NCBI RefSeq assembly: GCF_001898175.1
Contig: NZ_MKTH01000008.1
Span: 248,001 to 312,000 of the forward strand
DNA: 64,000 nucleotides
Reading direction: 5' to 3'
Source of the DNA: Cellulomonas sp. 73-92
Lineage (GTDB): Bacteria; Actinomycetota; Actinomycetes; Actinomycetales; Cellulomonadaceae
Of this stretch, positions 1 to 64,000 are shown piece by piece (the stretch's first letter is position 1; each line of letters opens with the position of its first letter). The notes beneath the pieces are model-generated. The model worked only from the letters and a program-made list of their open reading frames with translations, ran no database searches and was not told the origin of the DNA. The position numbers and the translations under genes are program-made.

Positions 1-410
1 ATGCGGCTCGCGAGCTTGGCGAGCACGTCGCGGGTGATCTGCTCCATGCGGCCGTCCTGGAGCATCCCGTTCTCGCGCAGCTCGTGACCGAGGAAGAGGT
101 TGGCCGTCACGTCGAGGTTGTCGGCGAGGGCGAGGTCCTGGAAGACCGTGGCGATGCGCATCTCGTGCGCCACCGAGGGGGACGAGATCGACACCTGCTG
201 GCCCTCGATCTCGATGATGCCGGCATCGGGCTGCAGGACGCCGGACACCATCCTCGCCAGCGTCGACTTCCCCGCGCCGTTGTCGCCGACGAGCGCCACG
301 ACCTCGTGGGCGCGCACCTCGAAGTCGACGCCGGACAGGGCCTCCACGGCGCCGAACCGCTTGCTGATCTGTCGCATCGACAGCAGCGGCGCCCCGCCCC
401 GCTCGTTCAT
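1..410 (-). CDS. sugar ABC transporter ATP-binding protein (3' part runs off window)
   Basis: Reverse-strand reading from ATG at 410 gives [64 protein letters not shown]..., with Walker A GDNGAGKST. No stop before the window edge, so it is absent from the ORF track. Confidence 0.85.
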   Translation of the reverse strand, partial: MNERGGAPLLSMRQISKRFGAVEALSGVDFEVRAHEVVALVGDNGAGKSTLARMVSGVLQPDAGIIEIEGQQVSISSPSVAHEMRIATVFQDLALADNLDVTANLFLGHELRENGMLQDGRMEQITRDVLAKLASR

Positions 411-476
411 CTCGACACCTGCTCTCCGTTGGGCACGTGCGGAACCCTGACAGTCAAGGCCGCGGTGGTGGTCACG

Positions 477-1733
477 TCAACGCCGCTCGGCCACACCGTG
501 GTCATCCCCGTCCTCCTGCGTCCCGCCGTCGGCGCCCTCGCCGGCCGCGGGCGGCGTCTCGGCCGCGTCGAGCGGGATCTCGGCCGCCTCCAGCGCCAGC
601 GCGATCGCCCCCAGCACCTCGGCCCGCTGGCCGAGCTCGGCCGGGAGCACCTCGAGCGGGGCTATCTGGTTGAGCAGCACCCGGCGGCGGATCGCATCCC
701 GCATCGGCCCGATGAGCACCTCGCCGGTCTCCGCCAGCTCACCGCCGACCGCGACGCACTGCGGGTTGACCGCCACGGCGAGGCTCGCGACCACCGACCC
801 GATCGCGGCCCCGGCATCCGCGATCACCTGGCGGCAGCCGGGGTCGCCGTCGTTGGCCATCTGCACCACGTCCCGCAGCGCGAGCGAGCCGTGGCTGGCC
901 CGCAGCGGCTCGAGCAGGGCACCGGCGCCGACGACCGTGTCGAGGCAGCCGCGGGAGCCGCAGCGGCAGATCGCCCCCTGCGGGTCGACCTGCACGTGCC
1001 CGATCTCCCCGGCGGTGCCGGCGAACCCGCGGTGAACCTGCCCCGAGATGACGATGCCCGCACCGATCCCGTAGGACGCCCGGACGTACAGGGAGTCGCG
1101 GTAGCCCCGCGCGGCACCGAACCGGCTCTCGGCGAGCGCCCCGAGGTTGGCGTCGTTCTCGACGACGACCGGCTTGGCAAGACGCTTGGACATCACGTGG
1201 ACGATGTGGATGCCGTCCCAGCCGCGCATGATCCCCGGGACGGTGATCATGCCGGTGCCCGGCTCGACGGGCGCGGGCAGCCCGACGCCGATGGCCAGCA
1301 CCTCGTCGAGCGAGGCGCCGGCGCGCTCCGCCAGCTCGACCACGAGCAGGGCCGCCCGGTCGAGGCTGGTGTCCACGCGGTGCTCGTCGGGCAGCGGCAG
1401 CACCTGCTCGGCGACGATGTCGTGGGCGATGTCGCCGAGCGCCACCCGCAGCTGGCGGTGCCCGATGAGGACCCCCGCGACGAGACCGGTGCGGCTGGCG
1501 AGGCGGACCAGCTGCGCGCGCCGGCCGCTGCGGATCGTCGTGCGTGTGTCCACCAGGCCGGCGGTCTGCAGCTCCTTGACGATCGACGAGACCGTCGCGG
1601 CGGACAGCCCGGTCGCGCCGACGAGCTCGACCTGCGTCAGGCCTCCGAAGCGTTGGATCGCCTCGACGACGAGCGACCGGTTCCCCTCCCGCAGGGAGGA
1701 CTGCGACCCGGACGCCGCTCCCCCCAGTCTCAT
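477..1733 (-). CDS. ROK family transcriptional regulator (NagC/XylR type)
   Basis: 418 aa ORF with N-terminal winged-helix (LTQVELVGATGLSAATVSSIVKEL), ROK domain and zinc motif CRCGSRGCLDT. Confidence 0.9.
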   Translation of the reverse strand: MRLGGAASGSQSSLREGNRSLVVEAIQRFGGLTQVELVGATGLSAATVSSIVKELQTAGLVDTRTTIRSGRRAQLVRLASRTGLVAGVLIGHRQLRVALGDIAHDIVAEQVLPLPDEHRVDTSLDRAALLVVELAERAGASLDEVLAIGVGLPAPVEPGTGMITVPGIMRGWDGIHIVHVMSKRLAKPVVVENDANLGALAESRFGAARGYRDSLYVRASYGIGAGIVISGQVHRGFAGTAGEIGHVQVDPQGAICRCGSRGCLDTVVGAGALLEPLRASHGSLALRDVVQMANDGDPGCRQVIADAGAAIGSVVASLAVAVNPQCVAVGGELAETGEVLIGPMRDAIRRRVLLNQIAPLEVLPAELGQRAEVLGAIALALEAAEIPLDAAETPPAAGEGADGGTQEDGDDHGVAERR

Positions 1734-1772
1734 GTCGCGAATCCTCGCAGGTCGGGCGCGGTGGGCTGGGCG

Positions 1773-1823
1773 CCACGGCGGGGCCGAGCACCGGATCGAC
1801 CCGGTGCGGCGGCCCCGCCGTGG
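1773..1823 (-). terminator. long hairpin downstream of the ABC permease gene
   Basis: CCACGGCGGGGCC-GA-GCACCGG-ATCGAC-CCGGTGC-GGC-GGCCCCGCCGTGG just after the stop at 1834. Confidence 0.7.
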
Positions 1824-1833
1824 TGCGTGTGGA

Positions 1834-3027
1834 TCAGCGCGTCGCCTCCGCGCGGCGGCGGTTCCAGATGTCGAACGCGACCGCGAGCAGCAGCACGATG
1901 CCCTTGACGACCTGCTGCACCGCCTGGCCGACGCCCATGAGCTGCATGCCGTTGGCCAGCACGGCCATGATCAGGCCACCGACCATGGCGCCGGTGACCC
2001 GCCCGACACCACCCGTGGTCGACGCGCCACCGATGAAGCAGGCGGCGATCGCGTCGAGCTCGAACATGTTGCCGGCACCCGGCTGGGCGCCGTTGGTCCG
2101 GGCGGAGAAGACGACGCCCGCGACGGACGCCAGGACGCCCATGTTGACGAAGGTCCAGAAGGTCACCTTCCGCACCTTGACGCCGGACAGCTGCGCCGCG
2201 TTGAGGTTGCCGCCGATCGCGTAGATGTGCCGGCCGAACACCGACTTCTGCATGACGATCGAGTAGGCGATGATCAGCACCGCCAGCAGGATCAGCACGA
2301 TCGGCAGGCCGCGGCTGCGCGCCAGCTGCGAGCCGAACCACATCACGACCGCGGCGACCACGACGATCTTCGCGACGAACAGCGGCATCGACTCGACGAC
2401 CTGCTGGTAGGCGATGCGCCCACGGCGCGTCCGCCACTGGCTCACCGCGTACCCGACCACCGCGATGGCGAAGATCACCACCGTGAACGTGTCGATCCCG
2501 TAGCCGCCGAACAGCCCGTTGAGGAAGCCGTTCGCGATCCCGTAGTACGTGCCGTTGAACGGCGACAGCGAGATGTTGTTGAGCACGATGTAGGTCAGGC
2601 CGCGGAACAGGAGCATTCCGGCCAGCGTGACGATGAACCCGGGGATGCCCACCGAGGCGACCCAGAAGCCCTGCCAGCAGCCGACGAGGAAGCCGACGAC
2701 GAGGGCGCTGAGCACACCGACGTACCACGGTGCGTGACCCTTGATGACGACCTCCGCGGCGACGGCGCCGGTGAGCGCCACCACCGAACCGACGGACAGG
2801 TCGATCTGGCCGAGCACGATGACCATGAGCATGCCGGTCGCCAGGATCAGCACGTACGAGTACTGCAGGACGATGTTGGTCAGGTTGCCCGGGGACAGGA
2901 AGTCGCTGTTCAGCACCGAGAAGAGGGCGACGATCGCGATGAACGCGACGAAGATCCCGCTCTGGCGCACGTTCCGGGTGACGAGGTCCCGGACCCCGAC
3001 CCCAACTCCGGCGACGGTCGTCGTCAT
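1834..3027 (-). CDS. mmsB: sugar ABC transporter permease (MmsB/GguB type)
   Basis: [59 protein letters not shown]...; multi-TM; start overlaps the upstream ATPase stop (ATGA). Confidence 0.85.
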
Positions 3028-4574
3028 GATGCCCTGTCCTTTGCGTCTCGCTCGATGGTCATGAGTTCCATGAGTCGCTCCTGCGTCGCCTCGGCCACCG
3101 GCACCTCGCCGGTGATGCGCCCGAAGGCCAACGTGTAGATCCGGTCGCACGTCCCCAGGAGCTCGGGCAGCTCGGACGAGATGACGACGACCGCTTTCCC
3201 TTCGGCGACCATCCGGTTGATGATCGTGTAGATCTCGTACTTGGCACCGACGTCGATGCCGCGTGTCGGCTCGTCGAGGATGAGCACGTCGGGCGTCGTG
3301 AACAGCCACTTCGCCAGCACGACCTTCTGCTGGTTGCCGCCCGAGAGCTTGCCGACCGGCACCGAGACCGAGGGCGTGCGGATGTTGAGGCTCGACCGGT
3401 ACTCCTCGGCGGCGCGCAGCTCCTCGTTGCCGTCGACCCAGCCGCGGGTGGCCAGCTTGTCGAGCGCCGCGGACGTGATGTTGCTGCGGATGTCCTCGAT
3501 GAGGTTGAGCCCGAACCGCTTGCGGTCCTCCGTCGCGTACGCGATGCCGTGCTCGATGGCCGCCGACACGTCGGGGATCTCGACCGGCGCGCCGTCCTTG
3601 TAGATCTGCCCGGAGATGTCGCGACCGTAGGAGCGCCCGAACAGGCTCATCGCCAGCTCGGTGCGGCCGGCACCCATGAGGCCGGCGATGCCGACGACCT
3701 CCCCGGCTCGCACCGTGAACGAGGCGTCGTCGATGACGACGCGCCCGGCCTGCGTCGGGTGATGGACCGTCCAGTTCTCCACCCGGAGCACCTCGTCGCC
3801 GATCTGCGGCTCCCGGTCCGGGAACCGGTGCTCGAGGTCCCGGCCGACCATGCCGCGGATCATGCGGTTCTCGTTGGCCCCGGGGTCGGTCATGGCGAAC
3901 GTCTCGATGGTCCGGCCGTCGCGGATCACCGTCACGGTGTCGGCGATCTCGGTGAGCTCGCGCAGCTTGTGGGAGATCATGATCGAGGTGATCCCCTGGT
4001 CCTTGAGCTGACGCAGCAGGCCCAGGAGGTGCTCGGAGTCGTTGTCGTTGAGGGCGGCCGTCGGCTCGTCGAGGATGAGCAGCTTGACGTCCTTCGAGAG
4101 CGCCTTGGCGATCTCGATCAGCTGCTGCTTGCCGACGCCCAGCTGGCCGATCGGCGTCGTCGGGTTCTCCTTGAGGCCGACGCGCTCCATGAGTCGTGAG
4201 GCCTGGTGGTTCGCCTTGTTCCAGTCGATCATCCCGCGGCCTGCGCGGACCTCGTTGCCCAGGAAGATGTTCTCGGCGATCGACAGGTAGGGGACGAGCG
4301 CCAGCTCCTGGTGGATGATGACGATCCCCTTGGCCTCCGAGTCGTTGATCGACCCGAAGCGGACCTCGTCACCGTCGTAGACGATCTCGCCCTCGTACGT
4401 GCCGTGCGGGTAGACCCCCGACAGCACCTTCATCAGCGTCGACTTGCCGGCGCCGTTCTCCCCGCAGATGGCATGGATCTCACCACGCCGTACCGTCAGC
4501 GTCACGTCCTGCAACGCCTTGACCCCGGGGAAGGTCTTGGTGATGCCGCGCATCTCCAAGATCTCGCTGGTCAT
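3024..4574 (-). CDS. mmsA: multiple-sugar ABC transporter ATP-binding protein with two NBDs (MmsA/GguA type)
   Basis: [53 protein letters not shown]...; second half [37 protein letters not shown]. Confidence 0.9.
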
Positions 4575-4601
4575 GCGCCCTCCAAGGGTGTGGTTCAGGG
4601 T

Positions 4602-4643
4602 GCGGGCACGGTCCCGCCCGGTGAGGGCCGGGACCGTGCCCGC
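4602..4643 (-). terminator. intercistronic hairpin between substrate-binding protein and ATPase genes
   Basis: Perfect 15-bp arms GCGGGCACGGTCCCG / CGGGACCGTGCCCGC. Confidence 0.6.
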
Positions 4644-4657
4644 GAGAGGGGTGGTGA

Positions 4658-5839
4658 CTACGCGACGCCGGCCGCGACCTGGGCGGCCGTGTAGTACTTG
4701 GAGTCGATCAGCTGCTTCTGGATGTCTTCCTTGTAGACCGTCACGACGGGCAGCAGGTAGGTCGGGACCACCTTGACGCCGTTGTTGTAGGTCTTGGTGT
4801 CGTTCGCCTCGGGCGTGTTGCCCGCGAGGAAGGCCTCGGCCACCTTGACGGCCTGCGCGGCGAGCGTGCGGGTGTCCTTGAAGATGGTCGACGACTGCAC
4901 ACCGTCGTTGATGAGCTTGACGGAGGCGATCTCGGCGTCCTGACCGGTGACGACCGGCAGGCCCTTGTCGAGGGTCGGGCCCATGCCGACGCCCTGCAGC
5001 GCGGTGATGATGCCGCGGGACAGGCCGTCGAACGGCGACAGCACGCCGGCGAGCTTGGCGCCACCGGTGTAGGTCGAGGTCAGCAGGTTCTCCATGCGCT
5101 GCTGGGCACCGTCCTGCGACCAGCGGAGGATCGCGACCTGGTCGAACGACGTCTGGCCGGACTTGATGACCAGCGTGCCGTTGGCGATGAACGGCTTGAG
5201 GGTGTCCATGCCGCCGTTGAAGAAGAACTTCGCGTTGTTGTCGTCGGGCGAGCCGGCGAAGACCTCGATGTTGAACGGGCCCTTGGGGGCGTCCGTCTTG
5301 GCCTTGCCGTCCTTGTCCGTCAGGCCCAGCCCGTACAGCAGGGCGTTGGCCTGGGCGACGCCGACCGCGTAGTTGTCGAACGTCGTGTAGAAGTCGACGT
5401 TCGGCGTGCCGTTGATCAGGCGGTCGTACGCGATGACCTTGATGCCCTTGGACGCGGCGTTCTCGAGCTGGCTCGTCAGGGCGGTGCCGTCGATCGAGGC
5501 GATGATGAGGAGCTTGGCGCCCTCGGTGATCATCGCGTCGAGCTGCTGGGTCTGGGTCGGGATGTCGTCGTTCGCGTACTTGAGGTCGACCTTGTAGCCG
5601 TCCTTCTCCAGCGCGGACTTCACGGCGTTGCCGTCGTTGATCCACCGCTCGGAGGTCTGGGTCGGCATCGCGACGCCGACGAGCGCGCCGGCCCCCGCCG
5701 CCGTGCCCCCGGTCGCCCCGGCGCTGCCCGTCGCGGCCGGCGTGCCGCCGCCGTTCGCGCCTCCGGCCCCGGTGCCACCGCAGGCCGCAAGGCTGAGGGC
5801 GACCGCGATGCCTGCGGCCACCATTCCGATCCGTCGCAT
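4658..5839 (-). CDS. chvE: multiple-sugar ABC transporter substrate-binding lipoprotein (ChvE type)
   Basis: [27 protein letters not shown] lipobox; [39 protein letters not shown]... Confidence 0.88.
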
Positions 5840-6038
5840 CTTCGCGCTCCTTCTCGTCACTGAGAGATTCCCGGTCCGTCGGACCGTGGTGCGTCGGCCG
5901 GGCGGTTTCCGCCCGGTTCGCGTCCCTGGGACTGCTGCGTCCCCGGAACGGCGAGCCCTACCCTCTTGCCTTCGACTCCCGAAGTCAAGCGAATGAGAAG
6001 GTCCCCCGGTTACGAAACCATCACGGTTCGGTCTCCCG

Positions 6039-6075
6039 ATGTGAACGCCAACATGGGGCATGTGAAGGCTCACAT
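6039..6075. promoter_or_regulatory. tandem palindromic operator candidates upstream of the substrate-binding protein gene
   Basis: ATGTGAACGCCAACAT (6039-6054) and ATGTGAAGGCTCACAT (6060-6075), 21 bp apart. Confidence 0.5.
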
Positions 6076-6115
6076 CCCATGATTGGCTTTGGAGCCTGAA
6101 GACAGCATCGACGGC

Positions 6116-6388
6116 TCACTCCCGGCGCAACGCCTCGAGCCGCTCGCGGAGGACGTCGTCGACCACCTCGTCGGCCACCTCGACGACCTTGTCGCGGCTG
6201 GTCGCGCCACTGACCAGGGTGACGAACCGTGGCCGGACCGCCAGCGCGTCCGCGAGCGCGCGCAGGGTCGCCGCGGTGGCGGCGCCGTCGACCGCGCGCG
6301 CCGTCACCGCGACGACGAGCCGGTCGCCGTGCAGACCGCCGACCCGCGTGCGCGAGGCGCCGGGCTTGACGCGGATGCCGAGGCGCAC
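6116..6388 (-). CDS. DUF167 (YggU-like) domain protein
   Basis: MRLGIRVKPGASRTRVGGLHGDRLVVAVTARAVDGAATAATLRALADAL...GATSRDKVVEV. Confidence 0.8.
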   Translation of the reverse strand: MRLGIRVKPGASRTRVGGLHGDRLVVAVTARAVDGAATAATLRALADALAVRPRFVTLVSGATSRDKVVEVADEVVDDVLRERLEALRRE

Positions 6389-6446
6389 GGCGCCTATCCT
6401 CCCGTGCCCGGGCGGCGGGCCGGAGCACCACCGCGGGCCGGGCGCC

Positions 6447-7436
6447 TCAGACGAGGCCGAGCGCCGTCACCTGGTCGCGCTCGTCGGACAGCTCGGCGAC
6501 GGAGGCGTCGACCCGCGCCCGGCTCAGCTCGTCGAGCTCCAGGCCCTGGACGATCGACCACGACGTCCCGTCGGAGGTCACCGGGAACGAGGAGACCAGG
6601 CCCTCCGGCACGCCGTAGGAGCCGTCGGACACGACGCCCGCGCTGGTCCAGTCGCCGGCCGGCGTGCCGTGGACCCAGGTGGCGACGTGGTCGATCGCCG
6701 CGTTGGCCGCCGAGGCCGCCGAGGACGCGCCGCGCGCCGCGATGACGGCGGCCCCGCGCTGGGCGACCGTGGGGATGAAGGTGTCGCGGACCCAGGCGTC
6801 GTCGGCGATCACGTCGGCCGCCGGGCGGCCGCCGATGAGGGCGTGCTGGATCGACGGGTACTGCGTGGCGGAGTGGTTGCCCCAGATGGTGAACCGCTGG
6901 ATGTCCGCCACGGAGACGCCCGCCTTCGCCGCCAGCTGCGCCAGGCCGCGGTTGTGGTCGAGGCGCGTCATGGCGGTGAAGCGGTCCCGGGGGACGTCCG
7001 GCGCGTGCGAGGCGGCGATGAACGCGTTGGTGTTCGCCGGGTTGCCGACCACCAGCACGCGGACGTCGTCGGACGCCCCGGCGTTGATCGCGGCACCCTG
7101 CGGGCCGAAGATCCCGCCGTTGGCCGCCAGGAGGTCGCCGCGCTCCATGCCCGCCGTGCGCGGGCGGGCCCCGACGAGCAGCGCCACGTCCACGCCGTCG
7201 AAGGCCGCCGTCGGGTCGTCGTGCAGGTCGGTGCCGGTCAGCAGCGGGAACGCGCAGTCCTCGAGCTCCATCGCGACCCCCTCCAGCGCGTGGACCGCCT
7301 GCGGGACCTCCAGCAGGTGGAGCCGCACGGGGGTGTCGGGACCGAGCAGCTGGCCCGACGCGATGCGGAAGAGCAAGGCGTAGCCGATCTGGCCGGCGGC
7401 GCCGGTGACGGTGACGTGGACGGGGGAGGCAGGCAC
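6447..7436 (-). CDS. mdh: malate dehydrogenase
   Basis: [47 protein letters not shown]...[17 protein letters not shown]...[11 protein letters not shown]. Confidence 0.95.
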
Positions 7437-7464
7437 GGGTTCGTCTCCTTCGACGGTGGCGGGG

Positions 7465-8682
7465 TCAGGCGAGGCGGGCGGAGAGGTTGTCGGCGAGCAC
7501 GCGGAGGAAGTCCTCGGTGGTCAGCCACTCCTGCTGCGGCCCGACGAGCAGGGCGAGGTCCTTCGTCATGGCGCCGGCCTCGACGGTGTCGACGACGACC
7601 TTCTCCAGCGTCTCCGCGAACGCGGTGACCTCGGGCGTGCCGTCGAGGGCGCCGCGGTGCTTGAGCCCGCCGGTCCACGCGTAGATGGACGCGATGGGGT
7701 TCGTCGAGGTGGGCTTGCCCGCCTGGTGCTGGCGGTAGTGCCGGGTGACGGTGCCGTGCGCGGCCTCGGCCTCGACGGTCTTCCCGTCGGGCGTCATGAG
7801 CACGCTCGTCATGAGACCGAGCGAGCCGAAGCCCTGGGCGACGGTGTCGGACTGGACGTCGCCGTCGTAGTTCTTGCACGCCCACACGTAGCCGCCCTCC
7901 CACTTGAGGGCCGAGGCCACCATGTCGTCGATGAGGCGGTGCTCGTAGGTGAGGCCCGCGGCGTCGAACTGGGCCTTGTACTCGGTCTCGAACACCTCGG
8001 CGAACAGGTCCTTGAACTGCCCGTCGTAGGCCTTGAGGATCGTGTTCTTCGTCGACAGGTAGACCGGGTAGCCGCGCTTGAGGCCGTAGGCGAAGCTCGC
8101 GCGGGCGAAGTCCTTGATGGAGTCGTTGAAGTTGTACATGCCCATCGCCACCCCGCCGCCGTCCGGGTAGGCGACGACCTCCTGGGTGATGGGGGCGCCG
8201 CCGTCCGCCGGGGTGAAGGTCAGGGTGAGCGTGCCGGCGCCCGGGACCTTGAAGTCGGTGGCGCGGTACTGGTCGCCGAACGCGTGACGGCCGATGACGA
8301 TCGGCTTCGTCCAGCCCGGCACCAGCCGGGGGATGTTGCGGATGATGATCGGCTCGCGGAAGACGACCCCGCCGAGGATGTTGCGGATCGTGCCGTTGGG
8401 GCTCTTCCACATCTTCTGCAGGCCGAACTCGGCGACGCGGGCCTCGTCGGGCGTGATCGTCGCGCACTTGACGCCGACGCCGTGCTCCTTGATCGCGTGC
8501 GCCGCGTCGACCGTGACCTGGTCCGCGGTGGCGTCGCGGTTCTCGATCGACAGGTCGTAGTAGAGGAGGTCGACGTCGAGGTAGGGGCGGATCAGCGTGT
8601 CCTTGATGACCTGCCAGATGATCCGGGTCATCTCGTCGCCGTCGAGCTCGACGACCGGTCCGGTCACGGTGATCTTGGCCAT
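7465..8682 (-). CDS. icd: NADP-dependent isocitrate dehydrogenase
   Basis: [61 protein letters not shown]... Confidence 0.95.
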
Positions 8683-8735
8683 CGGCGCGGTGCCTCCTCG
8701 CTCACGGGTACCCGGGCGGCACCGCGGAACAGATT

Positions 8736-8749
8736 ACTCGACATCAAGA
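8736..8749. promoter_or_regulatory. imperfect palindrome upstream of icd (similar to site upstream of sucC)
   Basis: ACTCGAC|ATCAAGA, minus strand TCTTGATGTCGAGT; compare TCTCGACGTCGAGA at 20165. Confidence 0.5.
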
Positions 8750-8827
8750 TACTTTCGATCGCCCGTCCGGCACAGCACCACCTGGCATGCTGGGGCGGAC
8801 CACCACCCCTGCGTCGACTGGACCGCC

Positions 8828-9772
8828 ATGTCACAGCAGCAGCCCGACCCCGCCGAGTCCGTGTTCGGCGCTCCCGACATGGGGTTCGCCGAGCAGGAGC
8901 CGTCCGGCGTCCTCCTCGTCGACGAGCCCGAGACCGGGGGTCCCGGTCTCCTGGCCCGCACCGGCGCCGAGCTCTTCGGCACGTTCGTCCTCGTCTTCGC
9001 CGGCCTCGGCACGCTGCTGTACGCGAAGCTCGACACGTCGGGCGGCTCGCTGACCGTCGCCGTCGCGTTCGGCATCGCCGCGACCGTCGTGCTGGCCACG
9101 GTCGGACGCGTCTCGGGCGGGCACGTGAACCCCGCGGTCTCCCTCGGCGCGGCGATCGCCGGGCGCCTCTCGTGGGCGGACCTGCTCCCCTACTGGCTGG
9201 CCCAGCTCGTCGGCGGCGCGCTCGGCGCCGCCGTGCTCTGGCTGACCGTCCCGACCGGGCTGGCGCAGCTCATCAGCGGGTCCGAGGACAAGCACCTGCT
9301 GCTCGGCACCACGGCCAACGGCTTCGGCGACCACTCGGCGCTGGCGCACCTGCTCGAGAACTCCGCCTCGGCCGGCAAGGCGCAGTTCTCCCTGGCGGCG
9401 GCCCTGCTGGTCGAGCTGCTGGCGACGGCGATCCTCGTCGGCGTCTTCCTGGTCGCCACCCGGCACGAGGCCGTCGAGCAGCGCGCGCCCTTCGTCGTCG
9501 GCCTCACGCTGACGGTGCTCATGCTCGTCACGCTGCCCATCACCAACGGCGGCCTCAACCCGGCGCGCTCGACCGCGGCGGCCATCCTCGCGCCGTCGTG
9601 GGCGCTGTCGCAGCTGTGGCTGTTCTGGGTGGCGCCGCTCCTCGGTGCGGCGGTCGCGGCCCTGCTCGTGCGCGCGTTCGGCTCGTCGGCCACGGCCGTG
9701 AACGACGAGCTGGACGACGAGGTCGAGGACGACGGCGACGAGGAGGAGACCTTCCCGGTCCTGCCGGCCTGA
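8828..9772 (+). CDS. aquaporin / MIP family channel
   Basis: GHVNPAVSLGAAIAGR and GGLNPARSTAAAILAP (two NPA motifs), six TM segments. Confidence 0.9.
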   Translation: MSQQQPDPAESVFGAPDMGFAEQEPSGVLLVDEPETGGPGLLARTGAELFGTFVLVFAGLGTLLYAKLDTSGGSLTVAVAFGIAATVVLATVGRVSGGHVNPAVSLGAAIAGRLSWADLLPYWLAQLVGGALGAAVLWLTVPTGLAQLISGSEDKHLLLGTTANGFGDHSALAHLLENSASAGKAQFSLAAALLVELLATAILVGVFLVATRHEAVEQRAPFVVGLTLTVLMLVTLPITNGGLNPARSTAAAILAPSWALSQLWLFWVAPLLGAAVAALLVRAFGSSATAVNDELDDEVEDDGDEEETFPVLPA

Positions 9773-9786
9773 TCCGCCTCTCCACC

Positions 9787-9820
9787 CGACGGCCGGCGTC
9801 CCGACGGACGCCGGCCGTCG
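9787..9820 (+). terminator. terminator hairpin after aquaporin gene
   Basis: CGACGGCCGGCGTCC-CGAC-GGACGCCGGCCGTCG, perfect 15-bp stem. Confidence 0.7.
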
Positions 9821-9878
9821 GCCGTGCCGGCACTCGTCGGGCTGTCCGGTCCTTCCGGTTGAGGACATCTGCCGCTGC

Positions 9879-9896
9879 ACTTACCGTCGGGTAAGT
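9879..9896. promoter_or_regulatory. palindromic operator candidate upstream of the GH55-like gene
   Basis: ACTTACC-GTCG-GGTAAGT, perfect 7-bp arms. Confidence 0.5.
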
Positions 9897-9945
9897 CTGT
9901 TTCGTGGAGCTCCCACGGGACCGCCTCGACGGAGAGGACGCAGGG

Positions 9946-11835
9946 ATGATCACCAGGTCATTCGGGCGTGACGGACTGCTGGCGACCATCACGGTGGGTG
10001 CGGTGCTCGTCGCCACCGCCGCCGTCGCCGGCCCGGCCGCAGCCGCCCCGCAGCAGCAGATCGACCCGCAGCACCCGGACTTCGGCCCGAACGTCACGAT
10101 CGTCAGCCCGACCACGCCGCCCGCCCAGGTGGCGGCGACGTTGCAGGCGATCGCGAACCAGCAGCGCGACGCCGAGATGACCGACGCCAGGAAGGCGGTC
10201 TACTTCCTGCCCGGCACGTACGGCACGGCGGGCAACCCCCTGCAGTTCGAGCTGGGCTACTACACCGAGGTCGCCGGCCTCGGCCTGTCGCCCGACGACG
10301 TGACGCTCGACGGGAAGGTCGAGGTCTACAACCGCTGCCTGGCCGGCGGCGGCACGTCGAACTGCCTCGCGCTCGTCAACTTCTGGCGCACCCTGTCGAA
10401 CCTCGCGCTGCACGTCGACGGCGCCGGGCAGGACGGGTGCCGGGCCAGCGCCAACTTCTGGGCCGTGTCGCAGGCGGTCTCGATGCGCCGCGTCGACATG
10501 TCCGGGGCCAACCTCTCGCTCATGGACTACTGCACCGCCGGGCCGCAGTACGCCTCCGGCGGCTTCATCGCCGACTCGCGGCTGCCGTTCGTCATCAGCG
10601 GCTCGCAGCAGCAGTGGCTCATCCGCGACAGCCAGGTGGCCGGCTGGAGCAACGGCGTCTGGAACCAGGTGTTCTCGGGCGTCGTCGGGGCGCCGAGCGA
10701 CGCGGGCTACCCGGACCCGCCGTACACCACGCTCGCCACCACCCCGGTGAGCCGCGAGAAGCCGTACCTGTTCGTCGACCCGACGGGCGCGTTCAACGTG
10801 CGGGTGCCGGAGGCGAGGACCAACAGCAGCGGCATCACGTGGGCGAACGGCGTCACGCCCGGCCGGACCATCCCGATCACCGACTTCTACATCGCCCGGC
10901 CCGGCGACTCCGTGCAGACGATCAACAACGCGCTCGCGCGCGGCCAGAACCTCCTCCTCACGCCCGGCGTCTACGCCATCGACCGCACGATCGAGGTCAA
11001 GCGGCCCGACACCGTGGTCCTCGGCATGGGGCACGCGACGCTGACCTCCGTCGGCGGGGCCGTCCCCATGGCCGTCGCCGACGTGCCCGGCGTCGTCATC
11101 GCGGGCGTCACCTTCGACGCCGGCACCCAGCTGTCGCCGGCCCTGCTGCGCGTCGGCACGGCCCACGCGAACCACGGCATCGCCGCTCGCCGGTCCGTCA
11201 CCGACCCGACGACGCTGTCCGACGTGTTCGTGCGCGTCGGCGGGCCGCACGTCGGCAAGGTGACGAACGCGGTGGAGGTCAACAGCGACCACGTCATCAT
11301 CGACGACGCGTGGATCTGGCGCGCCGACCACGGCATCGAGGGGTTCACCAACGGCGTGAACGGCGACACCGACCGGTGGAACACCAACACCGGGCTGAAC
11401 GGTCTGGTCGTCAACGGGGACGACGTCACGGCGACGGGCCTGTTCTCCGAGCACTTCCAGCACTTCAGCACGCTGTGGAACGGCAACGGCGGCACCGTCG
11501 TCATGTACCAGAACGAGCTCGCGTACGACCCGCCGACCCAGGCGGACTGGACGCAGCCGAACGGCACGCTCGGGTACCCGGGCTACAAGGTGGCCGACGG
11601 CGTCACGAGCCACCACCTCTACGGCGGTGGCGTCTACGCGTTCAACGAGAACAACCCGTCGATCCACACGGCCAGCGGGTTCGAGGTGCCGGACACCCCC
11701 GGGGTGCTGCTGCACCACGTGTTCACGATCTGCCTGTCCGGGCCGGGGACGATCGACCACGTGGTCAACGACACCGGTGGCACCGCCGGCGCCGCCACGG
11801 TGAGCCAGCGGCAGGTGGTCGTCGACTACCCGTGA
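9946..11835 (+). CDS. secreted beta-helix protein, GH55-like (putative exo-1,3-beta-glucanase; homologues often labelled 'adenylyl cyclase')
   Basis: Signal peptide MITRSFGRDGLLATITVGAVLVATAAVAGPAAAA; RWNTNTGLNGLVVNGDDVTATGLFSEHFQHFSTLWNGNGGTVVMYQNELAYDPP; RBS GGAGAGGACGCAGGG before ATG. Confidence 0.65.
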   Translation: MITRSFGRDGLLATITVGAVLVATAAVAGPAAAAPQQQIDPQHPDFGPNVTIVSPTTPPAQVAATLQAIANQQRDAEMTDARKAVYFLPGTYGTAGNPLQFELGYYTEVAGLGLSPDDVTLDGKVEVYNRCLAGGGTSNCLALVNFWRTLSNLALHVDGAGQDGCRASANFWAVSQAVSMRRVDMSGANLSLMDYCTAGPQYASGGFIADSRLPFVISGSQQQWLIRDSQVAGWSNGVWNQVFSGVVGAPSDAGYPDPPYTTLATTPVSREKPYLFVDPTGAFNVRVPEARTNSSGITWANGVTPGRTIPITDFYIARPGDSVQTINNALARGQNLLLTPGVYAIDRTIEVKRPDTVVLGMGHATLTSVGGAVPMAVADVPGVVIAGVTFDAGTQLSPALLRVGTAHANHGIAARRSVTDPTTLSDVFVRVGGPHVGKVTNAVEVNSDHVIIDDAWIWRADHGIEGFTNGVNGDTDRWNTNTGLNGLVVNGDDVTATGLFSEHFQHFSTLWNGNGGTVVMYQNELAYDPPTQADWTQPNGTLGYPGYKVADGVTSHHLYGGGVYAFNENNPSIHTASGFEVPDTPGVLLHHVFTICLSGPGTIDHVVNDTGGTAGAATVSQRQVVVDYP

Positions 11836-11850
11836 CCTGATCGCACCGAG

Positions 11851-13164
11851 CTATGCGGTGCGCAGCGGGAGCCCCGGGTCGGCGGCGGTGACGCGGTCGA
11901 CCCGGGGCAGCTCCGCGCCGGCGAACAGGCGGCGCGCTGCGCCGACGTCGCGGGGACGGTCGACGACGAGCGCGGCGGTGGCACGCTCGCCGGCCAGCCA
12001 GATCGCCGACCAGCCCGCCCCGGCCGTCGGGTCGCCGCGCAGCAGCACCTCGTCGCCCGGCCCGGGCGCCCCGAAGAGCGCGAGGTCGTGGCCGAGCTGG
12101 GTCGAGAACACGTAGGGCGCCGGGTCGTCGGCCGGCGCGGGGACCGGCGTGCCCAGCAGGTGCCCGACGAGGACGCGCGGCCCGCGCAGCGCACCGTCCC
12201 AGTGCCCACCCGGCACCGTCCCGTGCCGCGGCGACCAGCGCGACGCGACGTCTCCGACGGCCCACAGGCCAGGGAGCTCCCGGCGTCCGGAGGCCAGCGC
12301 GCCGGTGCCGTCGCGGACGACGAAGACCGGGTGCCCCTCGGTCGGGGCGGGGGGGCGCTGGGGCTCGACCGCCCCGAGCACCGCGTACCGGTGACCCACC
12401 GGCACGGCACCGTCGGGTGCCAGCGGGAGCGACCGGCCGAGCCACGCCGTCGCCGGCCGGGCGCCCACCGCGGCGAGCACCACGTCGGCGGGCAGCCTGC
12501 GGCCGTCCGCCAGCTCGACGGCGTCCGGCCGCACCGCGGCGACGCGCGCGCCCGTCAGCAGCTCGACACCGGCCTCGTGGTACCACCCGGCGGTGAGCCC
12601 GCCCACGGCCTCCCCCAGCGCCGCCGACAACGGCGCACCGGCCGCCTCGACGACGGTCACCCGATGGCCCGCGGCGGCCGCGACCCCGGCCACCTCCGCG
12701 CCGATCCAGCCGGCCCCGATGACCACCAGCCGCGATCCCGGCCGGAGCGCGGTGCGCAGCCGCTCGGCGTCGGCCGCCGTGTGAAGCGTCAGCGCCGCCT
12801 CCCAGCCGGGCACGCGCACCGCGTGCGCGCCCGTCGCCAGCACGACGTGGTCGGCCGCGACCCAGCCGCCGTCGGTGAGGACGGCCGGACGAGGACCGGG
12901 CAGCAGGCCGCGCGCCGGCTCGTCCAGCCGGACCTCGTCGGCCAGCGCCCGCAGGTCGACGCCGATCTCGTCGGTCAGCCAGGAGGGGTGCGGCCGGTCG
13001 AACAGGTGCTTGGACAGCGGCGGGCGGTCGTAGGGCGGCACGCCCTCGCCGCCCAGCACCCGGATGCGCCCGTCGAAGCCGGCCTCGCGGAGCTCGGCCA
13101 CGGTCTGGGCGGCGGCCAGGCCCGCGCCGACCACCAGGACGTCGCGGCCTGCCGGTTCGCTCAC
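11851..13164 (-). CDS. FAD-dependent oxidoreductase (ferredoxin/NAD(P) reductase-like)
   Basis: VSEPAGRDVLVVGAGLAAAQTVAELREAGFDGRIRVLGGEGVPPYDRPPLSKHLF...; second Rossmann LVVIGAGWIGAEVAGVAAAAGHRVTVVE. Confidence 0.88.
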   Translation of the reverse strand: MSEPAGRDVLVVGAGLAAAQTVAELREAGFDGRIRVLGGEGVPPYDRPPLSKHLFDRPHPSWLTDEIGVDLRALADEVRLDEPARGLLPGPRPAVLTDGGWVAADHVVLATGAHAVRVPGWEAALTLHTAADAERLRTALRPGSRLVVIGAGWIGAEVAGVAAAAGHRVTVVEAAGAPLSAALGEAVGGLTAGWYHEAGVELLTGARVAAVRPDAVELADGRRLPADVVLAAVGARPATAWLGRSLPLAPDGAVPVGHRYAVLGAVEPQRPPAPTEGHPVFVVRDGTGALASGRRELPGLWAVGDVASRWSPRHGTVPGGHWDGALRGPRVLVGHLLGTPVPAPADDPAPYVFSTQLGHDLALFGAPGPGDEVLLRGDPTAGAGWSAIWLAGERATAALVVDRPRDVGAARRLFAGAELPRVDRVTAADPGLPLRTA

Positions 13165-13197
13165 GCCGCCACGGTAGCCTGGCGCGCGGGAGGCGGG

Positions 13198-13464
13198 ATG
13201 GGTGAGCGGCGGCGCGACGCGTCGTACTGGGTGGTCGCGGCCGGCATCACCGTCGCGGTCGTCGTCGGTCTCGTCGCGGACGCACGCGTCGGCGCCTACG
13301 TGCTCGCCGGCGTCCTCGCGGCCGCCGCGGCGGTGCGCGGCATGCGCCCCGAGCCGGGTCCGGCCGCCATCGGCGTGCGGCGGCGATGGCTGGACGTGTC
13401 GCTGCTCGGCGCGCTCGCCGTCGCCCTCACCGTGCTCGCCGCGATCGTCCCCGGCCGCGTCTGA
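13198..13464 (+). CDS. DUF3017 family membrane protein
   Basis: MGERRRDASYWVVAAGITVAVVVGLVADARVGAYVLAGVLAAAAAVRGMRPEPGPAAIGVRRRWLD...; conserved next to purH in actinobacteria. Confidence 0.7.
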   Translation: MGERRRDASYWVVAAGITVAVVVGLVADARVGAYVLAGVLAAAAAVRGMRPEPGPAAIGVRRRWLDVSLLGALAVALTVLAAIVPGRV

Positions 13465-13487
13465 TCCCTCCGCCCGGCGCGTCGCCG

Positions 13488-15113
13488 TCAGTGGAAGAAG
13501 TGCCGCGTGCCCGTGAGGTAGAGCGTCACCCCGGCGGCGCGCGCGGCGTCGACGACCTCCTCGTCGCGCACGGAGCCGCCAGGCTGGACCACGGCCTTCA
13601 CGCCCGAGGCGAGCAGCACCTCGAGCCCGTCGGCGAAGGGGAAGAACGCGTCGGAGGCCGCGACGGACCCCTGCGCCCGCTCGACCCCGGCGCGCTCGAC
13701 GGCCAGCCGGCAGGAGTCGACGCGGTTGACCTGGCCCATGCCGACGCCGACCGACGCGCCGCCCTTGGCGAGGAGGATCGCGTTGGACTTCACGGCGCGC
13801 ACGGCGCGCCACGCGAACACCAGGTCGGCCAGCGTCGCCTCGTCCGCCGGGTCGCCCGCCGCGAGCGTCCACGTCGCCGGGTCGTCACCCGCGGCGTCGA
13901 TCGCGTCGACCTCCTGGACGAGCATCCCGCCGCTGATCTCGCGCGTGGCCAGGCCGCCGGTCGGCGGGGCGTCGACGACGAGCAGCCGCACGTTCTTCTT
14001 CTTCTCCAGGACCGCGCGGGCGTCGTCGTCGAACGCCGGCGCGACGACGACCTCGGTGAAGATCGGCGCGATCTGCTCGGCCGCCGCCCGGGTGACGGGC
14101 CGGTTCGTGGCGATGACGCCGCCGTACGCGGACACGGGGTCGCACGCGTGCGCCTTCGCGTGCGCGTCCGTGATGTCGGTGCCCACCGCGATGCCGCACG
14201 GGTTGGCGTGCTTGACGACCGCGACCGTCGGCACGTCGCCCTGGTCGTGGGCGGCGCGCCACGCGGCGTCGGCGTCGACGTAGTTGTTGTAGCTCATGGC
14301 CTTGCCGTGCAGCTGGGTGGCCTGCGCCAGGCCCGCCGGGCCGTAGCCGTCGGTGTAGAGCGCCGCGCGCTGGTGCGGGTTCTCGCCGTACCGCAGCACG
14401 GCGGCGCGGTCCCACGTCGCGCCGATCCAGGCCGGGAAGCCGGTGTGGACGCCGTCGACCTCGTCGGTCGCGGTCGCCACGTTGCCCATCCAGGACGCGA
14501 CCGCGACGTCGTACGTCGCGGTGTGGACGAACGCCTGCGCCGCCAGGCGCGTGCGCTGCTCGAGCGTGAAGCCACCCGCACGGACGGCGGCCACCACCTC
14601 GTCGTACGACGACGGGTCGACGACGACCGCGACGCTCGGGTGGTTCTTGGCGGCGGCGCGCACCATCGACGGCCCGCCGATGTCGATCTGCTCGACGCAC
14701 TCGTCGACGCCCGCGCCCGAGGCCACGGTCGCCGTGAACGGGTAGAGGTTGACGACGACGAGCTCGAACGGCGCCACGCCCAGCTCCGCGAGCTGCGCGA
14801 GGTGCTCCGGCCGGCGCGTGTCGGCGAGGATGCCGGCGTGCACGCGCGGGTGCAGCGTCTTGACGCGCCCGTCGAGGCACTCGGGGAAGCCGGTGAGCTC
14901 CTCGACGCGGGTGACGGGCACGCCCGCGGCGGCGATGCGGGCCGCCGTCGACCCGGTGGAGACGAGCTCGACGCCCGCCTCGTGCAGGGCGGTGGCCAGC
15001 TCGGCGAGGCCGGTCTTGTCGTAGACGGAGACGAGTGCTCGGCGGACCGGGCGGCGCCCCTGCGGATCGGCGTCGGCCGGGGCGGCTGCGGGGGGAAGCG
15101 AGGCGTGCGACAC
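13488..15113 (-). CDS. purH: bifunctional AICAR formyltransferase / IMP cyclohydrolase
   Basis: [73 protein letters not shown]...; C-term [10 protein letters not shown]...[15 protein letters not shown] start with AGGAG SD. Confidence 0.97.
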
Positions 15114-15157
15114 GGGGCGGCTCCTGGGTCGGGCGCACCGTCGGGTGCGCGGTGACG

Positions 15158-15245
15158 ATCCCAGGCACCCAGGCGTCCGGTGCGTTGTCGGGTGGTGCTC
15201 GGCCGCTCCCCGGTGGTCAGGCCCACCTCACGCCAGTCACGGCCG
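15158..15245 (-). ncRNA. ZTP riboswitch (pfl motif)
   Basis: Minus strand GGCCGTGACTGGCGTGAGGTGGGCCTGACCACCGGGGAGCGGCCGAGC...GGACGCCTGGGTGCC; contains CGUGACUGGCG, ACCACCGGGGAGCG and CGCCUGGGU in consensus order, upstream of purH. Confidence 0.92.
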
Positions 15246-15253
15246 GGGACATC

Positions 15254-15901
15254 CTAACCGGCGCCGAGGCTCGCCTTCCTGCCGTCGACGGTCAGCCCTC
15301 CGCGCAGGATCCGTCCGACGACGTCGACGAGGAGCGTGCGTTCCGCGACCTTGATGCGCTCGTGCAGGGTGCCCTCGTCGTCGTCGTCCGCCACCGGCAC
15401 CGGCACCTGCGCGACGATGGGCCCGGAGTCCACGCCCTCGTCGACGACGATCACCGAGCAGCCCGTCACCTTGACGCCGTGCGCGAGGGCGTCACGCACC
15501 GCGTGGGCGCCGGGGAACGCCGGCAGCAGCGCCGGGTGCGTGTTGACCGCCCGGCCGCCGAACGCGGCGAGGAAGGCCGGGCCGACGAGCCGCATGAACC
15601 CCGCCATGACGACGAGGTCGGGGCGGAAGGCCGCCACCGCGGCGGTCAGCGCACGGTCCCACGCCGCGCGGTCGGGGAAGTCGGCGAGCCGCACCGTGGC
15701 GCGGGCGACACCCGCGGCCTCGGCCCGCTCCAGGGCGCCGGCGGCGGGCCGGTCGGTGACGACGCCGACGACCCGCCCGCCGAACGCGGGGTCGTCGTGC
15801 GCCGCGAGCAGGGCGCCGAGCACCGAGCCCGCGCCGGACGCGAGGACGACGACACGGCCCGACGACCGGGTGGGCGGTTGCGGCGGCGATGCGGGCGGCA
15901 C
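15254..15901 (-). CDS. purN: phosphoribosylglycinamide formyltransferase
   Basis: GRVVVLASGAGSVLGALLAAHDDPAFGGRVVGVVTDRPAAGALERA...MAGFMRLVGPAFLAAFGGRAVNTHPALLPAFPGAHAVRDAL. Confidence 0.95.
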   Translation of the reverse strand: MPPASPPQPPTRSSGRVVVLASGAGSVLGALLAAHDDPAFGGRVVGVVTDRPAAGALERAEAAGVARATVRLADFPDRAAWDRALTAAVAAFRPDLVVMAGFMRLVGPAFLAAFGGRAVNTHPALLPAFPGAHAVRDALAHGVKVTGCSVIVVDEGVDSGPIVAQVPVPVADDDDEGTLHERIKVAERTLLVDVVGRILRGGLTVDGRKASLGAG

Positions 15902-15977
15902 GGCTCGACCCTAACCGCGATGCGGACGCCCGGTAGCCATGAGGTGGTCACCCAGGCGCGGGGCGGAGAATGCTGCC

Positions 15978-16634
15978 GTGAGCAACCCCTACGCCCCGCC
16001 GGAGGACCGCGAGCGCGAGGCGCAGCGCGCCGGGCGCGCCCCCGAGCCGCCGGCGGGCGCCGAGGCCCTCCCACCCGTGCCGCCGGCCGGCGCCGGCGCA
16101 CCCGCGGCGCCCACCGGCACCGGCGCTCGTCCGGCCGGCACGAGGCACGGCGCCCCGTACTCCGGGCCGCTGGCCGCACCGGACCGCTCCCCCGAGGGCG
16201 TGCCGTACGAGCGCCCTCGGGCGCCGCACCAGGACCCTCCCGCGAGCCCGGCGGACGTGCTGCGCGTGGCCTCGCTGCTGCGCTGGACGGCCGTCCTCGT
16301 GCTGGTCGCGGTCGTCGGCGACCTGTTCGTGTTCCCGTGGTTCCTCGCGGCCGGTCTGGTCGGGCTCGGCGCGCTCGTCGTCGGCGGCCGGGGCCTGGCC
16401 CTGGCGGCGCGGACGCGGCAGAGCACACCGCGCACGCTGCTGATCCTCCTGGTCGTCGTCGCGCTCCTCGGCCTGACGCGGCCCACCACGGCGCTGCTGA
16501 CGTGGGACGCCGAGCAGTCGTACGCCCGCTGCCAGGCCGCCGCCCTCACGGTCCAGGCGCAGAACGCATGCGTCAGCGAGTACCAGCAGGCTCTCGATGC
16601 TCGTGTGGCTCAGCTGAAGAGCCGGGCGGGCTGA
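15978..16634 (+). CDS. proline-rich N-terminus, multi-TM hypothetical membrane protein
   Basis: GTG start; PYAPPEDREREAQRAGRAPEPP... then LRWTAVLVLVAVVGDLFVFPWFLAAGLVGLGALVVGG. Confidence 0.7.
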   Translation: MSNPYAPPEDREREAQRAGRAPEPPAGAEALPPVPPAGAGAPAAPTGTGARPAGTRHGAPYSGPLAAPDRSPEGVPYERPRAPHQDPPASPADVLRVASLLRWTAVLVLVAVVGDLFVFPWFLAAGLVGLGALVVGGRGLALAARTRQSTPRTLLILLVVVALLGLTRPTTALLTWDAEQSYARCQAAALTVQAQNACVSEYQQALDARVAQLKSRAG

Positions 16635-17874
16635 CTTCACGGTGCGGCCGGCCGATGCCGCCCAGCACCGCCGATCGCACCAGCCGCTCCGCCGGCAGCG
16701 CCACCGCCGCCGCGCCGAGCACCGCGCCCGCCGCGGCCAGCCCCGCCACCGCCCACACCGGCGCGCCGATCGCCGCCATCCGTCCCGTGCCGATCGCGCC
16801 GCCGGCGGCGGCGACGCCGAGGGCGACGAGCAGGCCGGTGACAGCGCCCACGACACCGGCCGCGGCGGCCGGCTCCCACGCGCGCTCCGCGACGAGCCGG
16901 CGGTGCACCACCGCGCCTGCCACCAGCCCGCCCACGACGAGCAGCGCGGGGGCGAGCCGGGACGGGCCACCAGCCAGCAGGTCCGTCGGCAGCGCCCCGA
17001 GCAGCGGCACCGCCGGCAGCGGCCCGGCCGTGACGGCGTCGGGCCCGAAGTGCGAGCCGGCGCCGACCGCGAAGCCCGGGCCGGCGAGCCATGCCCCGGC
17101 CCACGCCACGAGGTTCGGCGCGAAGCCGAGCTCGCCGATCGCGAGCACGATCGACCCCATCGTGTCCAGCCCGAGGCCGCGCACCACCGCGTCGACCTGC
17201 GCCCGGCCGGCAAGCACCCAGCCGGCAGCCGTCAGCGCGGCGAGCACGACGAGCACGCCGGCCCCGACGACACCGCCGACGACGCCGGCACGCAGCCACT
17301 GCGGCAGCCGCGCCCACGGCCGGCCGATGCGTCGCCGCAGCACGTCGGCGTCGCCGCGGCGCAGGACGCCGGCGCCCAGGCCGAGGCCGCCGACGACGAG
17401 GGCGCCGAACGCGGCGTGGAACGCGCGGCCCGCGGTCATCGGGTCGCTCAGCGCCACCGCCAGGACGAGCACCACATAGGTGCCGAGGGCCGCCAGGAAC
17501 GCCGACGGCACCGGCCGCGCCGAGCGGCGGGCCGAGGCGTAGGCCGTGTACCAGGCGATCGCCGTCAGCCCGAGCGGCACGAGGGTGACGTGCCCGAGCG
17601 GGACGCCGTGCCCCAGCAGCCACAGGCCCGCACCGATCTGCACCGAGCGGGTCCACGGGACGCCGACGTTGGACGGGTCCGCCGACGTCACGACGAACAC
17701 GGCGACGGCCGGCACCACGGTCACCGCGAGCGAGAGGACGACCGCCTGCACCGCCGCCAGCACCCCGGAGACCCACGGCAGCCCGCCGTCGAGCGGGCTG
17801 GGCTCACGAGCCGGCGGAGGCGGGACGCCGATGACGCGGCGCGTAGCGGCCGCCGGCCGCTGCGGGGTGCTCAT
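16573..17874 (-). CDS. DUF6350 / PerM-like membrane protein
   Basis: Multi-TM 433 aa protein between sucCD and purN, the same neighbourhood as mycobacterial perM (Rv0955)-purN-purH. Confidence 0.7.
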
Positions 17875-17953
17875 CCGCCCATCGTCGGGTGCGCCCGCCG
17901 ACGCCCGGCTCAGGTGCCCCGGCGCGTCGCCACCCCGCCGCCCCTCCCACGGC

Positions 17954-18040
17954 CCGCGAGCGCATGGTTCGTCGCCGACGTCGTGGGTTCCGTGGCACGG
18001 AAGGGTGGATGTCGACGACGAACGATGCGCTCGGCGCGGG
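17954..18040. repeat. large intergenic imperfect inverted repeat (hairpin)
   Basis: GAGCGCATGGTTCGTCGCCGACGTC ... GATGTCGACGACGAACGATGCGCTC around an inner TTCCGTG-G-CACGGAA stem. Confidence 0.75.
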
Positions 18041-18057
18041 GACGCGGTGCGCGAGGG

Positions 18058-18942
18058 TCAGTGACGGGCTGCCAGGATCGAGCGCGCGATCGCCGCGGTC
18101 TCCGACGGGGTCTTGCCGACCCGGACGCCGGCGGCCTCCAGCGCGTCCTTCTTCGCCTGCGCGGTGCCCGACGAGCCGGACACGATCGCGCCGGCGTGGC
18201 CCATCGTCTTGCCCTCGGGGGCCGTGAAGCCGGCGACGTAGCCGACGACGGGCTTGGTGACGTGCTCCGTGATGAAGGCCGCGGCCCGCTCCTCGGCGTC
18301 GCCGCCGATCTCGCCGATCATGACGATCAGCTCGGTCTCCGGGTCCGCCTCGAACGCGGCCAGCGCGTCGATGTGCGTGGTCCCGATGACGGGGTCGCCC
18401 CCGATCCCGATGCAGGTGGAGAAGCCGTAGTCGGACAGCTCGAACATCATCTGGTAGGTCAGCGTGCCGGACTTCGACACCAGCCCGATCGGCCCGGCGC
18501 CGGTGATGTCCGCGGGGATGATCCCGACGTTCGAGCGGCCCGGCGTGATGAGGCCAGGGCAGTTGGGCCCGATGATGCGCGAGCCCTTGGCCTGCGCGTA
18601 CGTGAAGAACTCCGCCGTGTCGGCGACCGGGACACCCTCGGTAATGACGACGATGAGCGGCACTCCCGCGTCGACCGCCTCGACGACGGCGTCCTTGGTG
18701 AAGGCCGGCGGCACGAAGACGACCGACACGTCGGCGCCGGTCTGGCGCACGGCCGCCTCCACCGTGCCGAACACCGGCACGTCCCGCGTCGGGAAGGACA
18801 CGACCTCGCCGGCCTTGCGCGGGTTGACGCCGCCGACGACGTCGGTGCCGGAGGCGAGCATCCGGGTGGTGTGCTTGGTCCCCTCGGACCCGGTCATGCC
18901 CTGGACGATGACCTTGGACTGCTCGGTCAGGAAGACGGCCAC
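18058..18942 (-). CDS. sucD: succinyl-CoA synthetase alpha subunit
   Basis: [48 protein letters not shown]...; GHAGAIVSG. Confidence 0.97.
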
Positions 18943-18970
18943 TTCTGGTTGCTCCTCAGGTCTGCGGGTC

Positions 18971-20077
18971 TCAGGCGGCGGCCGCGAGCGCGGCGGCGGC
19001 GTCGGCGCCGCCGTCCATCGTCTCGGCCAGGGTGACGAGCGGGTGCGCGGCGGCCGCGAGGATCGCCCGGCCCTCGGCGACGTTGTTGCCGTCCAGCCGC
19101 ACGACGAGGGGCTTGGACGCCTCGTCGCCGAGCATCTCGAGCGCCGCGACGATGCCGCGCGCGACCTCGTCGCACGCCGTGATGCCGCCGAACACGTTGA
19201 CGAACACGGCCTTGACCTGCGGGTCGGACAGGATGATGTCGAGCCCGTCGGCCATCACCTGGGCCGAGGCGCCGCCGCCGATGTCGAGGAAGTTGGCGGG
19301 CCGCACCCCGCCGTGCGCCTCGCCGGCGTACGCGACGACGTCGAGCGTGCTCATGACGAGGCCCGCGCCGTTGCCGATGATGCCGACCTGGCCGTCGAGC
19401 TTGACGTAGTTGAGGTGCTTGGCCTTGGCGCGCGCCTCGAGCGGGTCCTTGCCGTCCAGGGCGATGACACGGCCGTCGGTGGTCAGCACCAGCGGGTTGA
19501 CCTCGACGAGGGTGGCGTCCTCCTCGTCGTACACCGCCCAGAGCCTGCGCAGCACCTGGGCGACGCGCGGCGCGACGGCCTCGTCGAAGCCCGCGGCCGC
19601 GACGATCTCGTCCGCCTTCGCCTCGTCGATGCCGACCAGCGGGTCGACGGGGATGCGGGCGAGCGCCTCGGGTCGCTCGACGGCGAGCTGCTCGATCTCC
19701 ATGCCGCCCTCGACGCTCGCCATCGCCAGGTAGCGGCGCTCGGCGCGGTCGAGCAGCAGGGAGACGTAGTACTCCTTGTCGATGTCGGCGCCGAGCGCGA
19801 CGAGGACGCGGTGCACGGTGTGGCCCTTGATGTCCATGCCGAGGATCTGCGCGGCGACCTGCTCGGCCTCGTCGGGCGTCCGGGCAAGCTTGACGCCGCC
19901 CGCCTTGCCGCGGCCGCCCGTCTTGACCTGAGCCTTGACCACCACGAGGCCGGCCCCACGCAGCAGCTGCTCGGCGGCGGAACGGGCCTCCGCCGGCGTG
20001 GTCGCGACGAGGCCGTCGAGGACGGGGACCTCGTGCGCGGCGAACAGGTCACGTGCCTGGTACTCGAACAGGTCCAC
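18971..20077 (-). CDS. sucC: succinyl-CoA synthetase beta subunit
   Basis: [22 protein letters not shown]...[20 protein letters not shown]...; [16 protein letters not shown]. Confidence 0.97.
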
Positions 20078-20164
20078 CCTCGGTCCTCTCGTCGGCCTCG
20101 CCGGCCCTCGTCGGCCGCGGGCTCACGCTCGGCCGGCCCGCGCCGGCTCGATCGTAGCCGGATT

Positions 20165-20178
20165 TCTCGACGTCGAGA
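20165..20178. promoter_or_regulatory. perfect palindrome upstream of sucCD
   Basis: TCTCGACGTCGAGA, 88 bp upstream of the sucC start. Confidence 0.55.
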
Positions 20179-20295
20179 CATCGGGCCGGATGCTCCCTGG
20201 GTCGGCAGGTTCGGGCCGGACCCGGGCGTCCGGGCCGCGTCACGGGACGGCCGGGGCACGCCGTCGGGGGCGAACGCGCCCAGCCGGCGCGCATG

Positions 20296-20883
20296 TCACA
20301 CGGGACGGTGCGCGGTCAGCCGGACGAGTGCCGGCAAGCCCATCACCCAGGCGTTGCGGCGCACGACGATCAGCCCGGCCCGCCGCAGCGCGCGAGCGAC
20401 GTGGCGGCTCGGCCCGCGCATCTCGACCACCACGATGGCGCCGCCCGGGGCGAGCACACGCGTGAGCTCGGCGACGCCGCCGTCGAGGTCCGGCCAGTGG
20501 TGCATCGTCAGCACCGCCGACACGACGTCGGCGGACGCGTCGGGCAGGGGCAGGTGGGCGGCGTCGCCGCGGACCACGCGGCCAGGCTCGGCCACCGGCG
20601 CCACCGGCGCCACCGCGAGCCGTGCCTGCGCCAGCTCGACCATGCGCTCCGAGGGGTCGACGCCCGTCACGCCGGCGTCCGGGCGCAGCGCGGCGATCGC
20701 CGCCGGGAGCGCCCCGGGGCCGGTCCCGACGTCCACGTAGCGCCCGCCGCGGGGCAGCGCCTCGGCGATGCGCCGCGCGGTCCGCTCGTGCATGCCGCCC
20801 ATCCAGCGCGCGTGCTCCGCGTAGCGGTCGGCGCCGTCGCCCTCGAACGTCTCGAGCCACTCGTGGTCCCGCCGATGCCCCAT
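20296..20883 (-). CDS. class I SAM-dependent methyltransferase
   Basis: GGRYVDVGTGPGALPAAIAALRPDAGVTGVDPSERMVELAQARL...LTMHHWPDLDGGVAELTRVLAPGG. Confidence 0.85.
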   Translation of the reverse strand: MGHRRDHEWLETFEGDGADRYAEHARWMGGMHERTARRIAEALPRGGRYVDVGTGPGALPAAIAALRPDAGVTGVDPSERMVELAQARLAVAPVAPVAEPGRVVRGDAAHLPLPDASADVVSAVLTMHHWPDLDGGVAELTRVLAPGGAIVVVEMRGPSRHVARALRRAGLIVVRRNAWVMGLPALVRLTAHRPV

Positions 20884-21117
20884 CGCCCCTCCTCCACGCC
20901 GCGGCCCGTCGCCGACTCGCTCGCTCGACGCCGAGCGCACATCCTCCCCCGCACGACCGACGTCCGCAGCCACACGCAGACACGCCTCCCGGCCCGCGCC
21001 CCTCTCGCGCACCCCTCACGCGCCCCCCCTGCCCGTCGAGCGCCGGTGTCCTCCTCCGAGCGCCGCCCTCGTTTCACCGGCGCTCGGTGGACATCTGCGG
21101 CGTTCGACGAGGAGGGC

Positions 21118-21161
21118 GTCAACATGGGTTGACACGGACAAGGGTGTCAACGTAGGTTGAC
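21118..21161 (+). promoter_or_regulatory. twin palindromic operators over the promoter of the HTH/Clp_N operon
   Basis: GTCAAC-ATGG-GTTGAC (21118-21133) and GTCAAC-GTAG-GTTGAC (21146-21161); TTGACA (21129-34), 18 bp spacer, TAGGTT (21153-58), ATG at 21165. Confidence 0.8.
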
Positions 21162-21164
21162 GGC

Positions 21165-21374
21165 ATGTCCAGCGACCTGATGTCCGCCGCCGCGGGCGAC
21201 GACCCCGCCGAGGGGCTCCACGCCGTCCGCTCGCTGCGCGTCCTGGCCGACCGGCTGGAGGCGTTGCACGTCGAACGCGCCCGCCGGCTCGGCTGGCCGT
21301 GGCAGCACATCGCCGACGTGCTCGGCGTGACGCGGCAGGCGGTCCACAAGAAGTACGGGAAGAGGTTCCCCTGA
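21165..21374 (+). CDS. small helix-turn-helix protein
   Basis: 69 aa; RARRLGWPWQHIADVLGVTRQAVHKKYGKRFP. Confidence 0.85.
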   Translation: MSSDLMSAAAGDDPAEGLHAVRSLRVLADRLEALHVERARRLGWPWQHIADVLGVTRQAVHKKYGKRFP

Positions 21375-21919
21375 TGTACGAACGATTCACACGCAGCGCC
21401 CGCCAGGCCGTCGTCTGGGCCGAGGAGGCCGGCCGCCGCGAGGGCGCCGACCACATCGAGTCCGGCCATGTGCTGCTCGGCGCGGTCCACGTCGAACGGT
21501 CGGTCGCGGCACGCGCCCTCGCCCGCCTCGGCATCGAGCCGGACTCGCTCGCCGAGTGCGTCCGCTCCCTGAAGACCGACAGCCTCGACGCCGACGCGCT
21601 CGCGGGCATCGGCGTCGACCTGGAGGCCGTGCGCGCCCAGGTCGAGGCGACGTTCGGCGCCGGCGCGCTCGACGCTGCCACCAGGCCGCGCCGCACCAAG
21701 GGCCACGTCCCCTTCGACCCCGCCGCCAAGAAGATGCTCGAGCTGGCGCTGCGCGAGGCGATCCGGTTCAGGAGCAAGGGCATCGACACCGGACACCTGC
21801 TGCTCGCCGCCGCCCGCCTGGACGGCGCCGCCGCCCAGAAGGCGCTGGCATGGTTCGGCCACGACCGCAAGGCCATCGAGGACGCGGTGGTGGCCGCCTG
21901 GGCGGACGCCGGCGAGTAG
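21374..21919 (+). CDS. stand-alone Clp N-terminal (Clp_N repeat) domain protein
   Basis: MYERFTRSARQAVVWAEEAGRREGADHIESGHVLLGAVH... and FDPAAKKMLELALREAIRFRSKGIDTGHLLLAAAR; two Clp_N repeats, no AAA+ domain; TGATG overlap with HTH gene. Confidence 0.9.
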   Translation: MYERFTRSARQAVVWAEEAGRREGADHIESGHVLLGAVHVERSVAARALARLGIEPDSLAECVRSLKTDSLDADALAGIGVDLEAVRAQVEATFGAGALDAATRPRRTKGHVPFDPAAKKMLELALREAIRFRSKGIDTGHLLLAAARLDGAAAQKALAWFGHDRKAIEDAVVAAWADAGE

Positions 21920-22029
21920 GTGGTGCTGGCGTACGCGCGCTGGCGGGAACCCGGCCGTCCTGACGCCTTGGGCTCAGACGGGTGGGGGCTCGACGAGGTC
22001 GGGAACGAGATCCCGGTGAGCCGCCGGCC

Positions 22030-24462
22030 CTACAGCTTGGTGACGGGCGAGAACCGGAGCAGCAGCCGCTTGGTGCCCGACGAGCCGAAGTCCACCTTCG
22101 CCACCGCGTTCTGCCCGACCCCCTCGAGGGCGACCACCGTGCCGAGCCCGTAGGCGTCGTGCGTCACCTTGTCGCCCACCGCCAGGCTCGGCACGTCGGC
22201 GCGGGGGGTGGCCGAGCCGAACGTCGCCCCGGTCTTCGGCAGCGCCGGCCGCTCCTCGTCCTTCGGCTTGCGGCCCCAGCCCGAGCCCGACGAGCGACCG
22301 GCGCCGAAGCCGGACCCCCACCCGCCGCGGATCGACGACGTCGACGATTCCCGCCGCCGCCAGTCGATGAGGTCCTCGGGCAGGTCGGCGAGGAAGCGGC
22401 TCGGCGGGAACTCGTTCGGGACGCCCCACGCCGTACGGATCGCGGCGCGCGAGATGTACAGGCGCTCGCGCGCCCTGGTCACGCCCACGTAGGCCAGCCT
22501 GCGCTCCTCCTCGAGCTGCTCCGGGTCGGACAGCGAGCGCACGTGCGGGAACGTGCCGTCCTCCATGCCGGTGAGGAACACCACCGGGAACTCCAGGCCC
22601 TTGGCGGTGTGCAGCGTCATGAGGGTGACGACCCCGGGATCCGGCCCGGTCACCTCGTCCGCGCCGTCCGGCGTGGGGATCTGGTCGGAGTCGGCGACGA
22701 GCGACACGCGTTCGAGGAAGTCCGCCAGGTCACCCTCGGGGTCGCTCTGCTCGAACTCGGTGGCCACGGCGTGCAGCTCGGCGAGGTTGTCGACCCGCGA
22801 GCCGTCCTGCGGGTCGTCGGACGCCCGCAGCTCCGCGAGGTAGCCGGAGCGGTCGAGCACGGCCCCCAGCACCTCGGACGGCCCGGCAGACGCGGCCAGC
22901 TCCCGCAGGCCGCCCAGCAGGTCGCGGAACGCCGCGAGCCCGCTCACCGCCCGCGTGCCGAGGCCCGGCACCTCGTCGACCCGCTCGAGGGCGGCCCCGA
23001 ACGAGATCCGCTCCCGCTCCGCGAACGCCGCCACCATCGCCTCGGACCGCTCCCCCAGCCCCCGCTTGGGCACGTTGAGCACGCGCCGCAGGTTGACGTC
23101 GTCGTCCGGGTTGGCGATGACACGCAGGTAGGCGATCGCGTCCTTGATCTCGCGCCGCTCGTAGAACCGGGTGCCGCCGACGACCTTGTAGGGCAGGCCG
23201 ACGCGGACCAGCACCTCCTCGATCGCGCGGGACTGGCTGTTGGTGCGGTAGAACACCGCCACGTCGCCGGGCCGCACACCGCCGGCGTCCCCCAGGCGGT
23301 CGATCTCCTCGGCGACGAACCGCGCCTCCTCCCGCTCGTCGTCCGCGACGTAGGCGACGATCTGCGGGCCGGCGCCCTGGTCGGTCCAGAGCCGCTTCGG
23401 CTTGCGGCCGGGGTTCTTGGCGATGACGGCGTTCGCCGCCGAGAGGATGTTCTGCGTCGACCGGTAGTTCTGCTCGAGCATGATCGTCGACGCGTCCGGG
23501 TAGTCCGCCTCGAACTCGAGGATGTTGCGGATCGACGCGCCACGGAACGCGTAGATCGACTGGTCGGCGTCGCCCACCACCGTGAGCTCGCCGCGCTCCA
23601 CCCCGTCCGACCCGTCGCCGACGAGCGTGCGCACCAGCACGTACTGCGCGTGGTTCGTGTCCTGGTACTCGTCGACCAGCACGTGGCGGAACCGGCGGTG
23701 GTAGTGCTCGGCGATCGCCGGGAAGGCCTGGAGCAGGTGCACGGTCTCCGAGATCAGGTCGTCGAAGTCCATCGCGTTCGCCTGCCGCAGCCGCGTGGTG
23801 TACCGCGTGTACACGTCCGCCAGCACGGAGTCGAAGTCGTTGCTGCCGGTCCCGCTCGTCGCGGCGAACCGCTCGGCGTCGACCAGCTCGTCCTTGAGGT
23901 TGGAGATCTTCGCCGCCATCGCCTTGACCGGGTACTTCTTCGGGTCGAGGTCCAGCTCCCGGGCTACCAGGGTGAGCAGCCGCTGGCTGTCGGCCGCGTC
24001 GTAGATCGAGAACGACGAGCGCAGCCCGAGCGAGGTCGCCTCGCGCCGCAGGATCCGCACGCAGGCCGAGTGGAAGGTCGACACCCACATCCGCTGCGCC
24101 GCCGGGCCGACGAGCGCCTCGACGCGCTCGCGCATCTCGGCGGCCGCCTTGTTGGTGAACGTGATCGCGAGGATCTCCCCCGGCCGCGCCCGCTTCGTCG
24201 AGAGGAGGTGAGCGATGCGATGGGTGAGCACCCTCGTCTTGCCCGATCCGGCCCCGGCGACGATGAGCAGCGGCCCGCCCTCGTGGAGCACCGCCTCGCG
24301 CTGCTGCGGGTTGAGGCCCCGGATCAGCGCGTCCGCGTCTGGGAAGCGCGGGGGCGCCTCCTCCGGCTGGTCGTCGCGCGGGGGCACGACGAGCGGCAGT
24401 CCGGACGGGTCCCCCGGGTGCGGCGCGTGGGTGGCGGGCAGGTGCTCGAACAGCGACGTCAT
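22030..24462 (-). CDS. pcrA: ATP-dependent DNA helicase PcrA/UvrD
   Basis: LNPQQREAVLHEGGPLLIVAGAGSGKTRVLTHRIAHLL...; VDEYQDTNHAQY; VTLMTLHTAKGLEFPVVFLTGMEDGTFPH. Confidence 0.95.
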   Translation of the reverse strand: MTSLFEHLPATHAPHPGDPSGLPLVVPPRDDQPEEAPPRFPDADALIRGLNPQQREAVLHEGGPLLIVAGAGSGKTRVLTHRIAHLLSTKRARPGEILAITFTNKAAAEMRERVEALVGPAAQRMWVSTFHSACVRILRREATSLGLRSSFSIYDAADSQRLLTLVARELDLDPKKYPVKAMAAKISNLKDELVDAERFAATSGTGSNDFDSVLADVYTRYTTRLRQANAMDFDDLISETVHLLQAFPAIAEHYHRRFRHVLVDEYQDTNHAQYVLVRTLVGDGSDGVERGELTVVGDADQSIYAFRGASIRNILEFEADYPDASTIMLEQNYRSTQNILSAANAVIAKNPGRKPKRLWTDQGAGPQIVAYVADDEREEARFVAEEIDRLGDAGGVRPGDVAVFYRTNSQSRAIEEVLVRVGLPYKVVGGTRFYERREIKDAIAYLRVIANPDDDVNLRRVLNVPKRGLGERSEAMVAAFAERERISFGAALERVDEVPGLGTRAVSGLAAFRDLLGGLRELAASAGPSEVLGAVLDRSGYLAELRASDDPQDGSRVDNLAELHAVATEFEQSDPEGDLADFLERVSLVADSDQIPTPDGADEVTGPDPGVVTLMTLHTAKGLEFPVVFLTGMEDGTFPHVRSLSDPEQLEEERRLAYVGVTRARERLYISRAAIRTAWGVPNEFPPSRFLADLPEDLIDWRRRESSTSSIRGGWGSGFGAGRSSGSGWGRKPKDEERPALPKTGATFGSATPRADVPSLAVGDKVTHDAYGLGTVVALEGVGQNAVAKVDFGSSGTKRLLLRFSPVTKL

Positions 24463-24516
24463 GGCCCCTTCAGGGTAGGCGAGCGCGGGGACACCGCCGC
24501 ACGCGCCGACGAAGGG

Positions 24517-24870
24517 TCAGCTCCCGATCGTCGCGACCCCGACGTTGATCACCGTCAGCGCCGCGATGGCGCCGAGCAGAGGCTTGCTCACCCGTGCCGG
24601 CCGGGCGTGGGCCAGCCAGACGAGGCCGGTGATCACCAGCGCGACGATGAGCTTCGTCGCGACCCAGGCGGGCGAGGGCTTCGGGTCGCTGCTCGGTGGC
24701 CAGACGTAGAGGACGAGCACCATGGCCAGCCCGGTCACCAGGGCCGTGAGCACGCCGTGGAACGCCCCGGCGTAGAGCGATCCGCTCTTGAGCCCGACCA
24801 GTGCGGCGCCCAGGACGATCGCCCAGCCGATCAGGTGGAGGAACAGCAGGACGTGCAGGAACACCGTCAT
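24517..24870 (-). CDS. small integral membrane protein
   Basis: MTVFLHVLLFLHLIGWAIVLGAALVGLKSGSLYAGAFHGVLTALVTGLAMVLVLYVW...; four predicted TM segments. Confidence 0.7.
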   Translation of the reverse strand: MTVFLHVLLFLHLIGWAIVLGAALVGLKSGSLYAGAFHGVLTALVTGLAMVLVLYVWPPSSDPKPSPAWVATKLIVALVITGLVWLAHARPARVSKPLLGAIAALTVINVGVATIGS

Positions 24871-24912
24871 GCCCGCAGCCTACGGAGCGTTCCCGCCGGG
24901 CGCGGGACGGAA

Positions 24913-24967
24913 GTGGCCGGTGTGGCGGATGCCGCCCCCCTGCGGCACCCTCCACCACACCGGCCAC
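24913..24967 (-). terminator. intergenic hairpin with perfect 13-bp arms
   Basis: GTGGCCGGTGTGG ... CCACACCGGCCAC with an inner TGCCGC/GCGGCA stem, downstream of the OYE gene. Confidence 0.6.
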
Positions 24968-25007
24968 GCTCGGCTGCGGCATCCCACGATGCCGCCGTTG
25001 ACGGCCG

Positions 25008-26942
25008 CTACAGCGCGCGCGCCAGGGCGTTCGCCTCCGCGATGGCGTCGAGCGCACGACGAGCCCGGACGGCGTCGCCGACCACGTGGTAGGCGATCCC
25101 TCGCTGGGCGCAGTGCCGCGCCAGCGGCGTGTGGTCGTCGGGCCGCGAACCCAGCGCGAGCACCACCGTGTCGCACGGCACCTCGCGCGTCAGCCCGCCC
25201 TGCTCGACGACGATCGACCCGCTCCTGACGGCCGTCACCGTGGTCCCGGTCAGCTGCTCGACGCCCTCGGTGGCCAGGGCCTCGAGGACGCAGATCTTGC
25301 GGAGGTCGCCCAGGCCGCTGCCGACCTCGTCGAGCATCTCGACGACCGTGACGGGCACGTCCCGCTCGGCGAGGTACTCCGCGACCTCAAGCCCGACGAG
25401 GCCGCCGCCGAGCACCGCCACGGTCCCGTGCACCTCGTACGCGCCCGTGAGCACCGCGACGGCGTCGGTGACGTTCTCCCGGTCGGCGCCGGGGATCGAC
25501 GGGTGGATCGGCCGGGCGCCGGTGGCGTCGATGACGACCTCCGGGGCGATCTCGTCGACCAACGACGGGGTCACCCTGGTGCCCAGCCGGACCTCCACGC
25601 CGGCCCGCACCACCTGGTCGGCCCTGGAGGCCGCGGCGTCGGCCATCTCCTGCTTGCGGGGCGCCTGGCCGGCCACGCCGAACTGGCCACCGAGGTGGTC
25701 GGACGCCTCGACGAGGACCGGCTTGTGCCCGCGCTGCGCGAGCACCAGCGCCGCCTCCATCCCGGCCACGCCGCCGCCGGCGACGAGCACGCGCAGGGGC
25801 CGCAGCGTCGGCGACGGGGCGCCCTCCGCCTCGCGTCCGACGAGCGGGTTGCGCAGGCAGGTGATCGGCCCGAACGACGCGACGATCCGGTCGTAGCAGC
25901 CCTGGTCGCAGCCGACGCACCGGACGATGTCCCGCGCCCGGCCGGCGGCGGTCTTCGCGACGAACTCGGGGTCGGCGATCTGGCCACGCCCGACGACGAC
26001 CATGTCCGCCTTGCCGGACGCGATGATCTCCTCCGCCTGGTCGGGGTCGTTGATGCGGCCCACCGCGATGGTCACCATCCCGGTGCCGCGCCGGATCGCG
26101 GCCGCGTTGGCGACGTTGAAGCCGCGCGGCACGTCGATGGGCGGCACCTCGTACCTGATCGCCGAGGTGACGACGTTGCCGCGCGAGACGTCCAGCGCGT
26201 CGACGCCGGCCTCGTGGGCGAGCAGCGAGAACGCGATGACGTCGTCGACCGTCAGGCCGCCGGGCAGCTCGTCGTCCTGCGCGTCGATCCGCATGAGCAG
26301 CGGCATGTCGTCGGGCATCGCGGCCCGGACCGCCGCGATCGCCGCCAGCGGGTAGCGCGCCCGGTTCGCGGCACTGCCGCCGTACTCGTCCATGCGCTGG
26401 TTGAGCGCCGGCGAGAGGAAGGCGTGCGGCGAGTAGTTGTGCGCGCAGTGGAACTCGATGGCGTCGAACCCGGCCTCGACGGCGCGGGCGGCGGCGGCGC
26501 CCCACGCCGCGACGACCTCGGCGATCTTCTCGGGGGTCGACCCCGGCACGAGCCCGGCGGGGGTCGGCAGGCCGCTCGGCGAGATCAGCTCGAGATGCGC
26601 GGGGTCGAACCCCCACGCGGCCAGGCCGCCCTGCCACAGCTGCACGGCCGTCCGCCCGCCGGCCGCGTGGATCGCGTCGGTGAACCGGCGCAGTCCCGGC
26701 ACGAACTCGTCCCCGGAGATGTTGAGGAAGCAGCCGGGGGCCGAGGGCGCGTGGATCGACGTCGCCTCGGTGACGTTGAGCCCGGAGCCACCCACGACCC
26801 GGGCCACGTGGTACGCGATCAGCTGGTCGGTGACGTACCCGCCGGGCGCGACGAAGCCGGTGGCCATGGCGGGGAAGACGACGCGGTTCGTCAGCTCGAG
26901 CCCGCGCAGGCTGATCGGGGCGAGCAGGTGGTCGTACGGCAT
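25008..26942 (-). CDS. OYE-type NADH:flavin oxidoreductase / 2,4-dienoyl-CoA reductase-like (FMN + Fe-S + FAD domains)
   Basis: MPYDHLLAPISLRGLELTNRVVFPAMATGFV...EFHCAHNYSPHAFLSPALNQRMDEYGGS...CVGCDQGCYDR...; RVLVAGGGVAGMEAALVLAQRGHKPVLVE. Confidence 0.9.
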   Translation of the reverse strand: MPYDHLLAPISLRGLELTNRVVFPAMATGFVAPGGYVTDQLIAYHVARVVGGSGLNVTEATSIHAPSAPGCFLNISGDEFVPGLRRFTDAIHAAGGRTAVQLWQGGLAAWGFDPAHLELISPSGLPTPAGLVPGSTPEKIAEVVAAWGAAAARAVEAGFDAIEFHCAHNYSPHAFLSPALNQRMDEYGGSAANRARYPLAAIAAVRAAMPDDMPLLMRIDAQDDELPGGLTVDDVIAFSLLAHEAGVDALDVSRGNVVTSAIRYEVPPIDVPRGFNVANAAAIRRGTGMVTIAVGRINDPDQAEEIIASGKADMVVVGRGQIADPEFVAKTAAGRARDIVRCVGCDQGCYDRIVASFGPITCLRNPLVGREAEGAPSPTLRPLRVLVAGGGVAGMEAALVLAQRGHKPVLVEASDHLGGQFGVAGQAPRKQEMADAAASRADQVVRAGVEVRLGTRVTPSLVDEIAPEVVIDATGARPIHPSIPGADRENVTDAVAVLTGAYEVHGTVAVLGGGLVGLEVAEYLAERDVPVTVVEMLDEVGSGLGDLRKICVLEALATEGVEQLTGTTVTAVRSGSIVVEQGGLTREVPCDTVVLALGSRPDDHTPLARHCAQRGIAYHVVGDAVRARRALDAIAEANALARAL

Positions 26943-27053
26943 GTCGGCTCCTCGAGCGGGACGCGCGCACGGCACGGCCGGGCGGCGACGTCGGCGGACG
27001 GCTCTCCCTGCATCGTCACGCCGCGCCATGGCCCTCCGGGAGGGACCTAGGTG

Positions 27054-27713
27054 CTACAGGAGGCGGCGGGCGGCCGCCCAGCGGGTCAGCTCGTGCCGGC
27101 TCGACAGCTGCAGCTTGCGCAGCACGGCCGAGACGTGGGTCTCCACGGTCTTGATGGAGATGAACAGCTCCGAGGCGACCTCGCGGTAGCTGTACCCGCG
27201 GGCGATGAGGCGCATCACCTCGCGCTCGCGCGCCGAGAGGCGGTCCAGCTCGTCGTCCCCGGTCGCGACGTCGCCGGCGGCCGTGCCGAACGCGTCGAGC
27301 ACGAAGCCCGCCAGCCGGGGCGAGAACACGGCGTCGCCGGAGGCGACGCGCACCACCGCGTCCGACAGCGCCGGGCCGTCGATCGCCTTGGTGACGTAGC
27401 CGCGCGCGCCGACCCGGATGACGCCGACGACGTCCTCCGCCGCGTCGGACACGGACAGCGCCAGGAACTTCGTCTCCGCGAGCAGGTCGGCGCAGCGGCG
27501 CAGCACCTCGGTGCCGCCGCCGCCGTCGCCCCCGGGCAGGTGCACGTCGAGCAGCACGACGGGCGGGCGCACCTCGTGGATGACCGCCACCGCGCCGTCG
27601 ACGTCCTCCGCCTCACCGACGATGCGCACCCGCGCGTCGAGCGAGGCCCGCACGCCCGTGCGGAACATGTGGTGGTCGTCGACGAGCACCACGTCGACCG
27701 GGACCGCGTTCAC
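27054..27713 (-). CDS. LuxR/NarL-type response regulator
   Basis: VNAVPVDVVLVDDHHMFRTGVRASLDA...VVLLDVHLPGGDG; LSAREREVMRLIARGYSYREVASELFISIKTVETHVSAVLRKL. Confidence 0.92.
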   Translation of the reverse strand: MNAVPVDVVLVDDHHMFRTGVRASLDARVRIVGEAEDVDGAVAVIHEVRPPVVLLDVHLPGGDGGGGTEVLRRCADLLAETKFLALSVSDAAEDVVGVIRVGARGYVTKAIDGPALSDAVVRVASGDAVFSPRLAGFVLDAFGTAAGDVATGDDELDRLSAREREVMRLIARGYSYREVASELFISIKTVETHVSAVLRKLQLSSRHELTRWAAARRLL

Positions 27714-29065
27714 GTCGCCTTCTCCTTCTCCTTCAGCTGGGCCGTCCCCGTGGGGAGTGTCCCCACGTCGTCGGCCGGGCAGGGACCGACGGGCACGACG
27801 AGGTGCACCTCGGTGCCGCTCTCCTTGCACGTGACGGTCGCGGTGCCGCCCCGGCGGCGCACCCGGCCGAGGATCGACTCGCGCACGCCGAACCGGTCCG
27901 ACGGGATGTCGTCGAGCTCGAAGCCGTCGCCGTGGTCGCGGACGAACACCTCGACCTGCTCGTCGCCCACCTCGAGGTACGCCGAGACCGGCGGCCGCCC
28001 GTGGACCACCGCGTTGACCAGGGCCTCGCGGGTCGCCTGCAGCAGCGCCGCGGTGCCCGCGTCGGGGGCGCGGTCGCCGACGACGACGAGGTCCACCGCC
28101 ACCGCCTCGCCCTCCGGACCGCTGCGGGTGTCCTCCACCTCCGCCACGACGGCGCGCATCTCGGCGGCGATCGACGTGCCCGGCGCGGGCCGGTCCTGGT
28201 AGAGCCACTCGCGCAGCTCGCGCTCCTGGGCGCGGGCCATGCGGGCCACCTCGGCGGGCTCGTCGGCCCGCGCGCGAATGATCGCCAGCGTCTGGAGCAC
28301 GGAGTCGTGCAGGTGGGCGGCGATGTCGGCGCGCTCGGCCTCCCGGGCGCGTGCCGCCCGCTCGTCGCCCAGCTCGCGCACGAGGCGCAGCCACCACGGC
28401 GCGAGGACCAGCGCCACGCCCGCGACGACGGCGACCGCCGCGACGACGACCTGACCCAGCAACCCCGGGTCGATGCCCGCGCCGACGACCTGCGTCGCGA
28501 GCAGCAGCACGCCGACGCCGGCCAGGAGCAGCCCGCCGGCGATCCGCAGGAACGCCTGTGCCCGGCCCCCGGGGACCTCCCGCGAGCGCCCGCGCGTCAC
28601 CACGCCGAGCTGGCTCCAGGCGAGCACGACGCCCGCGACGAGCACGAACACCGGCAGCACCCAGCTGAGGTTGACCGCGGAGTGGGAGCGCACCAGCAGG
28701 AGCGCCGCGGCTCCCACGACGAGGAGCACGCCGGCGAGCACCTCCGGGCCCGGCAGCCGGAGCGGGTGGCCGGCCACCGCCTGGCGGCGCGCCAGCCGGC
28801 CGAGGAACGCCGGCCGCGTGATGGTGGCGGCCTCGACCGGGTCACCCACCGGGACGGTGAGCCAGAGGAACGCGTACAGCACGGCGCCGACGCCGAACAG
28901 CAGCGCGGCCGCCAGGAAGAGGATCCGCACGCGGCGTACCGGCCAGTCCAGGTGGGCCGCCAGGCCCAGCGCCACGCCGCCGAACCACCGCCCCCGCTCG
29001 GGGCGGCGCAGCGGCAGGCGCACGGGCGCGGTCGGCCGCGCCGTCGGGTCCTCTGCCGTGGTCAC
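27710..29065 (-). CDS. PspC-domain sensor histidine kinase
   Basis: N-term RWFGGVALGLAAHLDWPVRRVRILFLAAALLFGVGAVLYAFLWLTVP (PspC); HLHDSVLQTLAIIRARAD; VRDHGDGFELDDIP (HATPase). Confidence 0.92.
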   Translation of the reverse strand: MTTAEDPTARPTAPVRLPLRRPERGRWFGGVALGLAAHLDWPVRRVRILFLAAALLFGVGAVLYAFLWLTVPVGDPVEAATITRPAFLGRLARRQAVAGHPLRLPGPEVLAGVLLVVGAAALLLVRSHSAVNLSWVLPVFVLVAGVVLAWSQLGVVTRGRSREVPGGRAQAFLRIAGGLLLAGVGVLLLATQVVGAGIDPGLLGQVVVAAVAVVAGVALVLAPWWLRLVRELGDERAARAREAERADIAAHLHDSVLQTLAIIRARADEPAEVARMARAQERELREWLYQDRPAPGTSIAAEMRAVVAEVEDTRSGPEGEAVAVDLVVVGDRAPDAGTAALLQATREALVNAVVHGRPPVSAYLEVGDEQVEVFVRDHGDGFELDDIPSDRFGVRESILGRVRRRGGTATVTCKESGTEVHLVVPVGPCPADDVGTLPTGTAQLKEKEKAT

Positions 29066-29105
29066 GCCCCGATCGTGACACCTCGCGGGCGCGGGGACAC
29101 GGGTC

Positions 29106-29177
29106 CAGGGGCCGAACCAGGGTGCGGATCAGGGGATCGCGGCCGTGCCCCGGGTCCTGATCAGGGTCGTTTCAGGG
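29106..29177. promoter_or_regulatory. array of CAGGG half-sites in the divergent PspC kinase / PspC protein promoter region
   Basis: CAGGG at 29106, 29118, 29130, 29162 and 29173, plus palindrome CCTGATCAGG. Confidence 0.4.
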
Positions 29178-29222
29178 ACCCACCCGATGGTCCGGGCCGG
29201 CGCCGGCCGCCACGATCGAGCC

Positions 29223-30740
29223 ATGACTTCGCAGACCCCAGCCGGCGGACCCGTCCCGCCCACCGGCGCCACCCCACCCGCCGGCGACAAGCCGTGGCCG
29301 GCGACCGGTTTCTTCTCCCAGCTGCGCGGCATCGGCCTCTACCGCTCCGACGAGCGGTGGATCGGCGGCGTCGCCGGCGGCATCGCGGCCCGGTTCGGGC
29401 TCGACCCCCTGCTGGTGCGCGGCATCTTCCTCGCCACGCTGCTGCTGGGCGGGTTCGGCCTCGTCGTCTACGCCGCAGCCTGGGCCCTGCTGCCCGAGGA
29501 GCGTGACGGCCGCATCCACATGGAGGGCCTCACGCTGGGCCACCCCGACATCGCGCTGCTCGGCGCGCTGCTGATGTTCGTCACGGGCATCGGCTGGGGC
29601 GCCTGGGGGCACTGGCCGTTCATGATCCCGGGCTGGATCCAGGGGCTGTTCTGGCTGGGCGCGACGATCCTCGTCGTGGTCCTCGTGGCGACGATGCTCC
29701 AGCACCGGCGTCCGCCGGCGCCCCGCCCCGGCGCGCCGTGGGGCCCCGGGCCCTACGCGCCCGCCCCCGGCCCGTACACCCCGCCGGCCCGGCCGTACAC
29801 CGGCCCGTCGACGCCGTACGCCGGCGCCTACGGCGGCACCCCCTACGGCGCGGCCGCCCCGCACGTGCCCGGCCCGGTCCCGTCGTACGGCCCTCCGCCC
29901 GCGGGACCCGGCCCGGCGGCAGCCGCGGCCGCGACCGCACCGCGCGTCTCGGCGCCCGTCCCGCCGCCCCCGGCGTGGTCGGCCCCGCCGCCGGCCCCGG
30001 CCCCCACGCCCTACCGCTACGCCCCCGCGCCGCCCCCGGCGCCCGTCGCGACCCAGCCGCCCAAGCCCCCGCGCCCGCGGCGGCAGGGACCCGGCGCGAC
30101 GACCGTCGGCGTCTCGGTCGCCCTGAGCCTCTTCGTCATCGCCGGGGCGCTCATCGCCCAGCGCGGCGGGTGGTTCGACCGCTCGACGGCGGGCACGGCG
30201 GCGGCGCTCGTCGTCCTGATCTTCGGCGTCGCGATCATCGTGTCCGGCCTGCGCGGGCGCCGCGGCGGCGTGCTCGGCCTGCTCGCGATCTTCGCGGCCC
30301 TCGTGGCGCTGCCGCTCGCGGTGAACTCCCGCGACGGCATCAACCCGTGGATCGTCGACAACAACGGCGTCCACGTCACGACGACCCAGGGCACGACGAC
30401 GATCACGGACCGCACGACCGCGGCCAACGGCTTCCGGATGGGCTTCGGCGACGCGACGGTGGACCTCACCGGCGTGCCGCTGCAGGCCGGTGACCGGCTG
30501 ACCGTCCCGATCGACGTGTCGGCGGGCAACCTCGTCGTCCGCGTGCCGCGCGGGGCCCAGGTCGCCGCGCAGGCGGACATCGGCGCCGGCCAGGTCACCT
30601 GGCAGGTGGGCGGCGACAACACCAGCACGAGCGGCGTCGGGCGGCGGGACAGCTTCGGCGTCCCGGCCGACCAGGCCACGCTCCTGCTCCAGATCCACGT
30701 CGGTGCCGGGAACGTCACCGTGGAGGAGGGATCCCGATGA
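29223..30740 (+). CDS. PspC domain-containing membrane protein with Pro/Ala-rich linker and C-terminal adhesin-like domain
   Basis: GIGLYRSDERWIGGVAGGIAARFGLDPLLVRGIFLATLLLGGFGLVVYAAAWALLPEE; C-term VDVSAGNLVVRVPRGAQVAAQADIGAGQV. Confidence 0.88.
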   Translation: MTSQTPAGGPVPPTGATPPAGDKPWPATGFFSQLRGIGLYRSDERWIGGVAGGIAARFGLDPLLVRGIFLATLLLGGFGLVVYAAAWALLPEERDGRIHMEGLTLGHPDIALLGALLMFVTGIGWGAWGHWPFMIPGWIQGLFWLGATILVVVLVATMLQHRRPPAPRPGAPWGPGPYAPAPGPYTPPARPYTGPSTPYAGAYGGTPYGAAAPHVPGPVPSYGPPPAGPGPAAAAAATAPRVSAPVPPPPAWSAPPPAPAPTPYRYAPAPPPAPVATQPPKPPRPRRQGPGATTVGVSVALSLFVIAGALIAQRGGWFDRSTAGTAAALVVLIFGVAIIVSGLRGRRGGVLGLLAIFAALVALPLAVNSRDGINPWIVDNNGVHVTTTQGTTTITDRTTAANGFRMGFGDATVDLTGVPLQAGDRLTVPIDVSAGNLVVRVPRGAQVAAQADIGAGQVTWQVGGDNTSTSGVGRRDSFGVPADQATLLLQIHVGAGNVTVEEGSR

Positions 30741-31309
30741 GCGACGACGACACCCGCAAGCTCCCGCCGCTCGGCGCTCCGGCCGACGACGAGCACCGGG
30801 CCGTGCCGGAGAGCGAGCCGACGCCCGCCGAGGAGGTCGCGGCGGCGCAGGGGGCCGGCGCGACGGGCACCACCGAGGAGGACGAGACCGTGACGATCGA
30901 GGCTGCCACACCCGCACAGGCACCGGCCGAGGACGCGACGGCCCCGCTGCCGAAGGCCGAGGCGCCGACGGCGCCCCTGCCGCCGGTCGCGTCCGCGCCG
31001 CCGCGACCCGAGCCGCCGGCGGACGCCTACGCCGCGTCGACCGGGCACATCCGGGTCACGTCACCGACGGCCCCGGCGGCCCCCGCGGCGTCCGCGCCCG
31101 AGCCGCCGCGGACGCTCCGGGTCGGCACCGTGGTGTGGGGCCTGGTGGTCATGGCCGTCGGGGTCGGGCTGCTGTCCGTCGCCTGGGGCGCCCACCTCGA
31201 CACCGAGCTCGCCTTCATCGTGCTGCTCGGCGCCGCCGGCGTCGCGCTGCTCGTCGGCTCGCTCGTCGGCATGCGGCGGTCGCGGCACCGGTTGGAGGGC
31301 CGGGGCTAG
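30737..31309 (+). CDS. hypothetical membrane protein, translationally coupled to PspC gene
   Basis: MSDDDTRKLPPLGAP...; two C-terminal TM segments; ATGA overlap. Confidence 0.7.
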   Translation: MSDDDTRKLPPLGAPADDEHRAVPESEPTPAEEVAAAQGAGATGTTEEDETVTIEAATPAQAPAEDATAPLPKAEAPTAPLPPVASAPPRPEPPADAYAASTGHIRVTSPTAPAAPAASAPEPPRTLRVGTVVWGLVVMAVGVGLLSVAWGAHLDTELAFIVLLGAAGVALLVGSLVGMRRSRHRLEGRG

Positions 31310-31328
31310 CGACCGCGGGCGAAAGGGG

Positions 31329-31363
31329 CGAGGGCCGGTCCCCCAGGGGGGAACCGGCCCTCG
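31329..31363. terminator. bidirectional terminator between convergent genes
   Basis: CGAGGGCCGGT...ACCGGCCCTCG. Confidence 0.75.
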
Positions 31364-31377
31364 TCGTACGTGGGGGG

Positions 31378-31929
31378 CTAGACCGCGTCGGCCGTGGTGG
31401 GCTGCGGTGCCACGGTCACCGCCACGGGCCGCGAGACTCGCACCAGCGCCCAGCCGACGAGCAGCGCCACGACTCCCACGCCGAAGGCGAAGAGCGCCAC
31501 CCCGAACGCGATGACCGAGGTGAACAGGGACGAGCGCAGGAACGAGCCGGTCATCACCGTGCTGCGCTGGCCCTGCAGCGTGACGACGTCGGTGTTCTTG
31601 GCGATGTCCGTCGCCGACATGCCCTGGCTCTTGAGGTCGTTCTGCTTGGCCGTGATGGCCGCGCCCAGCTCCGCGTAGGTCAGGTTGTTCGAGGCCTTGA
31701 GCGAGTGGTGCTTGATGGCGTCCGCCTGGTACCAGGCGGTCCACGGCGAGTTGACCGCCTGGTTGCCGAAGTGGGCGGCGTCGGGCGAGACGGTGATCTT
31801 CTCCGCGGCGAGGTTGGCCGAGACGGCCCCCCACGTGACGGCGCCGGCGATCACGAAGATCGCGCCGGCGATGACGGTCAGGATGCCGAGGACCCTCACG
31901 GTCCCGTTGCCCTTGGCGGCGTTGGCCAT
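31378..31929 (-). CDS. membrane protein, 'LigA'-labelled actinobacterial family (function unknown), paralogue 1
   Basis: ITVSPDAAHFGNQAVNSPWTAWYQADAIKHHSLKASNNLTYAELGA...GSFLRSSLFTSVIAFGVALFAFGVGVVALLVGWAL; N- and C-terminal TM. Confidence 0.7.
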   Translation of the reverse strand: MANAAKGNGTVRVLGILTVIAGAIFVIAGAVTWGAVSANLAAEKITVSPDAAHFGNQAVNSPWTAWYQADAIKHHSLKASNNLTYAELGAAITAKQNDLKSQGMSATDIAKNTDVVTLQGQRSTVMTGSFLRSSLFTSVIAFGVALFAFGVGVVALLVGWALVRVSRPVAVTVAPQPTTADAV

Positions 31930-32067
31930 TCTCGTCTCCCCGATCCCAGAGTGCGGTGGTCATGACGGGGCTGCACAGCCCCCATGCCTTCGTCGTCGTG
32001 CAGAAGGTAAGCCTAACCATCACCTGTGAATCCGCCCAGAGACGCCCGCCGGACCGCAGACGACAAG

Positions 32068-32105
32068 ACGAGGGCCGGTCCCCCCGGAAGGGGACCGGCC
32101 CTCGT
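32068..32105 (-). terminator. terminator with near-identical stem to that at 31329
   Basis: ACGAGGGCCGGTCCCC...GGGGACCGGCCCTCGT downstream of stop at 32142. Confidence 0.75.
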
Positions 32106-32141
32106 CGTGCGATCGCGAGGATTCGCGAGGAATCGCGAGGA

Positions 32142-32819
32142 TCAGACGGCGGCGGTCGCGGGGACCTTCGCCGCGGCGGCGCCGGACACGGCGGCCTTGG
32201 TGCGGATCGTCAGCAGCTGGATCGCGCCGATGATGATGAGCACGATGCCCAGGCCGCCGACGAGGGCGGAGACGCCGAACGCCAGGACGGAGACGTACAG
32301 CGAGGCGATGAGGAAGGAGCCCGACTGCAGGGTGGAGCGCAGCGAGGCGAGGGCGCCGGGGACGATGCTGCCGGTGACGACCGGCGTGCCCTTGGCGTCG
32401 CAGGTGAACGAGCCGTTGCCGGCCGGGTCGGTCCACTTCACGGCGGACTTGCAGGTGCCGTCAGCGTTGAGCGTGATCGACGGGGCAGTGCCGTAGGTGA
32501 GGTTCGGGTCGCCGCCGGTCACGACACCGGTCGCGGCGTCGGCCTTGCCGCCGGTCGCCGTGGCGCTCGCCTGCGACATGTGGTGGCCGATCGCGTCGAT
32601 CTGCGCCAGCGCGGTGAACGGGCCGGCGACGGCCTGGCCGTCGAACGCGCCGCTCTTCTCGCCGTTCGTGCCGTGGTTGTAGGGGGCGACCGTGACCTGC
32701 TGAGCCTTCAGCTGGACGGACGTGATCGAGTACATCGTGATGCCGGTTGCCAGGAAGACGACACCGACAACGGCGACAAGGATGGAAAGCACCTTGATGA
32801 GAGTGGGCTTCTCGGACAC
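32142..32819 (-). CDS. membrane protein, same family, paralogue 2
   Basis: SVQLKAQQVTVAP...FDGQAVAGPFTALAQIDAIGHHMSQAS...SGSFLIASLYVSVLAFGVSALVGGLGIVLIIIGAIQLL. Confidence 0.7.
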   Translation of the reverse strand: MSEKPTLIKVLSILVAVVGVVFLATGITMYSITSVQLKAQQVTVAPYNHGTNGEKSGAFDGQAVAGPFTALAQIDAIGHHMSQASATATGGKADAATGVVTGGDPNLTYGTAPSITLNADGTCKSAVKWTDPAGNGSFTCDAKGTPVVTGSIVPGALASLRSTLQSGSFLIASLYVSVLAFGVSALVGGLGIVLIIIGAIQLLTIRTKAAVSGAAAAKVPATAAV

Positions 32820-33120
32820 CTGGAGTTCCTCATGCTTCTTGTGTTGGGGATCAGCGCCGCCTGCTCCATGTCGTCCGCGAAAGCCGAAGGCGTCGCGTTG
32901 AGATCACTGCGGGGACAACTGACCTGGGATTTTGTTGGCACCACTACCGCGCGATGGAAGCCTCGCCGCAGGTCAGCCGCACCCGCTGGGACCAATGTCC
33001 CGCGGCACATGTCGCACCAGCACTGACGTGCAGGTTCGTTCGGGAATTCACAAGGAAAACGGCGAGGTCACGGCGGCGTTCCGGGCGTCCCGAGCCCCCG
33101 AGAGCGCCCCTGCAGGCCCC

Positions 33121-33462
33121 TCAGGCGGCGATCCTGGCCTCCGCGTCCCGATGGACGCGCCGCTCCAGCACAAAGGACATCACCGGCACGACGCCGGCGA
33201 GGACCATGGTCACAAGACGACCCCAGGACCAGCGCATTCGTGACCACAAATCCCACACGGTCACGAGATACACGATGTAGACGAAGCCATGAAGGCGCGG
33301 GACCCAGTCGATGGCGTCGTTGTGGAACCCGTACTTGAGCACCATCTCCAGGCACAGGAACAGCAGCATCGTGCCGGTGACGTATGCCATCACCCGGTAG
33401 CGGCCGAGGGCACCCCGCTCCTTCGCCACGCGCGCCTCGTCGGTCGCCTGCGCCTCGCTCAT
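33121..33462 (-). CDS. DUF3817 domain membrane protein
   Basis: RYRVMAYVTGTMLLFLCLEMVLKYGFHNDAIDWVPRLHGFVYIVYLVTVWDLWSRMRWSWGRLVTMVLAGVVPVMSFVLERRVHRD. Confidence 0.85.
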   Translation of the reverse strand: MSEAQATDEARVAKERGALGRYRVMAYVTGTMLLFLCLEMVLKYGFHNDAIDWVPRLHGFVYIVYLVTVWDLWSRMRWSWGRLVTMVLAGVVPVMSFVLERRVHRDAEARIAA

Positions 33463-33478
33463 CGGACCCTCCCGGTCG

Positions 33479-35074
33479 TCATTCCCACTCGATGGTGGCC
33501 GGCGGCTTGCTCGTCACGTCGAGCACCACCCGGTTCACCTCGCGCACCTCGTTGGTGATCCGCGTCGAGATCCGCGCCAGCACGTCGTAGGGCAGGCGGG
33601 TCCAGTCGGCGGTCATCGCGTCCTCGCTCGACACGGGCCGGAGCACGACGGGGTGCCCGTAGGTGCGCCCGTCCCCCTGCACACCGACGGACCGGACGTC
33701 GGCCAGCAGCACCACCGGGCACTGCCAGATGTGCCGGTCGAGCCCGGCGCGGGTCAGCTCCTCGCGCGCGATGGCGTCGGCGGCACGCAGCACCTCGAGG
33801 CGCTCGCGCGTCACCTCGCCGACGATGCGGATGGCGAGCCCGGGGCCCGGGAAGGGCTGCCGCCAGACGATCGCCTCGGGCACGCCGAGCTCCAGGCCCA
33901 CGGCCCGCACCTCGTCCTTGAACAGGGCGCGCAGCGGCTCGACGAGGTCGAACTGCAGGTCGTCGGGCAGGCCACCGACGTTGTGGTGGCTCTTGATGTT
34001 CGCGGCGCCCTCGCCGCCGCCGCTCTCGACGACGTCGGGGTACAGCGTGCCCTGGACGAGGAACCGCACCGGCTCCTCGTCGGCCCCCGACCGCTCGACG
34101 ATCTCGCGGGCCGCGTCCTCGAAGACGCGGATGAACTCGCGGCCGATGATCTTGCGCTTGGCCTCCGGGTCGCTCACGCCCGCGAGCGCGTCGAGGAACC
34201 GGGCGGTCGCGTCGACGACGACGAGCCGGACGCCGGTCGCCGCGACGAAGTCCTGCTCCACCTGCTCGGCCTCACCCGCGCGCAGCAGGCCGTGGTCGAC
34301 GAAGACGCACGTCAGCTGGTCGCCGATGGCCTTCTGCACCAGCGCGGCGGCCACGGACGAGTCGACGCCGCCGGACAGCGCGCAGATGACGCGGGCGTCG
34401 CCGACCTGCTCGCGGATCGCCGCCACCTGCGCGGTGATGACGCTGTCGGGGTTCCACTCGGGCGCCAGGCGCGCGCCGCGGTAGAGGAAGTTCTCCAGGG
34501 TCGCCTGGCCGAGGGGCGTGTGGTGCACCTCGGGGTGCCACTGCACGCCGTAGAGCCGGCGGGACGCGTCCTCGAACGCCGCCACCGGGGCGCCGGCGGT
34601 GGAGGCCAGCACGCGGAAGCCCTCGGGCGGCGTGGTGACCGCCACGCCGTGGCTCATCCACACCTGCTGCTCGTCGGGCGACCCGTCCAGCAGCGTGCCG
34701 TCCTCGGCCACGTCGACGTGGGTGTGGCCGTACTCGCCCGTCGCCGCGGCGTCGACCTCGCCGCCCAGCGCGTGCGCCATCGCCTGGAAGCCGTAGCAGA
34801 TGCCCAGCACCGGGACCCCGGCGCCGAACAGCGCCGGGTCGACGGCGGGGGCGCCGGGCTCGTAGACGCTGGCCGGGCCGCCGGACAGGATGATCGCGGC
34901 GGGGTCCTTCGCCAGCATGTCGGCGACGGCCATGGTGTGCGGCACGATCTCCGAGTAGACGTGAGCCTCGCGCACGCGCCGCGCGATCAGCTGGGCGTAC
35001 TGGGCGCCGAAGTCGACGACGAGGACGGGGCGCGGCGTGCGGGCGGAGGTGTGCTCGGCGGGGCTCGGCGTCAC
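33479..35074 (-). CDS. guaA: GMP synthase (glutamine-hydrolysing)
   Basis: [32 protein letters not shown]...[15 protein letters not shown]...[35 protein letters not shown]...PPATIEWE. Confidence 0.97.
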
Positions 35075-35111
35075 GTCCCCAGGGTAGTCGGCGCGCCGAC
35101 GGCGCCCGTCG

Positions 35112-35220
35112 CCCGTCTCGTCGCCCGGCCCCGTCCCACCGGCCCCCGCCCCCCGACTCGTCGGTTCCGCGCCGGCTCGACGGTTCGCACCGACGAGTCG
35201 GCTGCCGAGCCGACGAGACG
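35112..35220. repeat. nested inverted-repeat cluster (four copies of CCGNCTCGTCG)
   Basis: CCGTCTCGTCG (35112-22) pairs CGACGAGACGG (35210-20); CCGACTCGTCGGT (35152-64) pairs ACCGACGAGTCGG (35188-200). Confidence 0.75.
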
Positions 35221-35303
35221 GCGGACCGGCGGGTGGGAGCGGGTGCCGGGCGGCCGGGAAAAGGAGTGGGGCGTGTGGGTGGCGGTGCCTACCGTGGATC
35301 CCC

Positions 35304-37160
35304 GTGCGCTCGCTCCCCCTCGCGGATCCCGGCACGCCCCCGACCACCGGTCCGGGGCGCCTGCTGTGGTGGTTCGCGCGCAGGCAGTGGGGCATCCAGA
35401 CCACCGGGCTGGCCCTCGGCATCACGCTGATGGGGTGCCAGGCGCTGCTGCCGTACCTCGTCGGGCACGCCATCGACGGCGGCCTGACCCACGGCTTCGG
35501 CACCGACCTGTTCCGCTGGGTCGCGGCGCTCCTGGCCCTCGGCGTCGTCTCGTCGGCGGCCGGGGCGCTGGGGCACCGCTACGACGTCGCGTGCTGGCTG
35601 CGGCCGGCGTTCACGGCCTCGGAGCTCGTCGGGCTCAAGGCGGCGCGCTCGGGTCACGCGATCACCGCGGAGCTGCCCACCGGCGAGGTCGTCTCGGCGG
35701 TCGCGAACGACTCGCTGCGCATCGGCGAGCTCTACGCGAACCTCTCGCGGTTCGTCGGCTCGGTGGTCGCGTACGGCGTGGCGGCCGTCCTCATGCTGCG
35801 GATCGACGTGACGCTCGGCCTCGTCGTGCTGCTGGGGCTGCCGGTCGTCGCGGTGGTGCTCGGCCGCCTCGTCAAGCCGCTCCACCGCAAGCAGGCGGCG
35901 CAGCGCGAGGCCTCCGGCCGGCTCACCACGCTGGGCGCCGACACGGTCGCCGGGCTGCGCATCCTGCGGGGCATCGGCGGCGAGGCCGTCTTCACCGGCC
36001 GGTACGCGGCCCAGTCGCAGGAGGTGCGCCGCCGCGGCGTCGCGGTCGCCGGCACCCAGTCGTGGATGGACGGCCTGCAGGTGCTGCTGCCCGGCCTCTT
36101 CGTCGGGCTGCTGCTGTGGCTCGGGGCGCACCGCGCGCTCGCCGGCACCATCACGCCGGGCCAGCTGGTGACGACCTACGGGTTCGCGGCCTTCCTCGCG
36201 TGGCCGGTGCAGAACGCGACGATCATGCTGCAGGCCGCCACGCGCGCCTGGGTCGGCGCGGCGAAGGTGCTCGGCGTGCTGCGCGTGGTCCCGGCGACCG
36301 GGGTGCGGGCGGCCAGCGCCGACAGCCCCGCGCCCGGCGCCGCGCTCGTCGACGAGACCAGCGGCGTGCGCCTCGAGCCGGGCCGTCTCGTCGGGCTCGT
36401 CTCGGCGGACCCGGACGAGGCGGCGGCGATCGCCACCCGCATGGGCCGGTTCGACGACGAGGCCGAGGCACCGACCCCGGTGACGTTCGGCGGGGCGCGG
36501 CTGGCCGACCTGCCGAAGGCGGAGGTGCGGGCCCGCATCGTCGTCGCCGAGGCGACGCCGCACCTCTTCTCCGGACGCCTGGGGGTCGAGCTGGACGTGC
36601 GCGGCGGGGCGGGCGACGACGAGCTGCACCGGGTCGTGGCCCTGGCCGACGCCCACGACGTGCTCGACTCCGTGCCCGGCGGCCTCGAGGGTGACCTGCC
36701 CGAGAAGGGCCGGTCGCTGTCGGGCGGGCAGCGGCAGCGGGTCGCGCTGGCGCGGGCGCTGCTCGTCGACCCGGAGGTGCTCGTGCTCGTTGAGCCCACC
36801 AGCGCGGTCGACGCCCACACCGAGGCGCGCATCGCGGCCCGGCTGGCGCAGGCGCGGCGCGGCCGCTCGACGCTCGTCGTGACCGCCAGCCCCCTGGTCC
36901 TCGAGCACGTCGACGAGGTCCAGCTGGTCGCCGACGGCCGCCTCGTCGCGCGCGGGACGCACGACGAGCTGCTCGACGGCGCGGCCGGCGCCCGCGTCGC
37001 GGCCGCCTACCAGCGGATCGTCGGGCGGCGGCTCGACGACGAGGGCGAGGACGACGGCTGGGGCGCGGCGACCGACGGGACGGCCGGTCCGGACGAGGAC
37101 GACGAGCACGACGACGTCGTCGAGGACGTGTACGCACGACGCGAGGGAGGTGAGCGATGA
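35304..37160 (+). CDS. ABC exporter subunit A (TMD-NBD) with degenerate NBD lacking Walker A
   Basis: Intact [20 protein letters not shown], but the P-loop position reads [18 protein letters not shown]; Walker B is [12 protein letters not shown] and H-loop is VVTASPLVL. Confidence 0.9.
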
Positions 37161-38890
37161 AGCTGCCGGTGGCCGACGCCGCGACCGTGCGTCGCTACGC
37201 CGCGCGCCTGCTGCGGGTCCACGGCTCCGAGCTCTCGCGGCTGGCCGTGCTGCACACCCTCGGGGCGACGGCCGGTCTCGTCGGGCCCTTCCTCCTCGGG
37301 CGCGTGGTCGACGCGATCACGCGCGGCACCACCGGCGGCTACATCGACCGGATGGTGGCGTTCGGGCTCGTCATGGTCGTCACGCAGGCGGGGCTGGTCC
37401 GCACCGCGCAGCGCGCGTCGATCGTCTTCGGCGAGAAGGTGTTCGCGCAGCTGCGCGAGGAGTTCGTCGAGACGCTCACCGCCCTGCCGCTGTCCACCGT
37501 CGAGCGCGCCGGCACCGGCGACCTCGTCGCGCGCACGACGAACGACGTCAACCGGCTGCAGCACGCGGTGCGCTTCGGGGTGCCGCGCGTGATCGTCGCC
37601 ACGGTCACGATCACGCTGACGACCGTCGCGTGCCTGCTGCTCTCGCCGCTGGTGGCGGTCGGGCTGTTCGTCGGGGTGCCCTCGATGGTGCTCGTCGTGC
37701 GCTGGTACCTGAGGCGCGCCACGCCCGCGTACCTGCGCGAGGCGGCGGCGTACGCCTCGATCAACGGGACCATCACCGAGACCGTCGAGGGCGCCCGCAC
37801 GGTCGACGCGCTGTCGCTGGGGTCGCGGCGCCACGCCACGGTGCGCGACGACCTCGCCGAGGCGTTCGCCGCGGAGCGGACGACGCTGCGCCTGCGCACC
37901 GTGCTGTTCCCGGCGATCGACCTGACGTTCGTCCTCGCGCCGACCTCGGTGCTGCTGTGGGGCGGCTGGCTGGCGTCGCAGGGGCGCGTGACGCTCGGCG
38001 TCGTGACGGCGATCGTCATGTACGCGTACCAGATGTCCGGGCCGGTGTGGGAGCTGATCTTCTGGCTCGACGAGATCCAGGTGGCCGCCACGGCGCTATC
38101 GCGCATCGTCGGCGTCCAGCTCGTGGAGGCGGACCGCGAGGAGTCCGGCGAGCGGCCGGTCGACGACCGGATCACGGCGCGCGGGCTGCGCTACGCCTAC
38201 CGCGAGGGCCACGACGTGCTGCACGGGATCGACCTCGACCTGGTGCCGGGCGAGCGGCTGGCCGTCGTCGGGCCGTCCGGCGCCGGCAAGTCCACGCTCG
38301 GGCGGATGCTCGCCGGGATCCACCCGCCCACGGGCGGTTCGGTGCGGCTCGGCGGCGTCCCGCTCGTCGACCTGCCGCTGGACGACCTGCGCGGCCAGGT
38401 CGCGCTGGTCACCCAGGAGCAGCACGTGTTCGTCGGCTCGGTGGCGGACAACCTGCGCCTCGCCGACGCCGACGCGACCGAGGAGGCGCTGCGCCGGTCC
38501 CTGGCGGCGGTCGACGCCCTCGACTGGGTCGACGCCCTGCCCGAGGGGCTGGCGACCGAGGTCGGCTCGGGTGGCGCGGCGCTGACGCCCGCCCAGGCCC
38601 AGCAGCTCGCGCTGGCCCGGCTCGTCCTGCTCGACCCGCACACGCTCGTGCTCGACGAGGCGACGTCGCTCCTGGACCCGCGGGCCGCCCGTCACCTGGA
38701 GCGCTCGTTGTCGGCGGTGCTCGCCGGACGGACGGTGGTGGCGATCGCCCACCGGCTGCACACCGCCCACGACGCCGACCGCGTCGCGGTGGTGGACGAC
38801 GGCCGGATCACGGAGATCGGGCCGCACGACGAGCTGGTCGCGGCCGGTGGCGACTACGCCGCCCTGTGGCACTCCTGGCAGCACGAGTAG
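37157..38890 (+). CDS. ABC exporter subunit B (TMD-NBD) with intact Walker A/B and degenerate signature
   Basis: VVGPSGAGKSTLGRML; LVLDEATSLLD; AIAHRL; signature replaced by GGAALTPAQAQQLALARL. ATGA overlap with subunit A. Confidence 0.92.
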   Translation: MKLPVADAATVRRYAARLLRVHGSELSRLAVLHTLGATAGLVGPFLLGRVVDAITRGTTGGYIDRMVAFGLVMVVTQAGLVRTAQRASIVFGEKVFAQLREEFVETLTALPLSTVERAGTGDLVARTTNDVNRLQHAVRFGVPRVIVATVTITLTTVACLLLSPLVAVGLFVGVPSMVLVVRWYLRRATPAYLREAAAYASINGTITETVEGARTVDALSLGSRRHATVRDDLAEAFAAERTTLRLRTVLFPAIDLTFVLAPTSVLLWGGWLASQGRVTLGVVTAIVMYAYQMSGPVWELIFWLDEIQVAATALSRIVGVQLVEADREESGERPVDDRITARGLRYAYREGHDVLHGIDLDLVPGERLAVVGPSGAGKSTLGRMLAGIHPPTGGSVRLGGVPLVDLPLDDLRGQVALVTQEQHVFVGSVADNLRLADADATEEALRRSLAAVDALDWVDALPEGLATEVGSGGAALTPAQAQQLALARLVLLDPHTLVLDEATSLLDPRAARHLERSLSAVLAGRTVVAIAHRLHTAHDADRVAVVDDGRITEIGPHDELVAAGGDYAALWHSWQHE

Positions 38891-38903
38891 CGGCAGCGGG
38901 CTC

Positions 38904-39734
38904 TCAGGCCCGCGGGTCCGCCTCGGGGCCGGAAGCCCGGTCGCCCCGCTCGGGGCGGCCGCGGTCGCGGATCCGGCCGTGGGCCTCGTCGAGCACCGCG
39001 CGCCACCACAGGAACACCGCGAAGCCGCCGAAGACGAACCACTCGCCGGCGTAGAGCAGGTTCTGCAGGTTGGGGCTGGTCTGCGTGGGCGTCGGCGGCC
39101 CGAGCAGCGCGGGCCCGGCGGACGGCGCGGGGTCCGACGACGCCAGCACCAGGTACCCGGTCCAGATGGGTCCGGTCCACACGTGGAGCAGCTCCGCGGG
39201 GCTGATGGCGTCGGTGGCGCCGGAGGCGATCCCGGTGCCGGCCGACTCCCCCGCCTGCAGGTAGCCGACCAGCGACACGGCCCCCGCGGGGGGCTCGTCG
39301 GGCGCGGCGCCGGACGGGAGCCAGCCGCGCACGACCGGGAGCACGGCGGCGTCCGCGCCGGACCCCACGCGTAGGGGTGTCAGCACCAGCTCGCCGGTGA
39401 CGCCGCCGTGCGACCGGCCGGTCACCAGGAGCTGGCCGGGCTCGTACGTCCCGGTGACGGACACCTTGCGGCCGACGAGGTCGCCGGGGAACGCCGTCTG
39501 GGGCGCGAGCACCGAGTCGAGGGGCACCGGGTCGGCCGCCACCAGCTGCGCCTGCCGCTGGGCGACCGCGGCCTGGCCGCGCTGGCGTGCCCGGTCGAGC
39601 TGCCACGCGCCGAGCAGCCCGCACACGGTCGCGGCGGCCAGGAAGACCGCGAGCAGGCCGACCATCCGCGGCCGGCGGGCGACCCGCCAGACGTCGGCGC
39701 GCGTCACCGGCGCGGCAGTGGCAGCCACCCCCAC
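38904..39734 (-). CDS. SURF1 family protein
   Basis: RPRMVGLLAVFLAAATVCGLLGAWQLDRA...GRKVSVTGTYEPGQLLVTGR...VRGWLPSG...NLLYAGEWFVFGGFAVFLWWRAV. Confidence 0.88.
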   Translation of the reverse strand: MGVAATAAPVTRADVWRVARRPRMVGLLAVFLAAATVCGLLGAWQLDRARQRGQAAVAQRQAQLVAADPVPLDSVLAPQTAFPGDLVGRKVSVTGTYEPGQLLVTGRSHGGVTGELVLTPLRVGSGADAAVLPVVRGWLPSGAAPDEPPAGAVSLVGYLQAGESAGTGIASGATDAISPAELLHVWTGPIWTGYLVLASSDPAPSAGPALLGPPTPTQTSPNLQNLLYAGEWFVFGGFAVFLWWRAVLDEAHGRIRDRGRPERGDRASGPEADPRA

Positions 39735-39827
39735 ACGCTATCGGCGTGACGGACCTTCGACACCGGGCGTCCGCCGCCCACGTGCGGTTGTATGTCACCG
39801 AGCACCTCTGCGAACAGGAACGGGACC

Positions 39828-42308
39828 ATGGCGACGACGACCGAGCACCCCACCACCTGGCGCCGCGGCACCGGCGCGGCGATCGACGACGAGACCGTCC
39901 GGCGGCTCGACCGCTGGTGGCGCGCCGCGAACTACCTGTCCGTCGGGCAGATCTACCTGCTCGACAACCCGCTGCTGCGAACCACGCTGACGCGGGACGA
40001 CGTCAAGCCGCGCCTGCTCGGCCACTGGGGGACGACGCCGGGCCTGAACTTCCTCTACGCGCACCTCAACCGGGCGATCGTCGAGCGCAGCCAGTCGACG
40101 ATCTACCTCACCGGCCCGGGCCACGGCGGGCCGGGCCTCGTCGCCAGCGCCTACCTCGACGGCACCTACTCGGAGGTGTACCCGAACATCACGGAGGACG
40201 AGGAGGGCCTGCGCAAGCTCTTCCGCCAGTTCTCGTTCCCGGGCGGCATCCCGAGCCACGTCGCCCCGGAGACGCCGGGGTCGATCCACGAGGGCGGCGA
40301 GCTCGGCTACGCGCTGTCGCACGCCTACGGCGCAGTCTTCGACAACCCGGACCTCCTGGTCGCGGCGGTCGTCGGCGACGGCGAGGCCGAGACCGGCCCG
40401 CTGGCGACGAGCTGGCACTCCAACAAGTTCGTCAACCCGTACCAGGACGGCGTGGTGCTGCCGATCCTGCACCTCAACGGCTACAAGATCGCCAACCCGA
40501 CCGTGCTCGCCCGCATCAGCGACGACGAGCTCATCGACCTCATGCACGGCTACGGGCACCACCCGTACGTCTTCACGGGCGGGTACGACGAGGACGAGCC
40601 GATGGAGTCGGTCCACCGCCGGTTCGCCGCGCTGCTCGACGAGGCGCTCGACGAGATCGCCGACATCAAGGCGCGGGCCGCCGACGGCGACCTCACGCGG
40701 CCGGCCTGGCCGATGATCGTCTTCCGCACGCCCAAGGGGTGGACCGGCCCGGCGACCATCGACGGCAAGAAGACCACCGGTTCGTGGCGCGCCCACCAGG
40801 TGCCGCTGGCCAACGCCCGCGACACCGCCGAGCACCTGACCGTGCTCGAGGAGTGGCTGCGCTCGTACCGCGCCGAGGAGCTGTTCGACGCGACCGGCCG
40901 GCTGGCCGACGACATCCGCGGCCTGGCCCCCGCCGGCGAGCTGCGGATGAGCGCCAACCCGCACGCCAACGGCGGGCTGCTGCTGCGCGACCTGCGCCTG
41001 CCCGACTTCCGCGACTTCGCCGTCGACGTGCCCCGCCCGGGTGCCACCCAGAGCGAGGCGCCGCGCGTGCTCGGCGACTACATCACCGAGGTCGTGCGCC
41101 GGAACCCGGACAACTTCCGGATCTTCGGGCCCGACGAGGTGGCGTCCAACCGCCTGCAGGCGGTCTTCGGGGTCACCGACCGGCAGTGGAACGCCGAGTA
41201 CCTGTCCCCCGAGGTCGACGAGCACCTGGCGCGCGCCGGCCGGGTGATGGAGATGCTGAGCGAGCACCAGTGCCAGGGCTGGCTCGAGGGCTACCTGCTC
41301 ACCGGGCGCCACGGGCTGTTCACCAGCTACGAGGCGTTCATCCACATCGTCGACTCGATGTTCAACCAGCACGCGAAGTGGCTGAAGGTCACCAACGACA
41401 TCCCGTGGCGCCGGCCGATCGCCTCGCTGAACTACCTGCTGTCCAGCCACGTGTGGCGGCAGGACCACAACGGGTTCAGCCACCAGGACCCGGGCTTCAT
41501 CGACCACGTGATCAACAAGAAGGCCGAGGTGGTCCGCGTCTACCTGCCGCCGGACGCCAACACCCTGCTGTCGACGTACGACCACTGCCTGCGCTCGCGG
41601 CAGTACGTCAACGTCGTCGTCTCGGGCAAGCAGCCGGCACCGAACTTCCTGCCCATGGACGAGGCCGTGGCGCACTGCTCGCGCGGCCTGGGCATCTGGG
41701 ACTGGGCCGGCACCGAGGTCGCCGGTCAGGAGCCGGACGTCGTGCTCGCGTGCGCCGGCGACGTGCCGACCCTCGAGGTGCTGGCGGCGGCGGACATCCT
41801 GCGGCGCGAGCTGCCGGACCTCAAGGTGCGCGTCGTCAACATCGTCGACCTCATGCGGCTGCAGGACGAGCGGGAGCACCCGCACGGCCTGTCCGACCGT
41901 GACTTCGACACGATCTTCACCGCCGACCGGCCGATCGTCTTCGCCTACCACGGCTACCCGTGGCTCATCCACCGCCTGACGTACCGCCGCAACGGGCACG
42001 CCAACCTCCACGTGCGCGGGTACAAGGAGGAGGGCACGACGACCACGCCGTTCGACATGGTGATGCTCAACGACCTCGACCGGTTCCACCTCGTCATGGA
42101 CGTCATCGACCACGTGCACTGGCTGCGCGCCTCGCAGGCCGGCCTGCGGCAGAAGATGGTCGACGCCCGGCTGCACGCCCGGGAGTACACCCGGGAGCAC
42201 GGCGAGGACCTCCCCGAGGTGCGGGACTGGGTCTGGCCGGACGCCGGGGACGTCGCGGCGGGCGAGCAGGTGGCCGCCACGCTGTCGACCGGCGGTGATA
42301 ATGAGTAG
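39828..42308 (+). CDS. xfp: D-xylulose-5-phosphate/fructose-6-phosphate phosphoketolase
   Basis: [20 protein letters not shown]...[24 protein letters not shown]...[24 protein letters not shown]...[19 protein letters not shown]. Confidence 0.97.
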
Positions 42309-42346
42309 CGCTGATCAAGGGACAATCGTCCCATGATTCGACGGGG

Positions 42347-42369
42347 CCGGGGGCGGACGATGCCCCCGG
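42347..42369 (+). terminator. hairpin between xfp and pta
   Basis: CCGGGGGC-GGACGAT-GCCCCCGG. Confidence 0.45.
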
Positions 42370-42403
42370 ACTCCGTCGTCGACAGCTGTCAGGAGATGCC
42401 CCC

Positions 42404-44512
42404 GTGGCCCGAACCATCTACATCGCTTCCCCTGAGGGCGACACCGGCAAGTCGACCGTCGCCCTGGGGCTCGTCGACCTGCTGACCCGCACGGTGGCCC
42501 GCGTGGGGGTGTTCCGGCCCGTCGCCCGCTCGACGGACGTCCACGACTACATCCTCGAGCTGCTCCTCGCCCACGACGGGGTGGAGATCCCCTACGACGA
42601 CGCGGTCGGCGTCAGCTACCAGCAGGTGATCGACGACCCCGACGCGGCGCTCGCGAAGATCGTCCAGCGCTTCCACGACGTCGAGCGGCGCTGCGACGCC
42701 GTCGTCGTCGTCGGCTCCGACTACACGGACGTGGCCGGGCCGACCGAGCTGGCGTACAACGCGCGGATCGCCGCCAACCTCGGCGCCCCGACGGTGCTCG
42801 TCGTCAGCGGCCGGAACCGCACGCCGGACCAGATCCGCGACGTCGCGGAGATCGCGCACACCGAGATGGCGGCGAACCACGCGCAGGTCGTGGCGTGCGT
42901 CGTCAACCGCGCCGCCGCCACCGAGCTCGACGCGATCCGGTCCCACATCGCCTGCGGGCACGTGCCGGTCTGGGCGATCCCCGAGGACTCGCTGCTGTTC
43001 GCCCCGACGCTGCGCGAGCTGGCGGACGCGGTCGGCGCGACGCTCATCGGCGGCGACGAGACGCTGCTCTCGCGCGAGGTCCTCGACGTGCTGGTGGGCG
43101 CGATGAGCGTCGAGCACCTGCTCGAGCGGCTCCAGCCGGGCGCCGTCGTCATCACCCCCGGCGACCGCAACGACGTGCTGCTCGGCCTGCTGCTGGCGCA
43201 CCAGGCGGAGGGCTTCCCGAACCTCGCCGGCGTGATCCTCACCGGTGGTTTCAACCCCTCGCCGACCATCAGCCGGCTCGTGTCCGGCCTGGCCGCGCGC
43301 CTGCCGATCCTCGTCACCGAGCTCGGCACGTTCCGCACCGCCAGCGCCGCCAGCGGCACCCGCGGGCGGCTGACGCGCGAGTCGCAGCGCAAGATCGACA
43401 CCGCGATGGCCCTCTTCGAGAAGTACGTCGACGGGCCCGGCCTGCTCTCGGCGCTCGACGTGCCGCGCGTCGAGGTCGTCACGCCGCTGATGTTCGAGTA
43501 CCAGCTCCTCGACCGCGCGCGGGGCGACCGCAAGCGGATCGTGCTGCCGGAGGGCAACGACGACCGGATCCTGCGCGCCGCCTCGACGCTGCTGCAGCGC
43601 TCGGTCGCGGACCTGACGATCCTCGGCGACGAGGCCGCGATCCGCACCCGCGCCACCGAGCTCGGCCTGGTGCTCGACGGCGCCCAGGTGATCAACCCCA
43701 CCGCCGGCGAGCTCACCGAGCGGTTCGCGGTCGAGTACACCCAGCTGCGCAAGCACAAGGGCATGACGCTCGAGCGGGCGCGCGAGGTCGTCACCGACGT
43801 CTCGTACTTCGGCACGATGATGGTCCACCTCGGCCTGGCCGACGGCATGGTGTCCGGTGCCAGCCACACCACGGCGCACACCATCAAGCCCTCCTTCGAG
43901 ATCATCAAGACCGTCCCCGGCGTCGGCTCCGTCTCGTCGTGCTTCCTCATGTGCCTCGAGGACCGCGTGCTCGTCTACGCCGACTGCGCGGTGATCCCCG
44001 ACCCGACGACGGAGCAGCTGGCGGACATCGCCATCTCGTCCGCCGAGACCGCGGCCCAGTTCGGCATCGAGCCGCGCATCGCGATGCTCTCGTACTCCAC
44101 CGGCACGTCCGGCTCGGGCGCCGACGTCGACAAGGTGCGCGAGGCGACGGCGCTCGTCCGCGAGCGCCGGCCCGACCTCTCGGTCGAGGGCCCGATCCAG
44201 TACGACGCCGCCGTCGACGCGTCGGTCGCCAAGACGAAGCTGCCGGAGTCGACCGTCGCCGGCCGGGCCACCGTCTTCGTGTTCCCCGACCTCAACACCG
44301 GCAACAACACGTACAAGGCCGTGCAGCGCTCGGCCGGCGCCGTGGCCGTCGGCCCGGTGCTCCAGGGCCTGCGCAAGCCGGTCAACGACCTGTCCCGGGG
44401 CGCGCTGGTCCAGGACATCGTCAACACCGTCGCCATCACGGCGATCCAGGCGCAGACGCCGTCCGGCGCCGCGCAGCCCGAACAGATCGCCGCGGAGGCC
44501 GTCACCCGATGA
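42404..44512 (+). CDS. pta: phosphate acetyltransferase (long form with N-terminal BioD-like/DRTGG region)
   Basis: GTG start; RTIYIASPEGDTGKSTVALGLVDLL...; VLPEGNDDRILRAASTLLQRSVADLTILGDEAAIR...VFPDLNTGNNTYKAVQRSAGAVAVGPVLQGLRKPVNDLSRGALVQDIVNTVAITAIQAQ. Confidence 0.95.
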   Translation: MARTIYIASPEGDTGKSTVALGLVDLLTRTVARVGVFRPVARSTDVHDYILELLLAHDGVEIPYDDAVGVSYQQVIDDPDAALAKIVQRFHDVERRCDAVVVVGSDYTDVAGPTELAYNARIAANLGAPTVLVVSGRNRTPDQIRDVAEIAHTEMAANHAQVVACVVNRAAATELDAIRSHIACGHVPVWAIPEDSLLFAPTLRELADAVGATLIGGDETLLSREVLDVLVGAMSVEHLLERLQPGAVVITPGDRNDVLLGLLLAHQAEGFPNLAGVILTGGFNPSPTISRLVSGLAARLPILVTELGTFRTASAASGTRGRLTRESQRKIDTAMALFEKYVDGPGLLSALDVPRVEVVTPLMFEYQLLDRARGDRKRIVLPEGNDDRILRAASTLLQRSVADLTILGDEAAIRTRATELGLVLDGAQVINPTAGELTERFAVEYTQLRKHKGMTLERAREVVTDVSYFGTMMVHLGLADGMVSGASHTTAHTIKPSFEIIKTVPGVGSVSSCFLMCLEDRVLVYADCAVIPDPTTEQLADIAISSAETAAQFGIEPRIAMLSYSTGTSGSGADVDKVREATALVRERRPDLSVEGPIQYDAAVDASVAKTKLPESTVAGRATVFVFPDLNTGNNTYKAVQRSAGAVAVGPVLQGLRKPVNDLSRGALVQDIVNTVAITAIQAQTPSGAAQPEQIAAEAVTR

Positions 44513-45714
44513 ATCCCTCGTCCACCGTCCTGGTCGTCAACTCCGGTTCGTCGTCCATCAAGTACCAGCTCGTCGACCCGGTCGCAGGCCAGGCGGTCGC
44601 GTCGGGGCTCGTCGAGCGCATCGGGGAGAAGACCGGCGCCGTCAAGCACAGCCACGCCGGCCAGACGACCACGCGCCAGCTGGCGATCGCGGACCACGAG
44701 GAGGGCATGCGGATCGTCCTCGGGCTCTTCGAGGAGGTCGGGCCGGCGCTGCACGACTCGAACGTGGTCGCCGTCGGCCACCGCGTGGTCCAGGGCGGCG
44801 CGGTGTTCGCCGGCCCCGCTCTCATCGACGACGAGGTGGTCGCGCAGATCGACGCGCTGTCCCCGCTCGGCCCGCTGCACAACCCGGCGCACGTCACGGG
44901 GATGCGGGTCACCCGCCGGCTGCTGCCGGACGTGCCGCAGGTCGCCGTGTTCGACACCGCGTTCTTCCGCGACCTGCCGGCGGAGGCCGCGACCTACGCC
45001 ATCGACGCCGAGGTGGCCGCGCAGCACCAGGTGCGCCGCTACGGCGCCCACGGCACGTCGCACCAGTTCGTGTCCCACGAGGTGCCGAAATACCTCGGCC
45101 GGCCGGTCGAGGAGCTCAACCAGATCGTGCTGCACCTCGGCAACGGCGCGTCGGCGTCGGCGGTCGCCGGCGGTCGGGCGGTCGACACGTCGATGGGCCT
45201 GACCCCGCTCGAGGGGCTCGTCATGGGGACGCGGTCGGGCGACATCGACCCCGCCGTCGTCTTCCACCTGCACCGCAACGCCGGCATGTCGATCGACGAC
45301 ATCGACGACCTGCTCAACCGGCGGTCCGGCATCAAGGGCATCTCGGGCGAGAACGACTTCCGCGCGCTGCACTCCCTGGTGCAGTCGGGCGACGCCTCGG
45401 CCAAGCTCGCGCTCGACGTCTACGTGCACCGGCTGAAGAAGTACATCGGCGCCTACCACGCGATCCTCGGGCGCCTCGACGTGCTGGTGTTCACGGCCGG
45501 CGTCGGCGAGAACGACGACATCGTGCGCGCCGCTGCGTGCGCGGGCCTCGAACCGCTCGGCATCGTCCTGGACCCCGCCCGCAACGAGGGCCGCGGCGGG
45601 CCGAAGGTCATCTCGACCGACGACAGCCCGGTCACCGTGCTCGTCTTCCCGACGAACGAGGAGCTGGCCATCGCCCGGCAGGCCGTCGAGGTGATCGAGG
45701 CCGCGAAGGCCTGA
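44509..45714 (+). CDS. ackA: acetate kinase
   Basis: MNPSSTVLVVNSGSSSIKYQLVDP...GHRVVQGG...HGTSHQFVSHE...LGNGASASAVAGGRAVDTSMGLTPLEGLVMGTRSGDIDP. Confidence 0.97.
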   Translation: MNPSSTVLVVNSGSSSIKYQLVDPVAGQAVASGLVERIGEKTGAVKHSHAGQTTTRQLAIADHEEGMRIVLGLFEEVGPALHDSNVVAVGHRVVQGGAVFAGPALIDDEVVAQIDALSPLGPLHNPAHVTGMRVTRRLLPDVPQVAVFDTAFFRDLPAEAATYAIDAEVAAQHQVRRYGAHGTSHQFVSHEVPKYLGRPVEELNQIVLHLGNGASASAVAGGRAVDTSMGLTPLEGLVMGTRSGDIDPAVVFHLHRNAGMSIDDIDDLLNRRSGIKGISGENDFRALHSLVQSGDASAKLALDVYVHRLKKYIGAYHAILGRLDVLVFTAGVGENDDIVRAAACAGLEPLGIVLDPARNEGRGGPKVISTDDSPVTVLVFPTNEELAIARQAVEVIEAAKA

Positions 45715-45728
45715 CGCCTCGCGCTCGT

Positions 45729-45765
45729 AGCGACGTCCGGGGACCCTCGGTTCCCGGACGTCGCT
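45729..45765. terminator. bidirectional terminator between ackA and ALDH
   Basis: AGCGACGTCCGGGGA-CCCTCGG-TTCCCGGACGTCGCT. Confidence 0.75.
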
Positions 45766-45769
45766 GTCT

Positions 45770-47392
45770 CTACGGCAGCCGCACCGCCTTCATCGCGCGC
45801 AGCGCCCCGGTGTACAGCGGCGTCATGACGTCGCCGCCGAGCGCGAACAGCCGGTCCAGCCCGATGCCGGGCCCGCGGCCGCCGACGAGCCCGTGCGTCC
45901 CGTGCTGCAGCGCGATGGTCTGCACGCGCGTCACGGCCTGGATCGCCTCGCGGCCGTGCCGCGCGCCGAGGCCCGAGGCGCCCCACCCCGACTGGGGCGC
46001 GCCGACGGCGCCCCACGGCACCACGTACGCCTCGTTGACGGCGACGCTGCCGGCGCGGAGCCGGCGGGCGATCGACCAGCCCCGGCGCTCGTCGGCGGTC
46101 CACACGCCGGCCGCCAGGCCGTACTCGGTGTCGTTGATGGCGGCCACGGCCTCGTCGTCGGACGCCACCGGGTAGATCGCCACCACCGGGCCGAACGTCT
46201 CCTCCCGGGAGCACCGCGCCTCGGCGGGCACGTCCGCCAGGATCGTCGGCGCGTAGAAGCAGGGCCCCAGGTCGGGGCGCTGCTCGCCGCCCGTGAGCAC
46301 CCGCGCGCCGGCGCCGACCGCGTCCTCGACGTGCTCCACGACCCGCGCGAGCTGCGTCGCCGACGACAGCGACCCCAGCTCCGCCCGGTAGTCCAGCCCG
46401 GCGCCCAGGCGCAGGGCCGCCGTGGCCTCGACGAAGGCCTCGACCACCTCGTCGTACACCGCCTCGTGGACGTACACCCGCTCGGCCGTGACGCACACCT
46501 GCCCGACACCGGCGAAGCACGTGCGGACCAGGCCGGACGCCGTCACGGCCGGGTCGACGTCGTCGGCCACGTAGACGCCGTTCTTGCCGCCGAGCTCGAG
46601 GGTCGTCGGGATCATCCGCGCGCCCGCCTGGGCGGCGACCTGCCGCCCCGAGCGGGTCGACCCGGTGAAGATCACCGCATCGGCGGCGTCGACCACCGCC
46701 GCGCCCACCTCGGGCCCGCCGGTGACCACCTGGAGCACGTCGTCCGGCAGACCGGCGTCGTCGAGGAGCTCGGCCACCCACAGCGCCGTCAGCGTGGTCG
46801 CCGGGTCCGGGCGCAGCACCACCGCGTTGCCCGCGACGAGCGCCGGGATCACGTCGGAGGCGGCGAAGATCAGCGGCATGTTCCACGGCGCGACGACGCC
46901 GACGACGCCGACCGGGTGCCGGACCACGCGCGTCGCGGACAGCCCGGGCACCACGCCGAGCACCCGGCGGTCTCGCAGGTACGCGTGCGCGCGCAGCGCG
47001 TAGTGCCGCGCGTGGTTGGCGACGTCGACGACCTCCTCGAACGCGTGGACGCGCGCCTTGCCGGTCTCGATCTGGACCAGGTCCAGCACGTCGGACTGGC
47101 GGGCCAGCAGCAGGTCGTGCATCCGCAGCAGCACCGCCGCACGCTCCCGCAGCGGCCGGGCGGCCCACAGCCGCTGCGCCGCCCGGGCGCGGCGGGCGGC
47201 GAGCACCACGTCGTCCGGCGTCGACACCGGCACCGGGGCGATCGGTGCGCCGGTGAAGGGTGCGACCGGCGTGTGGGTGGCGCGACCGGGGCCGACGACG
47301 ATCCGGCGCAGCAGGGAACGCAGGTCGTCCGGCTCGAGCACGTAGGTCGCGAGGGGGTCGGTCTCCGGGTCGTGGAGCTCGGGGTGCGCCAT
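45770..47392 (-). CDS. succinate-semialdehyde dehydrogenase-like aldehyde dehydrogenase
   Basis: VVAPWNMPLIFAASDVIPALVAGNAVVLRPDP...FTGSTRSGRQVAAQAGARMIPTTLELGGKN...GQVCVTAERVYV...EETFGPVVAIYPV. Confidence 0.88.
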   Translation of the reverse strand: MAHPELHDPETDPLATYVLEPDDLRSLLRRIVVGPGRATHTPVAPFTGAPIAPVPVSTPDDVVLAARRARAAQRLWAARPLRERAAVLLRMHDLLLARQSDVLDLVQIETGKARVHAFEEVVDVANHARHYALRAHAYLRDRRVLGVVPGLSATRVVRHPVGVVGVVAPWNMPLIFAASDVIPALVAGNAVVLRPDPATTLTALWVAELLDDAGLPDDVLQVVTGGPEVGAAVVDAADAVIFTGSTRSGRQVAAQAGARMIPTTLELGGKNGVYVADDVDPAVTASGLVRTCFAGVGQVCVTAERVYVHEAVYDEVVEAFVEATAALRLGAGLDYRAELGSLSSATQLARVVEHVEDAVGAGARVLTGGEQRPDLGPCFYAPTILADVPAEARCSREETFGPVVAIYPVASDDEAVAAINDTEYGLAAGVWTADERRGWSIARRLRAGSVAVNEAYVVPWGAVGAPQSGWGASGLGARHGREAIQAVTRVQTIALQHGTHGLVGGRGPGIGLDRLFALGGDVMTPLYTGALRAMKAVRLP

Positions 47393-47444
47393 GCGCGTCA
47401 GGGTACGTCCGCGCCCTGGCGACGCGCGGAGAGCCGCGCGAGGG

Positions 47445-47717
47445 TCAGGCGGTGGCGTCCAGGTCCGTGGCGAGCAGCGCGACGAGCTGGTCGAGCACCT
47501 GCTCGGCCTTGTCCCCCTCGGCGGCCAGCGTGACCTCCTGGCCGTGCGGCACGCCGAGGGCCATCACCATGAGGATGCTCGCGGCGTTGACCGGCGGGCG
47601 GCCGTCGGTGGCGATCGTGACCGGGATACCGGCGGCGGTCACGGCCTGCGTGAACAGGGCGGCCGGCCGGGCGTGCAGGCCGACGCGGGAGGCGACGGCG
47701 ACGGTGCGGGTGGGCAT
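47445..47717 (-). CDS. PTS phosphocarrier protein HPr
   Basis: MPTRTVAVASRVGLHARPAALFTQAVTAAGIPVTIA...VNAASILMVMALGVPHGQEVTL; active-site GLHARPA. Confidence 0.95.
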   Translation of the reverse strand: MPTRTVAVASRVGLHARPAALFTQAVTAAGIPVTIATDGRPPVNAASILMVMALGVPHGQEVTLAAEGDKAEQVLDQLVALLATDLDATA

Positions 47718-47737
47718 GGGTGTCCTTCCGGCGGCGA

Positions 47738-48694
47738 TCAGCCGCACAGCTCCTTGAGGGGCATGTCGGGGTCGGGGTCCGGCACCAGCCGGACCGCCGC
47801 GAGGTCGATCTGGGATGGGGCGGGCACCTGGGTGCCCGGGAGCAGCACGGCGGCACGCCCCCACGCGACGGCGGCGCGCAGGCGCTCCCCCGGCTCGCGC
47901 CCGACCGCGGACAGGTAGCCCGCCAGGGTGGTGTCGCCGGCCCCGACGGTCGAGGCCGGCTGCAGCGGCGGGCCGCCGGCCCACCACGCCTGCTCCGCGG
48001 TGACGAGCACGGCGCCCTGGGCACCCAGGGAGACGAGCACCGCGCGCGTGCCGGCGGCGATGGCCTCGCGCGCGGCCGCGACGGTGTCGCCGACGGTGAC
48101 GATCTCGCGCCCGACGAGCTCGGCGAGCTCGTGCTCGTTGGGCTTGATCAGCTCGAGACCGCCGGCGTGGACCGCGTGCGCCAGCGGCGTGCCGGAGGTG
48201 TCGAGCGCGACCCGCACGCCGTGGCGCCCGGCCAGCGCCGCCAGCCGCACGAAGAAGTCGTCGCCCGCTCCCACGGGCAGCGACCCCGCGGCCACCACGG
48301 CGGCCGGGCCCGCGGCCAGCTGCTCGGCGACCACGCCGAGCAGGGCGTCGACCTCGTCGGGCGTCATCGGCACGCCGGGCTCGTTGACCTTGGTGGTCGC
48401 GCCGGACGCGTCGACCAGCGTGACGTTCGAGCGGGTGTCGCCGTGCACCGGCACGGGCGCCGCGGGGACGCCGTGCTCGGCGAGCAGGCTGACCAGCCGC
48501 GCGCCGTCGACGCCGCCGACCGGCAGCACGGCGAGCGAGGCGATCCCCTGGCGGACGAGGGCACGGGAGACGTTGATGCCCTTGCCGCCGGCGTCGACGT
48601 GGACGGCGTGCGCCCGGTTCACCTCGCCGATGGCGAGGTGGTCGACCTCGAGCGCCCGGTCGAGGCTCGGGTTGGGCGTGACGGTGACGATCAC
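47738..48694 (-). CDS. 1-phosphofructokinase family (PfkB-type) sugar-phosphate kinase
   Basis: VIVTVTPNPSLDRALEVDHLAIGEVNRAHAVHVDAGGKGINVSRALVRQG...STVGAGDTTLAGYLSAVG. Confidence 0.9.
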   Translation of the reverse strand: MIVTVTPNPSLDRALEVDHLAIGEVNRAHAVHVDAGGKGINVSRALVRQGIASLAVLPVGGVDGARLVSLLAEHGVPAAPVPVHGDTRSNVTLVDASGATTKVNEPGVPMTPDEVDALLGVVAEQLAAGPAAVVAAGSLPVGAGDDFFVRLAALAGRHGVRVALDTSGTPLAHAVHAGGLELIKPNEHELAELVGREIVTVGDTVAAAREAIAAGTRAVLVSLGAQGAVLVTAEQAWWAGGPPLQPASTVGAGDTTLAGYLSAVGREPGERLRAAVAWGRAAVLLPGTQVPAPSQIDLAAVRLVPDPDPDMPLKELCG

Positions 48695-48735
48695 GGGAGC
48701 GCCTTCCTCGGCTGCACGGTGCACAGCCAACCACT

Positions 48736-48781
48736 CCCCGGGGGTGGCGCGACGCTGCGGATCGCCGCACCACCCCCGGGG
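48736..48781 (-). terminator. terminator between EIIA gene and 1-PFK gene
   Basis: CCCCGGGGGTGG ... CCACCCCCGGGG. Confidence 0.65.
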
Positions 48782-48785
48782 ATGC

Positions 48786-49226
48786 TCACTCGTTGACCTG
48801 CTGGATCAGCGCGTAGAGCTCGTCGGGACCCGCCGCCGCCAGGACCTTCTCCACCTCGGTGGGGTCGGAGAAGATCAGGGCGATCTTCGACAGGATCGAC
48901 AGGTGCTCCTCACCGACGCCGGCGATGCCGACGACGACGCGCACCGGCTGGCCGGCGCCCCACTCGATGGGCTCGTCGTACCGGATCAGGCAGAGCGCCG
49001 AGGCGACGATGTCGCCCTTCGACTCGTCCGTGCCGTGCGGGATCGCCAGCCAGCTGCCCATGTAGGTGGAGACCAGCTGCTCCCGAGCCGCCATCGCGTC
49101 GACGTAGGCCGGCGTCACCGAGCCGCAGCCGACGAGCAGGGCCCCGGCCTCCCGGATGGCCTCCTCCTTCGTCCGGGCGGTGCCCGGCGCGACGACGAGG
49201 TCCCGGGTGAGGACGTCCTGGGTCAC
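48786..49226 (-). CDS. PTS fructose/mannitol-type EIIA
   Basis: GSWLAIPHGTDESKGDIVASALCLIRYDEPIEWGAGQPVRVVVGIAGVGEEHLSILSKIALIF. Confidence 0.92.
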   Translation of the reverse strand: MTQDVLTRDLVVAPGTARTKEEAIREAGALLVGCGSVTPAYVDAMAAREQLVSTYMGSWLAIPHGTDESKGDIVASALCLIRYDEPIEWGAGQPVRVVVGIAGVGEEHLSILSKIALIFSDPTEVEKVLAAAGPDELYALIQQVNE

Positions 49227-50830
49227 GACGGGCTCCCGGCCGCCGCCTTGGCCTCGGCCACGACGTCGTCGTACACCGGGCTGGCGAGGAAGTTGTCCAC
49301 CGAGACGTGCCGCGAGCTCGGCGCCTTGTGCCGCGCCCGGTCCGTCAGCTCGCGCTGGCTGATGACGATGTCCGCGCCGTCCTCGAGCTGGGCGACCGCC
49401 TTGAACTCGACCTTGACGTCCGGGACGCCGGCCTTCTTCAGCTTGTCGCGCAGGATGCTCGCGCCCATCGCGCTCGAGCCCATGCCGCCGTCGCACGCGA
49501 AGACGATGGAGTGGATCGGCCGCGCGAGGGTGGCGGTGGCGGCCCCCCGGGTCCCCGCGATGTCGTTGACCTGGGCGAGGTGGGCGAGCGAGGCGCTGGC
49601 CTTGCCCTTGTTCGCCTCGGTCTGCTCGATCGCGGCCGCCAGGTCGCCGCTCTCACCCGCCGCCAGGTCCCGCTTGCGCGAGGCCCGCAGGATGATCGCC
49701 GCGACGACGAAGGACACGGCGGCCGACAGGACGACCGAGAGGATGACGCCGACGAAGCTGCCGCGCGGCGTCGCCGTGAGCACCGCGATGATGCTGCCCG
49801 GTGCCGCCGGGCCGCGCAGGCCGGAGCCGAAGACGACGTTGGTCGCCACGCCGGTGGCGCCGCCGAGGATCGCGGCGACGATGAGCGCCGGCTTCATGAG
49901 GACGAACGGGAAGTACACCTCGTGGATGCCGCCGAAGAACTGGATGATGATGGCGCCCGGCGCGCTGGACCGCGCGACGCCGACACCGAGCAGGGCATAG
50001 GCAAGCAGGATGCCGAAGCCGGGGCCGGGGTTGGCCTCGACCAGGAAGAGCAGCGACTTGCCCTGCTGCGTGACCTGCTGGGCGCCGAGCGGCACCAGCA
50101 CGCCGTTGCCGATCGCGTTGTTGAGGAACAGCACCTTCGCCGGCTCGACGATGATGCTCATGACCGGCATGAGCTGGTGGTTGGCCAGCCAGTTGACGAT
50201 GTTGCCGAGCCACGCGCTGACGTGCGTGACGATCGGCGCGATGCCGAAGAACGCGCCGATCGACAGCCCGGCGCCGAGGATGCCGGCGGAGAACATGTCG
50301 ACGAGCATCTCGAAGCCGGGTCGGATCTTGTCCGCCCAGATGCGGTCGACCTGCTTCATGAGCCAGGCGGCCAGCGGGCCGACGACCATCGCACCGAGGA
50401 ACATCGGCACGGTCGAGCCGACGATGACGCCCACCGTCGCGATCGACGCCACGACGGCGCCGCGGGCGCCGTACACGATGCGGCCGCCGGCGTTGGCGAT
50501 GAGCAACGGCAGCAGGTAGGTCACCATGGGGCCGACGAGCCCGAGGTACTGGTGGAACGTCGTGCCGTCGGCCGCCTTGGCCAGCGCCGTCGCGGCGCCC
50601 TGCCAGCTTGAGGTGTCGGCGTTGGCGAAGCCGCCGATGATGCCGTTCGGCGTCCAGCCGGCGGCGATGAAGAAGGACGTGATGAGGCCCCAGGCGAGGA
50701 ACGCCGGGAGGTTGGGCATGATCATGCCGGTCAGGAACGTCCCGAACTTCTGGATCCTGACCTGTGCGCTCTTGCCCCGGCGCACGGTGGGGGCAACCGT
50801 CGGCGCTGCTGCTGCAGACATGCCGCTCAC
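49223..50830 (-). CDS. mtlA: PTS mannitol-type EIICB (MtlA family)
   Basis: RIQKFGTFLTGMIMPNLPAFLAWGLITSFFIAAGWTPN...GGIHEVYFPFVLMKPALI...IVFACDGGMGSSAMGASILRDKLKKAG. Confidence 0.92.
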   Translation of the reverse strand: MSGMSAAAAPTVAPTVRRGKSAQVRIQKFGTFLTGMIMPNLPAFLAWGLITSFFIAAGWTPNGIIGGFANADTSSWQGAATALAKAADGTTFHQYLGLVGPMVTYLLPLLIANAGGRIVYGARGAVVASIATVGVIVGSTVPMFLGAMVVGPLAAWLMKQVDRIWADKIRPGFEMLVDMFSAGILGAGLSIGAFFGIAPIVTHVSAWLGNIVNWLANHQLMPVMSIIVEPAKVLFLNNAIGNGVLVPLGAQQVTQQGKSLLFLVEANPGPGFGILLAYALLGVGVARSSAPGAIIIQFFGGIHEVYFPFVLMKPALIVAAILGGATGVATNVVFGSGLRGPAAPGSIIAVLTATPRGSFVGVILSVVLSAAVSFVVAAIILRASRKRDLAAGESGDLAAAIEQTEANKGKASASLAHLAQVNDIAGTRGAATATLARPIHSIVFACDGGMGSSAMGASILRDKLKKAGVPDVKVEFKAVAQLEDGADIVISQRELTDRARHKAPSSRHVSVDNFLASPVYDDVVAEAKAAAGSPS

Positions 50831-50936
50831 TCTCCTGTCGGTGTGGCGGTCGGGTGCGGAGCGAGGCCCCCCACCCGGCGCGAATCGTCGTTGATCGCTG
50901 TGGTGCGTCCCGGCGCGATGCCCTGCCGGGGTGGTG

Positions 50937-50964
50937 CCGGGCGGCCTCGGTGGAGGCCGCCCGG
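50937..50964 (-). terminator. terminator after Zn-dehydrogenase gene
   Basis: CCGGGCGGCCTC-GGTG-GAGGCCGCCCGG. Confidence 0.7.
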
Positions 50965-50976
50965 CGGGTCACCGCC

Positions 50977-52020
50977 TCACGGCTCGATGGTGACCTTGAT
51001 GCCCGTGCCGGCACGGACGATGTCGAGGCCGTCGCGGATCGCCTCGAGCGGCAGCCGGTGGGTGATGAGGTCCGCGACGGGCACGCTGCCGTCCGCGATG
51101 TGCGCGAGCGCCTGCTTGTTGTGGGCGGGGCTCGAGCCGTTGGCGCCCCAGATCGACAGCTCGCGGTAGTGCACGAGGTTGGAGTCCAGGGTGATCGTCG
51201 GCTTGTCCTTGGGCAGGCCGCCGAACAGGGAGATGCGCCCGCGCGGGGCGAGCATGCGCAGCGCCTGCTCCTGCGCGGCGCCGGACGCGGCGGCCGTGAT
51301 CGCCAGGCTGACGCCCTTGCCGCCGGTGAGGTCGAGCACGGCCTGGATCGGGTCGGTCTCGGCGGAGCAGATCGCCGCGTCGGGCTTGACGATCTGCGCG
51401 GCGAGGTCGAGGCGGTCCCGGCTGAGCTCGACGAGGTAGACCTCGCCGGCCCCGCGCGCCCGTGCCAGGCGCACGTGCAGGCAGCCGATCGGGCCGGAGC
51501 CGACGACCACGACGACGTCGCCCTCGTGCGTGTCGACGAGCTCCTGCGCGTTGATGGCGCACGCGAACGGCTCGCTGACCGACGCCTCGGCGAAGGACAC
51601 CCCGTCGGGGATCCGGTTGAGGCCGTCGACGGCGAGCACCTCGCGCGGAACCACCATGTACGGCGCGAACCCGCCGTCGAAGTCGTAGCCCATCGACAGC
51701 TGGTTGGGGCAGATCGTCTGCAGGCCGGAGGTGCAGAACTCGCAGTGGCCGCACGGGATGGCAGCGATGACCTGGACCCGGTCGCCCTCGGCCCAGCCGG
51801 TGACGCCCTCGCCGACCTCGACGATCTCGCCGGCGATCTCGTGGCCCATGACGCGCGGCGGGCGCATGCGCTGGTGCCCGGAGGTGGAGATCTTGACGTC
51901 GGTGCCGCACATCGAGCAGGCCCGCACGCGGATCTTCACCTCGCCGGGACCGGCGACCGGCTCGGGGTAGTCGTCCTCGATCCGCACGTCGCCCGGGGCG
52001 TAGAAGCGGAAGACCTTCAT
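50977..52020 (-). CDS. zinc-dependent medium-chain dehydrogenase (polyol / polyol-phosphate dehydrogenase-like)
   Basis: RACSMCGTDVKIS...RVMGHEIAGEIVEVG...CGHCEFCTSGLQTICPNQ; VVVVGSGPIGCLHVRLARA. Confidence 0.88.
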   Translation of the reverse strand: MKVFRFYAPGDVRIEDDYPEPVAGPGEVKIRVRACSMCGTDVKISTSGHQRMRPPRVMGHEIAGEIVEVGEGVTGWAEGDRVQVIAAIPCGHCEFCTSGLQTICPNQLSMGYDFDGGFAPYMVVPREVLAVDGLNRIPDGVSFAEASVSEPFACAINAQELVDTHEGDVVVVVGSGPIGCLHVRLARARGAGEVYLVELSRDRLDLAAQIVKPDAAICSAETDPIQAVLDLTGGKGVSLAITAAASGAAQEQALRMLAPRGRISLFGGLPKDKPTITLDSNLVHYRELSIWGANGSSPAHNKQALAHIADGSVPVADLITHRLPLEAIRDGLDIVRAGTGIKVTIEP

Positions 52021-52045
52021 CGTTCTCCTTCGGTGGTGGTGCGGA

Positions 52046-52807
52046 TCAGGCGCGGACGACGCGCGGGCCTACGGCTTCGATCTCGTCGACGAGCTCGGCC
52101 GCGAGGCCGGTGTCGGTGACGAGCGTGTCGACGCTGGACAGGGGCGCGACGAGCGCGAGGTCGGTGCGGCCGACCTTGGAGTGGTCGGCGAGCACGACGG
52201 TGCGGCGCGCGGCCGCGACGAGGGCGCGCTTGACCATGGCCTCGGCGATGTCCGGGGTGGTCAGGCCGTCCTCGACCGTCAGGCCGTTGGTGCCGAGGAA
52301 GGCGACGTCGACGCGCACGTCGGCGAGCGAGCGCTCGGCCCACGCGCCGACCGCCGCCAGGGTGCGGCCGCGCAGCTGGCCGCCGACGACGTGCAGGGTG
52401 ATGTTGGGCCGCGAGGCGAGCACGGTCGCCACGGGCAGGGCGTGCGTCACGACGATGAGCTCGCGGTCGCTCGGCAGCAGGTCCGCGAAGCGGACGGTGG
52501 TGGTGCCGGCGTCGATGATGATGGCGCCGCCGTCGGGCAGCTCGTCGAGCGCGGCCTTGGCGATGCGCTCCTTCTCGGCCGAGAACATGCGCTCGCGCTC
52601 GGCCAGCGCCGGCTCGAAGCCGAGCCGCTCGACGGGGATCGCGCCCCCGTGGACGCGGCGCACCAGCCCCATCCGCTCCAGGGCGGACAGGTCGCGGCGC
52701 ACCGTCTCGGGCGTGACGTCCAGCTCGGCGGCCAGGCCCGCGACGTCCACCCGACCTTCGGCGCGCGCGCGACCGAGGATCTGCTGGTGCCGTTCGGGTG
52801 CGTACAT
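52046..52807 (-). CDS. DeoR/GlpR family transcriptional regulator
   Basis: MYAPERHQQILGRARAEGRVDVAGLAAELDVTPETVRRDLSALERMGLVRRVHGGAIPVERLGFEPALAERE...; DAGTTTVRFADLL. Confidence 0.93.
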   Translation of the reverse strand: MYAPERHQQILGRARAEGRVDVAGLAAELDVTPETVRRDLSALERMGLVRRVHGGAIPVERLGFEPALAERERMFSAEKERIAKAALDELPDGGAIIIDAGTTTVRFADLLPSDRELIVVTHALPVATVLASRPNITLHVVGGQLRGRTLAAVGAWAERSLADVRVDVAFLGTNGLTVEDGLTTPDIAEAMVKRALVAAARRTVVLADHSKVGRTDLALVAPLSSVDTLVTDTGLAAELVDEIEAVGPRVVRA

Positions 52808-52903
52808 GACCACCGTGTCCCACGTCCCCCGGCCCTGCGGCCGGTTCGCGGCAGCGGCGCCGCGACGACCACAGGGTGCGCCGGTTTCACCCGGAAGTCA
52901 ACT

Positions 52904-52935
52904 CAAACAAACACAACCGGCGCGAGCCAAACACA
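52904..52935 (-). promoter_or_regulatory. candidate DeoR/FruR-type operator repeats
   Basis: Minus strand TGTGTTTG twice (plus CAAACACA at 52908-15 and 52928-35), 20 bp apart, with an extra TTTG. Confidence 0.5.
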
Positions 52936-53025
52936 GAAGCGGGCCGACTCGGGTGTCGACGGGCATGACGACGACTACTCAGGCGCGGCGCCCGAGGGCT
53001 CGCCGCGCCCGGAGGGCGTGCCGGG

Positions 53026-54147
53026 CTACTGCGGCTGGTACGGCGAGACGACGACCTCGACCCGCTGGAACTCCTTGACGTCGGAGTACCCGGTGGTGGC
53101 CATCGCGCGGCGCAGGGCGCCGATGAGGTTGAGCGTGCCGTCGGCGGTCCGGCCGGGGCCGAAGAGGATCTGCTCCAGCGAGCCGGCGGTGCCGACCTCG
53201 ACGCGTTCGCCACGCGGCAGCAGCTGGTGGTGCGCCTCCGGACCCCAGTGCCAGCCGCGACCGGGCGCCTCGGTGGCACGGGCGAGCGCGGCGCCGAGCA
53301 TGACGGCGTCCGCGCCGCACGCGACCGCCTTGACCAGGTCGCCCGAGAGGCCGACCCCGCCGTCCGCGATGACGTGGACGTAGCGCCCACCGGACTCGTC
53401 GAGGTAGTCGCGCCGGGCGGCGGCGACGTCCGCCACGGCGGTGGCCATCGGCGCGTGGATCCCGAGCGAGAGCCGCGTGGTGTGCGCCGCTCCCCCGCCG
53501 AAGCCGACGAGCACGCCCGCGGCACCGGTCCGCATGAGGTGCAGCGCCGCGGTGTAGGTGGAGGCGCCGCCGACGATGACCGGCACGTCCAGCTCGTAGA
53601 TGAACCGCTTGAGGTTGAGCGGCTCGGCGCGGCCGGACACGTGCTCGGCGGAGACCGTGGTGCCGCGGATGACGAAGAGGTCGACGCCGGCGTCGACGAC
53701 GGTGCGCCAGTGCTCCTGCGTCCGCTGCGGCGACAGCGCGCCGGCGACGGTCACCCCGGCGGCCCGGATCTCCTTCAGCCGGGACGTGACGAGGTCCGGC
53801 CGGATGGGCGCCGCGTAGATCTCCTGCATGCGTGCGGTGGCGCGCGAGGGGTCGAGCGACGCGATCTCGGCGAGCAGCGGCTCGGGATCCTCGTACCGGG
53901 TCCACAGCCCCTCGAGGTCGAGCACGCCGAGGCCGCCGAGCCGCCCGAGCGCCACCGCGGTCGTCGGGCTCATCACCGAGTCCATCGGCGCCGCGACCAC
54001 CGGCAGCTCGAAGTGGTAGGCGTCGATCTGCCAGGCCACCGACACGTCCTCGGGGTCACGCGTGCGCCGCGAGGGCACCACCGCGATGTCGTCGAAGGAG
54101 TACGCGCGTCGCCCGCGCTTGCCACGCCCGATCTCGACCTCGGTCAC
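53026..54147 (-). CDS. guaB3: GuaB3 family IMP dehydrogenase-related protein
   Basis: MTEVEIGRGKRGRRAYSFDDIAVVPSRRTRDPEDVSVAWQIDAYHFELPVVAAPMDSVMSPTTAVALGRLGGLGVLDLEGLWTRYEDPEPL. Confidence 0.95.
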   Translation of the reverse strand: MTEVEIGRGKRGRRAYSFDDIAVVPSRRTRDPEDVSVAWQIDAYHFELPVVAAPMDSVMSPTTAVALGRLGGLGVLDLEGLWTRYEDPEPLLAEIASLDPSRATARMQEIYAAPIRPDLVTSRLKEIRAAGVTVAGALSPQRTQEHWRTVVDAGVDLFVIRGTTVSAEHVSGRAEPLNLKRFIYELDVPVIVGGASTYTAALHLMRTGAAGVLVGFGGGAAHTTRLSLGIHAPMATAVADVAAARRDYLDESGGRYVHVIADGGVGLSGDLVKAVACGADAVMLGAALARATEAPGRGWHWGPEAHHQLLPRGERVEVGTAGSLEQILFGPGRTADGTLNLIGALRRAMATTGYSDVKEFQRVEVVVSPYQPQ

Positions 54148-54274
54148 CGCCCCAGGCTACCGGGGCCGCGGACACCCCGGTCCGGGCGCTCCGCCGGGCG
54201 GGCGTGTCGAGGAGGGGGGTGTCGGTAGCCGGTGCCATGCTGCCGCGCAGGCACGGGAGGACGAGGGCAGGACG

Positions 54275-55006
54275 ATGGGCTGGTACGGCGGGCCGCTGGT
54301 GGGCTTCGACACCGAGACCACGGGCGTCGACGTCGGGACGGACCGGATCGTCACGGCCGCCGTCGTCCGCCGGGACGCCACGGGCACCCACGCACGCACC
54401 TGGCTCGTCGACCCCGGCGTGCCCATCCCCGAGGCCGCCACCGCCGTCCACGGCATCACCACGGAGCAGGCGCGGACCGAGGGGCGGCCGGCGGCCGAGG
54501 CGCTCGACGAGGTCGCGGCGACGCTCGTCGCGGGCTGGCGCGCGGAGGCCCCGGTGGTCGCGTTCAACGCGTGCTACGACCTGTCGCTGCTCGACGCCGA
54601 GCTGCGCCGCCACGGCCTGCCGACCGTCACGCAGCGGCTGGGCCGGTCGGCCGGGGCGGTCATCGACCCGCTCGTCCTCGACCGCGCCCTGGAGCGCTCC
54701 CGGCCCGGCAAGCGCCGGCTGGGCGACCTCTGCGCGGTCTACGGCGTGGCGACGCCGGAGGCGCTGCACGCCGCGCACGTCGACGTCGTCGCGACGCTCG
54801 ACCTGCTGGAGCGGATCGTCGAGCGTTACCCGTACCTGGCCGCCCTCGACCTGGCGACGCTGCAGGCCTACCAGACGCACGCGCACCTGACCTGGGCGGA
54901 GTCGTTCAACGCGTGGCGCGACGAGCACGGCCTGCCGGGACCGGGCGCCGAGCTCGACTGGCCGGTGCGGGTGCCGGTGGCCGTCGCCGCCGGCCGGCCG
55001 ACGTGA
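54275..55006 (+). CDS. DnaQ-like 3'-5' exonuclease
   Basis: MGWYGGPLVGFDTETTGVDVGTDRIVTAAVV...AVHGITTEQAR...AFNACYDLSLLDAEL...HAAHVDVVATLDLL (DEDDh). Confidence 0.9.
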   Translation: MGWYGGPLVGFDTETTGVDVGTDRIVTAAVVRRDATGTHARTWLVDPGVPIPEAATAVHGITTEQARTEGRPAAEALDEVAATLVAGWRAEAPVVAFNACYDLSLLDAELRRHGLPTVTQRLGRSAGAVIDPLVLDRALERSRPGKRRLGDLCAVYGVATPEALHAAHVDVVATLDLLERIVERYPYLAALDLATLQAYQTHAHLTWAESFNAWRDEHGLPGPGAELDWPVRVPVAVAAGRPT

Positions 55007-55012
55007 CCGGGG

Positions 55013-57244
<2,232 letters not shown>

Positions 57245-57420
57245 CTACGATTCGCCCCCTGAACGGCAGCCTGAGAGGATCATCGGCCGCCCCGGACCGC
57301 CGCGTAAGTGACGTTGGGCGACGGCCCGGCCCTCCCTCGCGACGATATGTCCGGGTCGACCGGGTCGTCACGATTGCCGCTGGGCCATCCGGGTGAATAT
57401 AGGCCCGTTGACCAGGGACA

Positions 57421-58386
57421 TCACCCTCTGTGACTCGAGCCGGCCGTGCTCCGAACGGGTGCACGAACCTGCCCCGTTCCGGTGAGCCCGACCGCGGCGA
57501 GCGCCTCGTGGACCACGCCGGTGATGGTCCGCGCGCGGTGGACCGATCGCCCCAGCGGCAGCTGGTCGGCGGCGGCCTCGGGGAGCATGACGAACTGCGG
57601 CACGTCCGGCCGCTCCGCGGCCAGCCGCTCGACCGACGAGAGGTCGAGGGCGACCGCGTCCGCGACCGTGATCGCCGCTCCGGCGCGCGTCATCGCGACG
57701 AGCTCGACCGTGCGTCGCGGCGGGAGCACGCCGGACACCACGCGGGCGTCGGCGCCCCGCTCGGCCAGCGCGGCCGCCACGACGTGGACGCCGAGCACCC
57801 ACAGCCGCGTCCCCGGCGCGAACACCAGGACGACCGGCTGGCCGCCCACGGCCGGGGGCACCGCGGCCTGGACCGCGACCGCCGCCGCCGAGCCGAGCGC
57901 GAGCGTCGGCGACACGCCCGGCCGCTCGATGACCGTCCGGCGCGCCAGCGCGGCGAACACGGGCTCCACCAGCGTGGACCACCACTGCAGCACGTCGTCG
58001 CCTGGGCGCAGCGTGAGCAGTCGCTGCAGCTCCGCGCCGTCGGCCGCCAGCGCGGCGTCGACGACGGCGTCGGAGGCGACCGGCACGTCCTGCGAGTCGG
58101 GCTCGGGCTCGGTCGCCGCGAACGGACCGAACAGCGCGTCCGGTCGGCTGGAGCGGGCGATCTCGGCCGCCTCGGCGGGCGCCACCCCGTCGATGGTCAT
58201 GCGCCGCATGACGATCAGACGGGCGAGGTCCGCGCTGCCGTAGCGCCGGTGCGCCCCCGCCGCGTGCTCGGACGGGCCGAGGCCGTAGCGCCGGTCCCAC
58301 GTGCGCAGGGTGCCGGGAGCAACGCCGAGCCGCCGGGCGACGGCGGCCACGGTGAGCAGGGGTTCCGAACCCTCCTCACGGTCCAT
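57421..58386 (-). CDS. MerR family regulator with B12-binding-like C-terminal region
   Basis: LLTVAAVARRLGVAPGTLRTWDRRYGLGPSEHAAGAHRRYGSADLARLIVMRRMTIDGVAPAEAAEIA... Confidence 0.82.
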   Translation of the reverse strand: MDREEGSEPLLTVAAVARRLGVAPGTLRTWDRRYGLGPSEHAAGAHRRYGSADLARLIVMRRMTIDGVAPAEAAEIARSSRPDALFGPFAATEPEPDSQDVPVASDAVVDAALAADGAELQRLLTLRPGDDVLQWWSTLVEPVFAALARRTVIERPGVSPTLALGSAAAVAVQAAVPPAVGGQPVVLVFAPGTRLWVLGVHVVAAALAERGADARVVSGVLPPRRTVELVAMTRAGAAITVADAVALDLSSVERLAAERPDVPQFVMLPEAAADQLPLGRSVHRARTITGVVHEALAAVGLTGTGQVRAPVRSTAGSSHRG

Positions 58387-58530
58387 GGGACCGATTGTGC
58401 CAGCAGATCGTGAATCGGTTCTCTCATGGACCCGCTCCCACGGCGATCATGGCCGTGACCAGCAACAACATGGACGCGCGTCTAGGTCGGCCGTCCAAAT
58501 CGATTCATAGGTGCGGTACAGGCAAGGGTA

Positions 58531-58559
58531 TTGAACAACCGTTGACGCGGTTGTAGCGT
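58531..58559 (+). promoter_or_regulatory. whiD-like promoter with a palindrome across the -35/-10 spacer
   Basis: TTGAAC-N17-TAGCGT; ACAACCG-TTGACG-CGGTTGT at 58535-58554. Confidence 0.6.
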
Positions 58560-58656
58560 GACGAGCAACCGTCCGGATCGTCCCGTTCGGGCACCTCGGA
58601 AGGGACGAACCGATCGGGCAGGGGCTGTGGCCCCCGCCCCGACCGAGGAGGTTGCA

Positions 58657-58953
58657 GTGGCCGAGATCTCACGACTGCCGGGGCCGGTGATGGAGCTCTG
58701 GGAGTGGCAGTTCCGAGGCGCCTGCCGGGACGCGGACGAGAACCTGTTCTTCCACCCCGAGGGCGAGCGTGGCGCCGCACGGCGCCGCCGGGCGGAGGCC
58801 GCCAAGGCGATCTGCGCCACGTGCCCCGTCATCCGCGAGTGCCGTGAGCAGTCGCTCGCGGTCCGCGAGCCGTACGGGGTGTGGGGCGGGCTCTCCGAGG
58901 ACGAGCGGGCCGCGATCCTCGCCCAGCGCACCAGCACCCGCCGGGTCGGCTGA
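58657..58953 (+). CDS. whiD: WhiB family Fe-S regulator, WhiD/WhiB3-like
   Basis: GTG start after [95 protein letters not shown]. Confidence 0.88.
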   Translation: MAEISRLPGPVMELWEWQFRGACRDADENLFFHPEGERGAARRRRAEAAKAICATCPVIRECREQSLAVREPYGVWGGLSEDERAAILAQRTSTRRVG

Positions 58954-58970
58954 CAGCGCCGGAACGACAG

Positions 58971-59004
58971 CGAGGGCCCCCTCCCGTGCGGGAGGGGGCC
59001 CTCG
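58971..59004. terminator. bidirectional terminator between whiD and groES
   Basis: CGAGGGCCCCCTCCCG-TG-CGGGAGGGGGCCCTCG, perfect 16-bp stem. Confidence 0.8.
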
Positions 59005-59034
59005 AGCTTCTTCGGGCCGCACGGCCCGGAGGCG

Positions 59035-59331
59035 CTACTTGACGACGACCGCCAGGACGTCGCGCGCCGAGAGGATGAGGTACTCCTCGCCGGCGTACTT
59101 CACCTCGGTGCCGCCGTACTTGGAGTAGATGACCTTGTCGCCGACGGCGAGGTCGAGCGGCACGCGGTTGCCCTTGTCGTCGATGCGACCCGGGCCGACG
59201 GCGACGACCTCGCCCTCCTGCGGCTTCTCCTTCGCGCTGTCCGGGATGACGATCCCGAACGCGGTGGTCGTCTCGGCCTCGAGGGCCTTCACGACGATCC
59301 GGTCCTCGAGCGGCTTGATGGAGACCGACAC
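59035..59331 (-). CDS. groES: co-chaperonin GroES
   Basis: [96 protein letters not shown]. Confidence 0.97.
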
Positions 59332-59425
59332 AGCGGACCTCCCCTTCGCATGTGAGTAGTTCGTACGTCTGCAGGCCGCACCGTCGGGCCGCCGTCGTCG
59401 CGGGTGCCGGGGCCGGTGGGAGCGG

Positions 59426-59452
59426 TTGGCACCCTCGCGGGGAGAGTGCCAG
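59426..59452. promoter_or_regulatory. CIRCE element (degenerate), HrcA operator
   Basis: TTGGCACCC-N9-GAGTGCCAG. Confidence 0.75.
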
Positions 59453-59472
59453 AACCTCACTCTAGGAAGGCG

Positions 59473-59499
59473 TTAGCACTCGGTCAAGGCGAGTGCCAA
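59473..59499. promoter_or_regulatory. CIRCE element, HrcA operator
   Basis: TTAGCACTC-GGTCAAGGC-GAGTGCCAA. Confidence 0.92.
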
Positions 59500-59555
59500 C
59501 GGCGAGCGACGTGCCGCCGCGCCCGGGCGCGCACCACCGTGCGAGGATCACGGCC

Positions 59556-60743
59556 ATGGACGCAGGGGCGCTGAGCCGGCTGCTGGCGCCGGACGGATGG
59601 GCGCTGCTGTCGGCGTTGCCGCCGTACGACGAGGAGCGGGCGCTGGCCCTGGCCACCCGCCTGCACGCCGAGGGCTTCGACCCCGACCTCGTCGCCACCG
59701 CGCTCACCCAGTCACGGCTGCGGGCCAGAGCCCACGCCAAGTTCGGGGACTTCGCCGACGGCATGCTGTTCACGGCCGCGGGCCTGGAGCAGGCGACGCG
59801 CCTCGAGGTGGCCGCGCACCACGCCCGCCGGTACCTCGCCGCCGGCGCCACCACGGTGGCCGACCTGACGTGCGGCATCGGCGCGGATGCGATGGCGTTC
59901 GCCGGCGTGGGGCTGCACGTCGTGGCCGTCGACGCCGACGAGGTGACGGCGGCGATCGCCACGGTCAACCTGCGCCACTTCCCCGAGGCCGTGGTGCGGC
60001 ACGGCGACGGGCTCGCCCTCGACCTCGACGGCATCGACGCCGTCTACGCCGACCCCGCCCGCCGGACCTCGTCGGGCGCCCGCGTGGCGGACCCGGCCGC
60101 CTACGCCCCGCCGCTGGACGCGGTGCTGGCGGTGCGGGCGCGGGTCCCGGCGCTCGGCCTCAAGGTCGGGCCGGGGCTGCCCCACCGCGCGGTGCCCGAC
60201 GACGCCCACGCCCAGTGGGTCTCGGTCGACGGCGAGGTCGTCGAGGCCGGCCTGTGGTTCGGCGCGCTCGCGCCCGAGGGACCGGGCCGCTCGGCGCTCG
60301 TCCTGCGCGGCGGGCGCGCGCACGTGGTCGCCGGCGACACCGGGCGCGCCGAGGTCGGGCCGGTCGGCGCCTACCTCTACGAGCCGGACGGGGCCGTCAT
60401 CCGGGCCGGGCTGGTGCAGCAGGTGGCCGCCGAGGTGCACGGCCGGCTCGTCGACCCGACCATCGCCTACGTGACCGCCGACCTGCTGGTCCCCACCGCC
60501 GCGGCGAGCGCCTACCGCGTCCTCGACGAGATGCCGTTCGCCGTCAAGCGGCTGCGCACCTACCTGCGGGAGCGCGGCGTCGGCCGGCTGACGGTGAAGA
60601 AGCGCGGCACCGCCGTGACGCCCGAGGCGCTGCGCGGCCAGCTCGACCTGCGCGGCGGCGCCGAGGCGACCGTGGTCCTCACGCGCGTCGCCGGCGCCCA
60701 GCGCGTGCTCGTCGTCGAGCCCGTGGCGGCCGGGGAGCCCTGA
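59556..60743 (+). CDS. class I SAM-dependent methyltransferase (THUMP-like family)
   Basis: ATTVADLTCGIGADAMAFAGVGLHVVAVDADEVTAAIATVNLRHFP...AVYADPARR; C-terminal KRLRTYLRERGVGRLTVKKRGTAVTPEALRGQL. Confidence 0.85.
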   Translation: MDAGALSRLLAPDGWALLSALPPYDEERALALATRLHAEGFDPDLVATALTQSRLRARAHAKFGDFADGMLFTAAGLEQATRLEVAAHHARRYLAAGATTVADLTCGIGADAMAFAGVGLHVVAVDADEVTAAIATVNLRHFPEAVVRHGDGLALDLDGIDAVYADPARRTSSGARVADPAAYAPPLDAVLAVRARVPALGLKVGPGLPHRAVPDDAHAQWVSVDGEVVEAGLWFGALAPEGPGRSALVLRGGRAHVVAGDTGRAEVGPVGAYLYEPDGAVIRAGLVQQVAAEVHGRLVDPTIAYVTADLLVPTAAASAYRVLDEMPFAVKRLRTYLRERGVGRLTVKKRGTAVTPEALRGQLDLRGGAEATVVLTRVAGAQRVLVVEPVAAGEP

Positions 60744-61897
60744 TGGCCCAGCCGGTGCCGCTGCCCTTCGCCGACTCGCCGCGCTCGAGCGTGGGGCTGG
60801 AGTGGGAGCTCGCCCTGGTCGACGCCGACTCCGGCGAGCTGCGGCAGGCCGCCACGGCGGTGCTCGACGCCGTCCACGCGGACGGTGACGACGACCCGCT
60901 GCGCCCCCAGGTGACGGGCGAGCTGCTGCTCAACACGATCGAGGTGTCGTCGGGCCGGTGCGCGAGCGTCGGCGAGGCCGGCACGGCGCTGCTCGACTGC
61001 CTCGACCGCGTGCGGGCCGTCGCGACGCCGCTGCGGATCGAGCTCATGGGCGGCGGCACTCACCCCTCGGCGAACTGGGCGACGCAGCGCGTGACGGACA
61101 AGCAGCGCTACGCCACGCTCATCGACCGCACCCAGTGGTGGGGCCGCCAGATGCTCATCTACGGCGTGCACGTGCACGTCGGCATCGAGTCGCGCGACAA
61201 GGTGCTGCCGCTGTCGCGCGCGATGCTCACGGTGTTCGGCGTCATCCAGTCGCTGGCCGCGTCGTCGCCGTTCTGGGGTGGGCGCGACACCGGGTACGCG
61301 TCCAACCGCGCGCTGCTGTTCCAGCAGCTGCCGACCGCGGGCCTCCCGCCGCAGCTGGTGACCTGGGGCGAGCTCGAGCAGTACGTCGGCGACATGCTCC
61401 ACGTCGGCGTCATCGACGAGTTCAACGAGCTGCGCTGGGACGTCCGCCCGTCGCCGCGGTTCGGCACGCTGGAGGTGCGGATCGCCGACAGCGCCACGAA
61501 CATCGCCGAGGTCGTCGCGATCTCGGCGCTGACGCACTGCCTCGTCGAGCACTTCACGAGCCTGGCCGACGCCGGCGAGCCCCTCCCGACCCTGCAGCCG
61601 TGGTTCGTCACCGAGAACAAGTGGCGCTCGGCGCGCTACGGCATGGACGCGATCCTCGTCACGGACTCGTCGGGCGCGGAGGAGCTCGTGTCCGAGTCGG
61701 TGGAGCGGTGGCTGGAGACGCTCGCGCCGGTCGCGGCGCGCCTCGGCTGCGCGGGCGAGCTGGAGCAGGTCCGGCTCATCCTGCGCCGGGGCGCCTCCTA
61801 CCAGCGGCAGCGGGCGGTCGCCCGCCGGCACGCGGGCGACCTCGACGCCGTCGTGCGGTCCCTGCTCGACGAGCTGCGTGCCGGCCGGCCGCTGTAG
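60743..61897 (+). CDS. glutamate-cysteine ligase family 2 / carboxylate-amine ligase (YbdK-like)
   Basis: SSVGLEWELALVDADSGELRQ...IELMGGGTHPSANW...YGVHVHVGIESRDKVLPLSRAML; starts at the ATG overlapping the previous stop. Confidence 0.9.
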   Translation: MAQPVPLPFADSPRSSVGLEWELALVDADSGELRQAATAVLDAVHADGDDDPLRPQVTGELLLNTIEVSSGRCASVGEAGTALLDCLDRVRAVATPLRIELMGGGTHPSANWATQRVTDKQRYATLIDRTQWWGRQMLIYGVHVHVGIESRDKVLPLSRAMLTVFGVIQSLAASSPFWGGRDTGYASNRALLFQQLPTAGLPPQLVTWGELEQYVGDMLHVGVIDEFNELRWDVRPSPRFGTLEVRIADSATNIAEVVAISALTHCLVEHFTSLADAGEPLPTLQPWFVTENKWRSARYGMDAILVTDSSGAEELVSESVERWLETLAPVAARLGCAGELEQVRLILRRGASYQRQRAVARRHAGDLDAVVRSLLDELRAGRPL

Positions 61898-61909
61898 CCG
61901 CCCGCGGCC

Positions 61910-62401
61910 TCAGCCGGCGGCGAGGATGGCGTCGGCCTGCCACAGCGCGAGCGCGAGGCCCTGCTGCATGCCCATCGCCAGCACCTGCTCCATCGCCTCG
62001 ACGCTGGCGAAGGTGGTGGTGATCGTCATCGTCGTGCCGCCGTACGCCTCCGCCATGCGGGCGCTCAGCCGCATCGCGGGCGGCATGCCCGGTGGCGCCT
62101 CGTCGGGCACGTCGCCGAAGCCCTCGTCGAACTCGAGGCCGGTGTGCGGCTCGATGGTCCGGAACCGGAACCACGCCGCGCTCTTCTCGCCCTCGGGGCT
62201 CGTCATGACGTAGCGCGCCGCACCGCCGGGGACGAAGTCGTGCTCGAGGAACGTCGCGGGGTATCCCGGCGGGCCCCACCAGCGCTCGAGCTGGCGCCGG
62301 TCCGCCCACAGCTCCCACACCCGCTCGGGCGGGGCGAACAGCTGGGACGTGATCGCGAGCGTCAGGGCCTGCGGGTCACGGGTGGTGTCGATCACGGCCA
62401 T
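61910..62401 (-). CDS. SRPBCC / AHSA1 domain protein
   Basis: ITSQLFAPPERVWELWADRRQLERWWGPPGYPATFLEHDFVPGGAARYVMTSPEGE. Confidence 0.88.
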   Translation of the reverse strand: MAVIDTTRDPQALTLAITSQLFAPPERVWELWADRRQLERWWGPPGYPATFLEHDFVPGGAARYVMTSPEGEKSAAWFRFRTIEPHTGLEFDEGFGDVPDEAPPGMPPAMRLSARMAEAYGGTTMTITTTFASVEAMEQVLAMGMQQGLALALWQADAILAAG

Positions 62402-62425
62402 GGCATGCCTCCTTCGTCGGTCTGT

Positions 62426-62761
62426 TCAGCGGTCGTCGGCGAGGATCGCGTCCATCCGCTCGAGGCGGCCTCGCCAGATCTCCTCGTACTGCCCCAGCAG
62501 CCGGTTGGCCGCACGGACGGTGTCGACGGAGCCGCGGACCAGCTGTTCGCGACCCCTCCGCTCCTTGGTGACGAGCGCGGCGCGCTCGAGCACGGCGACG
62601 TGCTTCTGGACCGCGGCGAAGCTCATGGCGTACCGCGCGGCGAGCGCCGAGACGCTCGCCTCCTGCCGCAGGACGCGCGTGAGGATGTCCCGCCGCGTCG
62701 CGTCCGCCAGCGCGGCGAACAGGCGGTCGACCTCGTCCTGGTTCAGAAGATCTACAACCAC
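62426..62761 (-). CDS. ArsR/SmtB-type transcriptional regulator
   Basis: LLNQDEVDRLFAALADATRRDILTRVLRQEASVSALAARYAMSFAAVQKHVAVLERAALVTKERRGREQLV; start codon uncertain (GTG at 62761). Confidence 0.85.
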   Translation of the reverse strand: MVVDLLNQDEVDRLFAALADATRRDILTRVLRQEASVSALAARYAMSFAAVQKHVAVLERAALVTKERRGREQLVRGSVDTVRAANRLLGQYEEIWRGRLERMDAILADDR

Positions 62762-62770
62762 AAGGTTGTA
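62753..62770. promoter_or_regulatory. palindromic operator overlapping the ArsR gene start
   Basis: TACAACC-ACAA-GGTTGTA, perfect 7-bp arms. Confidence 0.6.
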
Positions 62771-62772
62771 CG

Positions 62773-64000
62773 TTAGGTCGGGTTCTCCGCGCCCGCAAGG
62801 CGTTCGGGCACGACGAGGTCCTCGGCCCATCGCCAGGTAGCCAGGGCCTGGTCGAGCACCGGCACCAAGGCCTCCTCGTCGACCCCGTGGGCGAGCGTGA
62901 CCATCCAGGCTCGGCCTGCGTGGTCGAGGTGCGCCTGGTGCTCGATGCTCGCCTTCCCCACGGTGAATCGCCGACGCCACACCGGCCCCGCCGCGGTGTC
63001 CGCATGGAGCACCGGACCGGCCGGAGATCGCAGCGACCCGAGGGTCGGCCGCGCCGCATCGGCCATACGCTGCCCCGCCGACGCCGTGCCATCGGCGCTC
63101 TCGACGATCAGCGCAGCCTCGGCGGACAGCCTGACGACGGCCTCCGTGCGGCGACCGTCGAGCCGTGCCTCGCCGAGTGCCGGCAGCGCCGGTGCCGACG
63201 CCCCGAACGTCGCCACCGGGCACTCGGGCGGACCCACGGTGACGGTGACGTCCACGGCGAGCGGGTCGGCGGGAAGGTCGGGCCACGCCTCTGGCTCGCG
63301 GGCCGGCCTGCCGGCGTCCTCGATCCATCGCCAGGTGGCCAGCACCGCGTCGACGACGCCGGACATCCAGGACTGGGGGCTCTGCCCGATCACACCGATC
63401 GCGAAGGCCCAGCCACCGTGGTCGACGTGCGTGTCGACGAGGAACGACGTGTCCGTGGTGAGGACGTGCCGCCAGGCCGGCCCTGCGGGCGTGTCGATCG
63501 CGAAGACGTCGCCGTGCGGTTGCCAGCGGTCCGGAACGGCCCTGCGCGTCACCTGGCAGCGTTCGGCTGCGGGCCCGAGGACGTGACCGCCCCGCACCGA
63601 CCCGACCCTCCCGAAGCAGACGACGTTGATCGCCGTGCCGGGCGCCAACCGCAGCTGGGCGTCCGTGCGTGCGCCGTCCGACTGGAGCCGCGCGTCGGGC
63701 TCGGCTGCGCAGGGTGCAGCGAAACGCTCGCCGGGTCGACCGTCGCCGAGCGGGGGGACGACGATCGGGCAGCTGAGCGCGTAGACGTCGGTGGGGAAGG
63801 CCGAGGGCGCCTTCCCGATCCGACCGAAGAGCGGGAACGCCTGTCGAGCCTTCGCGGCGGCCTCGGCGCGGAGCTCCGGCCGGCCGCGCGTCGCGATCCG
63901 CGTCATCTTGGCCCGCAGCATCAGCCGCCCGACCACGTGGAGCGCCGGGAAGACGAGCACGAAGAACACCAGGAGCTTCGCACTGTCGGCGAGCCCCCAG
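62773..64000 (-). CDS. hypothetical membrane-anchored protein with two internal repeats; frame open to window edge
   Basis: N-terminal TM (KLLVFFVLVFPALHVVGRL), then duplicated units ending DAVLATWRWIED and DQALATWRWAED; reading continues past 63969 to 64000. Confidence 0.6.
   Translation of the reverse strand, partial: WGLADSAKLLVFFVLVFPALHVVGRLMLRAKMTRIATRGRPELRAEAAAKARQAFPLFGRIGKAPSAFPTDVYALSCPIVVPPLGDGRPGERFAAPCAAEPDARLQSDGARTDAQLRLAPGTAINVVCFGRVGSVRGGHVLGPAAERCQVTRRAVPDRWQPHGDVFAIDTPAGPAWRHVLTTDTSFLVDTHVDHGGWAFAIGVIGQSPQSWMSGVVDAVLATWRWIEDAGRPAREPEAWPDLPADPLAVDVTVTVGPPECPVATFGASAPALPALGEARLDGRRTEAVVRLSAEAALIVESADGTASAGQRMADAARPTLGSLRSPAGPVLHADTAAGPVWRRRFTVGKASIEHQAHLDHAGRAWMVTLAHGVDEEALVPVLDQALATWRWAEDLVVPERLAGAENPT

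Follow-up and report, generated by a model that had tools for sequence, protein, structure and literature searches.

A Putative Split, Two-Gene Module Resembling the Autorepressor ClpC2 in Cellulomonas

In a stretch of 64,000 nucleotides from the soil bacterium Cellulomonas sp. 73-92 (contig NZ_MKTH01000008.1, positions 248,001 to 312,000; hereafter the window), a gene for a small helix-turn-helix (HTH) protein, P0001, is followed by a gene for a stand-alone Clp_N protein, P0002, and preceded by twin palindromes. Since palindromes and proteins together match ClpC2 of mycobacteria, this region looks like a split, two-gene ClpC2-like module. It appears reasonably probable that the pair as a whole works as a two-protein autorepressor and ligand sponge of the ClpC2 type. 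An earlier note on this DNA knew of no characterized mechanism for such an arrangement; one exists in fused form, in ClpC2 (PMC10030653). No published work on the split pair was found in a literature search mostly confined to papers available without subscription.

The Gene Pair

The positions of both genes and of their control elements are listed in table 1. The earlier note had described a 69-amino acid HTH reading frame overlapping (TGATG) a 181-amino acid one with two Clp_N repeats and neither an AAA+ nor a protease domain. Both were recovered; they lie in different frames with a stop codon in between and have one base in common, and Clp_N was the only Pfam domain matched in the second.

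P0001 matched HTH_23 of Pfam (E = 2.4e-4) with a score under the Pfam gathering score, an HTH model of PHROG (E = 1.4e-6) and its own family profile. Its AlphaFold2 model (pLDDT 89) has helices at residues 14–41, 46–53, and 57–64. A Foldseek search with this short model returned no significant match, the best one (E = 0.47) being a mycobacteriophage repressor:DNA complex. P0002 matched PF02861 (Clp_N) at E = 2.5e-13 in three stretches, and a structure search with its model (pLDDT 93) retrieved N-domains of ClpC1/ClpC from the PDB. The AAA+ ATPase modules of Clp unfoldases are absent from this protein. An Rfam scan of positions 20800–22100 found no match to an RNA family.

Table 1. Positions in the Window of the Gene Pair and Its Predicted Control Elements
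Feature	Position	Strand	Remarks
Distal operator CGTCAAC-ATGG-GTTGACA	21117-21134		Perfect 6-bp inverted repeat GTCAAC-N4-GTTGAC at 21118-21133
Candidate -35 TTGACA	21129-21134		Right half of distal operator
Proximal operator TGTCAAC-GTAG-GTTGACG	21145-21162		Perfect 6-bp inverted repeat GTCAAC-N4-GTTGAC at 21146-21161
Candidate -10 TAGGTT (TANNNT)	21153-21158		Within proximal operator; 18-nt spacer to -35; ATG at 21165
P0001, 69-aa HTH protein, putative DNA-binding repressor subunit	21165-21374	+	ATG start; recognition helix = residues 57-64
P0002, 181-aa protein, two Clp_N repeats and inter-repeat element (residues about 72-101), putative ligand sensor and ClpC1 N-domain decoy	21374-21919	+	ATG start

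Distribution and Neighborhood

The HTH protein was detected in 218 of 297 Actinomycetes genomes. The 261 distinct HTH loci comprise 212 split HTH/Clp_N pairs, 12 fused genes, 36 loci lacking Clp_N, and one at the edge of a contig; the fused loci were fetched deliberately from Mycobacteriaceae, so these counts do not give the natural ratio of split to fused forms. A check of neighborhood conservation, which the earlier note had proposed, thus came out in favor of the pair: a separate Clp_N gene lies directly downstream in 212 of the 261 loci, and the close relatives have the pair as well. When the best 80 HTH loci of GTDB genomes were inspected, a Clp_N match (weak in L108 and L123) followed closely downstream in 78; one of the remaining two ends at a contig edge (L138) and the other has no Clp_N (L139). 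The HTH protein of C. chitinilytica (L065) is 82% identical to P0001.

In the window (18058–24462), the pair has sucCD, together with a methyltransferase-like ORF, on one side and pcrA on the other. This neighborhood is kept in Cellulomonas and Isoptericola and partly in Promicromonospora. The pair is nearly missing from the phages and plasmids searched. Outside actinobacteria, a plasmid of the marine organism Agarilytica rhodophyticola (NZ_CP021745.1, 51479–51676) encodes an HTH protein with 39% identity.

HTH genes without a Clp_N neighbor were found at L028-L031, L044-L046, L217, L226, L234, L235, L242, and other loci, many of which have GTCAAC palindromes; at L028 a DUF308/HdeD-like membrane protein is encoded downstream. 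In two Mycobacteriaceae loci (L269 and L281), a related HTH is fused to another domain, perhaps representing the DUF3887 fusions described for relatives of RelI (PMC13284704). Mycobacterium phage Phabba (MF668280; L289:2001-2666), and Myrna too, encodes a stand-alone protein close to the N-domain of ClpC1. As it resembles that domain and comes with neither an HTH of this family nor an operator, it was rejected as a phage version of the pair; it may serve the phage as a ClpC1 decoy or hijacker.

Operators and Promoter

The twin palindromes upstream of P0001, absent from the earlier note, are the only two sites found when the entire 3.7-Mb genome was scanned with GTCAACNNNNGTTGAC, allowing up to one mismatch. 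The idea of a wider regulon was therefore rejected for this genome, and the presence of the operator solely before the pair itself argues for self-regulation.

The arrangement recurs throughout the family. At least two GTCA-N8-TGAC sites are present upstream in 172 of the 206 split loci with a readable recognition helix, and any such site was seen in 8 of 260 control regions. The starts of the two palindromes are 27–29 nt apart in 173 split loci. TANNNT was found in 131 of these 173 proximal operators versus 16 of the distal ones, TTGACA closes the distal operator in 122, and in every one (173/173) the TANNNT position is 6–9 nt ahead of the first in-frame start codon. This spacing suggests that the mRNA of the pair is probably leaderless, and both the candidate -35 and the candidate -10 would lie inside operators, as with ClpC2. 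A generic sigma-70 promoter scanner found no promoter, because it requires a box close to TATAAT; the TANNNT comparison across the 173 split loci of the family was used in its place.

The Clp_N Partner

Of the three cyclomarin-contact residues of ClpC2 that were compared, two are kept in P0002. The contacts F172 and E181 correspond to F114 and E123, which are usual across the family. The equivalent of F96 is Tyr2 in P0002 and Phe in 155 of 212 partners. Because of this Tyr at a key Phe position, the affinity of the pocket may differ. The same Phe-to-Tyr change is found in the ClpC1 F2Y mutant, which was crystallized with cyclomarin (PDB 3WDD).

Between its two Clp_N repeats, P0002 contains an extra helical segment (residues about 72–101) that the earlier note did not mention. 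His32 and the pocket Phe are 82 residues apart in P0002, 48 in the host's own ClpC1, and 45–54 in fused ClpC2; the insert is missing from the latter two. Within it, Leu76 is present in 208 of 212 partners and Gly80 in all 212, and both are better kept than any pocket residue, although the alignment near this element is uncertain for divergent partners. Since the HTH protein is the sole constant companion of these Clp_N proteins, the element may be the surface that docks on it.

In two loci (L023:500-1465 and L032:515-1468, both on the minus strand), a single Clp_N match is followed by a polyketide-cyclase/START-like domain (PF10604). The second half of these partners thus differs and pocket residues are lost, yet the HTH gene adjoins and the Leu76/Gly80 element is kept. 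They possibly sense other ligands.

Proposed Mechanism and Alternatives

The closest characterized system is ClpC2 (Rv2667 in Mycobacterium tuberculosis; also studied in M. smegmatis), which is composed of a dimerizing N-terminal part (residues 4–72, PDB 8ADA) and a part resembling the N-domain of ClpC1 that binds cyclomarin (residues 94–252, PDB 8AD9) (PMC10030653). The mRNA of ClpC2 is leaderless, and the -35 and -10 are overlapped by CGTCAAC-n5-GTTGACG palindromes by way of which the protein represses its own promoter; binding of cyclomarin to its Clp_N domain lifts this autorepression, and the protein acts as a cyclomarin sponge (PMC10030653). The profile of the HTH family matches fused ClpC2 of Mycobacteriaceae at about 1e-9 and 8ADA at E = 4e-4, and 8AD9 is among the structural matches of P0002. 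All 12 fused loci have GTCAAC-N5-GTTGAC upstream, 11 of them twice. Moreover, the dimer salt bridge Asp46-Arg57 of ClpC2 corresponds to Asp29-Arg40 in P0001, where the family has an acidic residue in 209 and Arg in 191 of 212 proteins.

By homology with ClpC2, on which the coupling of the two proteins, the ligand, and the benefit all depend, the pair might work as follows. The HTH protein would dimerize, as does the N-terminal domain of ClpC2, and the dimer would bind the twin palindromes containing the -35 and -10 of its leaderless promoter, keeping expression of the operon low. The docking domain of ClpC1 exists as a free-standing copy in the cotranslated Clp_N protein, which would be the ligand-sensing subunit and would bind the HTH protein directly via its extra inter-repeat element. 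A ligand of the ClpC1 N-domain, be it an adaptor, a damaged protein, or a peptide of the cyclomarin type, would fill the pocket and thereby lift repression, either because unliganded Clp_N aids repression or because liganded Clp_N strips the HTH protein off DNA. The accumulating Clp_N protein would then soak up the ligand and spare ClpC1. As cyclomarin releases the autorepression of ClpC2, the best-documented input would, by analogy, be a ClpC1-targeting peptide for which Clp_N serves as sponge; heat would be a weaker one.

It is also conceivable, if unlikely, that the HTH protein is simply an autorepressor, with the Clp_N protein as a cargo (a decoy or adaptor of ClpC1) that never touches it, and that some other signal brings about derepression. 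The operators, the promoter, and the HTH code need no contact between the two proteins, and translational coupling alone could hold their genes together. However, divergent partners that have lost pocket residues, such as those at L023 and L032, still adjoin the HTH gene with their Leu76/Gly80 element intact, and in ClpC2 both parts belong to one protein, which ligand binding releases from DNA (PMC10030653).

The earlier note had favored a proteostasis-sensing switch in which the orphan Clp_N protein modulates the HTH repressor. The latter part agrees with the co-conservation of the pair and with the operators before its own operon. A stress response governed by the pair, with Clp_N as the sensor of damaged or heat-unfolded protein, seems rather improbable: heat shock raises clpC2 mRNA about 2-fold and a holdase role was suggested (PMC10030653), and M. 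smegmatis clpC3 is induced in cold stress (PMC10454040), but the strongest known inducer of the homolog is cyclomarin, and in this genome the operator stands only before the promoter of the pair, which argues against a wider proteostasis regulon.

Which Part Reads the DNA

Having both the HTH and the Clp_N halves as separate proteins, the preferred split autorepressor raises the matter of which of them recognizes the operator. The recognition helix of P0001 begins with R57 Q58 A59 V60 H61, so that residue 59 is the third in the helix. Across the family, Ala at this position goes with GTCAAC half-sites, Thr with GTCAGC or GTCAGA, and Ser with GTCAGT; reduced to classes, residue 59 and operator base 5 (A vs. 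G) are concordant in 189 of 190 loci. On the best tree, the residue-59 class changed 7 times and the operator class 8 times, and three independent pairs on well-supported branches all point in the same direction, a number too small for a significant sign test. Among HTH positions, 59 shares the most mutual information with the operator base (0.64 bits) and 62, which is also in the recognition helix, comes second (0.49 bits); Clp_N positions reach at most 0.38 bits.

In ClpC2, the DNA-binding surface was proposed to lie in the Clp_N part: the R185A/R189A mutant binds DNA more weakly and the equivalent M. smegmatis mutant is derepressed 2-fold (PMC10030653). P0002 has Arg at both equivalent positions. 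If the same held for the split pairs, the HTH protein would mainly dimerize, which we regard as very unlikely. The equivalent of R189 is variable (Ala in 81 and Arg in 61 of 212 split partners) and is Ala even in 59 of the 142 partners that keep the GTCAAC operator, that of R185 is lost in most partners of the GTCAGT class, and operator sequence tracks the recognition helix of the HTH protein. The ClpC2 dimer mutant R57A was also derepressed more strongly, 4.6-fold (PMC10030653). In addition, the last residue of 8ADA matches Val55 of P0001, just before the recognition helix. This crystal derived from a proteolysed fragment (PMC10030653), and the lack of the helix in it would explain how an HTH in ClpC2 could have escaped notice. 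A 2026 paper on the related antitoxin RelI does mention an HTH region in ClpC2 (PMC13284704). Given the residue-59 code and the promoter layout, the HTH, and not the Clp_N arginines named for ClpC2, is most likely the part that reads operator DNA. The comparison of hundreds of pairs therefore points to the recognition helix and calls the published assignment for ClpC2 into question.

Wider Significance

ClpC1 is a tuberculosis drug target at which cyclomarin is aimed, and ClpC2 blunts this compound. The split form places the DNA-reading and ligand-sensing halves in two proteins and so opens the mechanism to direct testing; such pairs could also act as natural reporters in the search for new compounds that bind ClpC1. 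With the HTH present in 218 of 297 Actinomycetes genomes, protection of the ClpC docking site may be something that soil bacteria producing antibiotics, and their neighbors, commonly require.

We tentatively propose a still broader picture, plausible although somewhat short of probable: a large Actinomycetes family in which an HTH protein with a simple operator code is combined with interchangeable Clp_N partners that dock by the inter-repeat element and monitor different attackers or clients of ClpC1 (or other ligands, where the pocket has decayed or the protein has gained a polyketide-cyclase-like domain), ClpC2 being one fused branch whose DNA site resides in its HTH.

Comparison with Known Systems

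The HTH region of P0001 is related to that of the antitoxin RelI (Rv2664), which shares it with ClpC2, and the family profile matches the RelI structure 9sdc at E = 4e-6. The partner of RelI is the toxin RelS, unlike the Clp_N protein of the present pair, and no evidence of DNA binding by RelI was found by its authors (PMC13284704). No RelE-superfamily toxin gene lies beside P0001, the neighbors being Clp_N, pcrA, the methyltransferase-like ORF, and sucCD. Clp_N is a docking domain and is not known as a toxin. A toxin–antitoxin or antiphage defense module, as the common HTH region of RelI and ClpC2 (PMC13284704) might suggest, is thus highly improbable, and a mobile or defense element was rejected in view of the lack of any PADLOC model match for P0001 or P0002, the stable core site that the pair occupies next to pcrA and sucCD both in Cellulomonas and in related genera, and the near absence of phage and plasmid copies.

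P0002 shares its two Clp_N repeats with the N-terminal domain of ClpC1, its best structural match (PDB 9DIN, 3WDC, and others). Unlike ClpC1, it is encoded by a separate small gene, lacks AAA+ modules, carries Tyr rather than Phe at position 2, and has its repeats set apart by about 34 additional residues. It is also similar to ClpC3 of M. smegmatis (MSMEG_3761), another small protein resembling the ClpC1 N-domain, which is reported to be induced and to bind cyclomarin-type ligands (PMC10864484, PMC10746685).

The function of ClpC2, whose M. smegmatis form is PDB 8B9O, is proven, and that of the window pair is predicted. ClpC2 is one polypeptide and the window pair two proteins; the operator spacer is N5 in ClpC2 and N4 in the window and in split pairs generally; the recognition helix reads TKQAAQKRF in ClpC2 and TRQAVHKKY in P0001; and the inter-repeat element is an addition of the window Clp_N partner. 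On the other hand, both systems combine an HTH-type part, dimerizing in ClpC2, with a ClpC1-N-domain-like part of two Clp_N repeats, two of the three cyclomarin contacts compared are kept in P0002, and in both cases two tandem GTCAAC...GTTGAC palindromes cover the -35 and -10 (candidates in the window) directly before the start codon.
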